Positions 1 to 48,690 of a stretch of DNA of 48,690 nucleotides are shown here, piece after piece; position 1 is the first letter of the stretch, and every line of letters begins with the position of its first letter. The DNA is from Clostridia bacterium (GTDB lineage Bacteria; Bacillota; Clostridia; Oscillospirales; Acutalibacteraceae), in contig JAFVEY010000049.1 in assembly GCA_017475765.1 (NCBI GenBank), positions 1-48,690 on the forward strand, written 5' to 3'. The notes beneath the pieces were generated by a model. It was not told where the DNA came from. It searched no databases and worked only from the letters and a program-made list of their open reading frames with translations. The position numbers were made by a program, and so were the translations under genes.

Positions 1-648
1 AAGGTTATCAGCCTGAATGGCAAAGGCTTCCACCCCGATCACCTGTGTGATCGTATCGGGAACAGGCTGTTCCTTAAGATTTTTCAGCTGAACCTTATCG
101 AACAAAGTTGCTGTCACTTCATTTGGTTTTAATATCTCTTTATAGCCAAACACATAAGTCCTTGTTGTCGTGCCTTCTTTATATTCCCACGTATCACCAT
201 TGTACTCGCCGCCGGCTTCAACATCTGTCAGCTCTATCCAGTTATCAGAATTAAATTCCGTTTTGAGTTCATTTATCCCTATACTTTGTTTTTTTAGATA
301 AAACAGTTCCTGCAATTTCGGAGTATTTCCATCCTTTGCAGTACCATATTCATTAAGCTCTGTTACCTTTGATACAGGAACGGTTATGCGCAGAAAGACA
401 TAAATGTCATTCGTACCGTTATTACGGATAACCGGATCCTTGTCAATCTGCTTGTAAGGCGTTATATTCCCGGCATTGTCGGGTTCATAATGCGGCTCTG
501 TCAGCAAAATACTCAAATTTCCCGCACTAAACACATTCGTTACTTCATCATACGATGTCAGAAAAGCCACCGTTCCGATAATGACCGCTGCCGCCGCAAT
601 ACCGCCGACAATGGAAACAATCGGATTTCTTTTATTTTTGTTTTTCAT
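1..648 (-). CDS. SipW-cognate (TasA/camelysin-like) exported protein, C-terminus cut off by window edge
   Basis: Partial gene: the ATG at 648 follows a good AGAGGTG ribosome site, and the frame stays open for 216 codons to the window edge. Residues 1-30 form a basic N-terminus (MKNKNKRNP) and a hydrophobic segment. Next comes the stretch FLTSYDEVTNVFSAGN, which matches the signal/cleavage region handled by SipW-type peptidases in TasA, CalY and related proteins. The mature part looks beta-rich (DPVIRNNGTNDIYVFLRI) and is probably secreted or surface-bound. It lies 27 bases downstream of a SipW-type peptidase gene and is probably co-transcribed with it. The family assignment rests on the signal region; the function (matrix fibre, surface polymer) is inferred. 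Confidence 0.75.
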   Translation of the reverse strand, partial: MKNKNKRNPIVSIVGGIAAAAVIIGTVAFLTSYDEVTNVFSAGNLSILLTEPHYEPDNAGNITPYKQIDKDPVIRNNGTNDIYVFLRITVPVSKVTELNEYGTAKDGNTPKLQELFYLKKQSIGINELKTEFNSDNWIELTDVEAGGEYNGDTWEYKEGTTTRTYVFGYKEILKPNEVTATLFDKVQLKNLKEQPVPDTITQVIGVEAFAIQADNL

Positions 649-675
649 TGTCAACACCTCTGCATAAGCAAAATT

Positions 676-1179
676 TCAATCCCCGGATTGTTCATCCGGC
701 TTTTTTTCATCATCCGATGATCTTGTCAGCACGGACAATGCTGCCAAAATAACGAAAGCAGCAGCCACAGCTACCTTTCCGTATACTGTTTCTGCAAAAA
801 TATAGAGATATCCCGCATAAGGGATATAAAATTCAACTCTGCCGATGATATTTCTCTCCGATATCGGGGAGCCGTCGGGTGTATTGTTATTGTCACCTTT
901 TGTGATGACGGTCCTGTTTTCCGCATCGACTTCATAGATACGGTGAGTCACCACGGCATTGTTCAATCTGTATGTAATAATGTCTCCTTTTGAAAAATCT
1001 TCAAAATCTGCCGGAACGACAAATATCATTGTGCCGACAGGACAAACGGGATACATACTCGGTGTTTTCACCGCATAAGCTGTAATACCGACAGCACGCA
1101 GCACCATCAATGCTGCGGCTGACAGTATCATCAGAACAAATATGATATTGACTGCAATGTTTATGATTTTTCTTATCAT
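676..1179 (-). CDS. sipW: SipW-type signal peptidase I (first copy)
   Basis: Membrane serine protease of the ER/archaeal-like signal peptidase I branch that removes signals from TasA-type exported proteins. The 167 residues have an N-terminal membrane helix (about 5-30), a catalytic Ser in TPSMYP (about 39-44), the GDIITYR strand and VVTHRIYEV. The His of THR takes the place of the general-base Lys of ordinary bacterial SPase I. TKGDNN is the conserved box D-like motif. A second membrane helix lies near 135-155, followed by an acidic tail. The ATG at 1179 is one base past the stop of the upstream gene, so the two are translationally linked. It is more divergent than the second SipW copy in this cluster. 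Confidence 0.85.
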   Translation of the reverse strand: MIRKIINIAVNIIFVLMILSAAALMVLRAVGITAYAVKTPSMYPVCPVGTMIFVVPADFEDFSKGDIITYRLNNAVVTHRIYEVDAENRTVITKGDNNNTPDGSPISERNIIGRVEFYIPYAGYLYIFAETVYGKVAVAAAFVILAALSVLTRSSDDEKKPDEQSGD

Positions 1180-1180
1180 T

Positions 1181-2062
1181 TTATTTTTTGGTTTTCTTCC
1201 TCTTGCCGATCAGCAGCAAACATAGCAGGAGCGTTGCTGCCATGATAATGATAATTGCTGCCCATGCGACAACATCACCGGTCTGTACAAAATCAAGGAT
1301 GCCGTTTCCGCCGGAAGAGTTCGGAGTAAGTTCCGAGCTTCCGCTGTAATCAGAAATATCCGGATAGGATTTTTCTGTACCGCTGCCCGGTTCCGACGGA
1401 GGGTCACTCTGCTCGCTTACAGTCGTAATCTCGCTGCCGTCACCGTGGGCATCTTCTACTTGTGCATAAAAGATCCACTTAAATGTAGTTTCTCCCGCAA
1501 TTTCAGTCTGACCGCTTCTCTCACGGGTGATCTCAATGCCGCTGTTGGTAATAACACGCTGACCGTTGTCGATAAATCCGCCTGCGGAAGTACCGTTCCA
1601 TTTCACATTGACCTTCAGAACATGGCTTTCACCCGGTCTGTACAGACCGAGATCCAGCGCATTGTCACGGATATCGGGTGTACCCTCTCCCGTCACCTTG
1701 CCGCCGTAAACCATTTTGTCATCAAGAAAAATCTCACAGCTGCATTCATTTTCGAGATCTATTTCGCCGGATTTTGTCAGCGGCTGTGCCCTGAACGTAA
1801 TCCTGTAATCAGCGTCCTCCCGAAGATTCATCAGCTGAATTTTCTTTGTGTAGGTTTCCCCGACCTGCATATTTTCGACCTGAAAGTAATATTCGCCGTT
1901 TTCGCTGACGCTCTGCCCCTTATCGTCAAGCACCACAAGTTTTTCGGGCAGTCCCTGCACGCTTCCGGAGCTGAGTTCAGCGGCGAACGCAGTAACATTC
2001 ATACAAAAGATAAGTGCTGCCGCAAAGATCACAGATATTAACTTGTAAGTCCGTTTTGTCAC
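1181..2062 (-). CDS. Membrane-anchored surface protein of the SipW cluster
   Basis: A 293-residue protein starting at GTG 2062, supported by AAAGGAG nine bases upstream. It has a conventional Sec signal (about 1-28, ending AFAAE), an extracellular beta-sandwich-like domain (about 30-200) and a Ser/Pro/Gly-rich linker (about 205-250). The end is FVQTGD, a hydrophobic helix and KRKKTKK. That end resembles an LPxTG sorting signal (xPxTG + TM + basic tail), but Leu-Pro is replaced by Phe-Val, so anchoring by sortase is doubtful and simple membrane retention is as likely. It lies between the exported protein gene and a sipW. I recognise no enzymatic motif; a role as surface anchor or assembly partner of the TasA-like proteins is inferred from position. 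Confidence 0.7.
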   Translation of the reverse strand: MTKRTYKLISVIFAAALIFCMNVTAFAAELSSGSVQGLPEKLVVLDDKGQSVSENGEYYFQVENMQVGETYTKKIQLMNLREDADYRITFRAQPLTKSGEIDLENECSCEIFLDDKMVYGGKVTGEGTPDIRDNALDLGLYRPGESHVLKVNVKWNGTSAGGFIDNGQRVITNSGIEITRERSGQTEIAGETTFKWIFYAQVEDAHGDGSEITTVSEQSDPPSEPGSGTEKSYPDISDYSGSSELTPNSSGGNGILDFVQTGDVVAWAAIIIIMAATLLLCLLLIGKRKKTKK

Positions 2063-2098
2063 ACGGCAGCACTCCTTTTACATTTTAATGATAAAATA

Positions 2099-3313
2099 TT
2101 ACGGTGTAGATGTAGATTTAGCCCATGTTACACTATTATCAGCAGTATAAGTTGCATCATATGTTGACCATGTCTGTGCATTAACAGCTGTTACTGCTGT
2201 ACCACTTGTTGTTCTGTCATCAACAACCTGTGCAGAATCAACCGTTACCTTGAGGTTGTAATCCAATGCAATGTATGCTTCTTTCTGAACAGTACTATCA
2301 AGAGTGACCGAATCAATAAAGTTTGCAGATGTTTTACCGGCTTTGAGTATCTGTGCATAGTAGAAAGGTACAGTATTTGTATCAAGATCAAGGCTTCCAT
2401 CCTCTTTAATTGGCAGGAACCACTTATCTCCAGAAACAGTCTGCTCTTTAGCTGCTTCTGTATTAGTAGAAAGCTTGATATTAATGATGATATCATCTTT
2501 TTGACCTTCTGCGTCAGTCGCAGTATTTGTGCCAGCATAAGTAGCCTTAATTACCTTTTTATCTGAATCATAAGAATATTCAAATTTGTCATTATTTATA
2601 ATGTCAGTTTTTGTCTGCTGATATTTAGCTGTATACTTTGTAGGATTTGTTTCTTGATCAGGAGTAATAGTATCTAAAGCATAGTATTTTTCGCCAATAG
2701 CATCGTAGAAATAACCTACAAGTGTATCATCTGTTCTTTTAAAAATATACAGACCTGTTTTATTAGTTTGTTTAATATTATCATTTAATGTAATTTGTGT
2801 GGTTTTGGGGTTAAAACCTGTACCAAGTATTGTTTGTTCCTCAGTCGCTAAAATAACAGCAGTATCGGGAGCATCATCACCTACCGGCGCAGCAACAAGA
2901 CGACCACCTGCCTGAAGCGACTTAACCTCATCGTTATTTGTGCTGTTCAGGATAACATATTTTGCTTTAGCTGCATCGGTTAAACTACTTGCTGTTGGTA
3001 CTGTGTCTGTTCCTGTGTCCTTCGTTGTAAGATCCAAACTGCCGGAAAGAGATGCCTTTACAAAAGCATCCACATTACCCGTGTTGGTAGCACCGACTTT
3101 CTTCTCTACTTCCTGTCCGGGTGTCCAGTTTTTGGGCGGTGTAAAGTCCTCGACAGCAACAACATTGTAGCCGTTCTGTGCGCTGAGCTTGTTGACAACC
3201 TCATCCTGGCTTGTGAACCATGCAAACGATGAGCCTGCCACTATCAGCGCCGCAAGTATGCAGGACGCTGCCAGCACTCTTCTTTTTCTTTTGTTTTTCT
3301 TATTGTCTGACAT
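2099..3313 (-). CDS. SipW-cognate (TasA-like) exported protein
   Basis: 404 residues from ATG 3313, which has AGGAGA eight bases upstream; an upstream in-frame start at 3355 lacks a ribosome site. A very basic N-terminus (MSDNKKNKRKRR) precedes a hydrophobic helix. Then comes AWFTSQDEVVNKLSAQN, the alternate-signal motif shared with the exported protein at the left edge (both end T/S-x-D-E-V-x-N-x-hydrophobic-S-A). The rest is Thr/Asp/Lys-rich, without cysteine, and looks like an extracellular beta protein. It is flanked by two SipW-type peptidases. By analogy with Bacillus TasA it may form surface fibres; there is no direct evidence for this here. Confidence 0.8.
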   Translation of the reverse strand: MSDNKKNKRKRRVLAASCILAALIVAGSSFAWFTSQDEVVNKLSAQNGYNVVAVEDFTPPKNWTPGQEVEKKVGATNTGNVDAFVKASLSGSLDLTTKDTGTDTVPTASSLTDAAKAKYVILNSTNNDEVKSLQAGGRLVAAPVGDDAPDTAVILATEEQTILGTGFNPKTTQITLNDNIKQTNKTGLYIFKRTDDTLVGYFYDAIGEKYYALDTITPDQETNPTKYTAKYQQTKTDIINNDKFEYSYDSDKKVIKATYAGTNTATDAEGQKDDIIINIKLSTNTEAAKEQTVSGDKWFLPIKEDGSLDLDTNTVPFYYAQILKAGKTSANFIDSVTLDSTVQKEAYIALDYNLKVTVDSAQVVDDRTTSGTAVTAVNAQTWSTYDATYTADNSVTWAKSTSTP

Positions 3314-3372
3314 ACTAGATTCTCCTTTATGAATAAATTTTGCTAACAGCCGCACGGCTGCCTGACAAAACG

Positions 3373-4023
3373 TCAGTCGGTTTTTTCGCTGCTCACTTCA
3401 CCTGCACCTTCGGCAGCCTCAGTTTCCTGACCGCCGTTTTCGTCCTCTGCCTTAAAATATCTTTTCAGCAGATAGATAAATGCAATGATCATGACTGTAA
3501 TAGCTGCAATATAATACCACCTGAGCTGTGCAAAACGAATAATGTAGCCCAGCTTAGGAATTCCGAATACAACCTTTCCTATCACTTTTTCTTCATCTAT
3601 AAGAAAACTGTCTTCAGAATTATTTGCATCACCTTTTGTTCTGAAGCAGGTAACGCCGGTACCTTCATAATTTTCAATTTTTTCGGTAACTCGGTGAGTA
3701 AGATACGCTTCACTATCAGCGGACGGATTAAATGTAATGACATCACCTTCGTTTATCGTATCTGAATCTTCAATATGTACAAAAATGACATCACCAACAT
3801 TATAATTCGGTGACATTGAAGGCGTCAGAACTGTATAATATCTATATCCGAAAATAGATTTCGTCGGTGAAGCATTAAATGCAAACAGTATCGCTCCAAT
3901 CAGTATACAAGCAGCCAGCAAATAAACAACTACTGTACTTAACACGCTGAAAATTCGCAGCACCGCAGATACTTCTGAACTTGGCTCGTTCTGAGATATT
4001 CCAGAGGGTTCTTTTACAGAAAT
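3373..4023 (-). CDS. sipW: SipW-type signal peptidase I (second copy), probable ATT start
   Basis: Ser/His signal peptidase with Ser in LTPSMSPN and His in LTHRVTEK. It also has GDVITF, the TKGDANN box and two membrane segments. A perfect AGGAGGAG (4031-4038) stands seven bases before an in-frame ATT at 4021-4023. This gives a 216-residue protein with a short cytosolic N-terminus (SVKEPSGISQNEPSSEV) ahead of the first helix, as usual in SipW. The only other nearby start, GTG 3963, has no ribosome site and cuts the N-terminus short. ATT initiation is rare, so a sequence error remains possible. It is the first gene of the secretion operon and processes the exported proteins that follow. Confidence 0.85.
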   Translation of the reverse strand: MSVKEPSGISQNEPSSEVSAVLRIFSVLSTVVVYLLAACILIGAILFAFNASPTKSIFGYRYYTVLTPSMSPNYNVGDVIFVHIEDSDTINEGDVITFNPSADSEAYLTHRVTEKIENYEGTGVTCFRTKGDANNSEDSFLIDEEKVIGKVVFGIPKLGYIIRFAQLRWYYIAAITVMIIAFIYLLKRYFKAEDENGGQETEAAEGAGEVSSEKTD

Positions 4024-4230
4024 AGCAAATCTCCTCCTCGTTAATTTGAATTACAAAATATACAAAAAATAAACAAACTGAAACTTTTTTATTATTATAA
4101 AATATCAAATGTAGCAAAAGCGTATCAAAAATCAGTCTTAATATTGAAAATGATTTATCTGCAAAACTTTTTGAGTGTATAATATATTCAGAATATTTTA
4201 ACAACTCACTTTTCTGTCAGTAAAAGGGCA

Positions 4231-4265
4231 ATCGAGTAGGGCGGAGAAATTCCGCCCTACTCGAT
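4231..4265. repeat. Perfect 15-bp inverted repeat with 5-base loop
   Basis: The arms are atcgagtagggcgga and tccgccctactcgat with loop gaaat. It is GC-rich within an AT-rich region. No T-run follows on either strand, so it is not a typical intrinsic terminator. It could be a protein-binding palindrome or a mobile-element relic. Confidence 0.8.
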
Positions 4266-4351
4266 TAGGAACAAGAGTATTAAAGTCGGTGCAACTCCGG
4301 CTGTTCCGTTTTATTTCAATTAGGAGATGACACTTAAAAAAACCCGAACAT

Positions 4352-4391
4352 TGTTGTAACGCTTGACTTTACAACAGCAAAGTGCTATACT
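4352..4391 (+). promoter_or_regulatory. Rrf2-gene promoter overlapped by an 8-bp palindrome (likely operator)
   Basis: TTGACT (4363-4368), a 17-base spacer and TATACT (4386-4391) form a sigma-A promoter 27 bases before the ATG. The -35 box lies inside the inverted repeat TGTTGTAA-N9-TTACAACA (4352-4359 and 4369-4376). A repressor bound there would block polymerase. Autoregulation by the Rrf2 protein is the simplest reading. Confidence 0.75.
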
Positions 4392-4418
4392 CAATAAAGC
4401 GGAAAGGAGTCGTTATGT

Positions 4419-4865
4419 ATGCAGATTTCAAGCAGATTTACAATAGCAATCCACATATTCGCCTGTATAGATACATTTCAAAGGGAGTATAAAACCACAA
4501 GCGATTTTCTGGCTTCGAGCATCAATGCCAATCCTGTGATAATACGCAAGCTGCTCCAGCAGTTGAAAGCGGCAGAACTGATCAGCGTTCAGAGAGGCAG
4601 CGGCGGTGCTTCGATTGCAAAGCCCACGAATGAAATCACTCTCTATGATATATACAGAGCTGTTGAATGTGTGGAAAACGGAGAACTTTTTCATTTTCAC
4701 GAAAATCCCAATCAGAATTGTCCTGTCGGCAGAAGCATACATCCTGTACTGGACGGACGTCTGAAGCAGATCCAGGACGCCATGGAAAACGAAATGAGGT
4801 CCATCACCATCGCTGATGTTTTGAAAGATACAAAAGCAAAAATAGCAGAAAATCAGCCGGTTTAA
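4419..4865 (+). CDS. Rrf2-family transcriptional regulator (YwnA-like)
   Basis: 148 residues. The ATG at 4419 is preceded by AAAGGAG; an ATG four bases earlier is out of frame. The N-terminal winged helix (about 1-80) has the Rrf2 hallmarks: SSRFTIAIHIFA, SINANPVIIRKLLQQLKAA as recognition region and a wing RGSGGASIAKP. A long helix and a short C-terminal dimerisation part follow. The IscR/NsrR-type three-cysteine cluster motif is absent; the Cys present are isolated (ACID, ECVE, NQNCPVG), so it is closer to cluster-free members such as YwnA or CymR. Its own promoter carries a palindrome. Targets beyond itself are unknown; the divergent sipW operon is a candidate. Confidence 0.85.
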   Translation: MQISSRFTIAIHIFACIDTFQREYKTTSDFLASSINANPVIIRKLLQQLKAAELISVQRGSGGASIAKPTNEITLYDIYRAVECVENGELFHFHENPNQNCPVGRSIHPVLDGRLKQIQDAMENEMRSITIADVLKDTKAKIAENQPV

Positions 4866-4939
4866 CCTCATCAATTGAATTCAGGTATCTCTGCTGACAG
4901 TAAAATATTATCTCTCATATTTTTCATTTCTTTCAACCA

Positions 4940-4968
4940 TTGACACAGACAAAAATAAACAGTATAAT
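4940..4968 (+). promoter_or_regulatory. Consensus sigma-A promoter of the small stress-like protein gene
   Basis: TTGACA (4940-4945), a 17-base spacer and TATAAT (4963-4968), a perfect match, lie 32 bases before the ATG at 5001. Strong constitutive expression is expected. Confidence 0.85.
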
Positions 4969-5000
4969 AGTAACATATTACACAAAAAGGAGTTTTGAAA

Positions 5001-5219
5001 ATGGGTATTTTAGATTCTGTTAAATCGGCTGTCGGCGGAGCGGTGGAAGGCGCTGCCAAGGACGAAAATGTAAAAAATCAGGTTAAATCAACCGTAGGTG
5101 ACGCTGTCGGCAAGGTAGCCGGCGACAAGGTTGACAAAAAGGTGGTTGACGATACGGTAAGCACCGTTGTTGACCAAGCTGCCAAGCTGGCAGAAACCAA
5201 ACTCAGTGATAAAAAATAA
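5001..5219 (+). CDS. Small Lys/Asp/Val-rich helical protein (CsbD/antitoxin-like)
   Basis: 72 residues from ATG 5001 (AAGGAG eight bases upstream; a TTG at 4995 is too close to that site). The sequence MGILDSVKSAVGGAVEGAAKD then shows repeated short amphipathic helices with VKxxVGDAVGK and KVVDDTVSTVVD. There are no Cys, Trp or aromatic residues, and charge is high. Such composition is typical of CsbD-like or Rv0909-type 'antitoxin' stress proteins of Gram-positives, but the match is by character, not by a diagnostic motif. A perfect consensus promoter and a strong terminator make it a monocistronic, probably highly expressed gene. Function unknown. Confidence 0.75.
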   Translation: MGILDSVKSAVGGAVEGAAKDENVKNQVKSTVGDAVGKVAGDKVDKKVVDDTVSTVVDQAAKLAETKLSDKK

Positions 5220-5240
5220 TCGAACTAATCATCAGAATCA

Positions 5241-5291
5241 CAAGACGGAAGGCAAGCATTACATTTATGCTTGCCTTCCGTCTTGTTTTTT
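5241..5291 (+). terminator. Strong intrinsic terminator
   Basis: An 18-bp stem (5241-5258 with 5268-5285), a 9-base loop and T6 at 5286-5291. It terminates the small protein gene. It abuts the pyrB stop codon on the other strand and may slow antisense reading there. Confidence 0.9.
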
Positions 5292-6364
5292 CAGATAAGC
5301 GTTCTGCCTTCACAGTATCGGCATAGAAGCATATCTCCGCCTGCTTCACGAAAAATTCCGGGAAGATATTTTTCTGTCCTGCTAATACAGTTAGGATTGC
5401 TGCACCTGAACGGATGAGTCGGATAAACTCTCGGATCAGGGGTTCTGTCAGTATTTTTCAGCATAGTCATTATCAGAGCCATTCTTCCGTACATTCCATA
5501 CACGGTCTGCTCAAAATACTTTGCCCTTTCATCATAGTCCACTTCAACATCAATCTCGTCAACTCTCGGAAGAGGGTGCAGAATTTTCATTGACTTTCTG
5601 GCTGCTTTCAGCTTTTCTTTGTCAAGAACAAAAACTCCGTTCTGCTTTTTATATTCCTCCTCGCTGGCAAAGCGCTCACGCTGTATTCTCGTCATATAAA
5701 GCACATCCAGTCCGGGCATAGCCTCCGTAAGACTTCCTATTTCTTCATAATCGCACTCGGACGCATTGATAATATCCTTTATGTACTGCGGCACCGAAAG
5801 CTCCGGCGTTGATATCAGAATAAACTTATTTCCTTTGAAGGTTGACATTGTTTTGATGAGCGAATGGACGGTTCTGCCGTTTTTAAGATCTCCGCAAAGA
5901 CCTATCGTCAGATGATCAAGCCTTCCCATCTCGTTATAAAGCGTTACAACGTCTGTCAGCGTCTGGGTCGGATGAAGATGTCCCCCGTCTCCTGCATTGA
6001 TCACAGGTGCGGCAGAATACATAGAAGCCGCTGCCGCCGTACCCTCACTTGGATGACGTATGGCAATAATATCGGCATATCCCCCGACAACGGTAATTGT
6101 ATCTTTGAGACTTTCGCCCTTTGAAACTGATGAATTCTGCGGATTGTCAAATCCGATGATACTTCCTCCGAGCCGCAGCATTGCTGTCTGAAATGACATC
6201 TGGGTTCTTGTTGAAGGCTCATAAAAAAGAGTGGCAAGTATTTTCCCTTTGCAGACATCTCCGAATTCCTTCGGTCTTTCTCTTATCTCATTTGCCAGCT
6301 TGATAATATCCGTAAGCTCCTGATGCGAGAGGTCGGTCAGATCAATGACGTTTTTGGTTTTCAT
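5291..6364 (-). CDS. pyrB: Aspartate carbamoyltransferase with fused PyrI-like zinc domain
   Basis: Transfers carbamoyl from carbamoyl phosphate to aspartate, the first committed step of pyrimidine synthesis. ATG 6364 has AAAGGTGA upstream, giving 357 residues against about 305 for a plain catalytic chain. Carbamoyl-phosphate motif FYEPSTRTQMSF is near residue 50; HPTQTLTD and HPLPRVDEID are also present. After the catalytic fold (about 1-310) comes a 40-residue tail with Cys321, 326, 348 and 351 (C-x4-C-x21-C-x2-C). Its NCISRTEK and CRYCE parts closely resemble the zinc domain of E. coli PyrI, which contacts the catalytic chain. The nucleotide-binding half of PyrI is missing and no pyrI is adjacent. 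It lies downstream of ftsZ behind that gene's terminator. Confidence 0.95.
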   Translation of the reverse strand: MKTKNVIDLTDLSHQELTDIIKLANEIRERPKEFGDVCKGKILATLFYEPSTRTQMSFQTAMLRLGGSIIGFDNPQNSSVSKGESLKDTITVVGGYADIIAIRHPSEGTAAAASMYSAAPVINAGDGGHLHPTQTLTDVVTLYNEMGRLDHLTIGLCGDLKNGRTVHSLIKTMSTFKGNKFILISTPELSVPQYIKDIINASECDYEEIGSLTEAMPGLDVLYMTRIQRERFASEEEYKKQNGVFVLDKEKLKAARKSMKILHPLPRVDEIDVEVDYDERAKYFEQTVYGMYGRMALIMTMLKNTDRTPDPRVYPTHPFRCSNPNCISRTEKYLPGIFREAGGDMLLCRYCEGRTLI

Positions 6365-6436
6365 ATACAATCACCTTTCTCTTTGATTATCCTTGTTATT
6401 GTAGCATTTCATAACCGAAAATACAACAGCTGCACA

Positions 6437-6466
6437 ATAAAAGCCTGCCGAAGCCGGCAGGCTTTT
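6437..6466 (-). terminator. Terminator of the ftsZ end of the dcw operon
   Basis: A 10-bp GC-rich stem (6441-6450 with 6455-6464) with tetraloop lies directly after the ftsZ stop. On the minus strand it is followed by TTATTG, a moderate U-tract. Confidence 0.75.
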
Positions 6467-6473
6467 GATCATG

Positions 6474-7775
6474 TCAGTTATTAAAGAGGGAAATAATATC
6501 CATATAGGACTCATCCGAATCTCCGCTGCCCGATGTCTTCGATGAAGAAGAAGGACGTGTCTGCTGTGTCGGAACGGTTGTTCCCGCATTAGGATAAACC
6601 GGAGCGGCAGGCTGCTGCGGCTGAGGCTGCGGTGCTGGCTGCTGAGCCGGAGCAAACGGATTGTATGGCGGCTGCTGCGGTCTCTGCGGTTTTACCGGCT
6701 CCTGCGGTCTGGTAACTGCGCCGAAACGTGCCGGATCCTGTCTTACTGCAGGTGCGCCGTACTGAAAGGGAGAAACAGGCTTTTTCTCATCCTTTTTCGG
6801 AGCAGGCGCATAAGCGTCCGATGTCGGGAAGCCCGTAGCGATAACAATAACGCTGATAGAGTCCTCCATCTCCTCGTCAAGAGCTGCACCCCAGATAATG
6901 ATTGCATTTTCATCTGCCTGCTCTGAGATCATTGTGGAAGCCTCCTGGATCTCGTCAAGACCGATATCCGGTGAAGCCTTGATATTGACAATAAGACCCT
7001 TTGCACCCTGTATAGATGTGCCGAGAAGCGGGCTTGAAATTGCATTCTGAGCGGCGATCTTTGCCTTGTCCTTACCTGATGCGCTGCCGACACCCATAAG
7101 AGCATAGCCGGCATCCTTCATAACAGAAGTAACGTCTGCAAAGTCAAGGTTAACAAGACCTGGGATAACGATAAGATCTGTAATGCTCTGTACGCCCTGA
7201 CGGAGCACATCGTCAGCTGCATAGAATGCGTTCTGAAGAGTGATCTTCTCCTCGCTGATATGCTTCAGTCTTTCATTAGGGATCACGATCAGAGAATCCA
7301 CATGCTGTTTCAATCTTTGGATACCGCTTTCAGCCTGTTCCATTCTGCGTTTACCCTCAAACAGGAACGGAGTGGTAACGATACCAACGGTAAGAATACC
7401 CATTTCCTTTGCAACCTCTGCCACAACGGGAGCCGCACCTGTGCCTGTACCGCCGCCCATGCCAGCTGTAATGAACACCATATCCGTACCCTTGAGTATC
7501 TCTGCGATCTGCTCTCTGCTTTCCTCGGCTGCCTTTTCGCCGACCTCTGGCTTAGATCCTGCGCCCTTGCCGTGAGTGATCTTTTCGCCGACCTGCATTT
7601 TCATAGTAGCCTTTGAACGGTTAAGCGCCTGCTGGTCTGTGTTGATGGAAATAAAATCCACACCTGTCACATAATCCACCATTCGGTCAATGGCATTTCC
7701 GCCGCCGCCGCCGACACCTACCACCTTAATTTTTACGATGCTGTCAATCTCAGTATTTTCATATTCGTAAGGCAT
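6474..7775 (-). CDS. ftsZ: Cell division protein FtsZ
   Basis: Tubulin-like GTPase that polymerises into the division ring at midcell. 433 residues. The N-terminal GTPase domain has [15 protein letters not shown] and the tubulin signature [15 protein letters not shown] second fold runs to about residue 320, followed by a Pro/Gln-rich linker (about 325-415). The conserved C-terminal peptide is [10 protein letters not shown], where FtsA, SepF or ZapA-type partners bind. It is the last gene of the division cluster, separated from ftsQ by 225 bases that hold its own promoter candidate, so it is probably expressed both from the operon and on its own. No ftsA is present beside it, as is common in clostridia. 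Confidence 0.98.
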
Positions 7776-7881
7776 TTATTGTACTCCCTTCAAAATAAAC
7801 ATCCGGCGGTTTTAATACTTAATACGGCATTATTTTCAAAACCGCTCCGAATTGTCTTTTTATTTACTTATAGCTATATTT

Positions 7882-7910
7882 AATTTACCACTTTTTACGA
7901 AAAATTTCAA
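7882..7910 (-). promoter_or_regulatory. Candidate ftsZ promoter
   Basis: On the minus strand TTGAAA (7905-7910), 17 bases and TAAATT (7882-7887) lie about 107 bases upstream of the ftsZ ATG, in the AT-rich 225-base gap after ftsQ. Confidence 0.5.
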
Positions 7911-8000
7911 TACGCTAAAGCTAATTTTCGCCATATTTATTATTCTTATTTCAAGTTAAGGCATTTTTAAAGATTTTTTTGTGTATTCTCACAAATCATC

Positions 8001-9359
8001 TTATTCCTCCCGATCATCATCACCGCCTTCTTCCTCTGAACTTTCATCATCCAAGCTTTCTTCCTCTGGACTTTTCTCGGACGATTCATCGGGTTTGGAT
8101 TCGCTGCTTTCCTCCGAAGATTCCTGGTTTCCGGTCTCCGATACTGAAGAAGCTGCAGATTCTTCCTTGCTTACCACAGAAGACGCTTTGCTGGCTTCAT
8201 TATCGTTTCTCAGATAGGATTTACCGCCGTCTGATGAGGCAAGGGATACATCCAGCGTTCCGGATTTGCCGGAATCAACATTGTTTTCCAGAATATTCAT
8301 TGCTGTACGGAGCTTATATTCAATATTCTCAAAGGTACCCAGAATAATGGTGAAGCCATTATTCTTGATAAGCAGTACTCTTGAAGTGTTGCTCAGATCA
8401 ATCGTTTTGATATCGTCCATTTCCAGCTCGGACAGACAGGTGATAATCCTGTCAAGATACTTTTTCAGGTTTTGATCCTTGTATTCTATGGATGAGCCCA
8501 GCTTTATATTTTTCAGCTTCGCCCCCATCACCGCTGGAACATTATAAGTCATTTCATCATTGACTTCAAGTATCTTTCCTTTTTTGCTCAGCACTATATA
8601 TTTTCCGTCACTTTCGACAACGGAAGCCGGAACAGCCTCCCTGACTTCTATGCTGATCTTATTGAAGAGTTTTTTGTTGATAGATGCCTCTTCAATATAG
8701 GGAAAGGTTTCTTCAATATTTTTTTCGCCGGGCGAGGTATTGCACAAGATAAGATTGTCGCCCGGTTCTATCTTTGATGCCGATATGATTTCGCTATGAT
8801 CATATCTTGTCTGTCCCTCGACTTCAATGGTATCAATTTTAAAAAATACAGTCAGCGACAGAACGGTGCATATTGCCAAAAGCACAATCACCGTTGCCGC
8901 AGTAAGAAGTACTCTTCTGAGTTTTCTCAGATACGGACTCATAGGCACTTTGGGAGGTGCAAGCGGCTTTGGGTCAGGCTTTTTCTTTTCTGTACTTCTT
9001 TTAGGTCTTTCAAGTACTTTTTCAGCAGTACGGTCTGCCTCATCCTGATTCATACGTCTTTTGACAGGCTCTTTTTGAATTTTCAGCTTGCTGCCATTCC
9101 TGCCTGATGCAGACGGCTGTTTTGGTTTATTCTGCTTCGGTGAAGGCTTTGGCTTCTGCCGTTCGGCAGTTGTCGTTTTTTTGGCACTTTTCGTTCGTGC
9201 AGTACCGGAAGGCACCGGTCGTTTTGCTTGTGTTCCTGAGCTACTCTGACGCCTGTCCGCTTTTTTAGCTGTTTTGGTTTCTACTGCTTTTTGCGGTGAT
9301 TTTTTCACACCCTGAGATTTCCTTCCTTTGGCACTTCCCTCAGGAGGCTTTTTATCCAT
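8001..9359 (-). CDS. ftsQ: Cell division protein FtsQ/DivIB with long charged tails
   Basis: Bitopic division protein that links FtsL/DivIC to the septal synthase. 452 residues, longer than the usual 260-300. A Lys/Arg/Ser/Pro-rich cytosolic N-terminus (about 1-145) precedes one membrane helix (about 147-170). Then come the POTRA domain starting FFKIDTIEVEGQTRYD and the beta domain (VREAVPASVVESDGKY, IDLSNTSRVLL). A low-complexity Ser/Glu/Asp tail (about 385-452, ending EEGGDDDREE) completes it. The start at ATG 9359 has a GGGGTGAAAAGGA region upstream. It follows murG by 50 bases. The tail composition suggests extracellular disordered regions; their role is unknown. Confidence 0.9.
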   Translation of the reverse strand: MDKKPPEGSAKGRKSQGVKKSPQKAVETKTAKKADRRQSSSGTQAKRPVPSGTARTKSAKKTTTAERQKPKPSPKQNKPKQPSASGRNGSKLKIQKEPVKRRMNQDEADRTAEKVLERPKRSTEKKKPDPKPLAPPKVPMSPYLRKLRRVLLTAATVIVLLAICTVLSLTVFFKIDTIEVEGQTRYDHSEIISASKIEPGDNLILCNTSPGEKNIEETFPYIEEASINKKLFNKISIEVREAVPASVVESDGKYIVLSKKGKILEVNDEMTYNVPAVMGAKLKNIKLGSSIEYKDQNLKKYLDRIITCLSELEMDDIKTIDLSNTSRVLLIKNNGFTIILGTFENIEYKLRTAMNILENNVDSGKSGTLDVSLASSDGGKSYLRNDNEASKASSVVSKEESAASSVSETGNQESSEESSESKPDESSEKSPEEESLDDESSEEEGGDDDREE

Positions 9360-9409
9360 TCCTTTTCACCCCTTTACGAACTTCCTTTTTGCTATTGATA
9401 ACCGTCAAA

Positions 9410-10546
9410 TTACTTTTGTTCTGCCTGTTTTTTGGCAAGAACCTCAATGATGATGGCATATATTCTCTTTGCTGCATCATTGACTGCCATATTCTTTGCA
9501 TTTTCCGAATAAGCCCTGAGTTTTTCGGGATCGGATGCCAGTTTGTCAATTTCCTCTGTCAGCTTTTCGGCTGTAAGGTCCTTTTCCTCTATCATAACCG
9601 CCGCATTTTTTTCAACAAGCGACATAGCATTATGATACTGATGATTTTCTGCAACATTCGGTGAAGGAATCAGTATGGACGGCTTTCCCTGCACCTGTAT
9701 TTCGCTCAGCGTAATTGCTCCTGCTCTTGCGATCACGACATCTGCCGCCGCAAGACAAACAGGCATATTGTTGATATATTCTCTGATATCCAGATTTTTT
9801 GCTTTTTCAAGATCGGCGCCCTTTTCCTTCAGCAGATCCGGGAACCACTTTCCGTACTGACCATAAGCGTGTATGTGCTGATATTTGCCGTCCTTTGCAC
9901 TTCTTGCGATAATATCCGCAAGTGATTCGTTGATGATCCTTGCTCCGAGACTTCCGCCAAACGAAAGAATGACAGGTCTTTCATCAAGCCCCAGTTCCCT
10001 GCGGCAGCGTTCTTTTTCAGCAGTCAGTATTTCACCCCTGACAGGATTGCCTGTTTCGGCAAAGCTACAGTTTCCTTTGAAATGCTTTTTGGCAGCCGGC
10101 ATTGCAAGCATTACCTTTACAGCTTTTTTGGCAAGCATTTTATTGGTCACACCCGGAAAAGCATTCTGCTCATGTATCAGAGTCGGAATACCGAGCTTGG
10201 CGGCCGCCCTCAGAACAGGTCCGCTGACATAGCCGCCCGTACCGATAACAATATCCGGCTGGAATTCCTTGATGATTTTCTTGGATTCAGAGCTTGCGGA
10301 CAGCGCCTTTTTAACCGTGATGATATTATCCTTAATTGCTTTAGGCGTGATCTTACGCTTAAATCCCTGTACGGTGATTCCCCTGAATTCAAAGCCTGCC
10401 TGCGGAACAAGCCTTTCCTCCATTCCGCCCTTGCAGCCGATATATAATATCTCTGCATCAGGCTGACGCTCACGGACATAGCCTGCAATGGCAAGTGCGG
10501 GATTGATATGACCTGCTGTACCTCCGCCTGCAAAAATAATTTTCAT
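9410..10546 (-). CDS. murG: UDP-N-acetylglucosamine--lipid I transferase MurG
   Basis: Adds GlcNAc to lipid I to give lipid II at the inner membrane face. 378 residues, a GT-B fold. The N-terminal loop is GGGTAGHINPALA, the second glycine loop FGGSLGARIINESL, and the UDP-GlcNAc region VIARAGAITLSEI followed by PSPNVAENHQYHNA. ATG 10546 has GGGGAG upstream. It sits between ftsW and ftsQ in the division cluster, with 137 bases before it. Confidence 0.97.
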   Translation of the reverse strand: MKIIFAGGGTAGHINPALAIAGYVRERQPDAEILYIGCKGGMEERLVPQAGFEFRGITVQGFKRKITPKAIKDNIITVKKALSASSESKKIIKEFQPDIVIGTGGYVSGPVLRAAAKLGIPTLIHEQNAFPGVTNKMLAKKAVKVMLAMPAAKKHFKGNCSFAETGNPVRGEILTAEKERCRRELGLDERPVILSFGGSLGARIINESLADIIARSAKDGKYQHIHAYGQYGKWFPDLLKEKGADLEKAKNLDIREYINNMPVCLAAADVVIARAGAITLSEIQVQGKPSILIPSPNVAENHQYHNAMSLVEKNAAVMIEEKDLTAEKLTEEIDKLASDPEKLRAYSENAKNMAVNDAAKRIYAIIIEVLAKKQAEQK

Positions 10547-10599
10547 GTAGTACTTCTCCCCTTTAATACAATATCATCAATTTAACAAAAAAGTCGCTT

Positions 10600-10652
10600 C
10601 ATTATTCTTTATTATTATTCTTTTGAAACCTTTTTATCAATAAAGAATAATG
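10600..10652. repeat. 12-bp inverted repeat in the ftsW-murG gap
   Basis: cattattcttta (10600-10611) and taaagaataatg (10641-10652) are perfect reverse complements around a 29-base AT-rich centre. A second small palindrome (aatgaat...attcatt) follows at about 10650-10667. No gene or clear terminator was seen in 10547-10683. Confidence 0.6.
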
Positions 10653-10683
10653 AATAATGATTCATTATTAAGATGATAAATAC

Positions 10684-11931
10684 TTAAACCTTTTCCAGAT
10701 TCGAGGTTCGTGATATTGACAGGACAATTCCCATCTGAGCCAGAAGCATGATAAGCGACGAACCTCCGTAACTGAAGAATGGCAGACTGATACCTGTATT
10801 CGGAAGCCAGTCCGTAATAACAAGAATATTCAGGATCGCCTGAATGCCGATCTGAACCGAAAGACCTGTTCCGAGCATAGAACCGAAAGGATCCTTAGCT
10901 CTCATTGATATGGTGATTCCTCTCCAGACGAGAAGAACAAAAAGCAGAAGTATCAAGATGGCACCCACAAGTCCCAGTTCCTCGCATACAACGGCAAATA
11001 CAAAGTCATTCTGAGCTTCGGGGATGTACATATATTTCTGTCTGGACTGTCCGAGTCCGAGTCCCCATATTCCCCCCGAACCGATCGCATAGAGAGAATT
11101 TCTTGTCTGATAAGTTGTCTGCCACAGATCGTAATTGATATATACCAGCGCCTGTCCCCAGCCGTCCAGACGTTCCATCGCATATCCTATTTTGTTGGTG
11201 ACAACAAGGATACCTACTCCCACCGCAATCAGAATACCCAACGCAACAAAATATCTTTTTCTCACTCCGCCGAGGAAAAGCATAATAATGCCGAGCAGTG
11301 TGATAATCACAATTCCTGAATAATGCGGCTCTCTCCAAAGCAGCACATCAATGATTCCCAGTATAATAATACCGGGCAGAACGCCATATTTAAAGGTGTG
11401 CATTTCCCTGAAATGGATGGACGACCAATGAGCAAAGAACAGAATGACTGCAAATTTGGCGACCTCTGATGCCTGAAGATCAAATATGCCCAGCGGAATC
11501 CAGCGATGAACGCTGTTGACTCCGGGCATAAACAATACCACAACGAGCAGCACAAGTGATACAAAAAGTATAACAGGCGCCAGCTTATGAAAATAGTGAT
11601 AGTCAAAATAAGAGAGAGAGATCATAATAAACAGTCCGATCGCCGCAAAAATCGACTGTCTGATAAGATAGTTCTGACTGTTGTTCTGATATTCCAATGC
11701 CGAAGGATAGCTTGCGGAATACATCATTATGGTTCCTATGATAACCAGTATCACAACAAGAAAAAGGAAGGTCATATCCATACCCAGACGGATAGAAAAC
11801 AGTTTCAGCTTGTTTTTGACCTGTTTTAATCCCTTGCTGTCCTTATTTTTGCCGGATGACGGCTGCTTCTGAACAGACGGCTGCGGTCTGTGCACAGGCA
11901 GCTGTCTTGCAGGTGAAGAACTGCTTTGCAC
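10684..11931 (-). CDS. ftsW: FtsW/RodA/SpoVE-family peptidoglycan glycosyltransferase
   Basis: SEDS-family polymerase that builds glycan strands from lipid II together with a class B PBP. 415 residues, GTG start at 11931 with GGGAG nine bases upstream. A basic cytosolic N-terminus (about 1-50) precedes about ten membrane helices. Family landmarks include VHRWIPLGIFDLQASEVAKFAVILFF, GSGGIWGLGLGQSRQK, NDFVFAVVCEELGLVG and the end NTGISLPFFSYGGSSL. Its partner PBP (spoVD) is in the same operon. FtsW and the sporulation paralogue SpoVE cannot be told apart by sequence alone; the single copy here makes the vegetative role likely. Confidence 0.95.
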   Translation of the reverse strand: MQSSSSPARQLPVHRPQPSVQKQPSSGKNKDSKGLKQVKNKLKLFSIRLGMDMTFLFLVVILVIIGTIMMYSASYPSALEYQNNSQNYLIRQSIFAAIGLFIMISLSYFDYHYFHKLAPVILFVSLVLLVVVLFMPGVNSVHRWIPLGIFDLQASEVAKFAVILFFAHWSSIHFREMHTFKYGVLPGIIILGIIDVLLWREPHYSGIVIITLLGIIMLFLGGVRKRYFVALGILIAVGVGILVVTNKIGYAMERLDGWGQALVYINYDLWQTTYQTRNSLYAIGSGGIWGLGLGQSRQKYMYIPEAQNDFVFAVVCEELGLVGAILILLLFVLLVWRGITISMRAKDPFGSMLGTGLSVQIGIQAILNILVITDWLPNTGISLPFFSYGGSSLIMLLAQMGIVLSISRTSNLEKV

Positions 11932-11962
11932 CTCTCAAACACTCCCTTTCATAATAATATCA

Positions 11963-12988
11963 TCAGAATGTCTTTCCGCCGAACGCCACAAGAAGCAAGG
12001 CAAGCGCTCCGCATACAGACTCTATAATACTGAAAACAACCACGATTTTAACCTCTGACCAGCCGCACATTTCAAAGTGATGATGGATCGGGCTCATTTT
12101 GAAAAGTCTTTTTCCGTGAGTGAGCTTAAAATAGGTAACCTGCAATATAACCGAGAACATCTCAGCGATATATACAAGACCTATCAGTATCAGCAGAATC
12201 TCCATATCAAGACCAAACAGTAGTGCACAGAGATATCCGCCGAGATAAAGCGATCCGGTATCTCCCATGAAGGTTTTTGCGGGATGAAAATTCCACACAA
12301 GGAAGCCCAAACAGCCGCCGGCAAGTGCTGCGGACATGATGGAAAGACCCATTCTTGCCGTATATCCTGAGATAAGAATCAGAAAAATTGCCGCAAAGAA
12401 TGTCACCGAGCCGTCCAGTCCGTCGATACCGTCAGTAAGATTGACAGCATTGACAACACCGACAATCAGTACAGCCGCTATGGGATAATACATAATTCCT
12501 ATATCAACATTTCCGACAAACGGAATAAATGTACTTGTATTTTCTCCGAAAAGATACATCGTCAGAAGATAAGCCGCAGCCACAAGGAACTGCAAAACAA
12601 GCTTCTGTTTCGGAGTCAGTCCGAGGTTGCGCTTTTTGGCAACCTTCACATAGTCGTCAAGAAAACCTATGGCGCCGTAAGCGGCAGCCATAAAAAGTCC
12701 GCCGTAAATTTTTGCGCTCTGAAGCGTTGTTTCCGGCGCAATGCCGTTTCTCGTTCCTAATATATGAAACAGGATAACACAAATCAAGGTCGTCAAAATA
12801 CTTGCAGCAATAAACATAAAGCCGCCCATTGTGGGCGTTCCCTGCTTGCCCTTATGCCATTTCGGTCCGATTTCAAGAATCGTCTGACCGAAATGCAGCC
12901 TGCGCAGAAAGGGTACCAGCCATATTCCCAGCACCCCTGAAATTGCAAAAGAAAGCGCAGCAGCGATAATCGTCCAAATTCCTGACAT
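11963..12988 (-). CDS. mraY: Phospho-MurNAc-pentapeptide transferase MraY
   Basis: Transfers phospho-MurNAc-pentapeptide onto undecaprenyl phosphate, making lipid I. 341 residues with ten membrane helices. Family motifs are GTPTMGGFMF, the Mg-binding FLDDYVKV and NLTDGIDGLDGSV, plus FMGDTGSLYLGG and the HHH motif in MSPIHHHFEMCGWSE. ATG 12988 has AAAGGTGG upstream. It precedes ftsW by 31 bases. Confidence 0.98.
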   Translation of the reverse strand: MSGIWTIIAAALSFAISGVLGIWLVPFLRRLHFGQTILEIGPKWHKGKQGTPTMGGFMFIAASILTTLICVILFHILGTRNGIAPETTLQSAKIYGGLFMAAAYGAIGFLDDYVKVAKKRNLGLTPKQKLVLQFLVAAAYLLTMYLFGENTSTFIPFVGNVDIGIMYYPIAAVLIVGVVNAVNLTDGIDGLDGSVTFFAAIFLILISGYTARMGLSIMSAALAGGCLGFLVWNFHPAKTFMGDTGSLYLGGYLCALLFGLDMEILLILIGLVYIAEMFSVILQVTYFKLTHGKRLFKMSPIHHHFEMCGWSEVKIVVVFSIIESVCGALALLLVAFGGKTF

Positions 12989-13076
12989 TGTAAATTTCCA
13001 CCTTTCATTTTCCCCGTTGTTTTCTACAAGCCAATCAATTACAAAGCCCTTTTTCTTTCAGAGCATATTATAATAA

Positions 13077-13625
13077 TCAAGCTTCCTCATAATCGAAATA
13101 TCCCAGTATCGAAGCAAGCGGCATTCCTGCTGCCAAAAGAACTCCTGTGCAGGCAAGCACCTCATCGACAGAATATTTTCCGCTGACGATATTGACTCTG
13201 CCCAAAATACCGTTTCCGATAATGTCAAATGATGTTGTTCCGTCCGAGCTGCTGAGATTCCGGCAAGCAACGTCTGCTCCGTAATTGTCCTCAGAATAGG
13301 TGATCACATCCTGCGGATCCTCACCAAACAGCTTCATTGCATTTTCATAAGTAGTAACCTTTTGTCTGAATTCTGCAAGTCTTTCGGCTTTTGGAGCACT
13401 TTCTTCATCAAACACTACTGTATCCGGAATCACGTCCTCATAATCATTTCCGCTGTATTCATTTGTTTCAATAACAAAATCAGTATTCTGAGTAAAATCA
13501 TCAATACAAGTGTTATAAGAACAGAAATTCAGTATTCCGGAAATAATATGTGCTACTGTTTCCGAATTTTTGCAGGCAACGAGAATAAGTCTGGGGTTTT
13601 GCACAGTCTTTATTCTGTTTGTCAT
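13077..13625 (-). CDS. Truncated Mur-ligase-like protein without an ATP-binding loop
   Basis: 182 residues from ATG 13625 (GGAGGTG seven bases upstream). It occupies the place where murE/murF normally stand, between spoVD and mraY. I see no catalytic motif, but two parts resemble the central domain of Mur ligases. VITYSEDNYGADVACRNL followed by GTTSFDI resembles the 'vitfG...ADv.a.n....gt.F' strand region. GRVNIVSGKYSVDEVLACTGVLLAAGMPLASIL resembles the 'G.HNv.NalAA.a.a..lG' helix. The start region PRLILVACKNSETVAHIISG resembles the P-loop helix, but GTNGKTT is replaced. The C-terminal ligase domain is absent. It is probably a relic or a non-enzymatic derivative; the homology is inferred by eye. 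Confidence 0.6.
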   Translation of the reverse strand: MTNRIKTVQNPRLILVACKNSETVAHIISGILNFCSYNTCIDDFTQNTDFVIETNEYSGNDYEDVIPDTVVFDEESAPKAERLAEFRQKVTTYENAMKLFGEDPQDVITYSEDNYGADVACRNLSSSDGTTSFDIIGNGILGRVNIVSGKYSVDEVLACTGVLLAAGMPLASILGYFDYEEA

Positions 13626-13688
13626 TTTCAACACCTCCGCCAAACGGTATCAAAATTCTGCCTTCCCACCTTTTGGTGGGAGCGTTAT

Positions 13689-15950
13689 TTACATTATACT
13701 GTTATCCTGATTGAATACTACTGTTACAACCGTATACGGCTCAACCTCCGTACCTGCTGCAATATCCTGTGCTTTTACATAAGAAGAACTATCTCCGACA
13801 GACGAACCCATGATACAGAGATTAAGATCATTAGCCGCCGCAAGATAATTTGCATCGCTAAGGCTGCAGTTACTGAAATCGGGAACTGTAACCTTTTTCT
13901 TCTTGCTCTCCTCATCTGTATAAAGAATCACCGTTCCGTCATTCGGCATACTTGAATATGCGGACGGATTCTGAGCGATAACTGTATCACCGCTGCCGAC
14001 AACCTCAGCTTTAAGACCGTCCTTTTCTGCCTGTGCCTTTGCATCCTCAACGCTCATACCGTCATAGGTTCCCGCTGTTGTAGCAAGCTGTTCCAGTTCG
14101 TCATCGGAATATACTCTCTCAATGCCGAGATAAGGGAGAACCTCCGTCATAATATTTCTGAAGCACGGACCGGCAACGGCAGATCCATAATAGTTGATGT
14201 CAGGATCGGGTGTATCGAAATAGCAGAGCAGAGCGATTTCAGGATCGTTACACGGAGCGATTCCGCAGAAGGATGCGATATAGTCGTCCGTTGCATTACC
14301 GTATTCATCGACCTTTTTCTGTGATGTACCTGTTTTTCCGCCAATTCTGTAACCGGCAACATATCCATTTGTTGCACCGCCGGATTTAGCATTCGTTTCA
14401 AGCATGCTGCACATCTGCTTTGAGATCTCTTCGCTGATCACCTGACGCTTGACCGTTGGCTCGTTCTTTTTGACAACATTTCCGTTTGAATCCACTACCT
14501 GTGAAACAATATACGGCTGCATCAGATTTCCGCCATTTGCTATGGCAGCGCAGGCTGTTACCATCTGTATCGGAGTCACCTTGAAGTTCTGACCAAACGC
14601 ACCAACAGCAAGATCCATCAGACCCATACCGTATTCGCCGCCGGGAGTATCGAACCAATAGCTTCCGCTTTCGCCCGGCAAATCAATGCCCGTCTTTTCC
14701 GAAAAACCGAAGGCAACAAAATACTCATAGAAGGTTTTCCTGCCAAGCATAAAACCCATCTGCATAAACGCCGGGTTGCACGAATTGCAGAGTGCCTGTT
14801 CAAGTGTTTGTGTGCCGTGACCCGAATACTGCCAGCAGGAGATAGGACTGGCACCCTCATAAGGTGCATAAGATCCGCTGCATTCAAATCTTGTATCCTC
14901 ATCGTTAAGTCCCTCTGAAAGGACAGCCGATGCCGTTACCATTTTAAATACAGATCCGGGAATATAGGTATCGCTGACTCCCTTATTTCTCCACTGAGCA
15001 AACAGCGCCTTTGAAGTCGCCTCATCCTGCTTATCCTCAGGAAGTGCCTCTATTTCCTTGACCTTATTTTCATCGGCTATTTTATACGGGTCATTCGGGT
15101 CAAAGGACTCCTCGCAGGCAAAGCCCAGAATCTCGCCCGTCTTGACATTCATCATGATTGCGCAGCCTCTGTTCGCAACATTAAATTCCTTGATGGTTTC
15201 ACGCACATATTTTTCCATAATGCCCTGTATGGTTTCGTCAACCGTCAGCACAAGATTGTAGCCGTTGGTAGCTTCCACCTTCTGCTCATACTGATAGGGC
15301 ATCGGATTATTAAGAGCATTCTGGGCAACCACGATTCTTCCCGAATCGCCCTTAAGCTCGTCATCATATTCATACTCTATACCGGAAAGTCCCTGATTGT
15401 CGGCTCCGACAAATCCGAGAATAGCGCCGGCAAAGTTATCGTTTGTATAGTACCGGCTGTAATTTTCGATCGTTTCTATCACGCCGGATACCTTATAATC
15501 CTGATAGATCTTCTCCTGATATTCAACGACCTTATCCTTGATGTCAGCGGAAACCTTGCGCTTTAAAACTTCATAATAGGAATCATTTGATTTGGATCTT
15601 TCATACACATCATCCCTGTCAATTCCCAATATATCGGCAAGACCGTATGAAACTTTTTTTCTTGTCTCATCATCGGCTTTTTTGAAGTTAGCAGGCGCCA
15701 GTACGATATCCCAGACTGTAATGCTCTGAGCAAGTATTTTTCCATTTCTATCATAGATACTTCCACGTTTAGCGGATACCTGTGTGTCATGCAGCTGCTG
15801 CTCAACAGCCTTTTGCTGCAGTTCCTCAGCCATATAGACCTGCAGATAAAAAAGCCGTGAAAACACCAGACCGAAACCCAGAATCAGCACAATCAGCATG
15901 ATTATCGTTGATCTTCGCCACAAAGTAGCGGCAGCTCCCTTTTTAGCCAT
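13689..15950 (-). CDS. spoVD: Class B penicillin-binding protein with two PASTA domains (SpoVD/PBP2-like)
   Basis: Septal transpeptidase, partner of the FtsW/SpoVE polymerase. 753 residues: one N-terminal membrane helix (about 15-37), a dimerisation/pedestal domain starting KRGSIYDRNGKILAQS, then the transpeptidase. Active-site motifs are SVFK (Ser near 332, in PGSVFKMVTA), SCN (near 389) and KTGT (near 538, in GGKTGTSQ). Two PASTA repeats end the protein (about 625-683 and 684-750). PASTA tails are typical of SpoVD or of PBP2x-type proteins. It lies between ftsL and the Mur-like gene; ATG 15950 has GGAAGGAAAG upstream. Either spore-cortex or vegetative septal work is possible. Confidence 0.93.
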   Translation of the reverse strand: MAKKGAAATLWRRSTIIMLIVLILGFGLVFSRLFYLQVYMAEELQQKAVEQQLHDTQVSAKRGSIYDRNGKILAQSITVWDIVLAPANFKKADDETRKKVSYGLADILGIDRDDVYERSKSNDSYYEVLKRKVSADIKDKVVEYQEKIYQDYKVSGVIETIENYSRYYTNDNFAGAILGFVGADNQGLSGIEYEYDDELKGDSGRIVVAQNALNNPMPYQYEQKVEATNGYNLVLTVDETIQGIMEKYVRETIKEFNVANRGCAIMMNVKTGEILGFACEESFDPNDPYKIADENKVKEIEALPEDKQDEATSKALFAQWRNKGVSDTYIPGSVFKMVTASAVLSEGLNDEDTRFECSGSYAPYEGASPISCWQYSGHGTQTLEQALCNSCNPAFMQMGFMLGRKTFYEYFVAFGFSEKTGIDLPGESGSYWFDTPGGEYGMGLMDLAVGAFGQNFKVTPIQMVTACAAIANGGNLMQPYIVSQVVDSNGNVVKKNEPTVKRQVISEEISKQMCSMLETNAKSGGATNGYVAGYRIGGKTGTSQKKVDEYGNATDDYIASFCGIAPCNDPEIALLCYFDTPDPDINYYGSAVAGPCFRNIMTEVLPYLGIERVYSDDELEQLATTAGTYDGMSVEDAKAQAEKDGLKAEVVGSGDTVIAQNPSAYSSMPNDGTVILYTDEESKKKKVTVPDFSNCSLSDANYLAAANDLNLCIMGSSVGDSSSYVKAQDIAAGTEVEPYTVVTVVFNQDNSIM

Positions 15951-16127
15951 TGCTTCTTTCCTTCCTTTCCGAATTCAGCGGCAGTCCAAAAAGGCAAAAC
16001 TGCACCAAAAGAGTGAATTGAAACCTTTCGACTCTTTCGCTGCAGCCCACCCCTGTATTTATATACTTATTTCCTTATATCCTTACTTATGATTACATCC
16101 TGTTATTTTTATCGATGACAGATCTGA

Positions 16128-16652
16128 TCACAGAAAAGCTCCACTAAACGCTTCGATAATTGTATCGAATACGCTGTTATCCTTGCCGCTGCCCAGAACC
16201 TCACCTTTATCACCATTTGAAAGAGAAATAAACTTTTTCTGAGCCTTTTTTGCCGGCACCATATCCAGTTTGGTTTCCGCATAGTTTTTCACAAATGTAT
16301 CAGTCAGCTTGCTGTCTATTTTCAGCTGGTACTGAGCCTGTTCATTCTGTAAAACGGCATATTCCTTATTTTTTGCGGTGATCTGCTCATTGATCTCATT
16401 AAGATTGGCATAATTCTGAACCATCATTATCGCAACCGCAGAAACGATGATCGTTAATATTGCCACCGTTGCAATAGTTATCGGATTTCTCTTTCTTCTC
16501 TGTGCTTTTGCGGAAGAACCCTGACTTATGCTAATGATCTTACCGCTTTTTTTCTTTTTCTTTGATTTCTTATCGTTGCCCGACATCTGAGCCGCTTCTG
16601 ACGAGTCAAACAGCGAGAGATCGTATGCTTCAGTTCTTTTCTCTCCTGCCAA
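16128..16652 (-). CDS. ftsL: FtsL/DivIC-like division protein
   Basis: 174 residues from TTG 16652, placed eight bases after AAAGGAAG. A Lys/Ser-rich cytosolic part (about 1-58) precedes one membrane helix (about 60-80). The following helix, with heptad character (NYANLNEINEQITAKNKEYAVLQ), suits the FtsL/DivIC/FtsQ coiled coil. Position between rsmH and spoVD is the standard ftsL locus. Sequence conservation in this family is low, so the call rests on topology and place. Its longer C-terminal tail, up to FDTIIEAFSGAFL, is not part of the usual fold. Confidence 0.85.
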   Translation of the reverse strand: MAGEKRTEAYDLSLFDSSEAAQMSGNDKKSKKKKKSGKIISISQGSSAKAQRRKRNPITIATVAILTIIVSAVAIMMVQNYANLNEINEQITAKNKEYAVLQNEQAQYQLKIDSKLTDTFVKNYAETKLDMVPAKKAQKKFISLSNGDKGEVLGSGKDNSVFDTIIEAFSGAFL

Positions 16653-16685
16653 TGTAACAGCTTCCTTTCTGTATATATATTATCA

Positions 16686-17627
16686 TCAAATGTATATTTC
16701 TTTTCCTGTTCTTTCGCAGCATCTCAGCTTTGCGCTTCTGCTGCGGGGATTATCTTCCAGTTCCTTTTCATCTGCTGTGACAGGCTTTCTGTATACAAGT
16801 CTTGCAGACGGCTTTCTTCCACAGACGCAAACTGGAAAATCCTTCGGGCAGATACAGCCCTCACACCATCCTGCCATTCTTTGCTTTACCATTCTGTCCT
16901 CAAGCGAATGGAAGGTAATGACTGAAAGCCTTCCCCCGATTTTCAAAGAACGGAATGCGCCGTCAAGTCCCTCGGAAAGTCTGTCAAGTTCGCCGTTCAC
17001 AGCAATTCTCAGTGCCTGAAACGTCTTTCTTGCCGGGTGCTTGTCATGGCGTTTCGCCGCCGGATAGGCAGATCTTACGATTTCCGCCAGCTGCAGTGTA
17101 GTTTCGATCGGCGCCTTTTCCCTTTCCCTTTCGATGGCTCTTACAATGCCTTTGGCGAATTTTTCTTCGCCGTAATCCGAAAGGATTCTCACAAGCTCGC
17201 CGAAACTCAGCGTGTTTACAAGCTCGGCAGCCGTTTCGCCGCTCTGACTCATACGCATATCGAGAGGGGCATCGGAATGATAGGAAAACCCCCTCTGTGC
17301 GCTGTCAAGCTGATGAGAAGAAACGCCTATATCAAGCAAAACACCGTCACGCGGCGGAAGAGAAAGTTCATCAACACTGGACGGAATTTCCGAGAAATTT
17401 GATTTTATGATCGTTACCCTTTCATCCTTGCCGAAGCGTTCCTGTAAAGCTCCGATCGCATCGGGATCCTGATCCACGCACACCAGGCGGCCGCTGTCCA
17501 GTCTTTTCAGTATTTCCGAGGAATGTCCTCCTCCCCCTGCCGTTCCGTCAAGGTATATGCCATCAGGTTTGATGCCAAGCGACTCTATGGTGCGTTCAAG
17601 GATAACCGGTTTATGAGAAAATTCCAT
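16686..17627 (-). CDS. rsmH: 16S rRNA (cytosine-1402-N4)-methyltransferase RsmH
   Basis: Methylates N4 of C1402 in the decoding centre of 16S rRNA, using SAM. 313 residues. The SAM loop is DGTAGGGGHSSEILK, followed by VCVDQDPDA and the conserved DIGVSSHQLDSAQRGFSY. Near the end are ITFHSLEDRMVKQRM and NPRSRSAKLR. Four Cys (GWCEGCICPKDFPVCVCGRKP) form the zinc-like knuckle often seen in clostridial members. It is the second gene of the division cluster, starting 11 bases after mraZ with GAGGTGA upstream. Confidence 0.97.
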   Translation of the reverse strand: MEFSHKPVILERTIESLGIKPDGIYLDGTAGGGGHSSEILKRLDSGRLVCVDQDPDAIGALQERFGKDERVTIIKSNFSEIPSSVDELSLPPRDGVLLDIGVSSHQLDSAQRGFSYHSDAPLDMRMSQSGETAAELVNTLSFGELVRILSDYGEEKFAKGIVRAIEREREKAPIETTLQLAEIVRSAYPAAKRHDKHPARKTFQALRIAVNGELDRLSEGLDGAFRSLKIGGRLSVITFHSLEDRMVKQRMAGWCEGCICPKDFPVCVCGRKPSARLVYRKPVTADEKELEDNPRSRSAKLRCCERTGKEIYI

Positions 17628-17638
17628 TTTTCACCTCA

Positions 17639-18058
17639 TCAGATTTCAAGCTCTTCCATCAGACCAAAAACATCCTCCTCGGACTGATCGCTGTCGTACT
17701 TATCCCATGCAGCGCTGTCCCAGATTTCAACTCTTGAACCTGCGCCATTGATCACGACATCTTTTTCGATTCCCGCATATTCTCTGAGCTTCTGCGGAAG
17801 AAGGACTCTGCCCTGTTTGTCAGGCACCAGCTCTGCGGCATTGGAAAAAAGAAACCGTCTGAGCTTAACTGTTTTTGACGAGGGGAGCTGTGCTATTTTT
17901 TCCCCCAGTTCATCCCATGCTTTTTTTGAAAGGATTGCAATGGTGAAGTCATCTCCTCTGGTGGCATAGAAAACATCACCAAGCTCCTCACGGAACTTGG
18001 CGGGAATGATAACCCTGCCTTTAGGGTCGATATTATGCTGATATGTTCCGATCAACAT
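17639..18058 (-). CDS. mraZ: Transcriptional regulator MraZ
   Basis: AbrB-like DNA-binding protein that controls its own dcw operon. The start at ATG 18058 (MLIGTYQHNIDPKGRV) gives 139 residues, the usual length, with GGTGGAG just upstream; an upstream start would add an atypical six residues. Two DxxxR repeats are visible: DPKGRVIIPAKFREEL and DKQGRVLLPQKLREYA. First gene of the cluster. Three GTGNNN boxes at exact ten-base period lie in its leader and are the likely binding site. Confidence 0.97.
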   Translation of the reverse strand: MLIGTYQHNIDPKGRVIIPAKFREELGDVFYATRGDDFTIAILSKKAWDELGEKIAQLPSSKTVKLRRFLFSNAAELVPDKQGRVLLPQKLREYAGIEKDVVINGAGSRVEIWDSAAWDKYDSDQSEEDVFGLMEELEI

Positions 18059-18102
18059 ACTCTCCACCAAAAACAAAATTACCGAACAGAATAACCGCTG
18101 TC

Positions 18103-18128
18103 CGCCACTTTGTTACACCTTTCACCAC
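18103..18128 (-). promoter_or_regulatory. MraZ-binding direct repeats (10-bp period)
   Basis: On the minus strand GTGGTG (18123-18128), GTGTAA (18113-18118) and GTGGCG (18103-18108) recur exactly every ten bases. They lie between the promoter and the mraZ start. Known MraZ sites are runs of TGGG/GTGGG-like boxes at this period. The middle box is degenerate. Confidence 0.65.
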
Positions 18129-18140
18129 TTCGTACTATTT

Positions 18141-18169
18141 ATTATATATTATCCCAAATAAAATTGCAA
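18141..18169 (-). promoter_or_regulatory. dcw operon promoter
   Basis: TTGCAA (18164-18169), 17 bases and TATAAT (18141-18146) on the minus strand lie 83 bases upstream of the mraZ ATG and just ahead of the MraZ boxes. Confidence 0.7.
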
Positions 18170-18420
18170 GGTGTAAAAGGCATTTTTTTGATTTTATTTT
18201 AATATCAGCTATGTGAAAGCTATCATTAATTCTTTAAATGAACGAAAGCACAAAATACAGCAAAAATCAAGGTTATCCGCCATTTTTCGACAAATTTATA
18301 TATTTGCACATAATAAATTTTATATCACATTCCTATTCGTTAATATGACGGAATACTGCACATTATATGCTCAGCGTACAAGAGAATGAATAAAACAATT
18401 TTTTCCGCAGAAAATATATA
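18170..18420. other. AT-rich divergent intergenic region (mraZ / spoVAE)
   Basis: The whole gap 18059-18437 lacks genes. Apart from the dcw promoter and MraZ boxes on its left, I see only AT-rich sequence. TGAATA at 18387-18392 could be a sigma-G -35 box for spoVAE, but no convincing -10 partner was found. Confidence 0.4.
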
Positions 18421-18437
18421 TGAAAGGATTGGTGACA

Positions 18438-18791
18438 ATGCAATATTTTTATTCATTTGTAGTCGGCGGTCTGCTTTGTGTCATTGCTCAGATACTTATC
18501 GACAAAACAAAGCTGACCCCCGCACGCATACTTGTCATATATGTAACGGCAGGAGTCATCCTTACAGCCATCGGAATATACGGACCTCTTGTTGATTTTG
18601 CCGGCGCAGGAGCCTCTGTTCCGCTGACGGGCTTCGGCTATTCTCTGGCAACGGGAATCGAGGAATCCATCAGCGAAAGAGGATTTATCGGTATTCTTAC
18701 AGGAGGTCTTACCGCTTGCTCTGCCGGAATCGCAGCCGCTATTTTCTTTGGCTATATCATGGCTCTGATCAAAAAACCGAAAACTAAATAA
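18438..18791 (+). CDS. spoVAE: Stage V sporulation protein AE (SpoVAEb-type)
   Basis: Small membrane protein of the SpoVA channel, which moves calcium dipicolinate into the forespore and out at germination. Start ATG 18438 follows GAAAGGA and gives 117 residues, the normal SpoVAEb length; an ATG six codons earlier has no site. Three to four membrane segments are evident, with conserved-looking VGGLLCVIAQILIDKTKLTPARILV and VPLTGFGYSLATGI. It stands alone: no spoVAC or spoVAD is adjacent, although those genes usually form one operon with it. It implies a sporulating lineage. Confidence 0.88.
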   Translation: MQYFYSFVVGGLLCVIAQILIDKTKLTPARILVIYVTAGVILTAIGIYGPLVDFAGAGASVPLTGFGYSLATGIEESISERGFIGILTGGLTACSAGIAAAIFFGYIMALIKKPKTK

Positions 18792-18796
18792 AAACA

Positions 18797-18835
18797 GCCC
18801 GGCTGAAATCATCTCACGGATGATTTCAGCCGGGC
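18797..18835. terminator. Bidirectional terminator between spoVAE and thrS
   Basis: A 16-bp stem (18797-18812 with 18820-18835) and 7-base loop. On the minus strand it is followed by TGTTTTTATTT, so it clearly ends thrS. On the plus strand the following sequence is only AT-rich. Confidence 0.85.
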
Positions 18836-18869
18836 ATCATTATTCATCTTGTTTACGACTACGGAGCAA

Positions 18870-20819
18870 TCAATCTCTCTTTTTGGAATCAATTTCTTCC
18901 TTAGCCAGCTTTATAAATTCATCAACGGACATTGCACCCAGATTCACATTCTTTCTTGAACGCACAGATACCGTTCCGTCCTCGATTTCCTTGTTTCCTA
19001 TCACAAGCATATACGGAATCTTCTCAAGCTGAGCTTCTCTGATCTTATAGCCGATCTTTTCGCTTCTGACATCGGTTGTCACTCTTATGCCTGCCGCAGC
19101 CAGCTTTGCTTCCACCTCTTTTGCCTGTCCGGAAAGATTTTCGCTTATCGGAAGTACTCTCACCTGCTCAGGCATAAGCCACATCGGAAGCGCTCCCGCA
19201 AAGCGTTCCAGCATATAGGCAAGCGTTCTTTCATAGCAGCCGAGAGATGTTCTGTGAATGATATACGGCAGCTTTTTCTGACCGTCCGAATCAACATAAT
19301 ACATACCGAACTTTTCCGCAAGCAGCATATCGATCTGTATCGTAACGATCGTATCTTCCTTGCCGAATACGTTCTTGTACTGAATATCGAGCTTCGGACC
19401 GTAGAAGGCAGCCTCGTCAATTCCTATCTCATAATCAAGTCCGATATTATCGAGAATTTTCTTCATAACGCTTTGTGCGTGCTCCCATTGTTCTGCCGTG
19501 CCCTCATACTTATTGTTGGGGTTTTTGGGATCCCACTGTGAGAAACGGAAGGTACAATCCTCAAGCAGTCCTACCGTATCAAGACAGTATTTTGCAAGCT
19601 CAAGACATCCCTTGAATTCCTCCTCCAGCTGGTCGGGACGAAGAATATAGTGTCCCTCAGATATCGTAAACTGACGTACACGGATCAGACCGTGCATTTC
19701 GCCCGAAGCCTCATTTCTGAAAAGCGTGGAAGTTTCTGTCAGTCTCATCGGCAGATCTCTGTAAGAACGCTGCTTGTTGAGATAGACCTGATACTGGAAC
19801 GGACAGGTCATCGGACGGAGCGCAAAACATTCTTTTGTTTCATCATACGGGTCGCCGAGAATAAACATACCGTCAAGATAGTGATCCCAGTGTCCTGAAA
19901 TCTTATAAAGCTCACGCTTTGCAAACAGCGGAGTTTTTGTCAGCAGACAGCCCTTTGACTGCTCAACATCCTCAACCCATCTTTGGAGAAGCTGTATGAC
20001 CCTTGCACCCTTCGGGAGAAGAACAGGAAGTCCCTGACCGACATAGTCAACCGTTGTAAAATATTCAAGCTCTCTGCCGATCTTATTATGATCACGCAGC
20101 TTTGCTTCCTCCAGCTTCTGAAGATGTTCTTCCAGCTGTGAAGCCTTTGGGAAAGAAACACCGTATACTCTGCATAGCTGGGCATTTTTGCTGTCGCCTC
20201 TCCAATATGCGCCTGTGCAGGCTGTCAGTTTGACAGCCTTGATTGGAGCTACACTCATAAGATGAGGACCGGCACAAAGGTCTGTAAATTCACCCTGTTT
20301 ATAGAAACTGATCGGCTCGCCCTTATCGGTATGCTCTTTGCAGAGCTCAACCTTATAGGGCTCGTTCATCTCTTCAAGAAGCTCAACAGCCTTTTCGGGG
20401 TCAAGAAGAAATCTTTCAAGCTCATAGCCCTCTTTGACGATCTTCTTCATTTCTGCTGTTATTTTTTCAAGATCATCGGGAGAAAAAGGCTTTTCAACAT
20501 CAAAATCATAATAAAAACCGTTGTCAATAGCGGGGCCTATTGCAAATTTAGCATTCGGGAACAGACGCTTTACCGCCTGTGCAAGAACATGAGATGTCGT
20601 ATGCCAGAATGCTTTTTTGCCGTCTGTGCTGTCAAATGTAAGAATTTCCAGCTCACAGTCGTTTTCAATTGCTGTGCGGAGATCACGAACCTCCCCGTCA
20701 ATTCTGCAGGCACAGGCAGATTTATACAGACCTGCGCCAAGCGATTTTGCCACCTCTGCAGCCGTGATGCCGCTGTCAAATTCCTTGACGACATCGCCCT
20801 TCAATGTTACCTTTACCAT
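18870..20819 (-). CDS. thrS: Threonyl-tRNA synthetase
   Basis: Charges tRNA-Thr with threonine. The start at ATG 20819 (MVKVTLKGDVVKEF) has GGAGG upstream and gives 649 residues, the usual size. A longer reading would run into the T-box leader. Domains in order: TGS (about 1-62); second additional domain with HTTSHVLAQAVKRLFP (editing/zinc site); class II catalytic core with RPMTCPFQYQVY, RLTETSTLFRNEASG and GLIRVRQFTISEGHY; and a C-terminal anticodon domain beginning near WLMPEQVRVLPI. It is controlled by the T-box upstream and ends at a strong terminator. Confidence 0.98.
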   Translation of the reverse strand: MVKVTLKGDVVKEFDSGITAAEVAKSLGAGLYKSACACRIDGEVRDLRTAIENDCELEILTFDSTDGKKAFWHTTSHVLAQAVKRLFPNAKFAIGPAIDNGFYYDFDVEKPFSPDDLEKITAEMKKIVKEGYELERFLLDPEKAVELLEEMNEPYKVELCKEHTDKGEPISFYKQGEFTDLCAGPHLMSVAPIKAVKLTACTGAYWRGDSKNAQLCRVYGVSFPKASQLEEHLQKLEEAKLRDHNKIGRELEYFTTVDYVGQGLPVLLPKGARVIQLLQRWVEDVEQSKGCLLTKTPLFAKRELYKISGHWDHYLDGMFILGDPYDETKECFALRPMTCPFQYQVYLNKQRSYRDLPMRLTETSTLFRNEASGEMHGLIRVRQFTISEGHYILRPDQLEEEFKGCLELAKYCLDTVGLLEDCTFRFSQWDPKNPNNKYEGTAEQWEHAQSVMKKILDNIGLDYEIGIDEAAFYGPKLDIQYKNVFGKEDTIVTIQIDMLLAEKFGMYYVDSDGQKKLPYIIHRTSLGCYERTLAYMLERFAGALPMWLMPEQVRVLPISENLSGQAKEVEAKLAAAGIRVTTDVRSEKIGYKIREAQLEKIPYMLVIGNKEIEDGTVSVRSRKNVNLGAMSVDEFIKLAKEEIDSKKRD

Positions 20820-20868
20820 TTGTCTTACCTCCGGATATTTCATCAAAATTATTGTCAACTGCCGATAA

Positions 20869-21145
20869 AATAAACAGCCCCGTCCCAATGTGTACAGACA
20901 CAAAGGGGCGAGGCATAAAGCTCCACGGTTCCACCCTATTTCCGGCAATCAGCCGCTCAGAGAGATCTAGCAATCTCCGACCCTGTAACGGGGGTCAGCC
21001 GCTGCGGCTTAGGCACAATGCGTTCGCCGAGCGCTCAGAGGCGGTGTCGAAATAAGCGTATATACGGCGGCTTACAGCCGATGACCGCCGATCTCTGGAT
21101 ATACCGTGCCGATTTCGCTTCCTCATCAATGCAGTTACGATATTA
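20869..21145 (-). promoter_or_regulatory. T-box riboswitch of thrS
   Basis: About 275-base leader. It holds the T-box antiterminator core AGGGTGGAACCG (20926-20937). This is followed by a 17-bp near-perfect terminator stem (20898-20914 with 20877-20893) and TGTTTATTTTA. Upstream is a long stem I region. The triplet ACC in the run CGACACCGCCTC is the probable specifier for tRNA-Thr, though I assign it less surely. Uncharged tRNA-Thr would stabilise the antiterminator and let thrS be read. Confidence 0.92.
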
Positions 21146-21152
21146 TACTTGT

Positions 21153-21181
21153 AATATATCACGAATTCCGATGGATGTCAA
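21153..21181 (-). promoter_or_regulatory. thrS promoter
   Basis: TTGACA (21176-21181), 17 bases and TATATT (21153-21158) on the minus strand, just ahead of the T-box leader. Confidence 0.8.
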
Positions 21182-21207
21182 CAGTTTTTTGCAGTTAGTC
21201 TTTATCA

Positions 21208-22029
21208 TCATCCGGATGTCACAGAATCCGAAACATCCTTAAATCCTTCGGGAATATTCAGTACATCCTCAACCTCTATTTTATCTGATATCACATTGAA
21301 TTCAAAGGTGGTAACACCCTTTGAGGTCTGTAAAAACTCTGCGACCGGCTTTCCGTTTGAGTCAAAATAATAGGTAACGACAACATCCCCCAAGCCGATA
21401 CTGTTCTCTGATGCGGAGGATTCATTAGTGCTTCCGAGCGTATATTTTTCAAATGTTACCGTTTTATCTTTATAGGTGGTTGTACCGGTATTTTTAAACG
21501 TACAGTTATTGATCGTACCGAGACAAACACCTGTTGTATAGCTCTCCCCGAAATCGGAGGCATCACCTGCATAAGGCTGACGTGTATAGGTCTTATCGGC
21601 ATAATTGATCGTGTATATTTCATGATCTCTCACAATACTGCACTGGTTTCCCAAAGAAGAGATCATATTCAGCCCTGCTGTGTTATTCGTGTTGTCCACA
21701 GCGATAATATAGTCGTACTGCACAGTCGTCAGACCGTTGCCGCTCTCATCCGATGACTGCACTTCCGGCGCTTCGTCAAATGCAGAGGGATCGTATTCGA
21801 CAGTCATGGAAACATCAATATAATATGTATCGGACATCCACAGCTCGCCGAAACTCGACATCAGCAGCTTGTCCTCCTCATCGGGATCATATGAAAGCTC
21901 CGAGGTTGTACGATCAGCAATACTGCTTTCTGTCAAAATATCAGAACTGCCGTTTTCCTTTTTTCCCGAACAACCTGAAACTGAAAACAGGATCAATGCT
22001 GAAAATATAATTGCCGCTGTCTTTTTCAT
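21208..22029 (-). CDS. Putative lipoprotein of unknown function
   Basis: 273 residues from ATG 22029 (GGAG nine bases upstream). The N-terminus MKKTAAIIFSALILFSVSGC ends in a lipobox (VSGC), so the mature protein would be tethered to the outer membrane face by Cys20. The rest is acidic and rich in Ser/Thr, with beta-type strands (TVQYDYIIAVDNTNNTAG, TFEFNVISDKIEVEDVLNIPEGF). The layout recalls LolA/LppX-like or DUF-type lipoproteins. I do not recognise the family. It lies upstream of thrS with its own start, divergent from ptsI. Confidence 0.75.
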   Translation of the reverse strand: MKKTAAIIFSALILFSVSGCSGKKENGSSDILTESSIADRTTSELSYDPDEEDKLLMSSFGELWMSDTYYIDVSMTVEYDPSAFDEAPEVQSSDESGNGLTTVQYDYIIAVDNTNNTAGLNMISSLGNQCSIVRDHEIYTINYADKTYTRQPYAGDASDFGESYTTGVCLGTINNCTFKNTGTTTYKDKTVTFEKYTLGSTNESSASENSIGLGDVVVTYYFDSNGKPVAEFLQTSKGVTTFEFNVISDKIEVEDVLNIPEGFKDVSDSVTSG

Positions 22030-22203
22030 ATTTGTACTCCAATCATTATCATATAGCTTTGTAAAGATTTTAACACACAAAATACCGTTAGTCAATAAGA
22101 ACCGACAGCTGGGAAAAATATCTATACATTTTTCTCAAAAAGAATAATATTCATCAAAATACATTCCTTTATCGTTTTTATACAAATAATTAATTTTAAA
22201 GTG

Positions 22204-22232
22204 TTGACAATTTGGCAATTTTGTAGTTTAAT
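22204..22232 (+). promoter_or_regulatory. ptsI promoter
   Basis: TTGACA (22204-22209), 17 bases and TTTAAT (22227-22232), 44 bases before the ptsI ATG. Confidence 0.75.
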
Positions 22233-22275
22233 TAGATTAGAAAAAAATATCAGTATCCATTCGGAGGTGAATTTT

Positions 22276-23931
22276 ATGAAAGAACTGATAGGAATAGGTG
22301 TATCAAACGGAATCGCCATCGGAAATTTACATTTTTACGATAATACACATCCAGATATCCCCGATTACGAGGTGGATAATCCCGATAAAGAACTTCTCCG
22401 TTACCGCAGCAGTATGAAAATGGCGAAAAAAAAGCTTCAGGAAATTTATGACAGCGCAAGAAAAAAGGTATCTAAAAGGGAATCCGTTATTTTCCAGACA
22501 CATATTATGATACTTGAAGATTCCAAATTCGTCGAACTTGTCGAATCATATTTGAGTGACAAAAAAAATGCTGAATATGCTGTTTTCCATGCTGCAAACA
22601 GACTTGCAAATATTTTTAAACAGATAGATGACGAATACTTTAAATCAAGATGTAACGATATCATAGATGCAGCACATATTCTGATTGATATTCTGCAGCA
22701 GAAACCCAAAACAAACATAACATACGAAGGCGGCGATCCTGTCATTATAGCGGCTCCCAACCTGCTTCCCAGCGATACCGTATCCTTTAATGAGGACAAG
22801 CTGCTCGGCTTTATTACCAATGACGGATCCCAGAATTCCCATACTGCTATCATCGCCCGCACAATGGGAATTCCATCAGTAGTTAAAATTGATGAACATC
22901 TTGAAGACTTCAACGGTATGCAGACTATTATCGACGGACAGCTCGGCAAGGTTATCATTGATCCCGATAAAAATACAATCGCTCTTTACAGCGCAAAACG
23001 GGAAAGATACTACAAACAGCAGCAGCGGCTGATTCATCAGCTCGGTCTGCCGTCAGAAACCAAAAACAAACAGTATATCCGCCTTTCGGCAGATATGGGT
23101 AAATTTGAGGAAATTGAAAAGGCAAAATCAAATGATGCTGAGGGTGTTGGTATCTTCAGAAGTGAAGTTCTTTTTATGAGCAGAGGTTCCTACCCCGACG
23201 AAGACGCTCAGTTTGAAGCATATAAAACAATCATCAGATCTTTCCCGGATAAGCAGGTTGTGATCAATACCGTTAACGGCGGTTCCGAAAAGGGAATCAG
23301 TTATCTTGACATTCCAAAGGAGAGAAATCCGGCTCTGGGCTTTAAGGGAATCCGGATATCACTCGAAAATCCGGAATTTTTCAAAACGCAGCTGAGAGCG
23401 CTTTACCGTGCTTCCATATACGGTAAACTTGGTATTCTTCTCCCGATGGTGAGCAGTCTGGAAGAGATTGAATATGTAAAAAGAGAGATCGAAGGCATTA
23501 AATCAGAGATGCGGTTAAAGGGTGAAATGTTCAGCGAAGACGTCAGACTCGGTGTAATGATTGAAACACCTGCTGCCGCCTTGATCTCTTATGAAATCTG
23601 TGAGCAGGTCGATTTTGTGACGATCAATACGGACAATCTGACACAATATACGCTTGCAATGGACAGAGAAAATCAGAAGCTGGCAGACTTTTTCAGACCC
23701 TACCACCCGGCTGTCAAACGGCTTATCCAAATGACTGTCAACAATGCCCATCTGTGCGGTAAACAGGTGTCGATCTGCGGAGAGTTAGCTTCCGATACCG
23801 CCATGACGGAGCTCTTCCTTGCATTGGGTGTGGACGAGCTTGCGATGATTCCTTCAAAAATACTGAATGTCAAAGCAGCAGTAAGAGAAGCCGATACCAC
23901 CGACAGCTCAAAACTTCTGCGCAGTATCTGA
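22276..23931 (+). CDS. ptsI: Phosphoenolpyruvate--protein phosphotransferase (enzyme I), divergent PEP site
   Basis: Enzyme I of the PTS passes phosphate from PEP to HPr. ATG 22276 has GGAGGTGA upstream and gives 551 residues, slightly short of the usual 570. The N-terminal HPr-binding/phosphohistidine part has QNSHTAIIART with His189; the PEP-binding barrel has VGIFRSEVLFM, VMIETPAAALIS and the acid/base Cys501 in CGELASD. Two normally fixed PEP contacts differ: the RTLDIGGDK motif reads NTVNGGSEK (Arg to Asn331), and GTNDLTQY reads NTDNLTQY (Asn-Asp order swapped at 453-454). No PTS permease is nearby. It may be a weak or regulatory enzyme I. Confidence 0.9.
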   Translation: MKELIGIGVSNGIAIGNLHFYDNTHPDIPDYEVDNPDKELLRYRSSMKMAKKKLQEIYDSARKKVSKRESVIFQTHIMILEDSKFVELVESYLSDKKNAEYAVFHAANRLANIFKQIDDEYFKSRCNDIIDAAHILIDILQQKPKTNITYEGGDPVIIAAPNLLPSDTVSFNEDKLLGFITNDGSQNSHTAIIARTMGIPSVVKIDEHLEDFNGMQTIIDGQLGKVIIDPDKNTIALYSAKRERYYKQQQRLIHQLGLPSETKNKQYIRLSADMGKFEEIEKAKSNDAEGVGIFRSEVLFMSRGSYPDEDAQFEAYKTIIRSFPDKQVVINTVNGGSEKGISYLDIPKERNPALGFKGIRISLENPEFFKTQLRALYRASIYGKLGILLPMVSSLEEIEYVKREIEGIKSEMRLKGEMFSEDVRLGVMIETPAAALISYEICEQVDFVTINTDNLTQYTLAMDRENQKLADFFRPYHPAVKRLIQMTVNNAHLCGKQVSICGELASDTAMTELFLALGVDELAMIPSKILNVKAAVREADTTDSSKLLRSI

Positions 23932-23946
23932 ATGATAAAATAACGG

Positions 23947-23978
23947 ACGGTCGGTATGTATATGCGTACCGACCGTTT
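23947..23978 (+). terminator. Hairpin after ptsI (weak terminator)
   Basis: A perfect 10-bp stem (23947-23956 with 23967-23976) with a 10-base loop. Only TTT follows, so termination is probably partial and nth may be read through. Confidence 0.5.
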
Positions 23979-23997
23979 GCAATAAAGGATGGATATC

Positions 23998-24657
23998 ATG
24001 GAAAACAAAGAAAAATTGAAAGAAAAAGCTCTTTCGGCGGTGGAACTGTTGGAAAAGGAATATCCTGATGCCGTTTGTTCCCTGATTTATACAGACCCCT
24101 TGCAGCTTCTGATTGCAACAAGACTTGCGGCTCAATGTACGGATAAAAGAGTCAATATGGTCACACCTGCCCTGTTCGAGCAATTTCCGGATGTACAGAC
24201 TTTTTCAAAGGCTGAACCTGAGGATGTTGAAGAATATATCAAATCCTGCGGTCTTTACAAAACAAAGGCAAAGGATATTGTCGCTATGTGCCGTATGCTC
24301 TGCGATGAATATGACGGAGTTGTTCCCGATACGATAGAAGAACTGACAAAATTGCCCGGCATAGGCAGAAAGACCGCCAATCTTGTGGTGGGCGATATTT
24401 TCGGAAAGCCTGCTGTGGTTGTGGATACGCACTGTATCCGAATAACAGGAAGACTTGGATTTCACAAAATAAAAGACGCCGGCAAGATCGAAACCATCCT
24501 GCGTGAGCTGCTTCCTTCCGAAAAATCCAACGATTTCTGTCACCGGCTGGTACTTCACGGCAGAGCGGTATGCAATGCAAGAAATCCGAAATGCGATGTC
24601 TGTCAGCTTAACGAAATCTGTGATTTCTTTGAAAACAGCAAAAAGGTCAGCTCCTGA
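23998..24657 (+). CDS. nth: Endonuclease III (DNA glycosylase/AP lyase)
   Basis: Removes oxidised pyrimidines and nicks AP sites in base excision repair. Start ATG 23998 is six bases after AAAGGATG; the ATG at 23989 overlaps that site. 219 residues. Helix-hairpin-helix LPGIGRKTANLVV carries catalytic Lys125, and VVDTHCIR carries Asp143. The 4Fe-4S ligands follow the standard C-x6-C-x2-C-x5-C pattern at the end (CNARNPKCDVCQLNEIC). The stop codon lies inside a terminator stem. Confidence 0.97.
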   Translation: MENKEKLKEKALSAVELLEKEYPDAVCSLIYTDPLQLLIATRLAAQCTDKRVNMVTPALFEQFPDVQTFSKAEPEDVEEYIKSCGLYKTKAKDIVAMCRMLCDEYDGVVPDTIEELTKLPGIGRKTANLVVGDIFGKPAVVVDTHCIRITGRLGFHKIKDAGKIETILRELLPSEKSNDFCHRLVLHGRAVCNARNPKCDVCQLNEICDFFENSKKVSS

Positions 24658-24684
24658 TTTTCTTCGGAAGCTGACCTTTTATTG
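24641..24684. terminator. Bidirectional terminator between nth and the HPr-like gene
   Basis: The stem aaaaggtcagct (24641-24652) pairs with agctgacctttt (24669-24680). T-runs lie at both ends, and the nth stop codon is within the loop. It ends nth on plus and the HPr-like gene on minus. Confidence 0.85.
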
Positions 24685-24713
24685 TATGATTGAAGCGAAA
24701 ATGAATGATCGTT

Positions 24714-24962
24714 TTACTCTTTTGCGCCAAAAATATTGAAACGGAAAAGTTTGGTTTCATCCTCGGTCTTTTGGCATTCGATATGAGCGTTTGAAATCTT
24801 TCCTCCCTCGATGAGCTTTGTAAGACCGATGAGCTGGCAAAGTTTGCTCTTAAGATTAAGGCGATCGCCCTCATCTGTTACGAGGAACACATCTCCCTCA
24901 CATTTATCAATTTCTGAAAGGAATGCCTGAACATCTACGTCATGTACTTCTATTGTTGCCAT
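24714..24962 (-). CDS. Small HPr-fold-like protein (Crh-like), active-site motif missing
   Basis: 82 residues from ATG 24962 with GGAGG upstream and its own promoter. By eye it aligns along its length with HPr: QAFLSEIDKCEGDVFLV fits the first helix and strand, and LNLKSKLCQLIGLTKLIEGGKI fits 'vNaKSimgv.sL.i..G..i'. The Ser39 of LKSK falls on HPr Ser46, the site of HprK phosphorylation. The HxRP active-site motif is not there (the region reads VHDVDV), so it probably cannot carry phosphate from enzyme I. This pattern resembles Crh of Bacillus. It lies near ptsI. The homology is inferred, without search support. Confidence 0.55.
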   Translation of the reverse strand: MATIEVHDVDVQAFLSEIDKCEGDVFLVTDEGDRLNLKSKLCQLIGLTKLIEGGKISNAHIECQKTEDETKLFRFNIFGAKE

Positions 24963-25022
24963 AATCAATAACCTCCTGTAATGTTGTAGTTGTGATGCAG
25001 GTACATCTTACCTGCTGAGATT

Positions 25023-25050
25023 ATTATATCACATAATATCCTGTTGTCAA
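25023..25050 (-). promoter_or_regulatory. Promoter of the HPr-like gene
   Basis: TTGACA (25045-25050), 16 bases and TATAAT (25023-25028) on the minus strand, about 60 bases before the ATG. Confidence 0.8.
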
Positions 25051-25141
25051 TGTATTTTCAAAAAATAAAATTCATTTTTTGTGGAATATGCGTCAATAAA
25101 GGTGTTGATTTTTGTTAATAATGACAGTTTCACAAAATAAC

Positions 25142-25813
25142 TCACGAAATAATTCGACCATCGCTAATTTTTATTCTTCTTTTTGCCATTGCCGCAATAT
25201 TGCTGTCATGCGTGATTATGATGATGGTCACACCATCGTCATTCATGGACTGCATGATCGACATGATCTCTTCCCCCGATTTCTTGTCAAGACTTCCTGT
25301 CGGTTCATCGGCAAGAAGCAGCTTCGGAGCAGCGGCAATAGCTCTTGCTATGGCAACTCTTTGCTGTTGACCTCCGGAAAGCTCTGCCGGACGATGACTC
25401 ATCCTTGCAAGCAGCCCCACTTTTTCCAGCGCTGCTTCTGCTATTTCACTCCGCTGTGCTTTGTTGATTCTTCTGTATATCAGAGGCAGCTCCACATTTT
25501 CCTTTGCGCTTAATGTCGGTATCAGATTGAAGCTCTGAAACACAAAGCCGATCACTCTGCTGCGCAGAAAAGAAAGGCTTTTTTCATCAAGCCCCGACAC
25601 AGCATTTCCGTCAAGATAATACTGACCCGAAGTGGGCAGATCAAGACATCCGAGTATATTCATCAATGTCGATTTTCCTGATCCCGACTGTCCGATTACC
25701 GCCGCAAATTCTCCCTTTTCGATTTTCATGCTTACATGATCGAGAGCATCAACGATTCCTCCCTTTGTTTTATATCTCCTGCAAATATTATCAAGTCTTA
25801 TCAGCTCAGACAT
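25142..25813 (-). CDS. ABC transporter ATPase of the MacB/LolD (export/lipoprotein) type, orphan
   Basis: 223 residues from ATG 25813 (GGGGAGAT upstream). Walker A GQSGSGKST, Q-loop VFQSFNLIPTLSAKENVELPL, signature LSGGQQQRVAIARA, Walker B LLLADEPTG and switch His (IITHD) are all present, so the ATPase should be active. The subfamily usually pairs with a four-TM FtsX/MacB-like permease, often for peptide or bacteriocin export or cell-envelope stress. No permease gene is adjacent: the neighbours are the HPr-like gene and a leucine-rich-repeat protein. Its partner must be elsewhere, or the gene is a remnant of a larger locus. Confidence 0.9.
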   Translation of the reverse strand: MSELIRLDNICRRYKTKGGIVDALDHVSMKIEKGEFAAVIGQSGSGKSTLMNILGCLDLPTSGQYYLDGNAVSGLDEKSLSFLRSRVIGFVFQSFNLIPTLSAKENVELPLIYRRINKAQRSEIAEAALEKVGLLARMSHRPAELSGGQQQRVAIARAIAAAPKLLLADEPTGSLDKKSGEEIMSIMQSMNDDGVTIIIITHDSNIAAMAKRRIKISDGRIIS

Positions 25814-25930
25814 AGTATCTCCCCGTATCAATCAGATTATATTTATTATTATTTGATGATGACGGCAGCTTATTCATACATATGCCAAAAACGGCACAAA
25901 CCCGAAAATAAGTCTGTACCGTTTGCATCA

Positions 25931-34085: not shown

Positions 34086-34796
34086 TTACACAAGACCTCT
34101 GCGTTTGAGAAGTCTTTTTGAAATCAGATTTCCGACTCCCTGAACTGTCATTACAATAACAATAAGTATGTAAATACAGGCAAACAGCTTATCGTGCTGG
34201 AAACGCTGATAACCGTAACGGACAGCGATATCACCAATGCCGCCCGCTCCGAAGTTACCTGCGAGAGCCGTCATGGATATCACCGTGATCACAGCTGTTG
34301 TAAAGCCTCTGATCAGCGATGGCAGCGTTTCGGGAATGATAACACGGAAAATAATCTGAAAATTGGTGCTGCCGATGGATTTTGCAGCATCAATCTTTCC
34401 TTTTGATATTTCAAGCAGACTGCTTTCGACGATTCTTGCATACATCGGAATACAGCTTGCCGAAATCGCTATAATACATGAATTCGTTCCGTAGGACTGA
34501 CCGAATATCAATCTTGCAACGGGAATCATGAGTATTATCATAATCATTTCAGGCAGCGAACGAAGAACATTGATAAACCAGCCTGAAATGGTATATGGTA
34601 TTTTGAGAGGAATAAGACCGTCAGGATTAAGCGCCGTAAGGATTATTCCAAGAACAATACCGCCTATGAGCATTATGATGGAAGCCAATAATGTCATATA
34701 GAGCGTATCTGCTACCGAGGGAAATATGTCTTTCCATATTTCTGGGGAAAAAGATCCGAGAAATACTTCCCAGAACGAATAATTCAGCAAACTCAT
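34086..34796 (-). CDS. metI: Methionine-type ABC importer permease
   Basis: 236 residues with five to six membrane helices. The EAA coupling loop is visible in ESSLLEISKGKIDAAKSIGSTNFQIIFRVIIPETLPSLIRG, which docks on the MetN ATPase. MetI-type endings (GAGGIGDIAVRYGYQRF) are present. It lies between metN and metQ, 32 bases after metN. Confidence 0.95.
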   Translation of the reverse strand: MSLLNYSFWEVFLGSFSPEIWKDIFPSVADTLYMTLLASIIMLIGGIVLGIILTALNPDGLIPLKIPYTISGWFINVLRSLPEMIMIILMIPVARLIFGQSYGTNSCIIAISASCIPMYARIVESSLLEISKGKIDAAKSIGSTNFQIIFRVIIPETLPSLIRGFTTAVITVISMTALAGNFGAGGIGDIAVRYGYQRFQHDKLFACIYILIVIVMTVQGVGNLISKRLLKRRGLV

Positions 34797-34828
34797 TTCA
34801 TCACCCTTTATTTTTAAATTCTGTCATA

Positions 34829-35614
34829 TCATATTCCGCCGCCGTCTCTGAGTTCCGGCTGCTGCAGCTCGAAGAAAACCTTTGCAAACAGTTTTCCTGT
34901 GTGGCTGTGCGGATTTTTGAATATCTCGCTGACTTCTCCGGATTCTATTATCAATCCGTCCTGAAGAACAGCCATTCGCTGACATGAATATCTTATGGCA
35001 TCCAGTTCATGGGTGATCATGATTATCGTAATACCCTTTTTCCTGTTGATTTCTTTCAGCAGGTCGAGTATCTGAAGTGTTGTCTGCGGATCCAACGCCG
35101 AAGTAGCTTCATCGCTGATCAGCAGGTCAGGATCGCTTATCAGGGCTCTTGCTATGCCTACTCTTTGCTTTTGTCCCCCCGAAAGTCCTCCGGGATAAGA
35201 GTTCAGCTTATCTGTCAGTCCGACAAGCTCGGCTGTTTCACGAACCCTTTTGTCTATCTCGTCCTTTTTCACTTTGCTTATTTTAAGCGGATAAGCGATA
35301 TTATTATATACCGTTTTGGCTTCAAAAAGATTAAATGTCTGAAAAACGACTCCGATCTTTTTTCTTGCCTGTAAAAGTCCCTTTTTGGAAAGACTTAATA
35401 TATCCGTATCGCCTACTGTGATTTTTCCGCTGTCCGGCGTTTCCAGACGATTGATACATCGTGCAAGCGTTGATTTTCCTGCGCCGCTGAAACCGATGAC
35501 ACCAAATATTTCGCCCTTTTTTATCGAAAGATCTACTCCCTTAAGAACTTCCAGCGTTGCACCATGAACCTTAAAGGATTTATGAAGGCCTTCGATCTCA
35601 ACGTAATTACTCAT
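34829..35614 (-). CDS. metN: Methionine-type ABC importer ATPase, without NIL domain
   Basis: 261 residues. Walker A GFSGAGKST, signature LSGGQKQRVGIARAL, Walker B DLLISDEATSALDP and switch His (MITHEL) are intact. Typical MetN proteins are about 340 residues with a C-terminal NIL (ACT-like) domain that binds methionine and trans-inhibits transport. Here the protein ends soon after the ATPase fold, so that feedback is missing. The ribosome site AAAGGAG is 19 bases from the ATG; a six-codon reading (TTG at about 35631) ends in TGA overlapping the ATG, so translational coupling is possible. Confidence 0.93.
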   Translation of the reverse strand: MSNYVEIEGLHKSFKVHGATLEVLKGVDLSIKKGEIFGVIGFSGAGKSTLARCINRLETPDSGKITVGDTDILSLSKKGLLQARKKIGVVFQTFNLFEAKTVYNNIAYPLKISKVKKDEIDKRVRETAELVGLTDKLNSYPGGLSGGQKQRVGIARALISDPDLLISDEATSALDPQTTLQILDLLKEINRKKGITIIMITHELDAIRYSCQRMAVLQDGLIIESGEVSEIFKNPHSHTGKLFAKVFFELQQPELRDGGGI

Positions 35615-35651
35615 ATAAAATCAAATTTCAATGCTCCTTTATTTTTTATCC

Positions 35652-35693
35652 TTACAACTTATTGCCAAGCTTCATTCCACAGTCACTACACAT
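35652..35693 (-). promoter_or_regulatory. Met/Cys-containing mini-ORF in the metN leader
   Basis: The 13-codon reading MCSDCGMKLGNKL-stop lies between the metN promoter and gene. It carries two Met and two Cys codons. The start lacks a strong ribosome site, so it is only a candidate leader peptide; it also resembles the first residues of a zinc-ribbon protein. Confidence 0.3.
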
Positions 35694-35780
35694 CATATAA
35701 CATCACCGCTTTCATTGATTCAATATCTATGTAAACTCATCGACATGAGCCGTGAGGAATAGTATTGATCGGATGTGCTT

Positions 35781-35809
35781 ATTATAATACCTGATTCCGT
35801 AAAAAGCAA
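35781..35809 (-). promoter_or_regulatory. metNIQ promoter
   Basis: TTGCTT (35804-35809), 17 bases and TATAAT (35781-35786) on the minus strand, giving a leader of about 165 bases. No SAM or other known riboswitch signature was seen in it. Confidence 0.65.
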
Positions 35810-35850
35810 TTATCGGATTTTTATGACGAAATATAAATTAAATCAATAAC

Positions 35851-36768
35851 TCAGATTTTCAGATAGTCTTTAAGCTGACTGATATACACCTCTGCTATCT
35901 GCGACAACAGAGAACCGTCCTTGACAATATAGCCTATTGTCATGATCGTGTTTCTGTTTTCCTCATCCTCACGGAACGGTACTGTCAGATAATCGGAGCT
36001 GTTCAGATCCTCGCTGATGATCCCCGAACAAAGTGTATAGCCGTGAAGTCCTTTCATCAGATTAAGCATAGTTGCACGGTCATTTGTCTTGATTGTTCTG
36101 GGATATTCAATATCGCTGAGTATTTCCTCTGAAAGATAAAACGAACTTCTGTCACCCTGTTCAAATGACAGACAGGAATAATCCTCAAGCTGTTCAAGTC
36201 CGATGGATTCTTCCTTTGCCAGCGGATGATCCTTATGAAGATACACATAAGCGCTGCAGTCAACCAGCTTATTGAATATAAGCCCGTTTTCTTTGAGCAG
36301 CTTTTTGATGATCCTGCTGTTATAATCACTCAGATACAGGATCCCTATTTCGCTTTTCAGCGTTCCTACATCATTGATCACTTCCAGCGTTTTTGTTTCT
36401 CTGAGCGCAAATTCATATTTCAGCGTACCAAACTGTTTCACCGTTTCCACAAACGCCTGCACGGCAAAGGAATAATGCTGGGTCGATACTCCGAATTTTC
36501 TTTTGATATTAGCCTTGTCGCTGTAACGCTGTTGCAGGATTTCATAATGCTGATACACCTGTCTTGCATACTGGAGAAAGTCGATGCCCTCAGAGGTCAG
36601 GGTCACACCCTTGCCTGTTCTGAAAAATATACTGATGCCAGTCTCGTTTTCCAATGCCTTGATCGAGCTTGTGAGCGACGGCTGTGTGATATAAAGTATT
36701 TCTGCCGCCTTATTCATAGACCCGGATTCTGCAACAGTTATGGCATAATGTATCTGTTGTAAAGTCAT
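35851..36768 (-). CDS. LysR-family transcriptional regulator
   Basis: 305 residues. The N-terminal winged helix MTLQQIHYAITVAESGSMNKAAEILYITQPSLTSSIKALE and an effector domain (about 90-300) are typical of the CysB/CysL/CbbR group. It lies between the nitrogenase-like operon and metNIQ on the same strand, so it is a likely activator of one or both in response to sulfur status. ATG 36768 has GAGGTGA upstream. A terminator and a Met/Cys-rich mini-ORF precede it. Mar-type gene sets in other bacteria are also under a LysR regulator, which supports but does not prove the link. Confidence 0.92.
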   Translation of the reverse strand: MTLQQIHYAITVAESGSMNKAAEILYITQPSLTSSIKALENETGISIFFRTGKGVTLTSEGIDFLQYARQVYQHYEILQQRYSDKANIKRKFGVSTQHYSFAVQAFVETVKQFGTLKYEFALRETKTLEVINDVGTLKSEIGILYLSDYNSRIIKKLLKENGLIFNKLVDCSAYVYLHKDHPLAKEESIGLEQLEDYSCLSFEQGDRSSFYLSEEILSDIEYPRTIKTNDRATMLNLMKGLHGYTLCSGIISEDLNSSDYLTVPFREDEENRNTIMTIGYIVKDGSLLSQIAEVYISQLKDYLKI

Positions 36769-36804
36769 ATTTTATCACCTCAGATTTTAAAAAATATAAA
36801 AATA

Positions 36805-36835
36805 AGGAGCAAATATATTCAACATATCTGCTCCT
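36805..36835 (-). terminator. Terminator between the nitrogenase-like operon and lysR
   Basis: Minus strand: the stem AGGAGCA...TGCTCCT (36829-36835 with 36805-36811), extended by AT pairs, then TATTTTTATATTTTTT. It ends the nifD-to-nifU operon or attenuates read-through into the LysR gene. Confidence 0.8.
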
Positions 36836-36852
36836 GAAATATACTGATCCTT

Positions 36853-36954
36853 TTATTTCCGGGTCGTCAGACCGTGATCAATACAGACATAAATATGCCG
36901 ATATAAAGCAGATACAATTTTGCCGCCCGACATATACATCCTACACATTATCAC
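36853..36954 (-). CDS. Small Met/Cys-rich ORF (33 aa) ahead of the terminator
   Basis: GTG 36954 lies nine bases after AAAGGAG. The reading starts MIMCRMYMSGGKIVSALYRH and ends GLTTRK. Five of the first eight residues are Met or Cys. It lies between the nifU-like stop and the terminator before lysR. It could be a leader peptide for attenuation or a small operon protein. No family is recognised. Confidence 0.4.
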   Translation of the reverse strand: MIMCRMYMSGGKIVSALYRHIYVCIDHGLTTRK

Positions 36955-36969
36955 GATCCATCTCTCCTT

Positions 36970-37404
36970 TCAAAAATCACATCCGTCACACAGGCTGCAG
37001 CCAATTGCGAAATCAAACGGATCATATCCTATACCGTTATTATCATAATAATTTTTTATTGCCGCCTGAAGCGCTTCACATACAAAAACAGCACTTTTCA
37101 GTCTTGAAGCCGGAAATCCGCCCAATGCCTTGTCCAGCTCACCGCTGTTGGCAAGCAGCAAGGCATCTGAAAGCGTTTTTCCCTTTATCGCTTCAGTCAG
37201 ATATGATGCGGAAGCAATGGCTGCCGCTCCTCCGAAAACTTCAAAGCCTGACGAGGTGATGATTCCGCTGTCCACCTTGATAAACAGCCTTATGACATCA
37301 CCGCAATGAACACTGCCGACTTCTCCGATGCCGTCCGAATTCCGCACAGCGCCCATATTTTTCGGATGAAGAAAATGCTCCATTATTTGATCATTATACA
37401 GCAT
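36970..37404 (-). CDS. Degenerate IscU/NifU-like Fe-S scaffold with CxxCxxC tail
   Basis: 144 residues. The fold is that of IscU/NifU-N: start MLYNDQIMEHFLHPKNMG, then SVHCGDVIRLFIKV with the first ligand Cys34 and Asp36. The second ligand position reads FGGAAAIASAS (Cys to Gly). The third, normally 'HCS', reads LKSAVFVCEAL (Cys shifted by several residues). A C-terminal tail not found in IscU ends GCSLCDGCDF, with Cys136, 139 and 142. It overlaps nifS by 11 bases, so desulfurase and scaffold are made together. It may be an adapted scaffold or carrier for the nitrogenase-like enzyme. Confidence 0.85.
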   Translation of the reverse strand: MLYNDQIMEHFLHPKNMGAVRNSDGIGEVGSVHCGDVIRLFIKVDSGIITSSGFEVFGGAAAIASASYLTEAIKGKTLSDALLLANSGELDKALGGFPASRLKSAVFVCEALQAAIKNYYDNNGIGYDPFDFAIGCSLCDGCDF

Positions 37405-38581
37405 GGAGTTTCTCCTCCCCGTCTTTTTTAAATACAGACGAAAAAGACCTCAAATAGCTTACTATCTTTGTCACGCTCGAAATGATATAATCCGCCTGTT
37501 CGAAGGTGTTATATCTTCCGAGCGTGATCCTTAACGTACCCCTGATATATTCCTGTGGAACACCGATACTTCTGAGAACATGACTGGGCTGAGAGGATGA
37601 TGAATTACAGGCTGAGCCGTTTGAGACGCTGATTCCGATATTATCAAGCAGCAAGATAAGACTTTCTCCGTCAATTCCTTCAAAGCTTATATTGATATTT
37701 CCCGGAAGTCTGTGTTCCGGATCGCCGTTGAGCCTTGTATCCGGTATTGCAAGCAGTCCGCTGATGACTTTGTCACGCAAACGGCGGATCTGCTCCGATT
37801 CTGTATCAATATTTTCCACAGACTCTTTCAGAGCAGCGGCAAGTCCTATGATAGCCGGAACATTTTCTGTTCCCGGTCGGCGATTTTTTTCCTGACCTCC
37901 GCCCTCTATCAGACGGCTTAGTGCAATACCCTTTCTTGCGTATAATACTCCCGAACCCTTTGGTCCGTGGAATTTATGTCCCGAAAGAGAAAGCAAGTCG
38001 ATATTTTGCTGCTGAACATCTATGGGCAGATGTCCTGCCGCCTGAACCGCATCGGTATGGAACAGTATTCCTTTTTCACGGCATACCGCTCCGATTTCTG
38101 CTATTGGCTGTATCGTTCCGATTTCATTATTGGCATACATTACGCTGACAAGTGCCGTATCCTCCCGTATAGCAGAAGATATTTTCTCTGCCGGCACAAT
38201 GCCGTTCAGGTCAGGGTCGATAAGCGTAACATCAAATCCCTGCTTTTTCAGCTTTGTGAGCGTATGCAGAACGGCATGATGCTCAAAAGAGGTCGAAATG
38301 ATATGCTTCTTTCCTCTTTCCGCACCAAGAAGCGCCGCTGAGATGACAGCCTGGTTGTCAGACTCCGTACCTCCGGAAGTAAAGGTGATCTCTCTGCCCG
38401 ATGAAGCATTGATAGCTTCTGCAACAGTTTCACGAGCCTTATTGATATCGTCTTTTATTTTCTGACCTGCCGAATGTATACTTGACGGATTGGCATAAAG
38501 CTCGTCAAAATACGGCAGCATTGCTTTTTTTGCGTTTTCGCTGAGTTTGGTTGTCGCCGCATTGTCTGCATATGTAAACAT
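37394..38581 (-). CDS. nifS: Cysteine desulfurase (NifS/IscS-like)
   Basis: PLP enzyme that takes sulfur from cysteine for Fe-S cluster assembly. 395 residues. PLP Lys near 204 in SLSGHKFHGPKG, His motif FEHHAVLHT, and catalytic Cys near 324 in GSACNSSSSQPSHVL. The short loop around the Cys and its following residues fits the NifS/IscS (class I) group. ATG 38581 has GGAGGGA upstream and lies 22 bases after nifH. Its placement at the end of the nitrogenase-like operon, overlapping the scaffold-like gene, points to a dedicated sulfur supply for the metalloclusters. Confidence 0.95.
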   Translation of the reverse strand: MFTYADNAATTKLSENAKKAMLPYFDELYANPSSIHSAGQKIKDDINKARETVAEAINASSGREITFTSGGTESDNQAVISAALLGAERGKKHIISTSFEHHAVLHTLTKLKKQGFDVTLIDPDLNGIVPAEKISSAIREDTALVSVMYANNEIGTIQPIAEIGAVCREKGILFHTDAVQAAGHLPIDVQQQNIDLLSLSGHKFHGPKGSGVLYARKGIALSRLIEGGGQEKNRRPGTENVPAIIGLAAALKESVENIDTESEQIRRLRDKVISGLLAIPDTRLNGDPEHRLPGNINISFEGIDGESLILLLDNIGISVSNGSACNSSSSQPSHVLRSIGVPQEYIRGTLRITLGRYNTFEQADYIISSVTKIVSYLRSFSSVFKKDGEEKLHAV

Positions 38582-38603
38582 CGGTTAAGTCCCTCCGTAA
38601 AAA

Positions 38604-39443
<840 letters not shown>

Positions 39444-39461
39444 TTACTCCTTATTGCTGAT

Positions 39462-40337
39462 TTAACCATGTGAAAATGTATCTTTTTGCCGGATACGCTT
39501 CAGATAGATCTGATCGCCGTAATCCTTTTCACCCGGCACACCGATCGCATCGGCACGACATCTCTGACAATGTCTGAATACATCTATATACTGTCCCGCT
39601 TTTTGTCTGACACCGTCTATCTCTGCACAGGACGGCGCACGGCAGTCCTTGAGTTCGTTCTGCGGTATCAGCGGAATGATATTATAGATCGAAGCTCCTG
39701 CTTCACTTACTGCCTTTGCAATGGCTTCAATATGATCGTCATTGATTCCCGGCACCAAAACCGTATTTACTTTTATGGTAATACCTGCAGAGCTTACCTT
39801 TTTAATGCCTGCCAGTTGATTTTTAATAAGTATCTCCGCTGCTTCTCTGCCCTTATAATGTACGCCGTGATAAAGAATTCCGTTATTCAGCTTTGCTTCA
39901 ATATCCGGATCAACTGCATTGACCGTCACGGTCAGGGAATCTATCCCCGTTTCGATAATTTCGTCTGCCTTTTCCAGAAGAAGCAGTCCGTTTGTACTCA
40001 TACATTTTATAATATTGGGAAAGCTGTCACGAATCAGTCTGAAGGTTTCCAACGCATAGTCGGACGCAAGCGTATCGCCGGGACCTGCAATGCCCGCAAC
40101 TGTTATATCCGGACAAAGCTCCAGCGAACGTCTGACAACATCGACAGCTTCGGACGGCTTGATCACAGTAGATGCCACACCCGGTCTTTTTTCATAATCA
40201 TTGATACGTCTGTCACAGAACTTACATTCAATATTGCAGGTAGGGCTGATCGGCAGATGTATCCTGCCTGTCGTTCCCTTTTTACCCAAAGCGTAGCACG
40301 GATGCTTATCGGTAAGCTCCTGATAACTGATAGCCAT
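39462..40337 (-). CDS. nifB: NifB-like radical SAM protein (8Fe carbide cofactor synthase)
   Basis: Builds the 8Fe-9S-C core (NifB-co) from two 4Fe-4S clusters and SAM. Start ATG 40337 has GAGGGA upstream, giving 291 residues with no NifX domain. Radical-SAM motif C34-x3-C38-x2-C41 (CNIECKFC), preceded by HPC (Cys14) and RIHLPISP, followed by RPGVAS. The end carries the NifB signature FRHCQRCRADAIG. All features of an active NifB are there. Since no NifE/N is present, the cofactor would pass directly to the D/K-like enzyme, as thought for Mar systems. Confidence 0.93.
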   Translation of the reverse strand: MAISYQELTDKHPCYALGKKGTTGRIHLPISPTCNIECKFCDRRINDYEKRPGVASTVIKPSEAVDVVRRSLELCPDITVAGIAGPGDTLASDYALETFRLIRDSFPNIIKCMSTNGLLLLEKADEIIETGIDSLTVTVNAVDPDIEAKLNNGILYHGVHYKGREAAEILIKNQLAGIKKVSSAGITIKVNTVLVPGINDDHIEAIAKAVSEAGASIYNIIPLIPQNELKDCRAPSCAEIDGVRQKAGQYIDVFRHCQRCRADAIGVPGEKDYGDQIYLKRIRQKDTFSHG

Positions 40338-40422
40338 ATTATTTTCCCTCATTTCTTGAAAATCATTGCTCAGCGACATTGCTGATGATTTCAATATTCA
40401 TTTAATTTTATTCAACTCTTTA

Positions 40423-40761
40423 TCAGGCAGCGAATACCTTATCGAGAATAAGCTTTTCAAGAACTGCATCAATATTTCCGCTCACTTCAAACACACGGAT
40501 CCCCTTGCTGATGATATAGGCTGCCGCACCCTCACCGATTCTGCTGACAAGTATTGCGTCACAATCCGAAAGCATATCAAGCGTAAGGTCAAAATTTGTT
40601 TTGTTATGGACCCGTTTTTGCTGACAGGCTGCCACCGCATCCCTCACTTCAACAAAGTGGTGTCCGTTTTCGCTCAGCTCATATACCCTGAAAAATGCCG
40701 CTCTGCCAAAATGCTCATTGACATTTATGCCGTCTGTACTTGCAATTGCTACTTTTGACAC
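40423..40761 (-). CDS. NifX/NafY-family cofactor-binding protein
   Basis: 112 residues, start GTG 40761 nine bases after GGGAG. A single dinitrogenase Fe-Mo cofactor domain: VAIASTDGINVNEHFGRAAFFRVYEL at the start, then CDAILVSRIGEGAAAYIISKGIRVFEV. Such proteins bind or carry NifB-co or related clusters. Position between nifK-like and nifB suggests a carrier for the cofactor made by NifB. Confidence 0.9.
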   Translation of the reverse strand: MSKVAIASTDGINVNEHFGRAAFFRVYELSENGHHFVEVRDAVAACQQKRVHNKTNFDLTLDMLSDCDAILVSRIGEGAAAYIISKGIRVFEVSGNIDAVLEKLILDKVFAA

Positions 40762-40834
40762 TAAATCCAACTCCCTGATATATAAAATGAAACAAATATC
40801 TTCTGTCCGCAGACAGCAAAGGCACTCCGCCTTC

Positions 40835-42172
40835 TTATTTGTAGGTATAAAGTACGGTATCGTAAATATCCTCGATTACTCTCAGACCTCCCGTATAACC
40901 GATATAATTTGTCGTCAGAACCAATCTGTACGGTGTCGGAAGAGAAGCAGAAAGAAAATCATAGCCCTTCTCTTTTGCAAGCTCCTTATCCCAGCCGCTG
41001 CCTATGATAAGACCTCTGCCGTTATGACTGGTATGCCTGATAATATCCTGCGCCTTGCCGGCATCGGGATCAAAATAAACGGGAATTTCACGCTTGTCGG
41101 AGGTTGATTTCAGATCTGCCGAGATCTGTTCGATATATTCCTTCGGCGTATTATCAACGATAAATTGTTCTTTTGGAACAATACCGGTTTCATGCAGTAA
41201 AAATTTGGAAAGACCTACGACATAACCTGCATCGTGCAGAATATGAACGTGATTCGGCAGTCCGTAACGGAATTCCAGAAGGAAGGTTGCAAGATTGTCT
41301 ATTTCTTCATAATATGCGTGTTCTTCCAATCTGATAAAATCCAATGCCTTTTTCTTATCAAGACCGGCACCCTGCTCATTCGCAAAATCAATCACGCCGC
41401 TGAGAAATCTTGTTGTTTCGTTAGCACCTATGGGCAAATAGCGGAAATGATAGTAAGGCTGACCGTATTTCTGCTCAAGATGTTTTACTATTTTTTCACC
41501 GTACCAGGGAGAAACCAATATATTAAAATTCGCTCTCGGAATCGTCTGCCATTCGGAAACACCCTTGGAAAACGGTCCGAATAAAACATTGACTTCCAGT
41601 CCCAGTCCTTCAAGAAGTCTTTTGTATTCCACAAGATTACCCTTCCAGAACGGATCCTGATAAGGTATCGAAGCAAAAAGATTGACAAGCTTCTTTTCGC
41701 TTCTGACAGGGTTTTCTTCGATAAACCTGTCAACATACTGATCAATGATAGCATTAACGACATTGCTGTGTGAAACGAAATTATTGGACTTAAAGCCTGC
41801 TGTTTCCACATGGACGATCGGCTTGCCCTCTGCAAGAAATTCGTCCGTTACGCTTGCCACATCATCTCCGACGATATCAGCAGTACAGCCTGTCACAACT
41901 ACCTGAAGATCGGTATCAAGCACCTTATATGTATTTTCGATGATAGAACGAAGTCTGTTGACACCTCCGAACACCACCTCTGTTTCGCTGAAATTCGTAC
42001 ACGGCGATGTATTGCCGCCCGCATAGCCTGTCGAGCGCTCAAAAAAACCTGCTATCATCGTTCCGCAGCCGGGACCCGAATGAAGAATCGGAGTCGCTCT
42101 CGGAATCGCAACTACTGTCTGTAATGCGCCTATTGCACAGGCATAGCGCTCCTGCTCTATAAGACCTGACAT
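40835..42172 (-). CDS. NifK-like subunit of a nitrogenase-like reductase (MarK candidate)
   Basis: 445 residues from ATG 42172, with GGGAGG nine bases upstream. The stop of the D-like gene overlaps the start (TGATG). All three P-cluster cysteines of the beta chain are present: Cys36 in HSGPGCGTM, Cys58 in NTSPCTNFSETEVVFGG and Cys96 in VVTGCTADIVGDD. The N-terminus is shorter than in NifK. The rest shows the three Rossmann-type domains of the family (VSPWYGEKIVKHLEQKYG, ITNYIGYTGG-like end). It should form an alpha2beta2 complex with the D-like protein and receive electrons from the NifH-like protein. Confidence 0.92.
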   Translation of the reverse strand: MSGLIEQERYACAIGALQTVVAIPRATPILHSGPGCGTMIAGFFERSTGYAGGNTSPCTNFSETEVVFGGVNRLRSIIENTYKVLDTDLQVVVTGCTADIVGDDVASVTDEFLAEGKPIVHVETAGFKSNNFVSHSNVVNAIIDQYVDRFIEENPVRSEKKLVNLFASIPYQDPFWKGNLVEYKRLLEGLGLEVNVLFGPFSKGVSEWQTIPRANFNILVSPWYGEKIVKHLEQKYGQPYYHFRYLPIGANETTRFLSGVIDFANEQGAGLDKKKALDFIRLEEHAYYEEIDNLATFLLEFRYGLPNHVHILHDAGYVVGLSKFLLHETGIVPKEQFIVDNTPKEYIEQISADLKSTSDKREIPVYFDPDAGKAQDIIRHTSHNGRGLIIGSGWDKELAKEKGYDFLSASLPTPYRLVLTTNYIGYTGGLRVIEDIYDTVLYTYK

Positions 42173-43650
42173 CAGTTTTTGCCTCCCTTCAGGAAAGTGT
42201 AGGGCTCCTGTTCGAGCCACCATTTTGTATAAGGATTAATTGCGTGTTTTTCAAGATTTTTAACAAACTCATCATTTTCAATAGTAGCAAGTATCTGCTC
42301 ACCGTAATTGACAAGTCCTTCATAACCCATTCCGAAATGCTCATCACCGATCAGAAGAGAAGGAATTCCGAATTTTGCACCCCAAAGCGTCATTCCGCCG
42401 TGTCTTGCAAAAAGAATATCGGGTCTTATTCTGTTCAGGACATTAACAAGCTCAAATTCCTGCTTGTTGCAGACGGTGTAATTCTTGATATCACCATAAT
42501 CAGAAACCGTATGAGAAAGTGTATCAGCATCTGTGGTATGGCTGTCATAGATCGGATCATGATGGAAAATAGCCGCACCGGTTGCTTCCATTCCCAGCTC
42601 TCTGAGAATTGCAAGAAGGGAATGACCGTGAGAAGCACCTGCTGTAACATATGCTGTTTTACCTCTGAGTTTCTCACGAAGCTCTTCTATTTTCGGCAGA
42701 TATTTTTCTCTTTGCTCTTTGAGGAACTCTTCCACCTCGTCTTCCTTATGAAGTATACTGCCAAGCTCCCTGAACCATCTGTCGGTCTGAGCTATTCCGT
42801 AAGGCGGTGAATTTTTAAGCTCCGGAACTCCGTAAACCTGATCTAGCGATGACGCCAGATACGAACCCAGAGTTGCACACGCCTGTACCGTACAGACTGC
42901 TTCGGAGGAATGCTGAAGGGAATCCAGCGTGGAATATGGTGTCAGGTAATTAGCTTCATATCCGAAGCGTTTGAACCATTCATTAAATATATCGCTTCCC
43001 CAGAAGTTTACCACATTGATAACATTACGTTTTTTCTCAGCAGGCTTGATGAGTTTTCTTGCAATACCGTGATAGCCTGCATCAAATCCTGTCGTCCATA
43101 TTTTGGAACGGAAGCCCTCGCAGAAGATCGCAACGATCGGGATATTCAGCTCCTGCTCAAGACGGTTGGTAACACTTTCAACATCATCTCCGATAATGCC
43201 TGCCGCACAGGTTGTGAGTACGAATATTACATTCGGCTTTGCTCTCTGATACACCTCACGGATTGTATTTTCAAGTTTTACTGCTCCGCCGTAAATGGTA
43301 TCCTTTTCTTCCAGATTTGTTGAATACACCTTTCTTTGAGTGGGATTGCTGACACCCCTCAGATCGGCGTTGACTCTGTATGTAAACGCATATTCATGCA
43401 GACAGGTCGAGCATCCGACAGGACCGTGGCTTATTACTGCCGCATCCTGAATCAGACACGTAACACAGGCTGCCTGTGCTGTCGAACATCCAAGACATTG
43501 ACTGAATGAACGCTTTTTGTCTTTAATCTTTCCGCACTGTGAACATTCCACAAGCTCTGATGCGTTGCCATGAAAGCCTGTTATTGATCCGAGTCTGATT
43601 TCTCTGACGGAAACCTCCGGGGTGCTGAGATTAATTGTACTTGTTGCCAT
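42172..43650 (-). CDS. NifD-like catalytic subunit of a nitrogenase-like reductase (MarD candidate)
   Basis: 492 residues from ATG 43650 (AAGGAG upstream). P-cluster ligands Cys55, Cys80 (HGPVGC) and Cys148 (TTCAAGIIGDDVESV) are conserved. Cys258 (VQAC, 18 residues before YGVP) matches the FeMo-cofactor Cys275 of NifD, but the His442 region reads GIPSLLIGDEHFGMGYEG, three residues shorter and without the ligand His. The N-terminus has four C-x2-C pairs (36/39, 52/55, 62/65, 80/83), two more than the P-cluster needs. First gene of the operon. Not a true nitrogenase by these features; a C-S-cleaving reductase is the best inference. Confidence 0.9.
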   Translation of the reverse strand: MATSTINLSTPEVSVREIRLGSITGFHGNASELVECSQCGKIKDKKRSFSQCLGCSTAQAACVTCLIQDAAVISHGPVGCSTCLHEYAFTYRVNADLRGVSNPTQRKVYSTNLEEKDTIYGGAVKLENTIREVYQRAKPNVIFVLTTCAAGIIGDDVESVTNRLEQELNIPIVAIFCEGFRSKIWTTGFDAGYHGIARKLIKPAEKKRNVINVVNFWGSDIFNEWFKRFGYEANYLTPYSTLDSLQHSSEAVCTVQACATLGSYLASSLDQVYGVPELKNSPPYGIAQTDRWFRELGSILHKEDEVEEFLKEQREKYLPKIEELREKLRGKTAYVTAGASHGHSLLAILRELGMEATGAAIFHHDPIYDSHTTDADTLSHTVSDYGDIKNYTVCNKQEFELVNVLNRIRPDILFARHGGMTLWGAKFGIPSLLIGDEHFGMGYEGLVNYGEQILATIENDEFVKNLEKHAINPYTKWWLEQEPYTFLKGGKN

Positions 43651-43696
43651 TGATAATTGCTCCTTAATTAATATTGTATGACGTTGTATAAAGTAA

Positions 43697-43756
43697 TCAG
43701 CACATTCGATCCACACTCAAAACTTTATCTAAGATTTTGAAATTGAATCTTGTCAT
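43697..43756 (-). promoter_or_regulatory. Leader peptide candidate of the nitrogenase-like operon, ending Met-Cys
   Basis: The 19-codon reading MTRFNFKILDKVLSVDRMC-stop, with GAGGG seven bases before its ATG, lies between the operon promoter and the D-like gene. Its last sense codons are Met and Cys. This resembles in design the leader peptides ahead of sulfur genes in other Gram-positives. No classic terminator follows, so any control would act through ribosome stalling. Confidence 0.5.
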
Positions 43757-43863
43757 TTTTCGTCCCTCTTATAAATTTAATTTATTGATTTGATGTTTTT
43801 TATTTTAACACCCCATTATTCTTTCGTCCAATCTTAAAAAACTAGAGCGATTAATAGTTAAAA

Positions 43864-43892
43864 TTTATAACATATTTTTAATAAAACATCAA
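43864..43892 (-). promoter_or_regulatory. Promoter of the nitrogenase-like operon
   Basis: TTGATG (43887-43892), 17 bases and TATAAA (43864-43869) on the minus strand, giving a leader of about 205 bases before the D-like gene. Confidence 0.55.
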
Positions 43893-43921
43893 GAAAAAGA
43901 ACATTTTTATTTAGTTATATT

Positions 43922-43949
43922 ACCTATAAATCCTATTAATTTTATAGGT
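43922..43949 (-). promoter_or_regulatory. Operator candidate (9-bp perfect inverted repeat)
   Basis: acctataaa (43922-43930) and tttataggt (43941-43949), spacer 10. It lies about 30 bases upstream of the -35 box, where a LysR-type activator would bind. The LysR gene at the other end of the operon is the obvious candidate. Confidence 0.5.
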
Positions 43950-43993
43950 TTTGATATTTATTCTCACAATATACTATATTTTTCCAAACAATG

Positions 43994-44031
43994 AAACAGA
44001 CATCAACACATCGGTTAATGCCTGTCTGTTT
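43994..44031 (-). terminator. Weak terminator after malY
   Basis: The 9-bp stem aaacagaca/tgtctgttt (43994-44002 with 44023-44031) has a 20-base loop and only a short T-rich stretch on the minus strand. Confidence 0.5.
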
Positions 44032-44035
44032 TATA

Positions 44036-45334
44036 TTATATATAGCTTTTTATTGCCTTTTCCAGTTTCCACAATGCCTGCTCCAGCGTTTTTCTCGGAC
44101 AAGCCAGAACGATACGCTGAAACATTTCGGCGCTCTCTCCGAATATATGTCCTGCATCAAGCCAAAGACCGGCTTTATTGATAATGAGGTCATTCAGCTC
44201 TTCCTTGTTCAGTCCGAGCCCTGTGCAGTCAAGCCATGCAAAATATGTTCCCTCCGGCTCGACCAATTTTATTTGAGGAATTTTCCTTTTGATAAAGCTG
44301 CGGACAAAATCCAGATTCTTCCTGATATATTCCCATGATTCAATGTGCCACTTTTCGCCCTTTTCATAAGCGGTCTTTGCAGCTGTGATACCGAAAATAT
44401 TCAGTTCCGTATAGCCACAGCTGTCTATTTCATGCTGCATTTTCTGACGAAGTCCCGGATTGCTGACCCATATATTGGAGATCTGCAGACCTGCGATATT
44501 GAAAGTTTTACTCGGAGAAGTGCATATAACGGATTGATCTTCCATTTCGGGACAAGCCTTGGAGAATATCGTATGTTTGTGTCTGGAATAGGTAAAGTCA
44601 CAATGTATTTCATCGGATATGACAATCACTCCGTATCTCAGACATATCTCACCCAGCCTATGAAGCTCATCCTTCGTCCAGACTCTTCCCGTCGGGTTAT
44701 GAGGGGAACAGAGAATGAACATCTTTACATTGTTTTCTTTGATCTTATTTTCAAAATCTTCAAAATCTATCTCATAATGTCTGCCGTTATATTGAAGCTC
44801 ATTTTTGATTACCTTTCGTCCGTTATTCTCAATAACCGAATAAAACGGATAGTATACCGGAGTCTGTATGATGACACCGTCACTGGGAGCAGTATAAGCT
44901 CTGACAGCCATGGAAAGCGCAAATACCACTCCAGGTGTTTTCACAAGCCATTTCTTTTCGGGCAGCCATCCAAAGTTTCTGGCAAACCAAGATGCCGCTG
45001 CATTGTAATAATCGTCCTTCGGGTTGCTGTATCCGAAAATTCCGTGTTCGGCTGTTCTGCGAAGTGCATCCACAACAGGCTTTGCGGTCATAAAATCCAT
45101 ATCTGCCACCCAAAGCGGAAGAATATCCTCAGGATAACCTCTTTCCTGTGCAAAATCATATTTCAGCGAATTGGTACCGCTTCTGTCAACAATTGCGTCA
45201 AAGTCATACTCCTCCGAGGATTCAGCCGGCTCAAACGGGATACATTTACCATCTATTCGTTTTAAAGCATTATTACCTATTATTCTATCGGAAAAGTCGT
45301 TATAAATACATCGGATATCACCCTTATTTTTCAT
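44036..45334 (-). CDS. patB: Cystathionine beta-lyase / C-S lyase (MalY/PatB-like) with N-terminal extension
   Basis: PLP-dependent aminotransferase-fold lyase that splits C-S bonds of cystathionine, cysteine or S-methyl cysteine derivatives, giving homocysteine, sulfide or thiols. 432 residues. The PLP Lys is near 275 in SPSKTFNIAGLQ, with DEIHCDF and PHNPTGRVW upstream. The family normally begins at 'FDxIxDRxGTNSLKWDF'; here that motif (YDFDAIVDRSGTNSLKYDF) starts at about residue 43 after an extra, Cys-containing N-terminus. The start at ATG 45334 is firmly supported by AAGGAGATG, so the extension is real. It lies between the two metY genes and the nitrogenase-like operon. Confidence 0.92.
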   Translation of the reverse strand: MKNKGDIRCIYNDFSDRIIGNNALKRIDGKCIPFEPAESSEEYDFDAIVDRSGTNSLKYDFAQERGYPEDILPLWVADMDFMTAKPVVDALRRTAEHGIFGYSNPKDDYYNAAASWFARNFGWLPEKKWLVKTPGVVFALSMAVRAYTAPSDGVIIQTPVYYPFYSVIENNGRKVIKNELQYNGRHYEIDFEDFENKIKENNVKMFILCSPHNPTGRVWTKDELHRLGEICLRYGVIVISDEIHCDFTYSRHKHTIFSKACPEMEDQSVICTSPSKTFNIAGLQISNIWVSNPGLRQKMQHEIDSCGYTELNIFGITAAKTAYEKGEKWHIESWEYIRKNLDFVRSFIKRKIPQIKLVEPEGTYFAWLDCTGLGLNKEELNDLIINKAGLWLDAGHIFGESAEMFQRIVLACPRKTLEQALWKLEKAIKSYI

Positions 45335-45368
45335 TTACAACATCTCCTTCAGTAAAATTATTATTATA

Positions 45369-45397
45369 GTTTTACCTTAAAAAATGCTTTTTGTCAA
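45369..45397 (-). promoter_or_regulatory. malY/patB promoter
   Basis: TTGACA (45392-45397), 17 bases and TAAAAC (45369-45374); a TATAAT lies a few bases further on. It is in the 97-base gap after the metY fusion gene. Confidence 0.5.
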
Positions 45398-45431
45398 ATA
45401 TATGTTCTTTATAAAATCCAATAATAAAAAT

Positions 45432-47231
45432 TTATAATACATTTTTACTATTAAACTCTATTGACATATCATAACTGATCTCTTCTCCGATAACCGAATT
45501 TGAAATTCCGTTCAGTCTGAAACCGTGAGCTTCATAGAAAGGAATCAATTTTTCAACACAGGTCAACGCCGCTCTGGTTTTTCCCTCTGCCCTTGCTTTT
45601 TTGACAAGCTCACGCAGGAGTCTGTCGGCAATGCCTTTTCCACGATAATCCGGATGAACCTCCAGACCGTAAACAAAAATGCTTTTGCCGCTGCTGCTGT
45701 AATGACCGTCAGGAAGATAGACATCATCTGTAATATAATCCCTGTCTGTGGGAGCAGCATTGATAAGACCCACCACTCTGCCGTTGTGTCTTGCCGTTAT
45801 AAACCATTGCGGAAATTTGCTCAGACGATACTCAAATGTCTCCCTTGTTGCTGCTTTGTCTGGTGAAAAGCAGATCAGCTCCAACCGGGCTATTTCATCA
45901 AGATCATTGATACCCGCCTGAGTAAAATTGATTTCTCTCAGACCAAACAAGCGGGAAAAGGCATGATCAAGATCGTCGATCAGATCCTCTGCCGATTCAA
46001 GTCCTGCCGATATTCTAATGGTATTTTCCGCAATATCTGCTCTGTTTAAATGGTCGCTGTCCATTTCTGCATGGGTCGTTCTTGCACAGTTCACGATCAG
46101 AGAACGCACATCGCCGATATTGACATGATAGGAAAAATATTGCAGCTGCCGGATAAAGCTGTTAAGCTCATCATCCGTACCGTCAAAACCGAAGGAAAGT
46201 ATTCCGCCGTAACCCTTGGTCAGATACTTTTTTGCCAAATCGGCAGTTCTGCCGTTCTTTGCCGCAGGATAATTCACCCATGATACATATTTGCTTTCTT
46301 CCAGATAACGAACCAGCTTTTCGGCATTTTCGGACTGCTTTGATACTCTTTCCGATATGGTATCAAGTCCCTGAATGATCAGATATGCGTCAAAGGGCGA
46401 AAGCGCCGCTCCGATAAATTCCAGATAGAATGCTCTCAGGTGCACAAGAAACGGCGATCTGTTGTCAACATCAAATGGTGAGCGTCTGCTGCCGTTAATA
46501 TCCTTCAGCTTATAGGAATCCTCATAAAACTGGTGGAATTTCTCTTTGGAATATCTGAAATTGCCGCTGTCAACAATTATTCCTCCAATAACATTACCGT
46601 GACCGCTCAGCGCCTTTGTTGCCGAATAAATCACGATATCGGCACCGTATCGGATCGGATCAAGAAGATAAGGGGTGGCGACTGTATTATCAACAATAAG
46701 CGGAATATGATATTGATGTGCCAGCTGTGCAAGTGCTTCAATATCATACACTTCGCCGTTCGGATTGCTGATGGATTCTATGTATATACCCCTTGTGTTC
46801 TCATCTATCGCCTGTTCGTAGGAAGCGGTGTCAAATCTGTCATTGACGAATTTTATCTGTGCTCCAAAGCGTGGGAAAAAGTGCGAAAACGCATCCTCCG
46901 TTCCACCGTACAGCGAATTCGGCGCAACAATATTGCCCCCGTATTCCGTCAGGGCAAGTATCGTATAGGAAATGGCAGCCATCCCCGATGACAATGCCAA
47001 CACTCCGTAAGCGCCGCTTAATGCCTTGATCCTCTCCTCAAGAATTGCCACGGTGGGATTACCGACACGAGAATATATCGCCGCATCCTCTTCAAGCGTC
47101 CATATTCTGTCTGCCCTGTCGATACTGTCAAGATCGAATGCAGCTGTCTGGTATATGGGTACATTGACTGAATAATTATGCTCCCTGCTGTCATATCCGG
47201 CTCTTATTCTGAGCGTATCAAATTTTGCCAT
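45432..47231 (-). CDS. O-acetylhomoserine sulfhydrylase fused to a GNAT acetyltransferase
   Basis: 599 residues from ATG 47231 (GAGGAGGAG upstream), against about 430 for MetY alone. Residues about 1-425 are a full Cys/Met-metabolism PLP enzyme: YSRVGNPTVAILEERI, SISNPNGEVYDIEAL, and PLP Lys near 205 in YSATKALSGHGNVIGG. Residues about 430-599 are a GNAT domain: INFTQAGINDLDEIARLE start, acetyl-CoA motif LEVHPDYRGKGIADRLL and the end IPFYEAHGFRLNG. The two parts are in one unbroken frame. I know no standard family with this architecture. It follows the stand-alone metY by 68 bases. The GNAT might acetylate homoserine-like or thiol amino acids; that is inference. Confidence 0.9.
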   Translation of the reverse strand: MAKFDTLRIRAGYDSREHNYSVNVPIYQTAAFDLDSIDRADRIWTLEEDAAIYSRVGNPTVAILEERIKALSGAYGVLALSSGMAAISYTILALTEYGGNIVAPNSLYGGTEDAFSHFFPRFGAQIKFVNDRFDTASYEQAIDENTRGIYIESISNPNGEVYDIEALAQLAHQYHIPLIVDNTVATPYLLDPIRYGADIVIYSATKALSGHGNVIGGIIVDSGNFRYSKEKFHQFYEDSYKLKDINGSRRSPFDVDNRSPFLVHLRAFYLEFIGAALSPFDAYLIIQGLDTISERVSKQSENAEKLVRYLEESKYVSWVNYPAAKNGRTADLAKKYLTKGYGGILSFGFDGTDDELNSFIRQLQYFSYHVNIGDVRSLIVNCARTTHAEMDSDHLNRADIAENTIRISAGLESAEDLIDDLDHAFSRLFGLREINFTQAGINDLDEIARLELICFSPDKAATRETFEYRLSKFPQWFITARHNGRVVGLINAAPTDRDYITDDVYLPDGHYSSSGKSIFVYGLEVHPDYRGKGIADRLLRELVKKARAEGKTRAALTCVEKLIPFYEAHGFRLNGISNSVIGEEISYDMSIEFNSKNVL

Positions 47232-47258
47232 AATGCTCCTCCTCATATAACGAATATT

Positions 47259-47287
47259 GCCCGTACCAATCGGCAATTGGGACGGGC
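47259..47287 (-). terminator. Hairpin between metY and the metY-GNAT gene
   Basis: The stem GCCCGT-x-CCAAT/ATTGG-x-ACGGGC has one mismatch and a 5-base loop (47259-47264 and 47266-47270 with 47276-47280 and 47282-47287). No U-run follows, so it is more likely an attenuating or mRNA-protecting structure than a full terminator. Confidence 0.5.
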
Positions 47288-47299
47288 TGTTTCAATTTA

Positions 47300-48601
47300 T
47301 CAGATTTCAAGCGCTTGTGCAAATGCCTGTTCCAAATCGGCTATCAGATCGTCTGCATCCTCCAGACCTATGGAAAGTCTGATCGTTTCAGGTCTGATCT
47401 TAGCTGCTTCCAGCTCTTCCGGATTAAGCTCTCCGTGCGTAGTTTTCGGTGAATTGATCAGCAGCGATCTTGCATCGCCCACATTCGCTTGAAAACCGAA
47501 AAGCCGGATAGAATCAATTAGTTTGTTGATCTGTTCGTCATTTCCTTTGAAACCGAACGTAAATACGGTACCTGCTCCATCAGGAAAATACTTATCTGCA
47601 AGAGCCTTATACGGGCTGTCCTTATGTTCGGGATAGCTGATCCATGACACAGCATCGCTGCGGCTGTCAAGATATTCTACTATCTTTCTTGCATTCCTTA
47701 CCTGCTTTGAAACACGCTCGGAAAGCGTTTCTATGCCGATCAGTATCAGCTGTGCATCATACGGACTTAAAGCCGCTCCGAAATAAGCAAGATACTTTGT
47801 TCTCAGGAATGCGGCAAACGGCAGCTGCGGAAACGCTTCAATAAAGCTTCTCGGATTGTTGTCAAGATCTCTTGCAACCCAGTATTTTTTAAAGAGCTGC
47901 GGATATTTTTCCTCTGTCCAATCAAAGGGCTTTCCCTCAACCACAACGCCGCCGATCGCATTGCCGTGACCGTTGAGAGCCTTTGTGGCGGAATAAATGA
48001 CAATATCTGCACCATGCTCCAAGGGTCTGAACAGATACGGTGTTGCAAATGTGTTGTCCACGATAAGCGGAATCTGATGCTTATGTGCAATCTCTGCCAA
48101 AGCTTCGATATCAAGAAGTCTTGCCGACGGATTGGAAATAGACTCAACAAAAATCGCCTTTGTGTCCTCTTTGATCGTTGCTTGCCATTCTTCAATACTG
48201 CTGTCATGGTCGATAAAATCAAAGTTGACTCCGATTGACGGAAAAACATCATTTTCAAGATCAAATGTTCCGCCGTAGATCTGCTTTGTGGAAAGGATTC
48301 TGCCATTTCCTCCCGAAACGGCAAGAAGTGTATTGCTTACTGCTGCCATACCTGATGCAAACGCAACCGCTGCCGAACCTCCATCCAGCTGTGCTACCCT
48401 TGCTTCAAGCGCTGCAACCGTCGGATTGCCGACTCTGGAATATAAAAATCCAAGCCGCTCACCTGCTCTTAAACTGTTAAAATGATCAAATCCGTCAAAA
48501 TCAAATGCTGCCGTTGCATAAACGGGGATACCCACGGAATAATTGTGCTGACGGGAGTTATAACCTCCTCTCACCTTAACGGTATCAAATTTATATGACA
48601 T
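47300..48601 (-). CDS. metY: O-acetylhomoserine sulfhydrylase (MetY)
   Basis: PLP enzyme that joins sulfide or methanethiol to O-acetylhomoserine, giving homocysteine or methionine. 433 residues. Motifs are YSRVGNPTVAALEARV, SGMAAVSNTLLA, ESISNPSARLLDIEAL, PLP Lys near 207 in YSATKALNGHGNAIGG and the end TIRLSIGLEDADDLIADLEQAF. ATG 48601 has AGAGGAGG upstream. It is the first gene of the sulfur island as far as the window shows. In Mar-type systems the released methanethiol is captured by exactly this enzyme, so its place beside nitrogenase-like genes is informative. Confidence 0.96.
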   Translation of the reverse strand: MSYKFDTVKVRGGYNSRQHNYSVGIPVYATAAFDFDGFDHFNSLRAGERLGFLYSRVGNPTVAALEARVAQLDGGSAAVAFASGMAAVSNTLLAVSGGNGRILSTKQIYGGTFDLENDVFPSIGVNFDFIDHDSSIEEWQATIKEDTKAIFVESISNPSARLLDIEALAEIAHKHQIPLIVDNTFATPYLFRPLEHGADIVIYSATKALNGHGNAIGGVVVEGKPFDWTEEKYPQLFKKYWVARDLDNNPRSFIEAFPQLPFAAFLRTKYLAYFGAALSPYDAQLILIGIETLSERVSKQVRNARKIVEYLDSRSDAVSWISYPEHKDSPYKALADKYFPDGAGTVFTFGFKGNDEQINKLIDSIRLFGFQANVGDARSLLINSPKTTHGELNPEELEAAKIRPETIRLSIGLEDADDLIADLEQAFAQALEI

Positions 48602-48690
48602 ATTTTTTACCTCCTCTAAATGGTTTTCATCATCCGAATCCGAAATAACACCACAAACTTATACTTTCAATAACCGATCATTTATTTTAT
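48602..48690. other. Upstream region of metY, cut by window edge
   Basis: 89 bases with the metY ribosome site. No full promoter or riboswitch could be identified before the window ends. Confidence 0.3.

Follow-up and report, generated by a model that had tools for sequence, protein, structure and literature searches.

For the enzymes of Endomicrobium proavitum and Heliophilum fasciatum, a nitrogen-fixing role that does without NifEN has been proposed in the accessible parts of the literature. E. proavitum in particular is cited as a notable exception, an N2-fixing group IV nitrogenase (PMC8399215, in the portion available), and has been used to retain gut Clostridiales whose NifD lacks the cofactor-region histidine ('His422') as possible diazotrophs (PMC4995403, likewise from the available portion). 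The closest characterised relative of the locus described here is the methylthio-alkane reductase (MAR) of Rhodospirillum rubrum, and the pair Arg428-His429 has been proposed as the MAR hallmark (PMC12552129). The likeness of MarB and NfaB to NifB is said, in the accessible text of PMC11423573, to be confined to the radical SAM motif.

The window, i.e. the whole stretch of 48,690 nucleotides that was analysed, had been predicted to carry metY, metY-GNAT, malY, a nif-like run, lysR and metNIQ on one strand. All of them are intact open reading frames on the minus strand with matches to the expected families; metNIQ (33116-35614) is present as well, but sits beyond the interval 35851..48601 given in the original prediction. 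The features are:

47300..48601, minus strand: MetY1, O-acetylhomoserine sulfhydrylase family (TIGR01326, 446 bits, cut-off 495)
45432..47276, minus strand: MetY2 fused to a C-terminal GNAT acetyltransferase domain (TIGR01326, 443 bits; PF00583, residues 473-586)
44036..45334, minus strand: PatB/MalY-type C-S lyase (TIGR04350, 467 bits, cut-off 340)
42172..43650, minus strand: D, catalytic alpha-like subunit, MAR-like and of the Nfa-containing clade (MarD match, ligands, trees)
40835..42223, minus strand: K, catalytic beta-like subunit (MarK match, tree)
40423..40770, minus strand: stand-alone NifX-like cofactor carrier (PF02579, 76.5 bits; TIGR02663, 58.8 bits)
39462..40394, minus strand: B, NifB/MarB-type radical SAM maturase without NifX tail (TIGR01290, 275 bits; solved NifB, 294 bits)
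38604..39437, minus strand: H, Fe protein, NifH-type and not MarH-type (nifH equivalog, 467 bits, cut-off 394)
37394..38581, minus strand: NifS-type cysteine desulfurase (TIGR03402, 510 bits, cut-off 531)
36970..37404, minus strand: NifU N-domain Fe-S scaffold (PF01592, 112 bits; TIGR03419, 123 bits, cut-off 188)
35851..36768, minus strand: LysR-family regulator (PF00126, PF03466)
34829-35614, 34086-34796 and 33116-34060, minus strand: MetN, MetI and MetQ, a methionine-type ABC importer (TIGR02314, 298 bits; PRK10782, 142 bits; PF03180, 232 bits)

The genes D-K-X-B-H-S-U form a single run with intergenic gaps of -52 to +64 bp, and the profile E-values (3e-82 for D against PF00148, 2e-140 for H against nifH, 8e-82 for B against nifB) leave no room for chance matches. 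D most likely starts at the ATG at 43650, which is preceded by an AAGGAG site, rather than at the GTG at 43716. The two parts of the MetY2-GNAT fusion are separate adjoining genes in the loci of two relatives (L032, L033), and homologues of the LysR regulator with 53-69% identity occur in the islands of five (L031, L042, L044, L049, L062). Control of the island by a riboswitch or T-box was considered and dropped: cmscan at gathering scores returned a single tRNA-like match and nothing else in the window, tRNAs only in seven relatives, and nothing in seven further ones.

D is nearest to MarD (9fmg; 434 bits, against 126 bits for the best nitrogenase chain) and K to MarK (386 bits, against 63 bits for the best other chain, also a nitrogenase). 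The alignment bears out the claim that the P-cluster ligands are intact, all six cysteines being kept, three each in D and K. Across the clade, Cys66, Cys91, Cys158, Cys270 and Arg428 of D are present in 82 of 82 rows and His429 in 81, and Cys32, Cys56 and Cys121 of K in 80 of 80; Cys270, Arg428 and His429 correspond to Cys258, Arg416 and His417 of the window protein, counted from the ATG at 43650. The pocket, in contrast, departs from that of MAR: Gln74 and His194 of MarD are Val and Ile in the window and are replaced in 79 and 82 of the 82 D rows, respectively, residue 353 is His in the window clade (Arg in NifD, Tyr in MAR), and loop I is rewritten. At the positions of NifD Gln191, His195 and His442, the window protein, its E. 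proavitum counterpart and MarD all have Trp, Phe and Gly, respectively.

All elements of the NifB motif set (HPC, CxxxCxxC, ExRP, AGPG, TxTxN, CxxCRxDAxG) were found in B, as had been predicted, and Cys98 and Cys133 of the Fe protein, whose ligands had likewise been called intact, lie in the expected motifs. B reaches 275 bits with TIGR01290, under the cut-off of 344, and covers only profile positions 8-292 of 441; its match to solved NifB (294 bits over 269 residues) does not agree with the motif-only likeness stated in PMC11423573. H scores 486 bits against NifH of C. pasteurianum and 298 bits against MarH, whereas two members of the window DK clade, E. proavitum among them, carry a MarH-type Fe protein.

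In the D trees a clade of 30 rows is supported by 100/100 and 97/100, and an inner clade of 27 rows, which takes in the only D of the E. proavitum chromosome (1,588,979 bp), by 100/100 twice. The K tree, built without NifK (which as root has a branch of 8.5) and without loci L085, L116 and L148, supports the window clade by 99/98 and 100/100. D shares 70% identity with its counterpart in E. proavitum and 59% with the putative one of H. fasciatum, whose predicted nitrogenase NflDK1 appears to belong to the same clade. NCBIfam scores of D and K for CfbD, BchN/B and BchY/Z lie far under the cut-offs, the trees themselves having been built without such sequences. The phylogenetic check thus yields a strongly supported clade with MAR as its nearest solved enzyme, but one that stands apart from MarDK of R. 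rubrum. A position of D and K within a nitrogenase clade, which the original prediction had held to speak against itself, was found in part, in that the E. proavitum protein, termed a functional group IV nitrogenase in the literature, is a member of the clade; the nearest solved proteins are still MarD and MarK.

Sulfur genes accompany the clade: some such gene lies near 69 of 78 anchored window-type loci, and sulfur-assimilation genes are found in all 34 loci with flanks of 8 kb or more in both directions (29 of them with MetY), the sampled loci being related to one another. Among control loci, which were labelled by identity thresholds tuned to window-type islands, sulfur genes occur at 4/19 of other DK clades and at 3/5 with canonical MarD. 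NifDKEN was found at none of 80 window-type loci. SsuA-like genes lie near 21/78 loci and SsuC-like genes near 26/78; UroD-type genes are found near 2/78, compared to 7/19 loci of other DK clades. In E. proavitum the run reads, on one strand, MetY-SsuA-SsuC-SsuB-D-K-X-CGL-CysK-B-X-H; we found no description of these sulfur genes around NfaDK in those parts of the literature that were searched, and claim no priority. One further locus (L138) combines a window-type DK, a canonical MarDK and a third DK in one run with MetY, CysK, CGL and Ssu-like genes. Gene neighbourhoods of this kind cannot name a substrate. The sulfite/nitrite reductase domain PF01077 is missing from 5 of 10 genomes with window-type DK, including the complete chromosome of E. 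proavitum, so that a sulfite-releasing route would not feed MetY or CysK of these hosts via that enzyme class.

The claimed absence of nifE and nifN holds across the genome of the host, a gut bacterium, which is 95% complete: its PF00148 matches are two D and two K only. The second pair belongs to a DK-X-H set on contig C48 and is an orthologue of canonical MarDK (650 bits to MarD); it comes with an Fe protein that is 91% identical. A genome search gave the window gene as the only NifB, and an acetyl-type MetA scores above its cut-off. No MtnA was found in the 95%-complete genome, and we rejected the DHAP shunt as an internal source of (2-methylthio)ethanol, since a substrate formed in this way is unlikely without the enzyme.

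From its active-site residues and the genes around it, this family, the 'group IV nitrogenase' of E. proavitum included, seems in fact to harvest sulfur. We regard it as fairly probable that the window encodes a nitrogenase-like enzyme which reduces C-S bonds in the service of sulfur assimilation and is of a second type besides MAR. As judged from the genes, D and K keep the predicted ligands of a P-cluster and an L-type [Fe8S9C] cluster (Cys270, His429), NifB with NifX, NifS and NifU is present as the putative machinery that builds the latter, and an Fe protein as the putative electron supplier. A small organic sulfur compound would enter by MetNIQ here, and by SsuABC-like importers in some relatives; electrons would pass, driven by ATP, from H over the P-cluster to the [Fe8S9C] cluster, which would split the C-S bond of the compound reductively. 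From the thiol set free (methanethiol, or else sulfide) and O-acetylhomoserine, MetY would form methionine or homocysteine, while PatB, or CGL and CysK in relatives, would pass sulfur on; Nfa of E. proavitum, a member of the same clade, would share this job. The original prediction of a methylthio-alkane reductase stands as regards the nearest solved proteins, the MAR cofactor ligands including Arg428-His429, and the clade-wide link to sulfur metabolism, but not as regards clade, Gln74 and His194, or the type of Fe protein, and the canonical MarDK is the other locus. Given that a canonical MarDK is retained elsewhere in the genome and that the pocket has changed (loss of His194, His in place of Tyr353, a rewritten loop I), canonical MAR and the window enzyme probably act on different substrates.

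Two alternatives concern N2. On the one hand, the enzymes could be group IV-A (Nfa) nitrogenases that fix N2 by an [Fe8S9C] cluster without NifEN, the sulfur genes being incidental. We consider this unlikely, although the sole DK pair that E. proavitum has falls in the clade with 100/100 support, and cells of this species are reported, in the accessible text, to incorporate 15N2. H. fasciatum, too, is described in the portion available as diazotrophic without classical nifDK, its predicted NflDK1 being a seeming clade member; the only functional data bearing on the clade, those for these two organisms, favour N2 as far as the accessible reports go. The NifH-type H and the poor conservation of MAR pocket residues thought important (Gln74, His194) speak against the C-S reductase that we favour. 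In keeping with N2 fixation are the available parts of accounts of N2 reduction, and of 15N2 incorporation in vivo, by L-cluster-bound NifEN and NifB (PMC13245594) and of FeMo-co assembly without NifEN in a Roseiflexus (PMC11573651). Against it, neither the window nor E. proavitum has the NifD residues to which an essential part in N2 reduction or cofactor binding is ascribed (Trp, Phe and Gly stand in their place), no N2 reduction by MAR is seen in vitro (PMC12552129), sulfur genes lie at all 34 fully flanked loci, and in E. proavitum itself, with NifDKEN at 0/80, and the host keeps its canonical MarDK with the 91% identical Fe protein. Unless E. proavitum and H. fasciatum have been wrongly assigned as diazotrophs, a MAR-type scaffold is capable of N2 fixation. 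On the other hand, the window enzyme and NfaDK may form one bifunctional or promiscuous type: C-S cleavage would serve methionine synthesis, and the [Fe8S9C] cluster, whether bound to DK or to NifB, would slowly reduce N2. Such a MAR-type scaffold, NifEN-free and probably free of Mo and homocitrate, would have its active-site His relocated from 194 to 353, and would be a living link from sulfur-harvesting to nitrogen-fixing enzymes. The sulfur operon and the 15N2 report could then both be explained, and this reading agrees with the retained ligand set and with the low N2 turnover of L-cluster proteins, which also incorporate 15N2 in vivo (PMC13245594, accessible part); MAR of R. rubrum, whose cluster is the same, however formed no 15NH4 (PMC12552129), and we hold this type to be quite improbable.

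Two further readings stay within sulfur metabolism. A canonical methylthio-alkane reductase with the substrates of R. rubrum MarHDK overlaps with the C-S reductase that we favour, because the chemistry is the same and only the substrate differs. MarD is indeed the closest characterised protein and the ligands are common to both, but the separate clade of D and K, the replacement of His194 (82/82) and Gln74 (79/82), and the MarDK orthologue with 650 bits to MarD already present on contig C48 make it unlikely. An isethionate or sulfonate reductase (Isr-like) that releases sulfite would suit the SsuA-like (21/78) and SsuC-like (26/78) genes and the SsuABC-like genes of E. proavitum, yet the single SsuA examined is under its cut-off (98 against 163.5 bits), and 5 of 10 hosts lack PF01077. 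According to the available text of PMC11423573, moreover, IsrD has one of three P-cluster cysteines and no equivalent of Cys275, and IsrB is nearest to BciD, whereas the window has all three plus Cys270 and its B matches solved NifB (294 bits, 269 residues); we regard this reading as very improbable.

Two reported diazotrophs, E. proavitum and H. fasciatum, rest on the window clade. If it is a clade of sulfur enzymes, the argument for retaining such gut Clostridiales as possible diazotrophs falls, and since the window H passes the curated nifH cut-off, genes of methionine salvage could be mistaken for those of N2 fixers in nifH surveys of the rumen and of human and termite guts. By analogy with MAR, methane, ethylene or other small hydrocarbons may be further products of the enzyme in guts. 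If the clade fixes N2, a nitrogenase works without NifEN and without residues now held essential, and, should its cluster be of the MAR kind, also without Mo and homocitrate.

Among the named systems, the MarHDK-like genes of type I mlp clusters resemble the window in being NifDK-like and beside sulfur-metabolism genes in anaerobes, but the accessible part of the preprint (PMC10418091) concerns corrinoid methyltransferase clusters, and UroD-type genes lie near only two of the 78 window-type loci. IsrBHDK of Rhodobacter capsulatus is likewise a nitrogenase-like sulfur-assimilation enzyme with a radical SAM partner; its published description, in the portion available (PMC11423573), sets it apart by an IsrD without two P-cluster cysteines and the cofactor cysteine and by sulfite as product. 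R. rubrum MarBHDK (9FMG, 9D9U) shares with the window the P-cluster cysteines in D and K, Cys270, Arg428-His429, Trp195, Phe199, a NifB-type maturase and the link to MetY, but it belongs to a separate clade, and the window has other residues in place of Gln74, His194 and Tyr353, a rewritten loop I, a NifH-type Fe protein, and NifX, NifS and NifU in addition in the run. NfaHDK of E. proavitum and the putative member NflDK1 of H. fasciatum share clade, ligand set and His353 with the window, residue 74 being Thr or Gln there and Val here, and the window genome (95% complete) agrees with the absence of NifEN by which Nfa is recognised. E. proavitum differs in its MarH-type Fe protein and in having SsuABC-like genes, CGL and CysK instead of PatB and MetNIQ, but like the window it carries its DK pair within a run of sulfur genes.

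The original prediction had named a metY-to-metNIQ gene set, its malY being the patB gene listed here; all of it was identified in the window, on the minus strand:

minus strand: two O-acetylhomoserine sulfhydrylase (MetY) genes, the second a GNAT-domain fusion (45432-47276)
minus strand: PatB-type C-S lyase gene, between the MetY genes and D
minus strand: genes for D (42172-43650), K (40835-42223), NifX-like (X), NifB (B), NifH-like (H, 38604-39437), NifS and NifU-like proteins, in that order
minus strand: lysR, then metNIQ, after the NifU-like gene

Intergenic gaps from D to the NifU-like gene measure -52 to +64 bp versus 385 bp between patB and D, so D to NifU-like are probably a single transcript. 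Counterparts of the two MetY-GNAT parts are separate adjacent genes in two relatives (loci L032 and L033).

Among solved structures, window D is closest to MarD of the Rhodospirillum rubrum methylthio-alkane reductase (MAR; 434 bits, nitrogenase chains at most 126) and window K to MarK (386 bits, all others at most 63). Two maximum-likelihood (ML) trees of D (71 and 56 rows; IsrD, CfbD, Bch and P. riograndensis proteins are not among them) recover a window clade of 30 rows (support 100/100 in one, 97/100 in the other), inside which 27 rows group at 100/100 in each tree, while MarD and a second D from contig 48 of the same genome form a separate six-row clade (100/100 in both) and NifD and NifE lie well outside the two. 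The K tree is concordant (window clade 29 rows, 99/98; inner clade 26 rows, 100/100; MarK clade six rows, 100/100). The joining of the window and MarD clades, a set of 42, is less sure (100/96 in the 71-row tree, 86/84 in the 56-row tree). The proposed candidacy as a MAR holds in that MarD and MarK are the closest solved proteins, but the window proteins belong to a clade of their own, apart from MarD and the contig-48 D.

Active-site positions follow the MAR structure as given in PMC12552129. Our alignment of 134 D-like rows, near-duplicates removed, comprises 82 window-type rows (at least 55% identity to window D; 75 from the 80-locus set described below), 6 canonical rows (grouping with MarD), 12 other MAR-like and 17 NifD rows, the remaining 17 (NifE, remote clades) standing outside the tally. 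Cys66, Cys91, Cys158, Cys270, Arg428, Trp195, Phe199 and His375 occur in 82/82 window-type rows, His429 in 81 (the exception being locus L061), and Cys32, Cys56 and Cys121 in all 80 K rows. Because these residues are near-invariant, the P-cluster ligands and those of an [Fe8S9C] cluster bound in the manner of MAR are retained. The MAR pocket is not: position 194 is Met, Val or Ile in every window-type row and His in 6/6 canonical rows; Gln74 is substituted in 79/82 window-type rows; and position 353 is His in 82/82 window-type, Tyr in 6/6 canonical and Arg in 17/17 NifD rows, the last being alpha-Arg359, in contact with FeMo-co. Since the 12 other MAR-like rows carry Ile or Val at 194 and His353 in one case, His194 itself is specific to canonical MAR and its loss is not specific to the window clade, but His353 nearly is. 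The equivalents of NifD Gln191, His195 and His442 in window D are Trp, Phe and Gly.

The genome (2.32 Mb, 95% complete; the window is its contig 73) contains just four PF00148 proteins, D and K of the window and of contig 48, which bears out the predicted absence of nifE and nifN. Two further loci of this genome are relevant:

L005 (contig C48), 2629-6839: orthologue of canonical MarDK, accompanied by genes for a NifX-like and an Fe protein, no NifB
L164 (contig C67), 2120-5894: third MetY, its neighbours being an AsrC-like sulfite reductase and a MoeB/ThiF protein

The contig-48 set, ordered D-K-X-H (D against MarD: 650 bits), probably borrows the window NifB because it has none itself; a genome search found no other NifB. 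The single AsrC-like protein scores 165 bits, under the cut-off of 324; as it adjoins the third MetY, inorganic sulfur may be served by a MetY of its own, and L164 is perhaps a separate inorganic-sulfur assimilation locus. That a canonical MarDK is kept in this genome argues for a window-enzyme substrate different from that of canonical MAR. We infer that the [Fe8S9C] cluster would cut a C-S bond and that MetY would capture the resulting thiol; the ligands, the maturase, the Fe protein, the MetY neighbours and an acetyl-type MetA in the genome are directly observed. A sulfite-releasing route as in isethionate reductase (Isr; PMC11423573) fits poorly, because IsrD lacks the ligands found in window-type D and PF01077 reductase is absent in 5 of 10 tested hosts, Endomicrobium proavitum among them.

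D-like matches (E <= 1e-30) occur in 8 of 200 same-family genomes, our own counted, and none in G121, the sole same-genus genome among those listed. A scan of named genomes gave 293 relatives, of which the best 80 (each with 67% identity or more in its best segment) were used: Bacillota 70, Spirochaetota 6, Actinomycetota 3, Elusimicrobiota 1. Hosts among these 80 include Ruminococcus albus, many rumen MAGs, Kineothrix, Acetobacterium, Eubacterium oxidoreducens, Herbinix, Faecalispora, Sinanaerobacter, termite-gut Clostridiales, Spirochaetes, Coriobacteriales and Endomicrobium; a Chloroflexota plasmid also carries a relative (55% identity), with MetY about 6.5 kb off. D was anchored in 78 of the 80 loci (L077 and L081 left out). 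With mutually related loci tallied individually and neighbours, SsuABC-like genes included, labelled by BLAST with a single reference apiece, 69/78 loci have a sulfur-assimilation gene no more than 10 kb from D (MetY in 47), as do 34/34 loci with at least 8 kb on each side (MetY 29, CGL 28, CysK 26); NifDKEN-type genes were labelled in 0/80. The same labels found a sulfur gene in 4/19 loci of other DK clades and 3/5 canonical MarD loci, a contrast that is an upper bound because the labels favour the window type.

Window-type and canonical DK co-occur in our genome, G249 and G373 (among 398 genomes, at most three candidates scored per genome). In G373 one run (L138) holds both, a third DK pair, MetY, CysK, CGL and Ssu-like genes; the two types also stand together at locus L062. 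G602, G603 and E. proavitum have no PF00148 pair other than the window-type one. Some genomes carry multiple DK pairs (G249 has 14 PF00148 hits). Further uncharacterised MAR-related DK clades are found at L138, L140, L141, L146, L147 and L150-L156, and UroD-type methyltransferases adjoin 7/19 other-DK-clade loci.

The window Fe protein is NifH-type (486 bits to Clostridium pasteurianum NifH versus 298 to MarH); as it exceeds the curated nifH equivalog cut-off (467 versus 394), automatic annotation would call it a nitrogenase iron protein. The same DK type is accompanied by a MarH-type Fe protein in a spirochaete member (468 bits) and in E. proavitum (487 bits); the Fe protein has been exchanged within the clade.

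Several of the sulfur islands contain tRNA-like elements:

window 32960-33030, minus strand: degenerate Met(CAU)-like tRNA element after metQ, 38.3 bits
L031 16074-16148: tRNA element in a relative's island
L032 16182-16256: likewise
L096 5564-5639: likewise
L021 5339-5411: likewise

The window element is the weakest of 41 tRNA hits in its genome and was missed by ARAGORN. In three relatives a tRNA-Met(CAU) lies next to metN or separates MetY from SsuA, and in a fourth a tRNA-Cys(GCA) separates a CysK-like gene from nifB; Rfam gave no tRNAs in 7 further loci. Chance is possible, because the ARAGORN tRNAs (8/111 loci) include unremarkable tRNAs for Thr, Ser, Arg and Asp.

PMC9147875, PMC11257099, PMC8399215 and PMC4995403 describe NfaDK of E. 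proavitum (chromosome 1,588,979 bp; PMC4505116) as a group IV enzyme said to fix N2, in cells that incorporate 15N2 and lack NifEN. D matches occur in 8/76 genomes of the Endomicrobium family. E. proavitum has one D and one K only; its D is 70% identical to window D, agrees at 14 of 15 checked positions (position 74 is Thr, not Val) and shares the 27-row clade (100/100, 56-row ML tree). Its genes form one run on one strand: MetY, SsuA, SsuC, SsuB, D, K, a MetQ fragment, X, CGL, CysK, B, X and H. A putative Heliophilum fasciatum genome has a D (Gln74, Val194, His353) adjoining H and B within the 30-row clade, presumably NflDK1, its predicted nitrogenase.

Nitrogen fixation has to be weighed here, since published accounts credit this clade with both the 15N2 uptake of E. 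proavitum and the diazotrophy of H. fasciatum, which lacks classical nifDK. We consider it unlikely that the clade performs true diazotrophy alone, and N2 fixation in a bifunctional form about as unlikely. L-cluster-bound NifEN and NifB are described in PMC13245594 as reducing N2, with in vivo cell labelling; by analogy, a sulfur enzyme with an L-cluster, or its NifB, could leave a 15N trace. Given the position of both D proteins in the window clade and the E. proavitum sulfur run, the window enzyme belongs to a single family with the clade called "group IV-A nitrogenase", and this family is set among sulfur genes.
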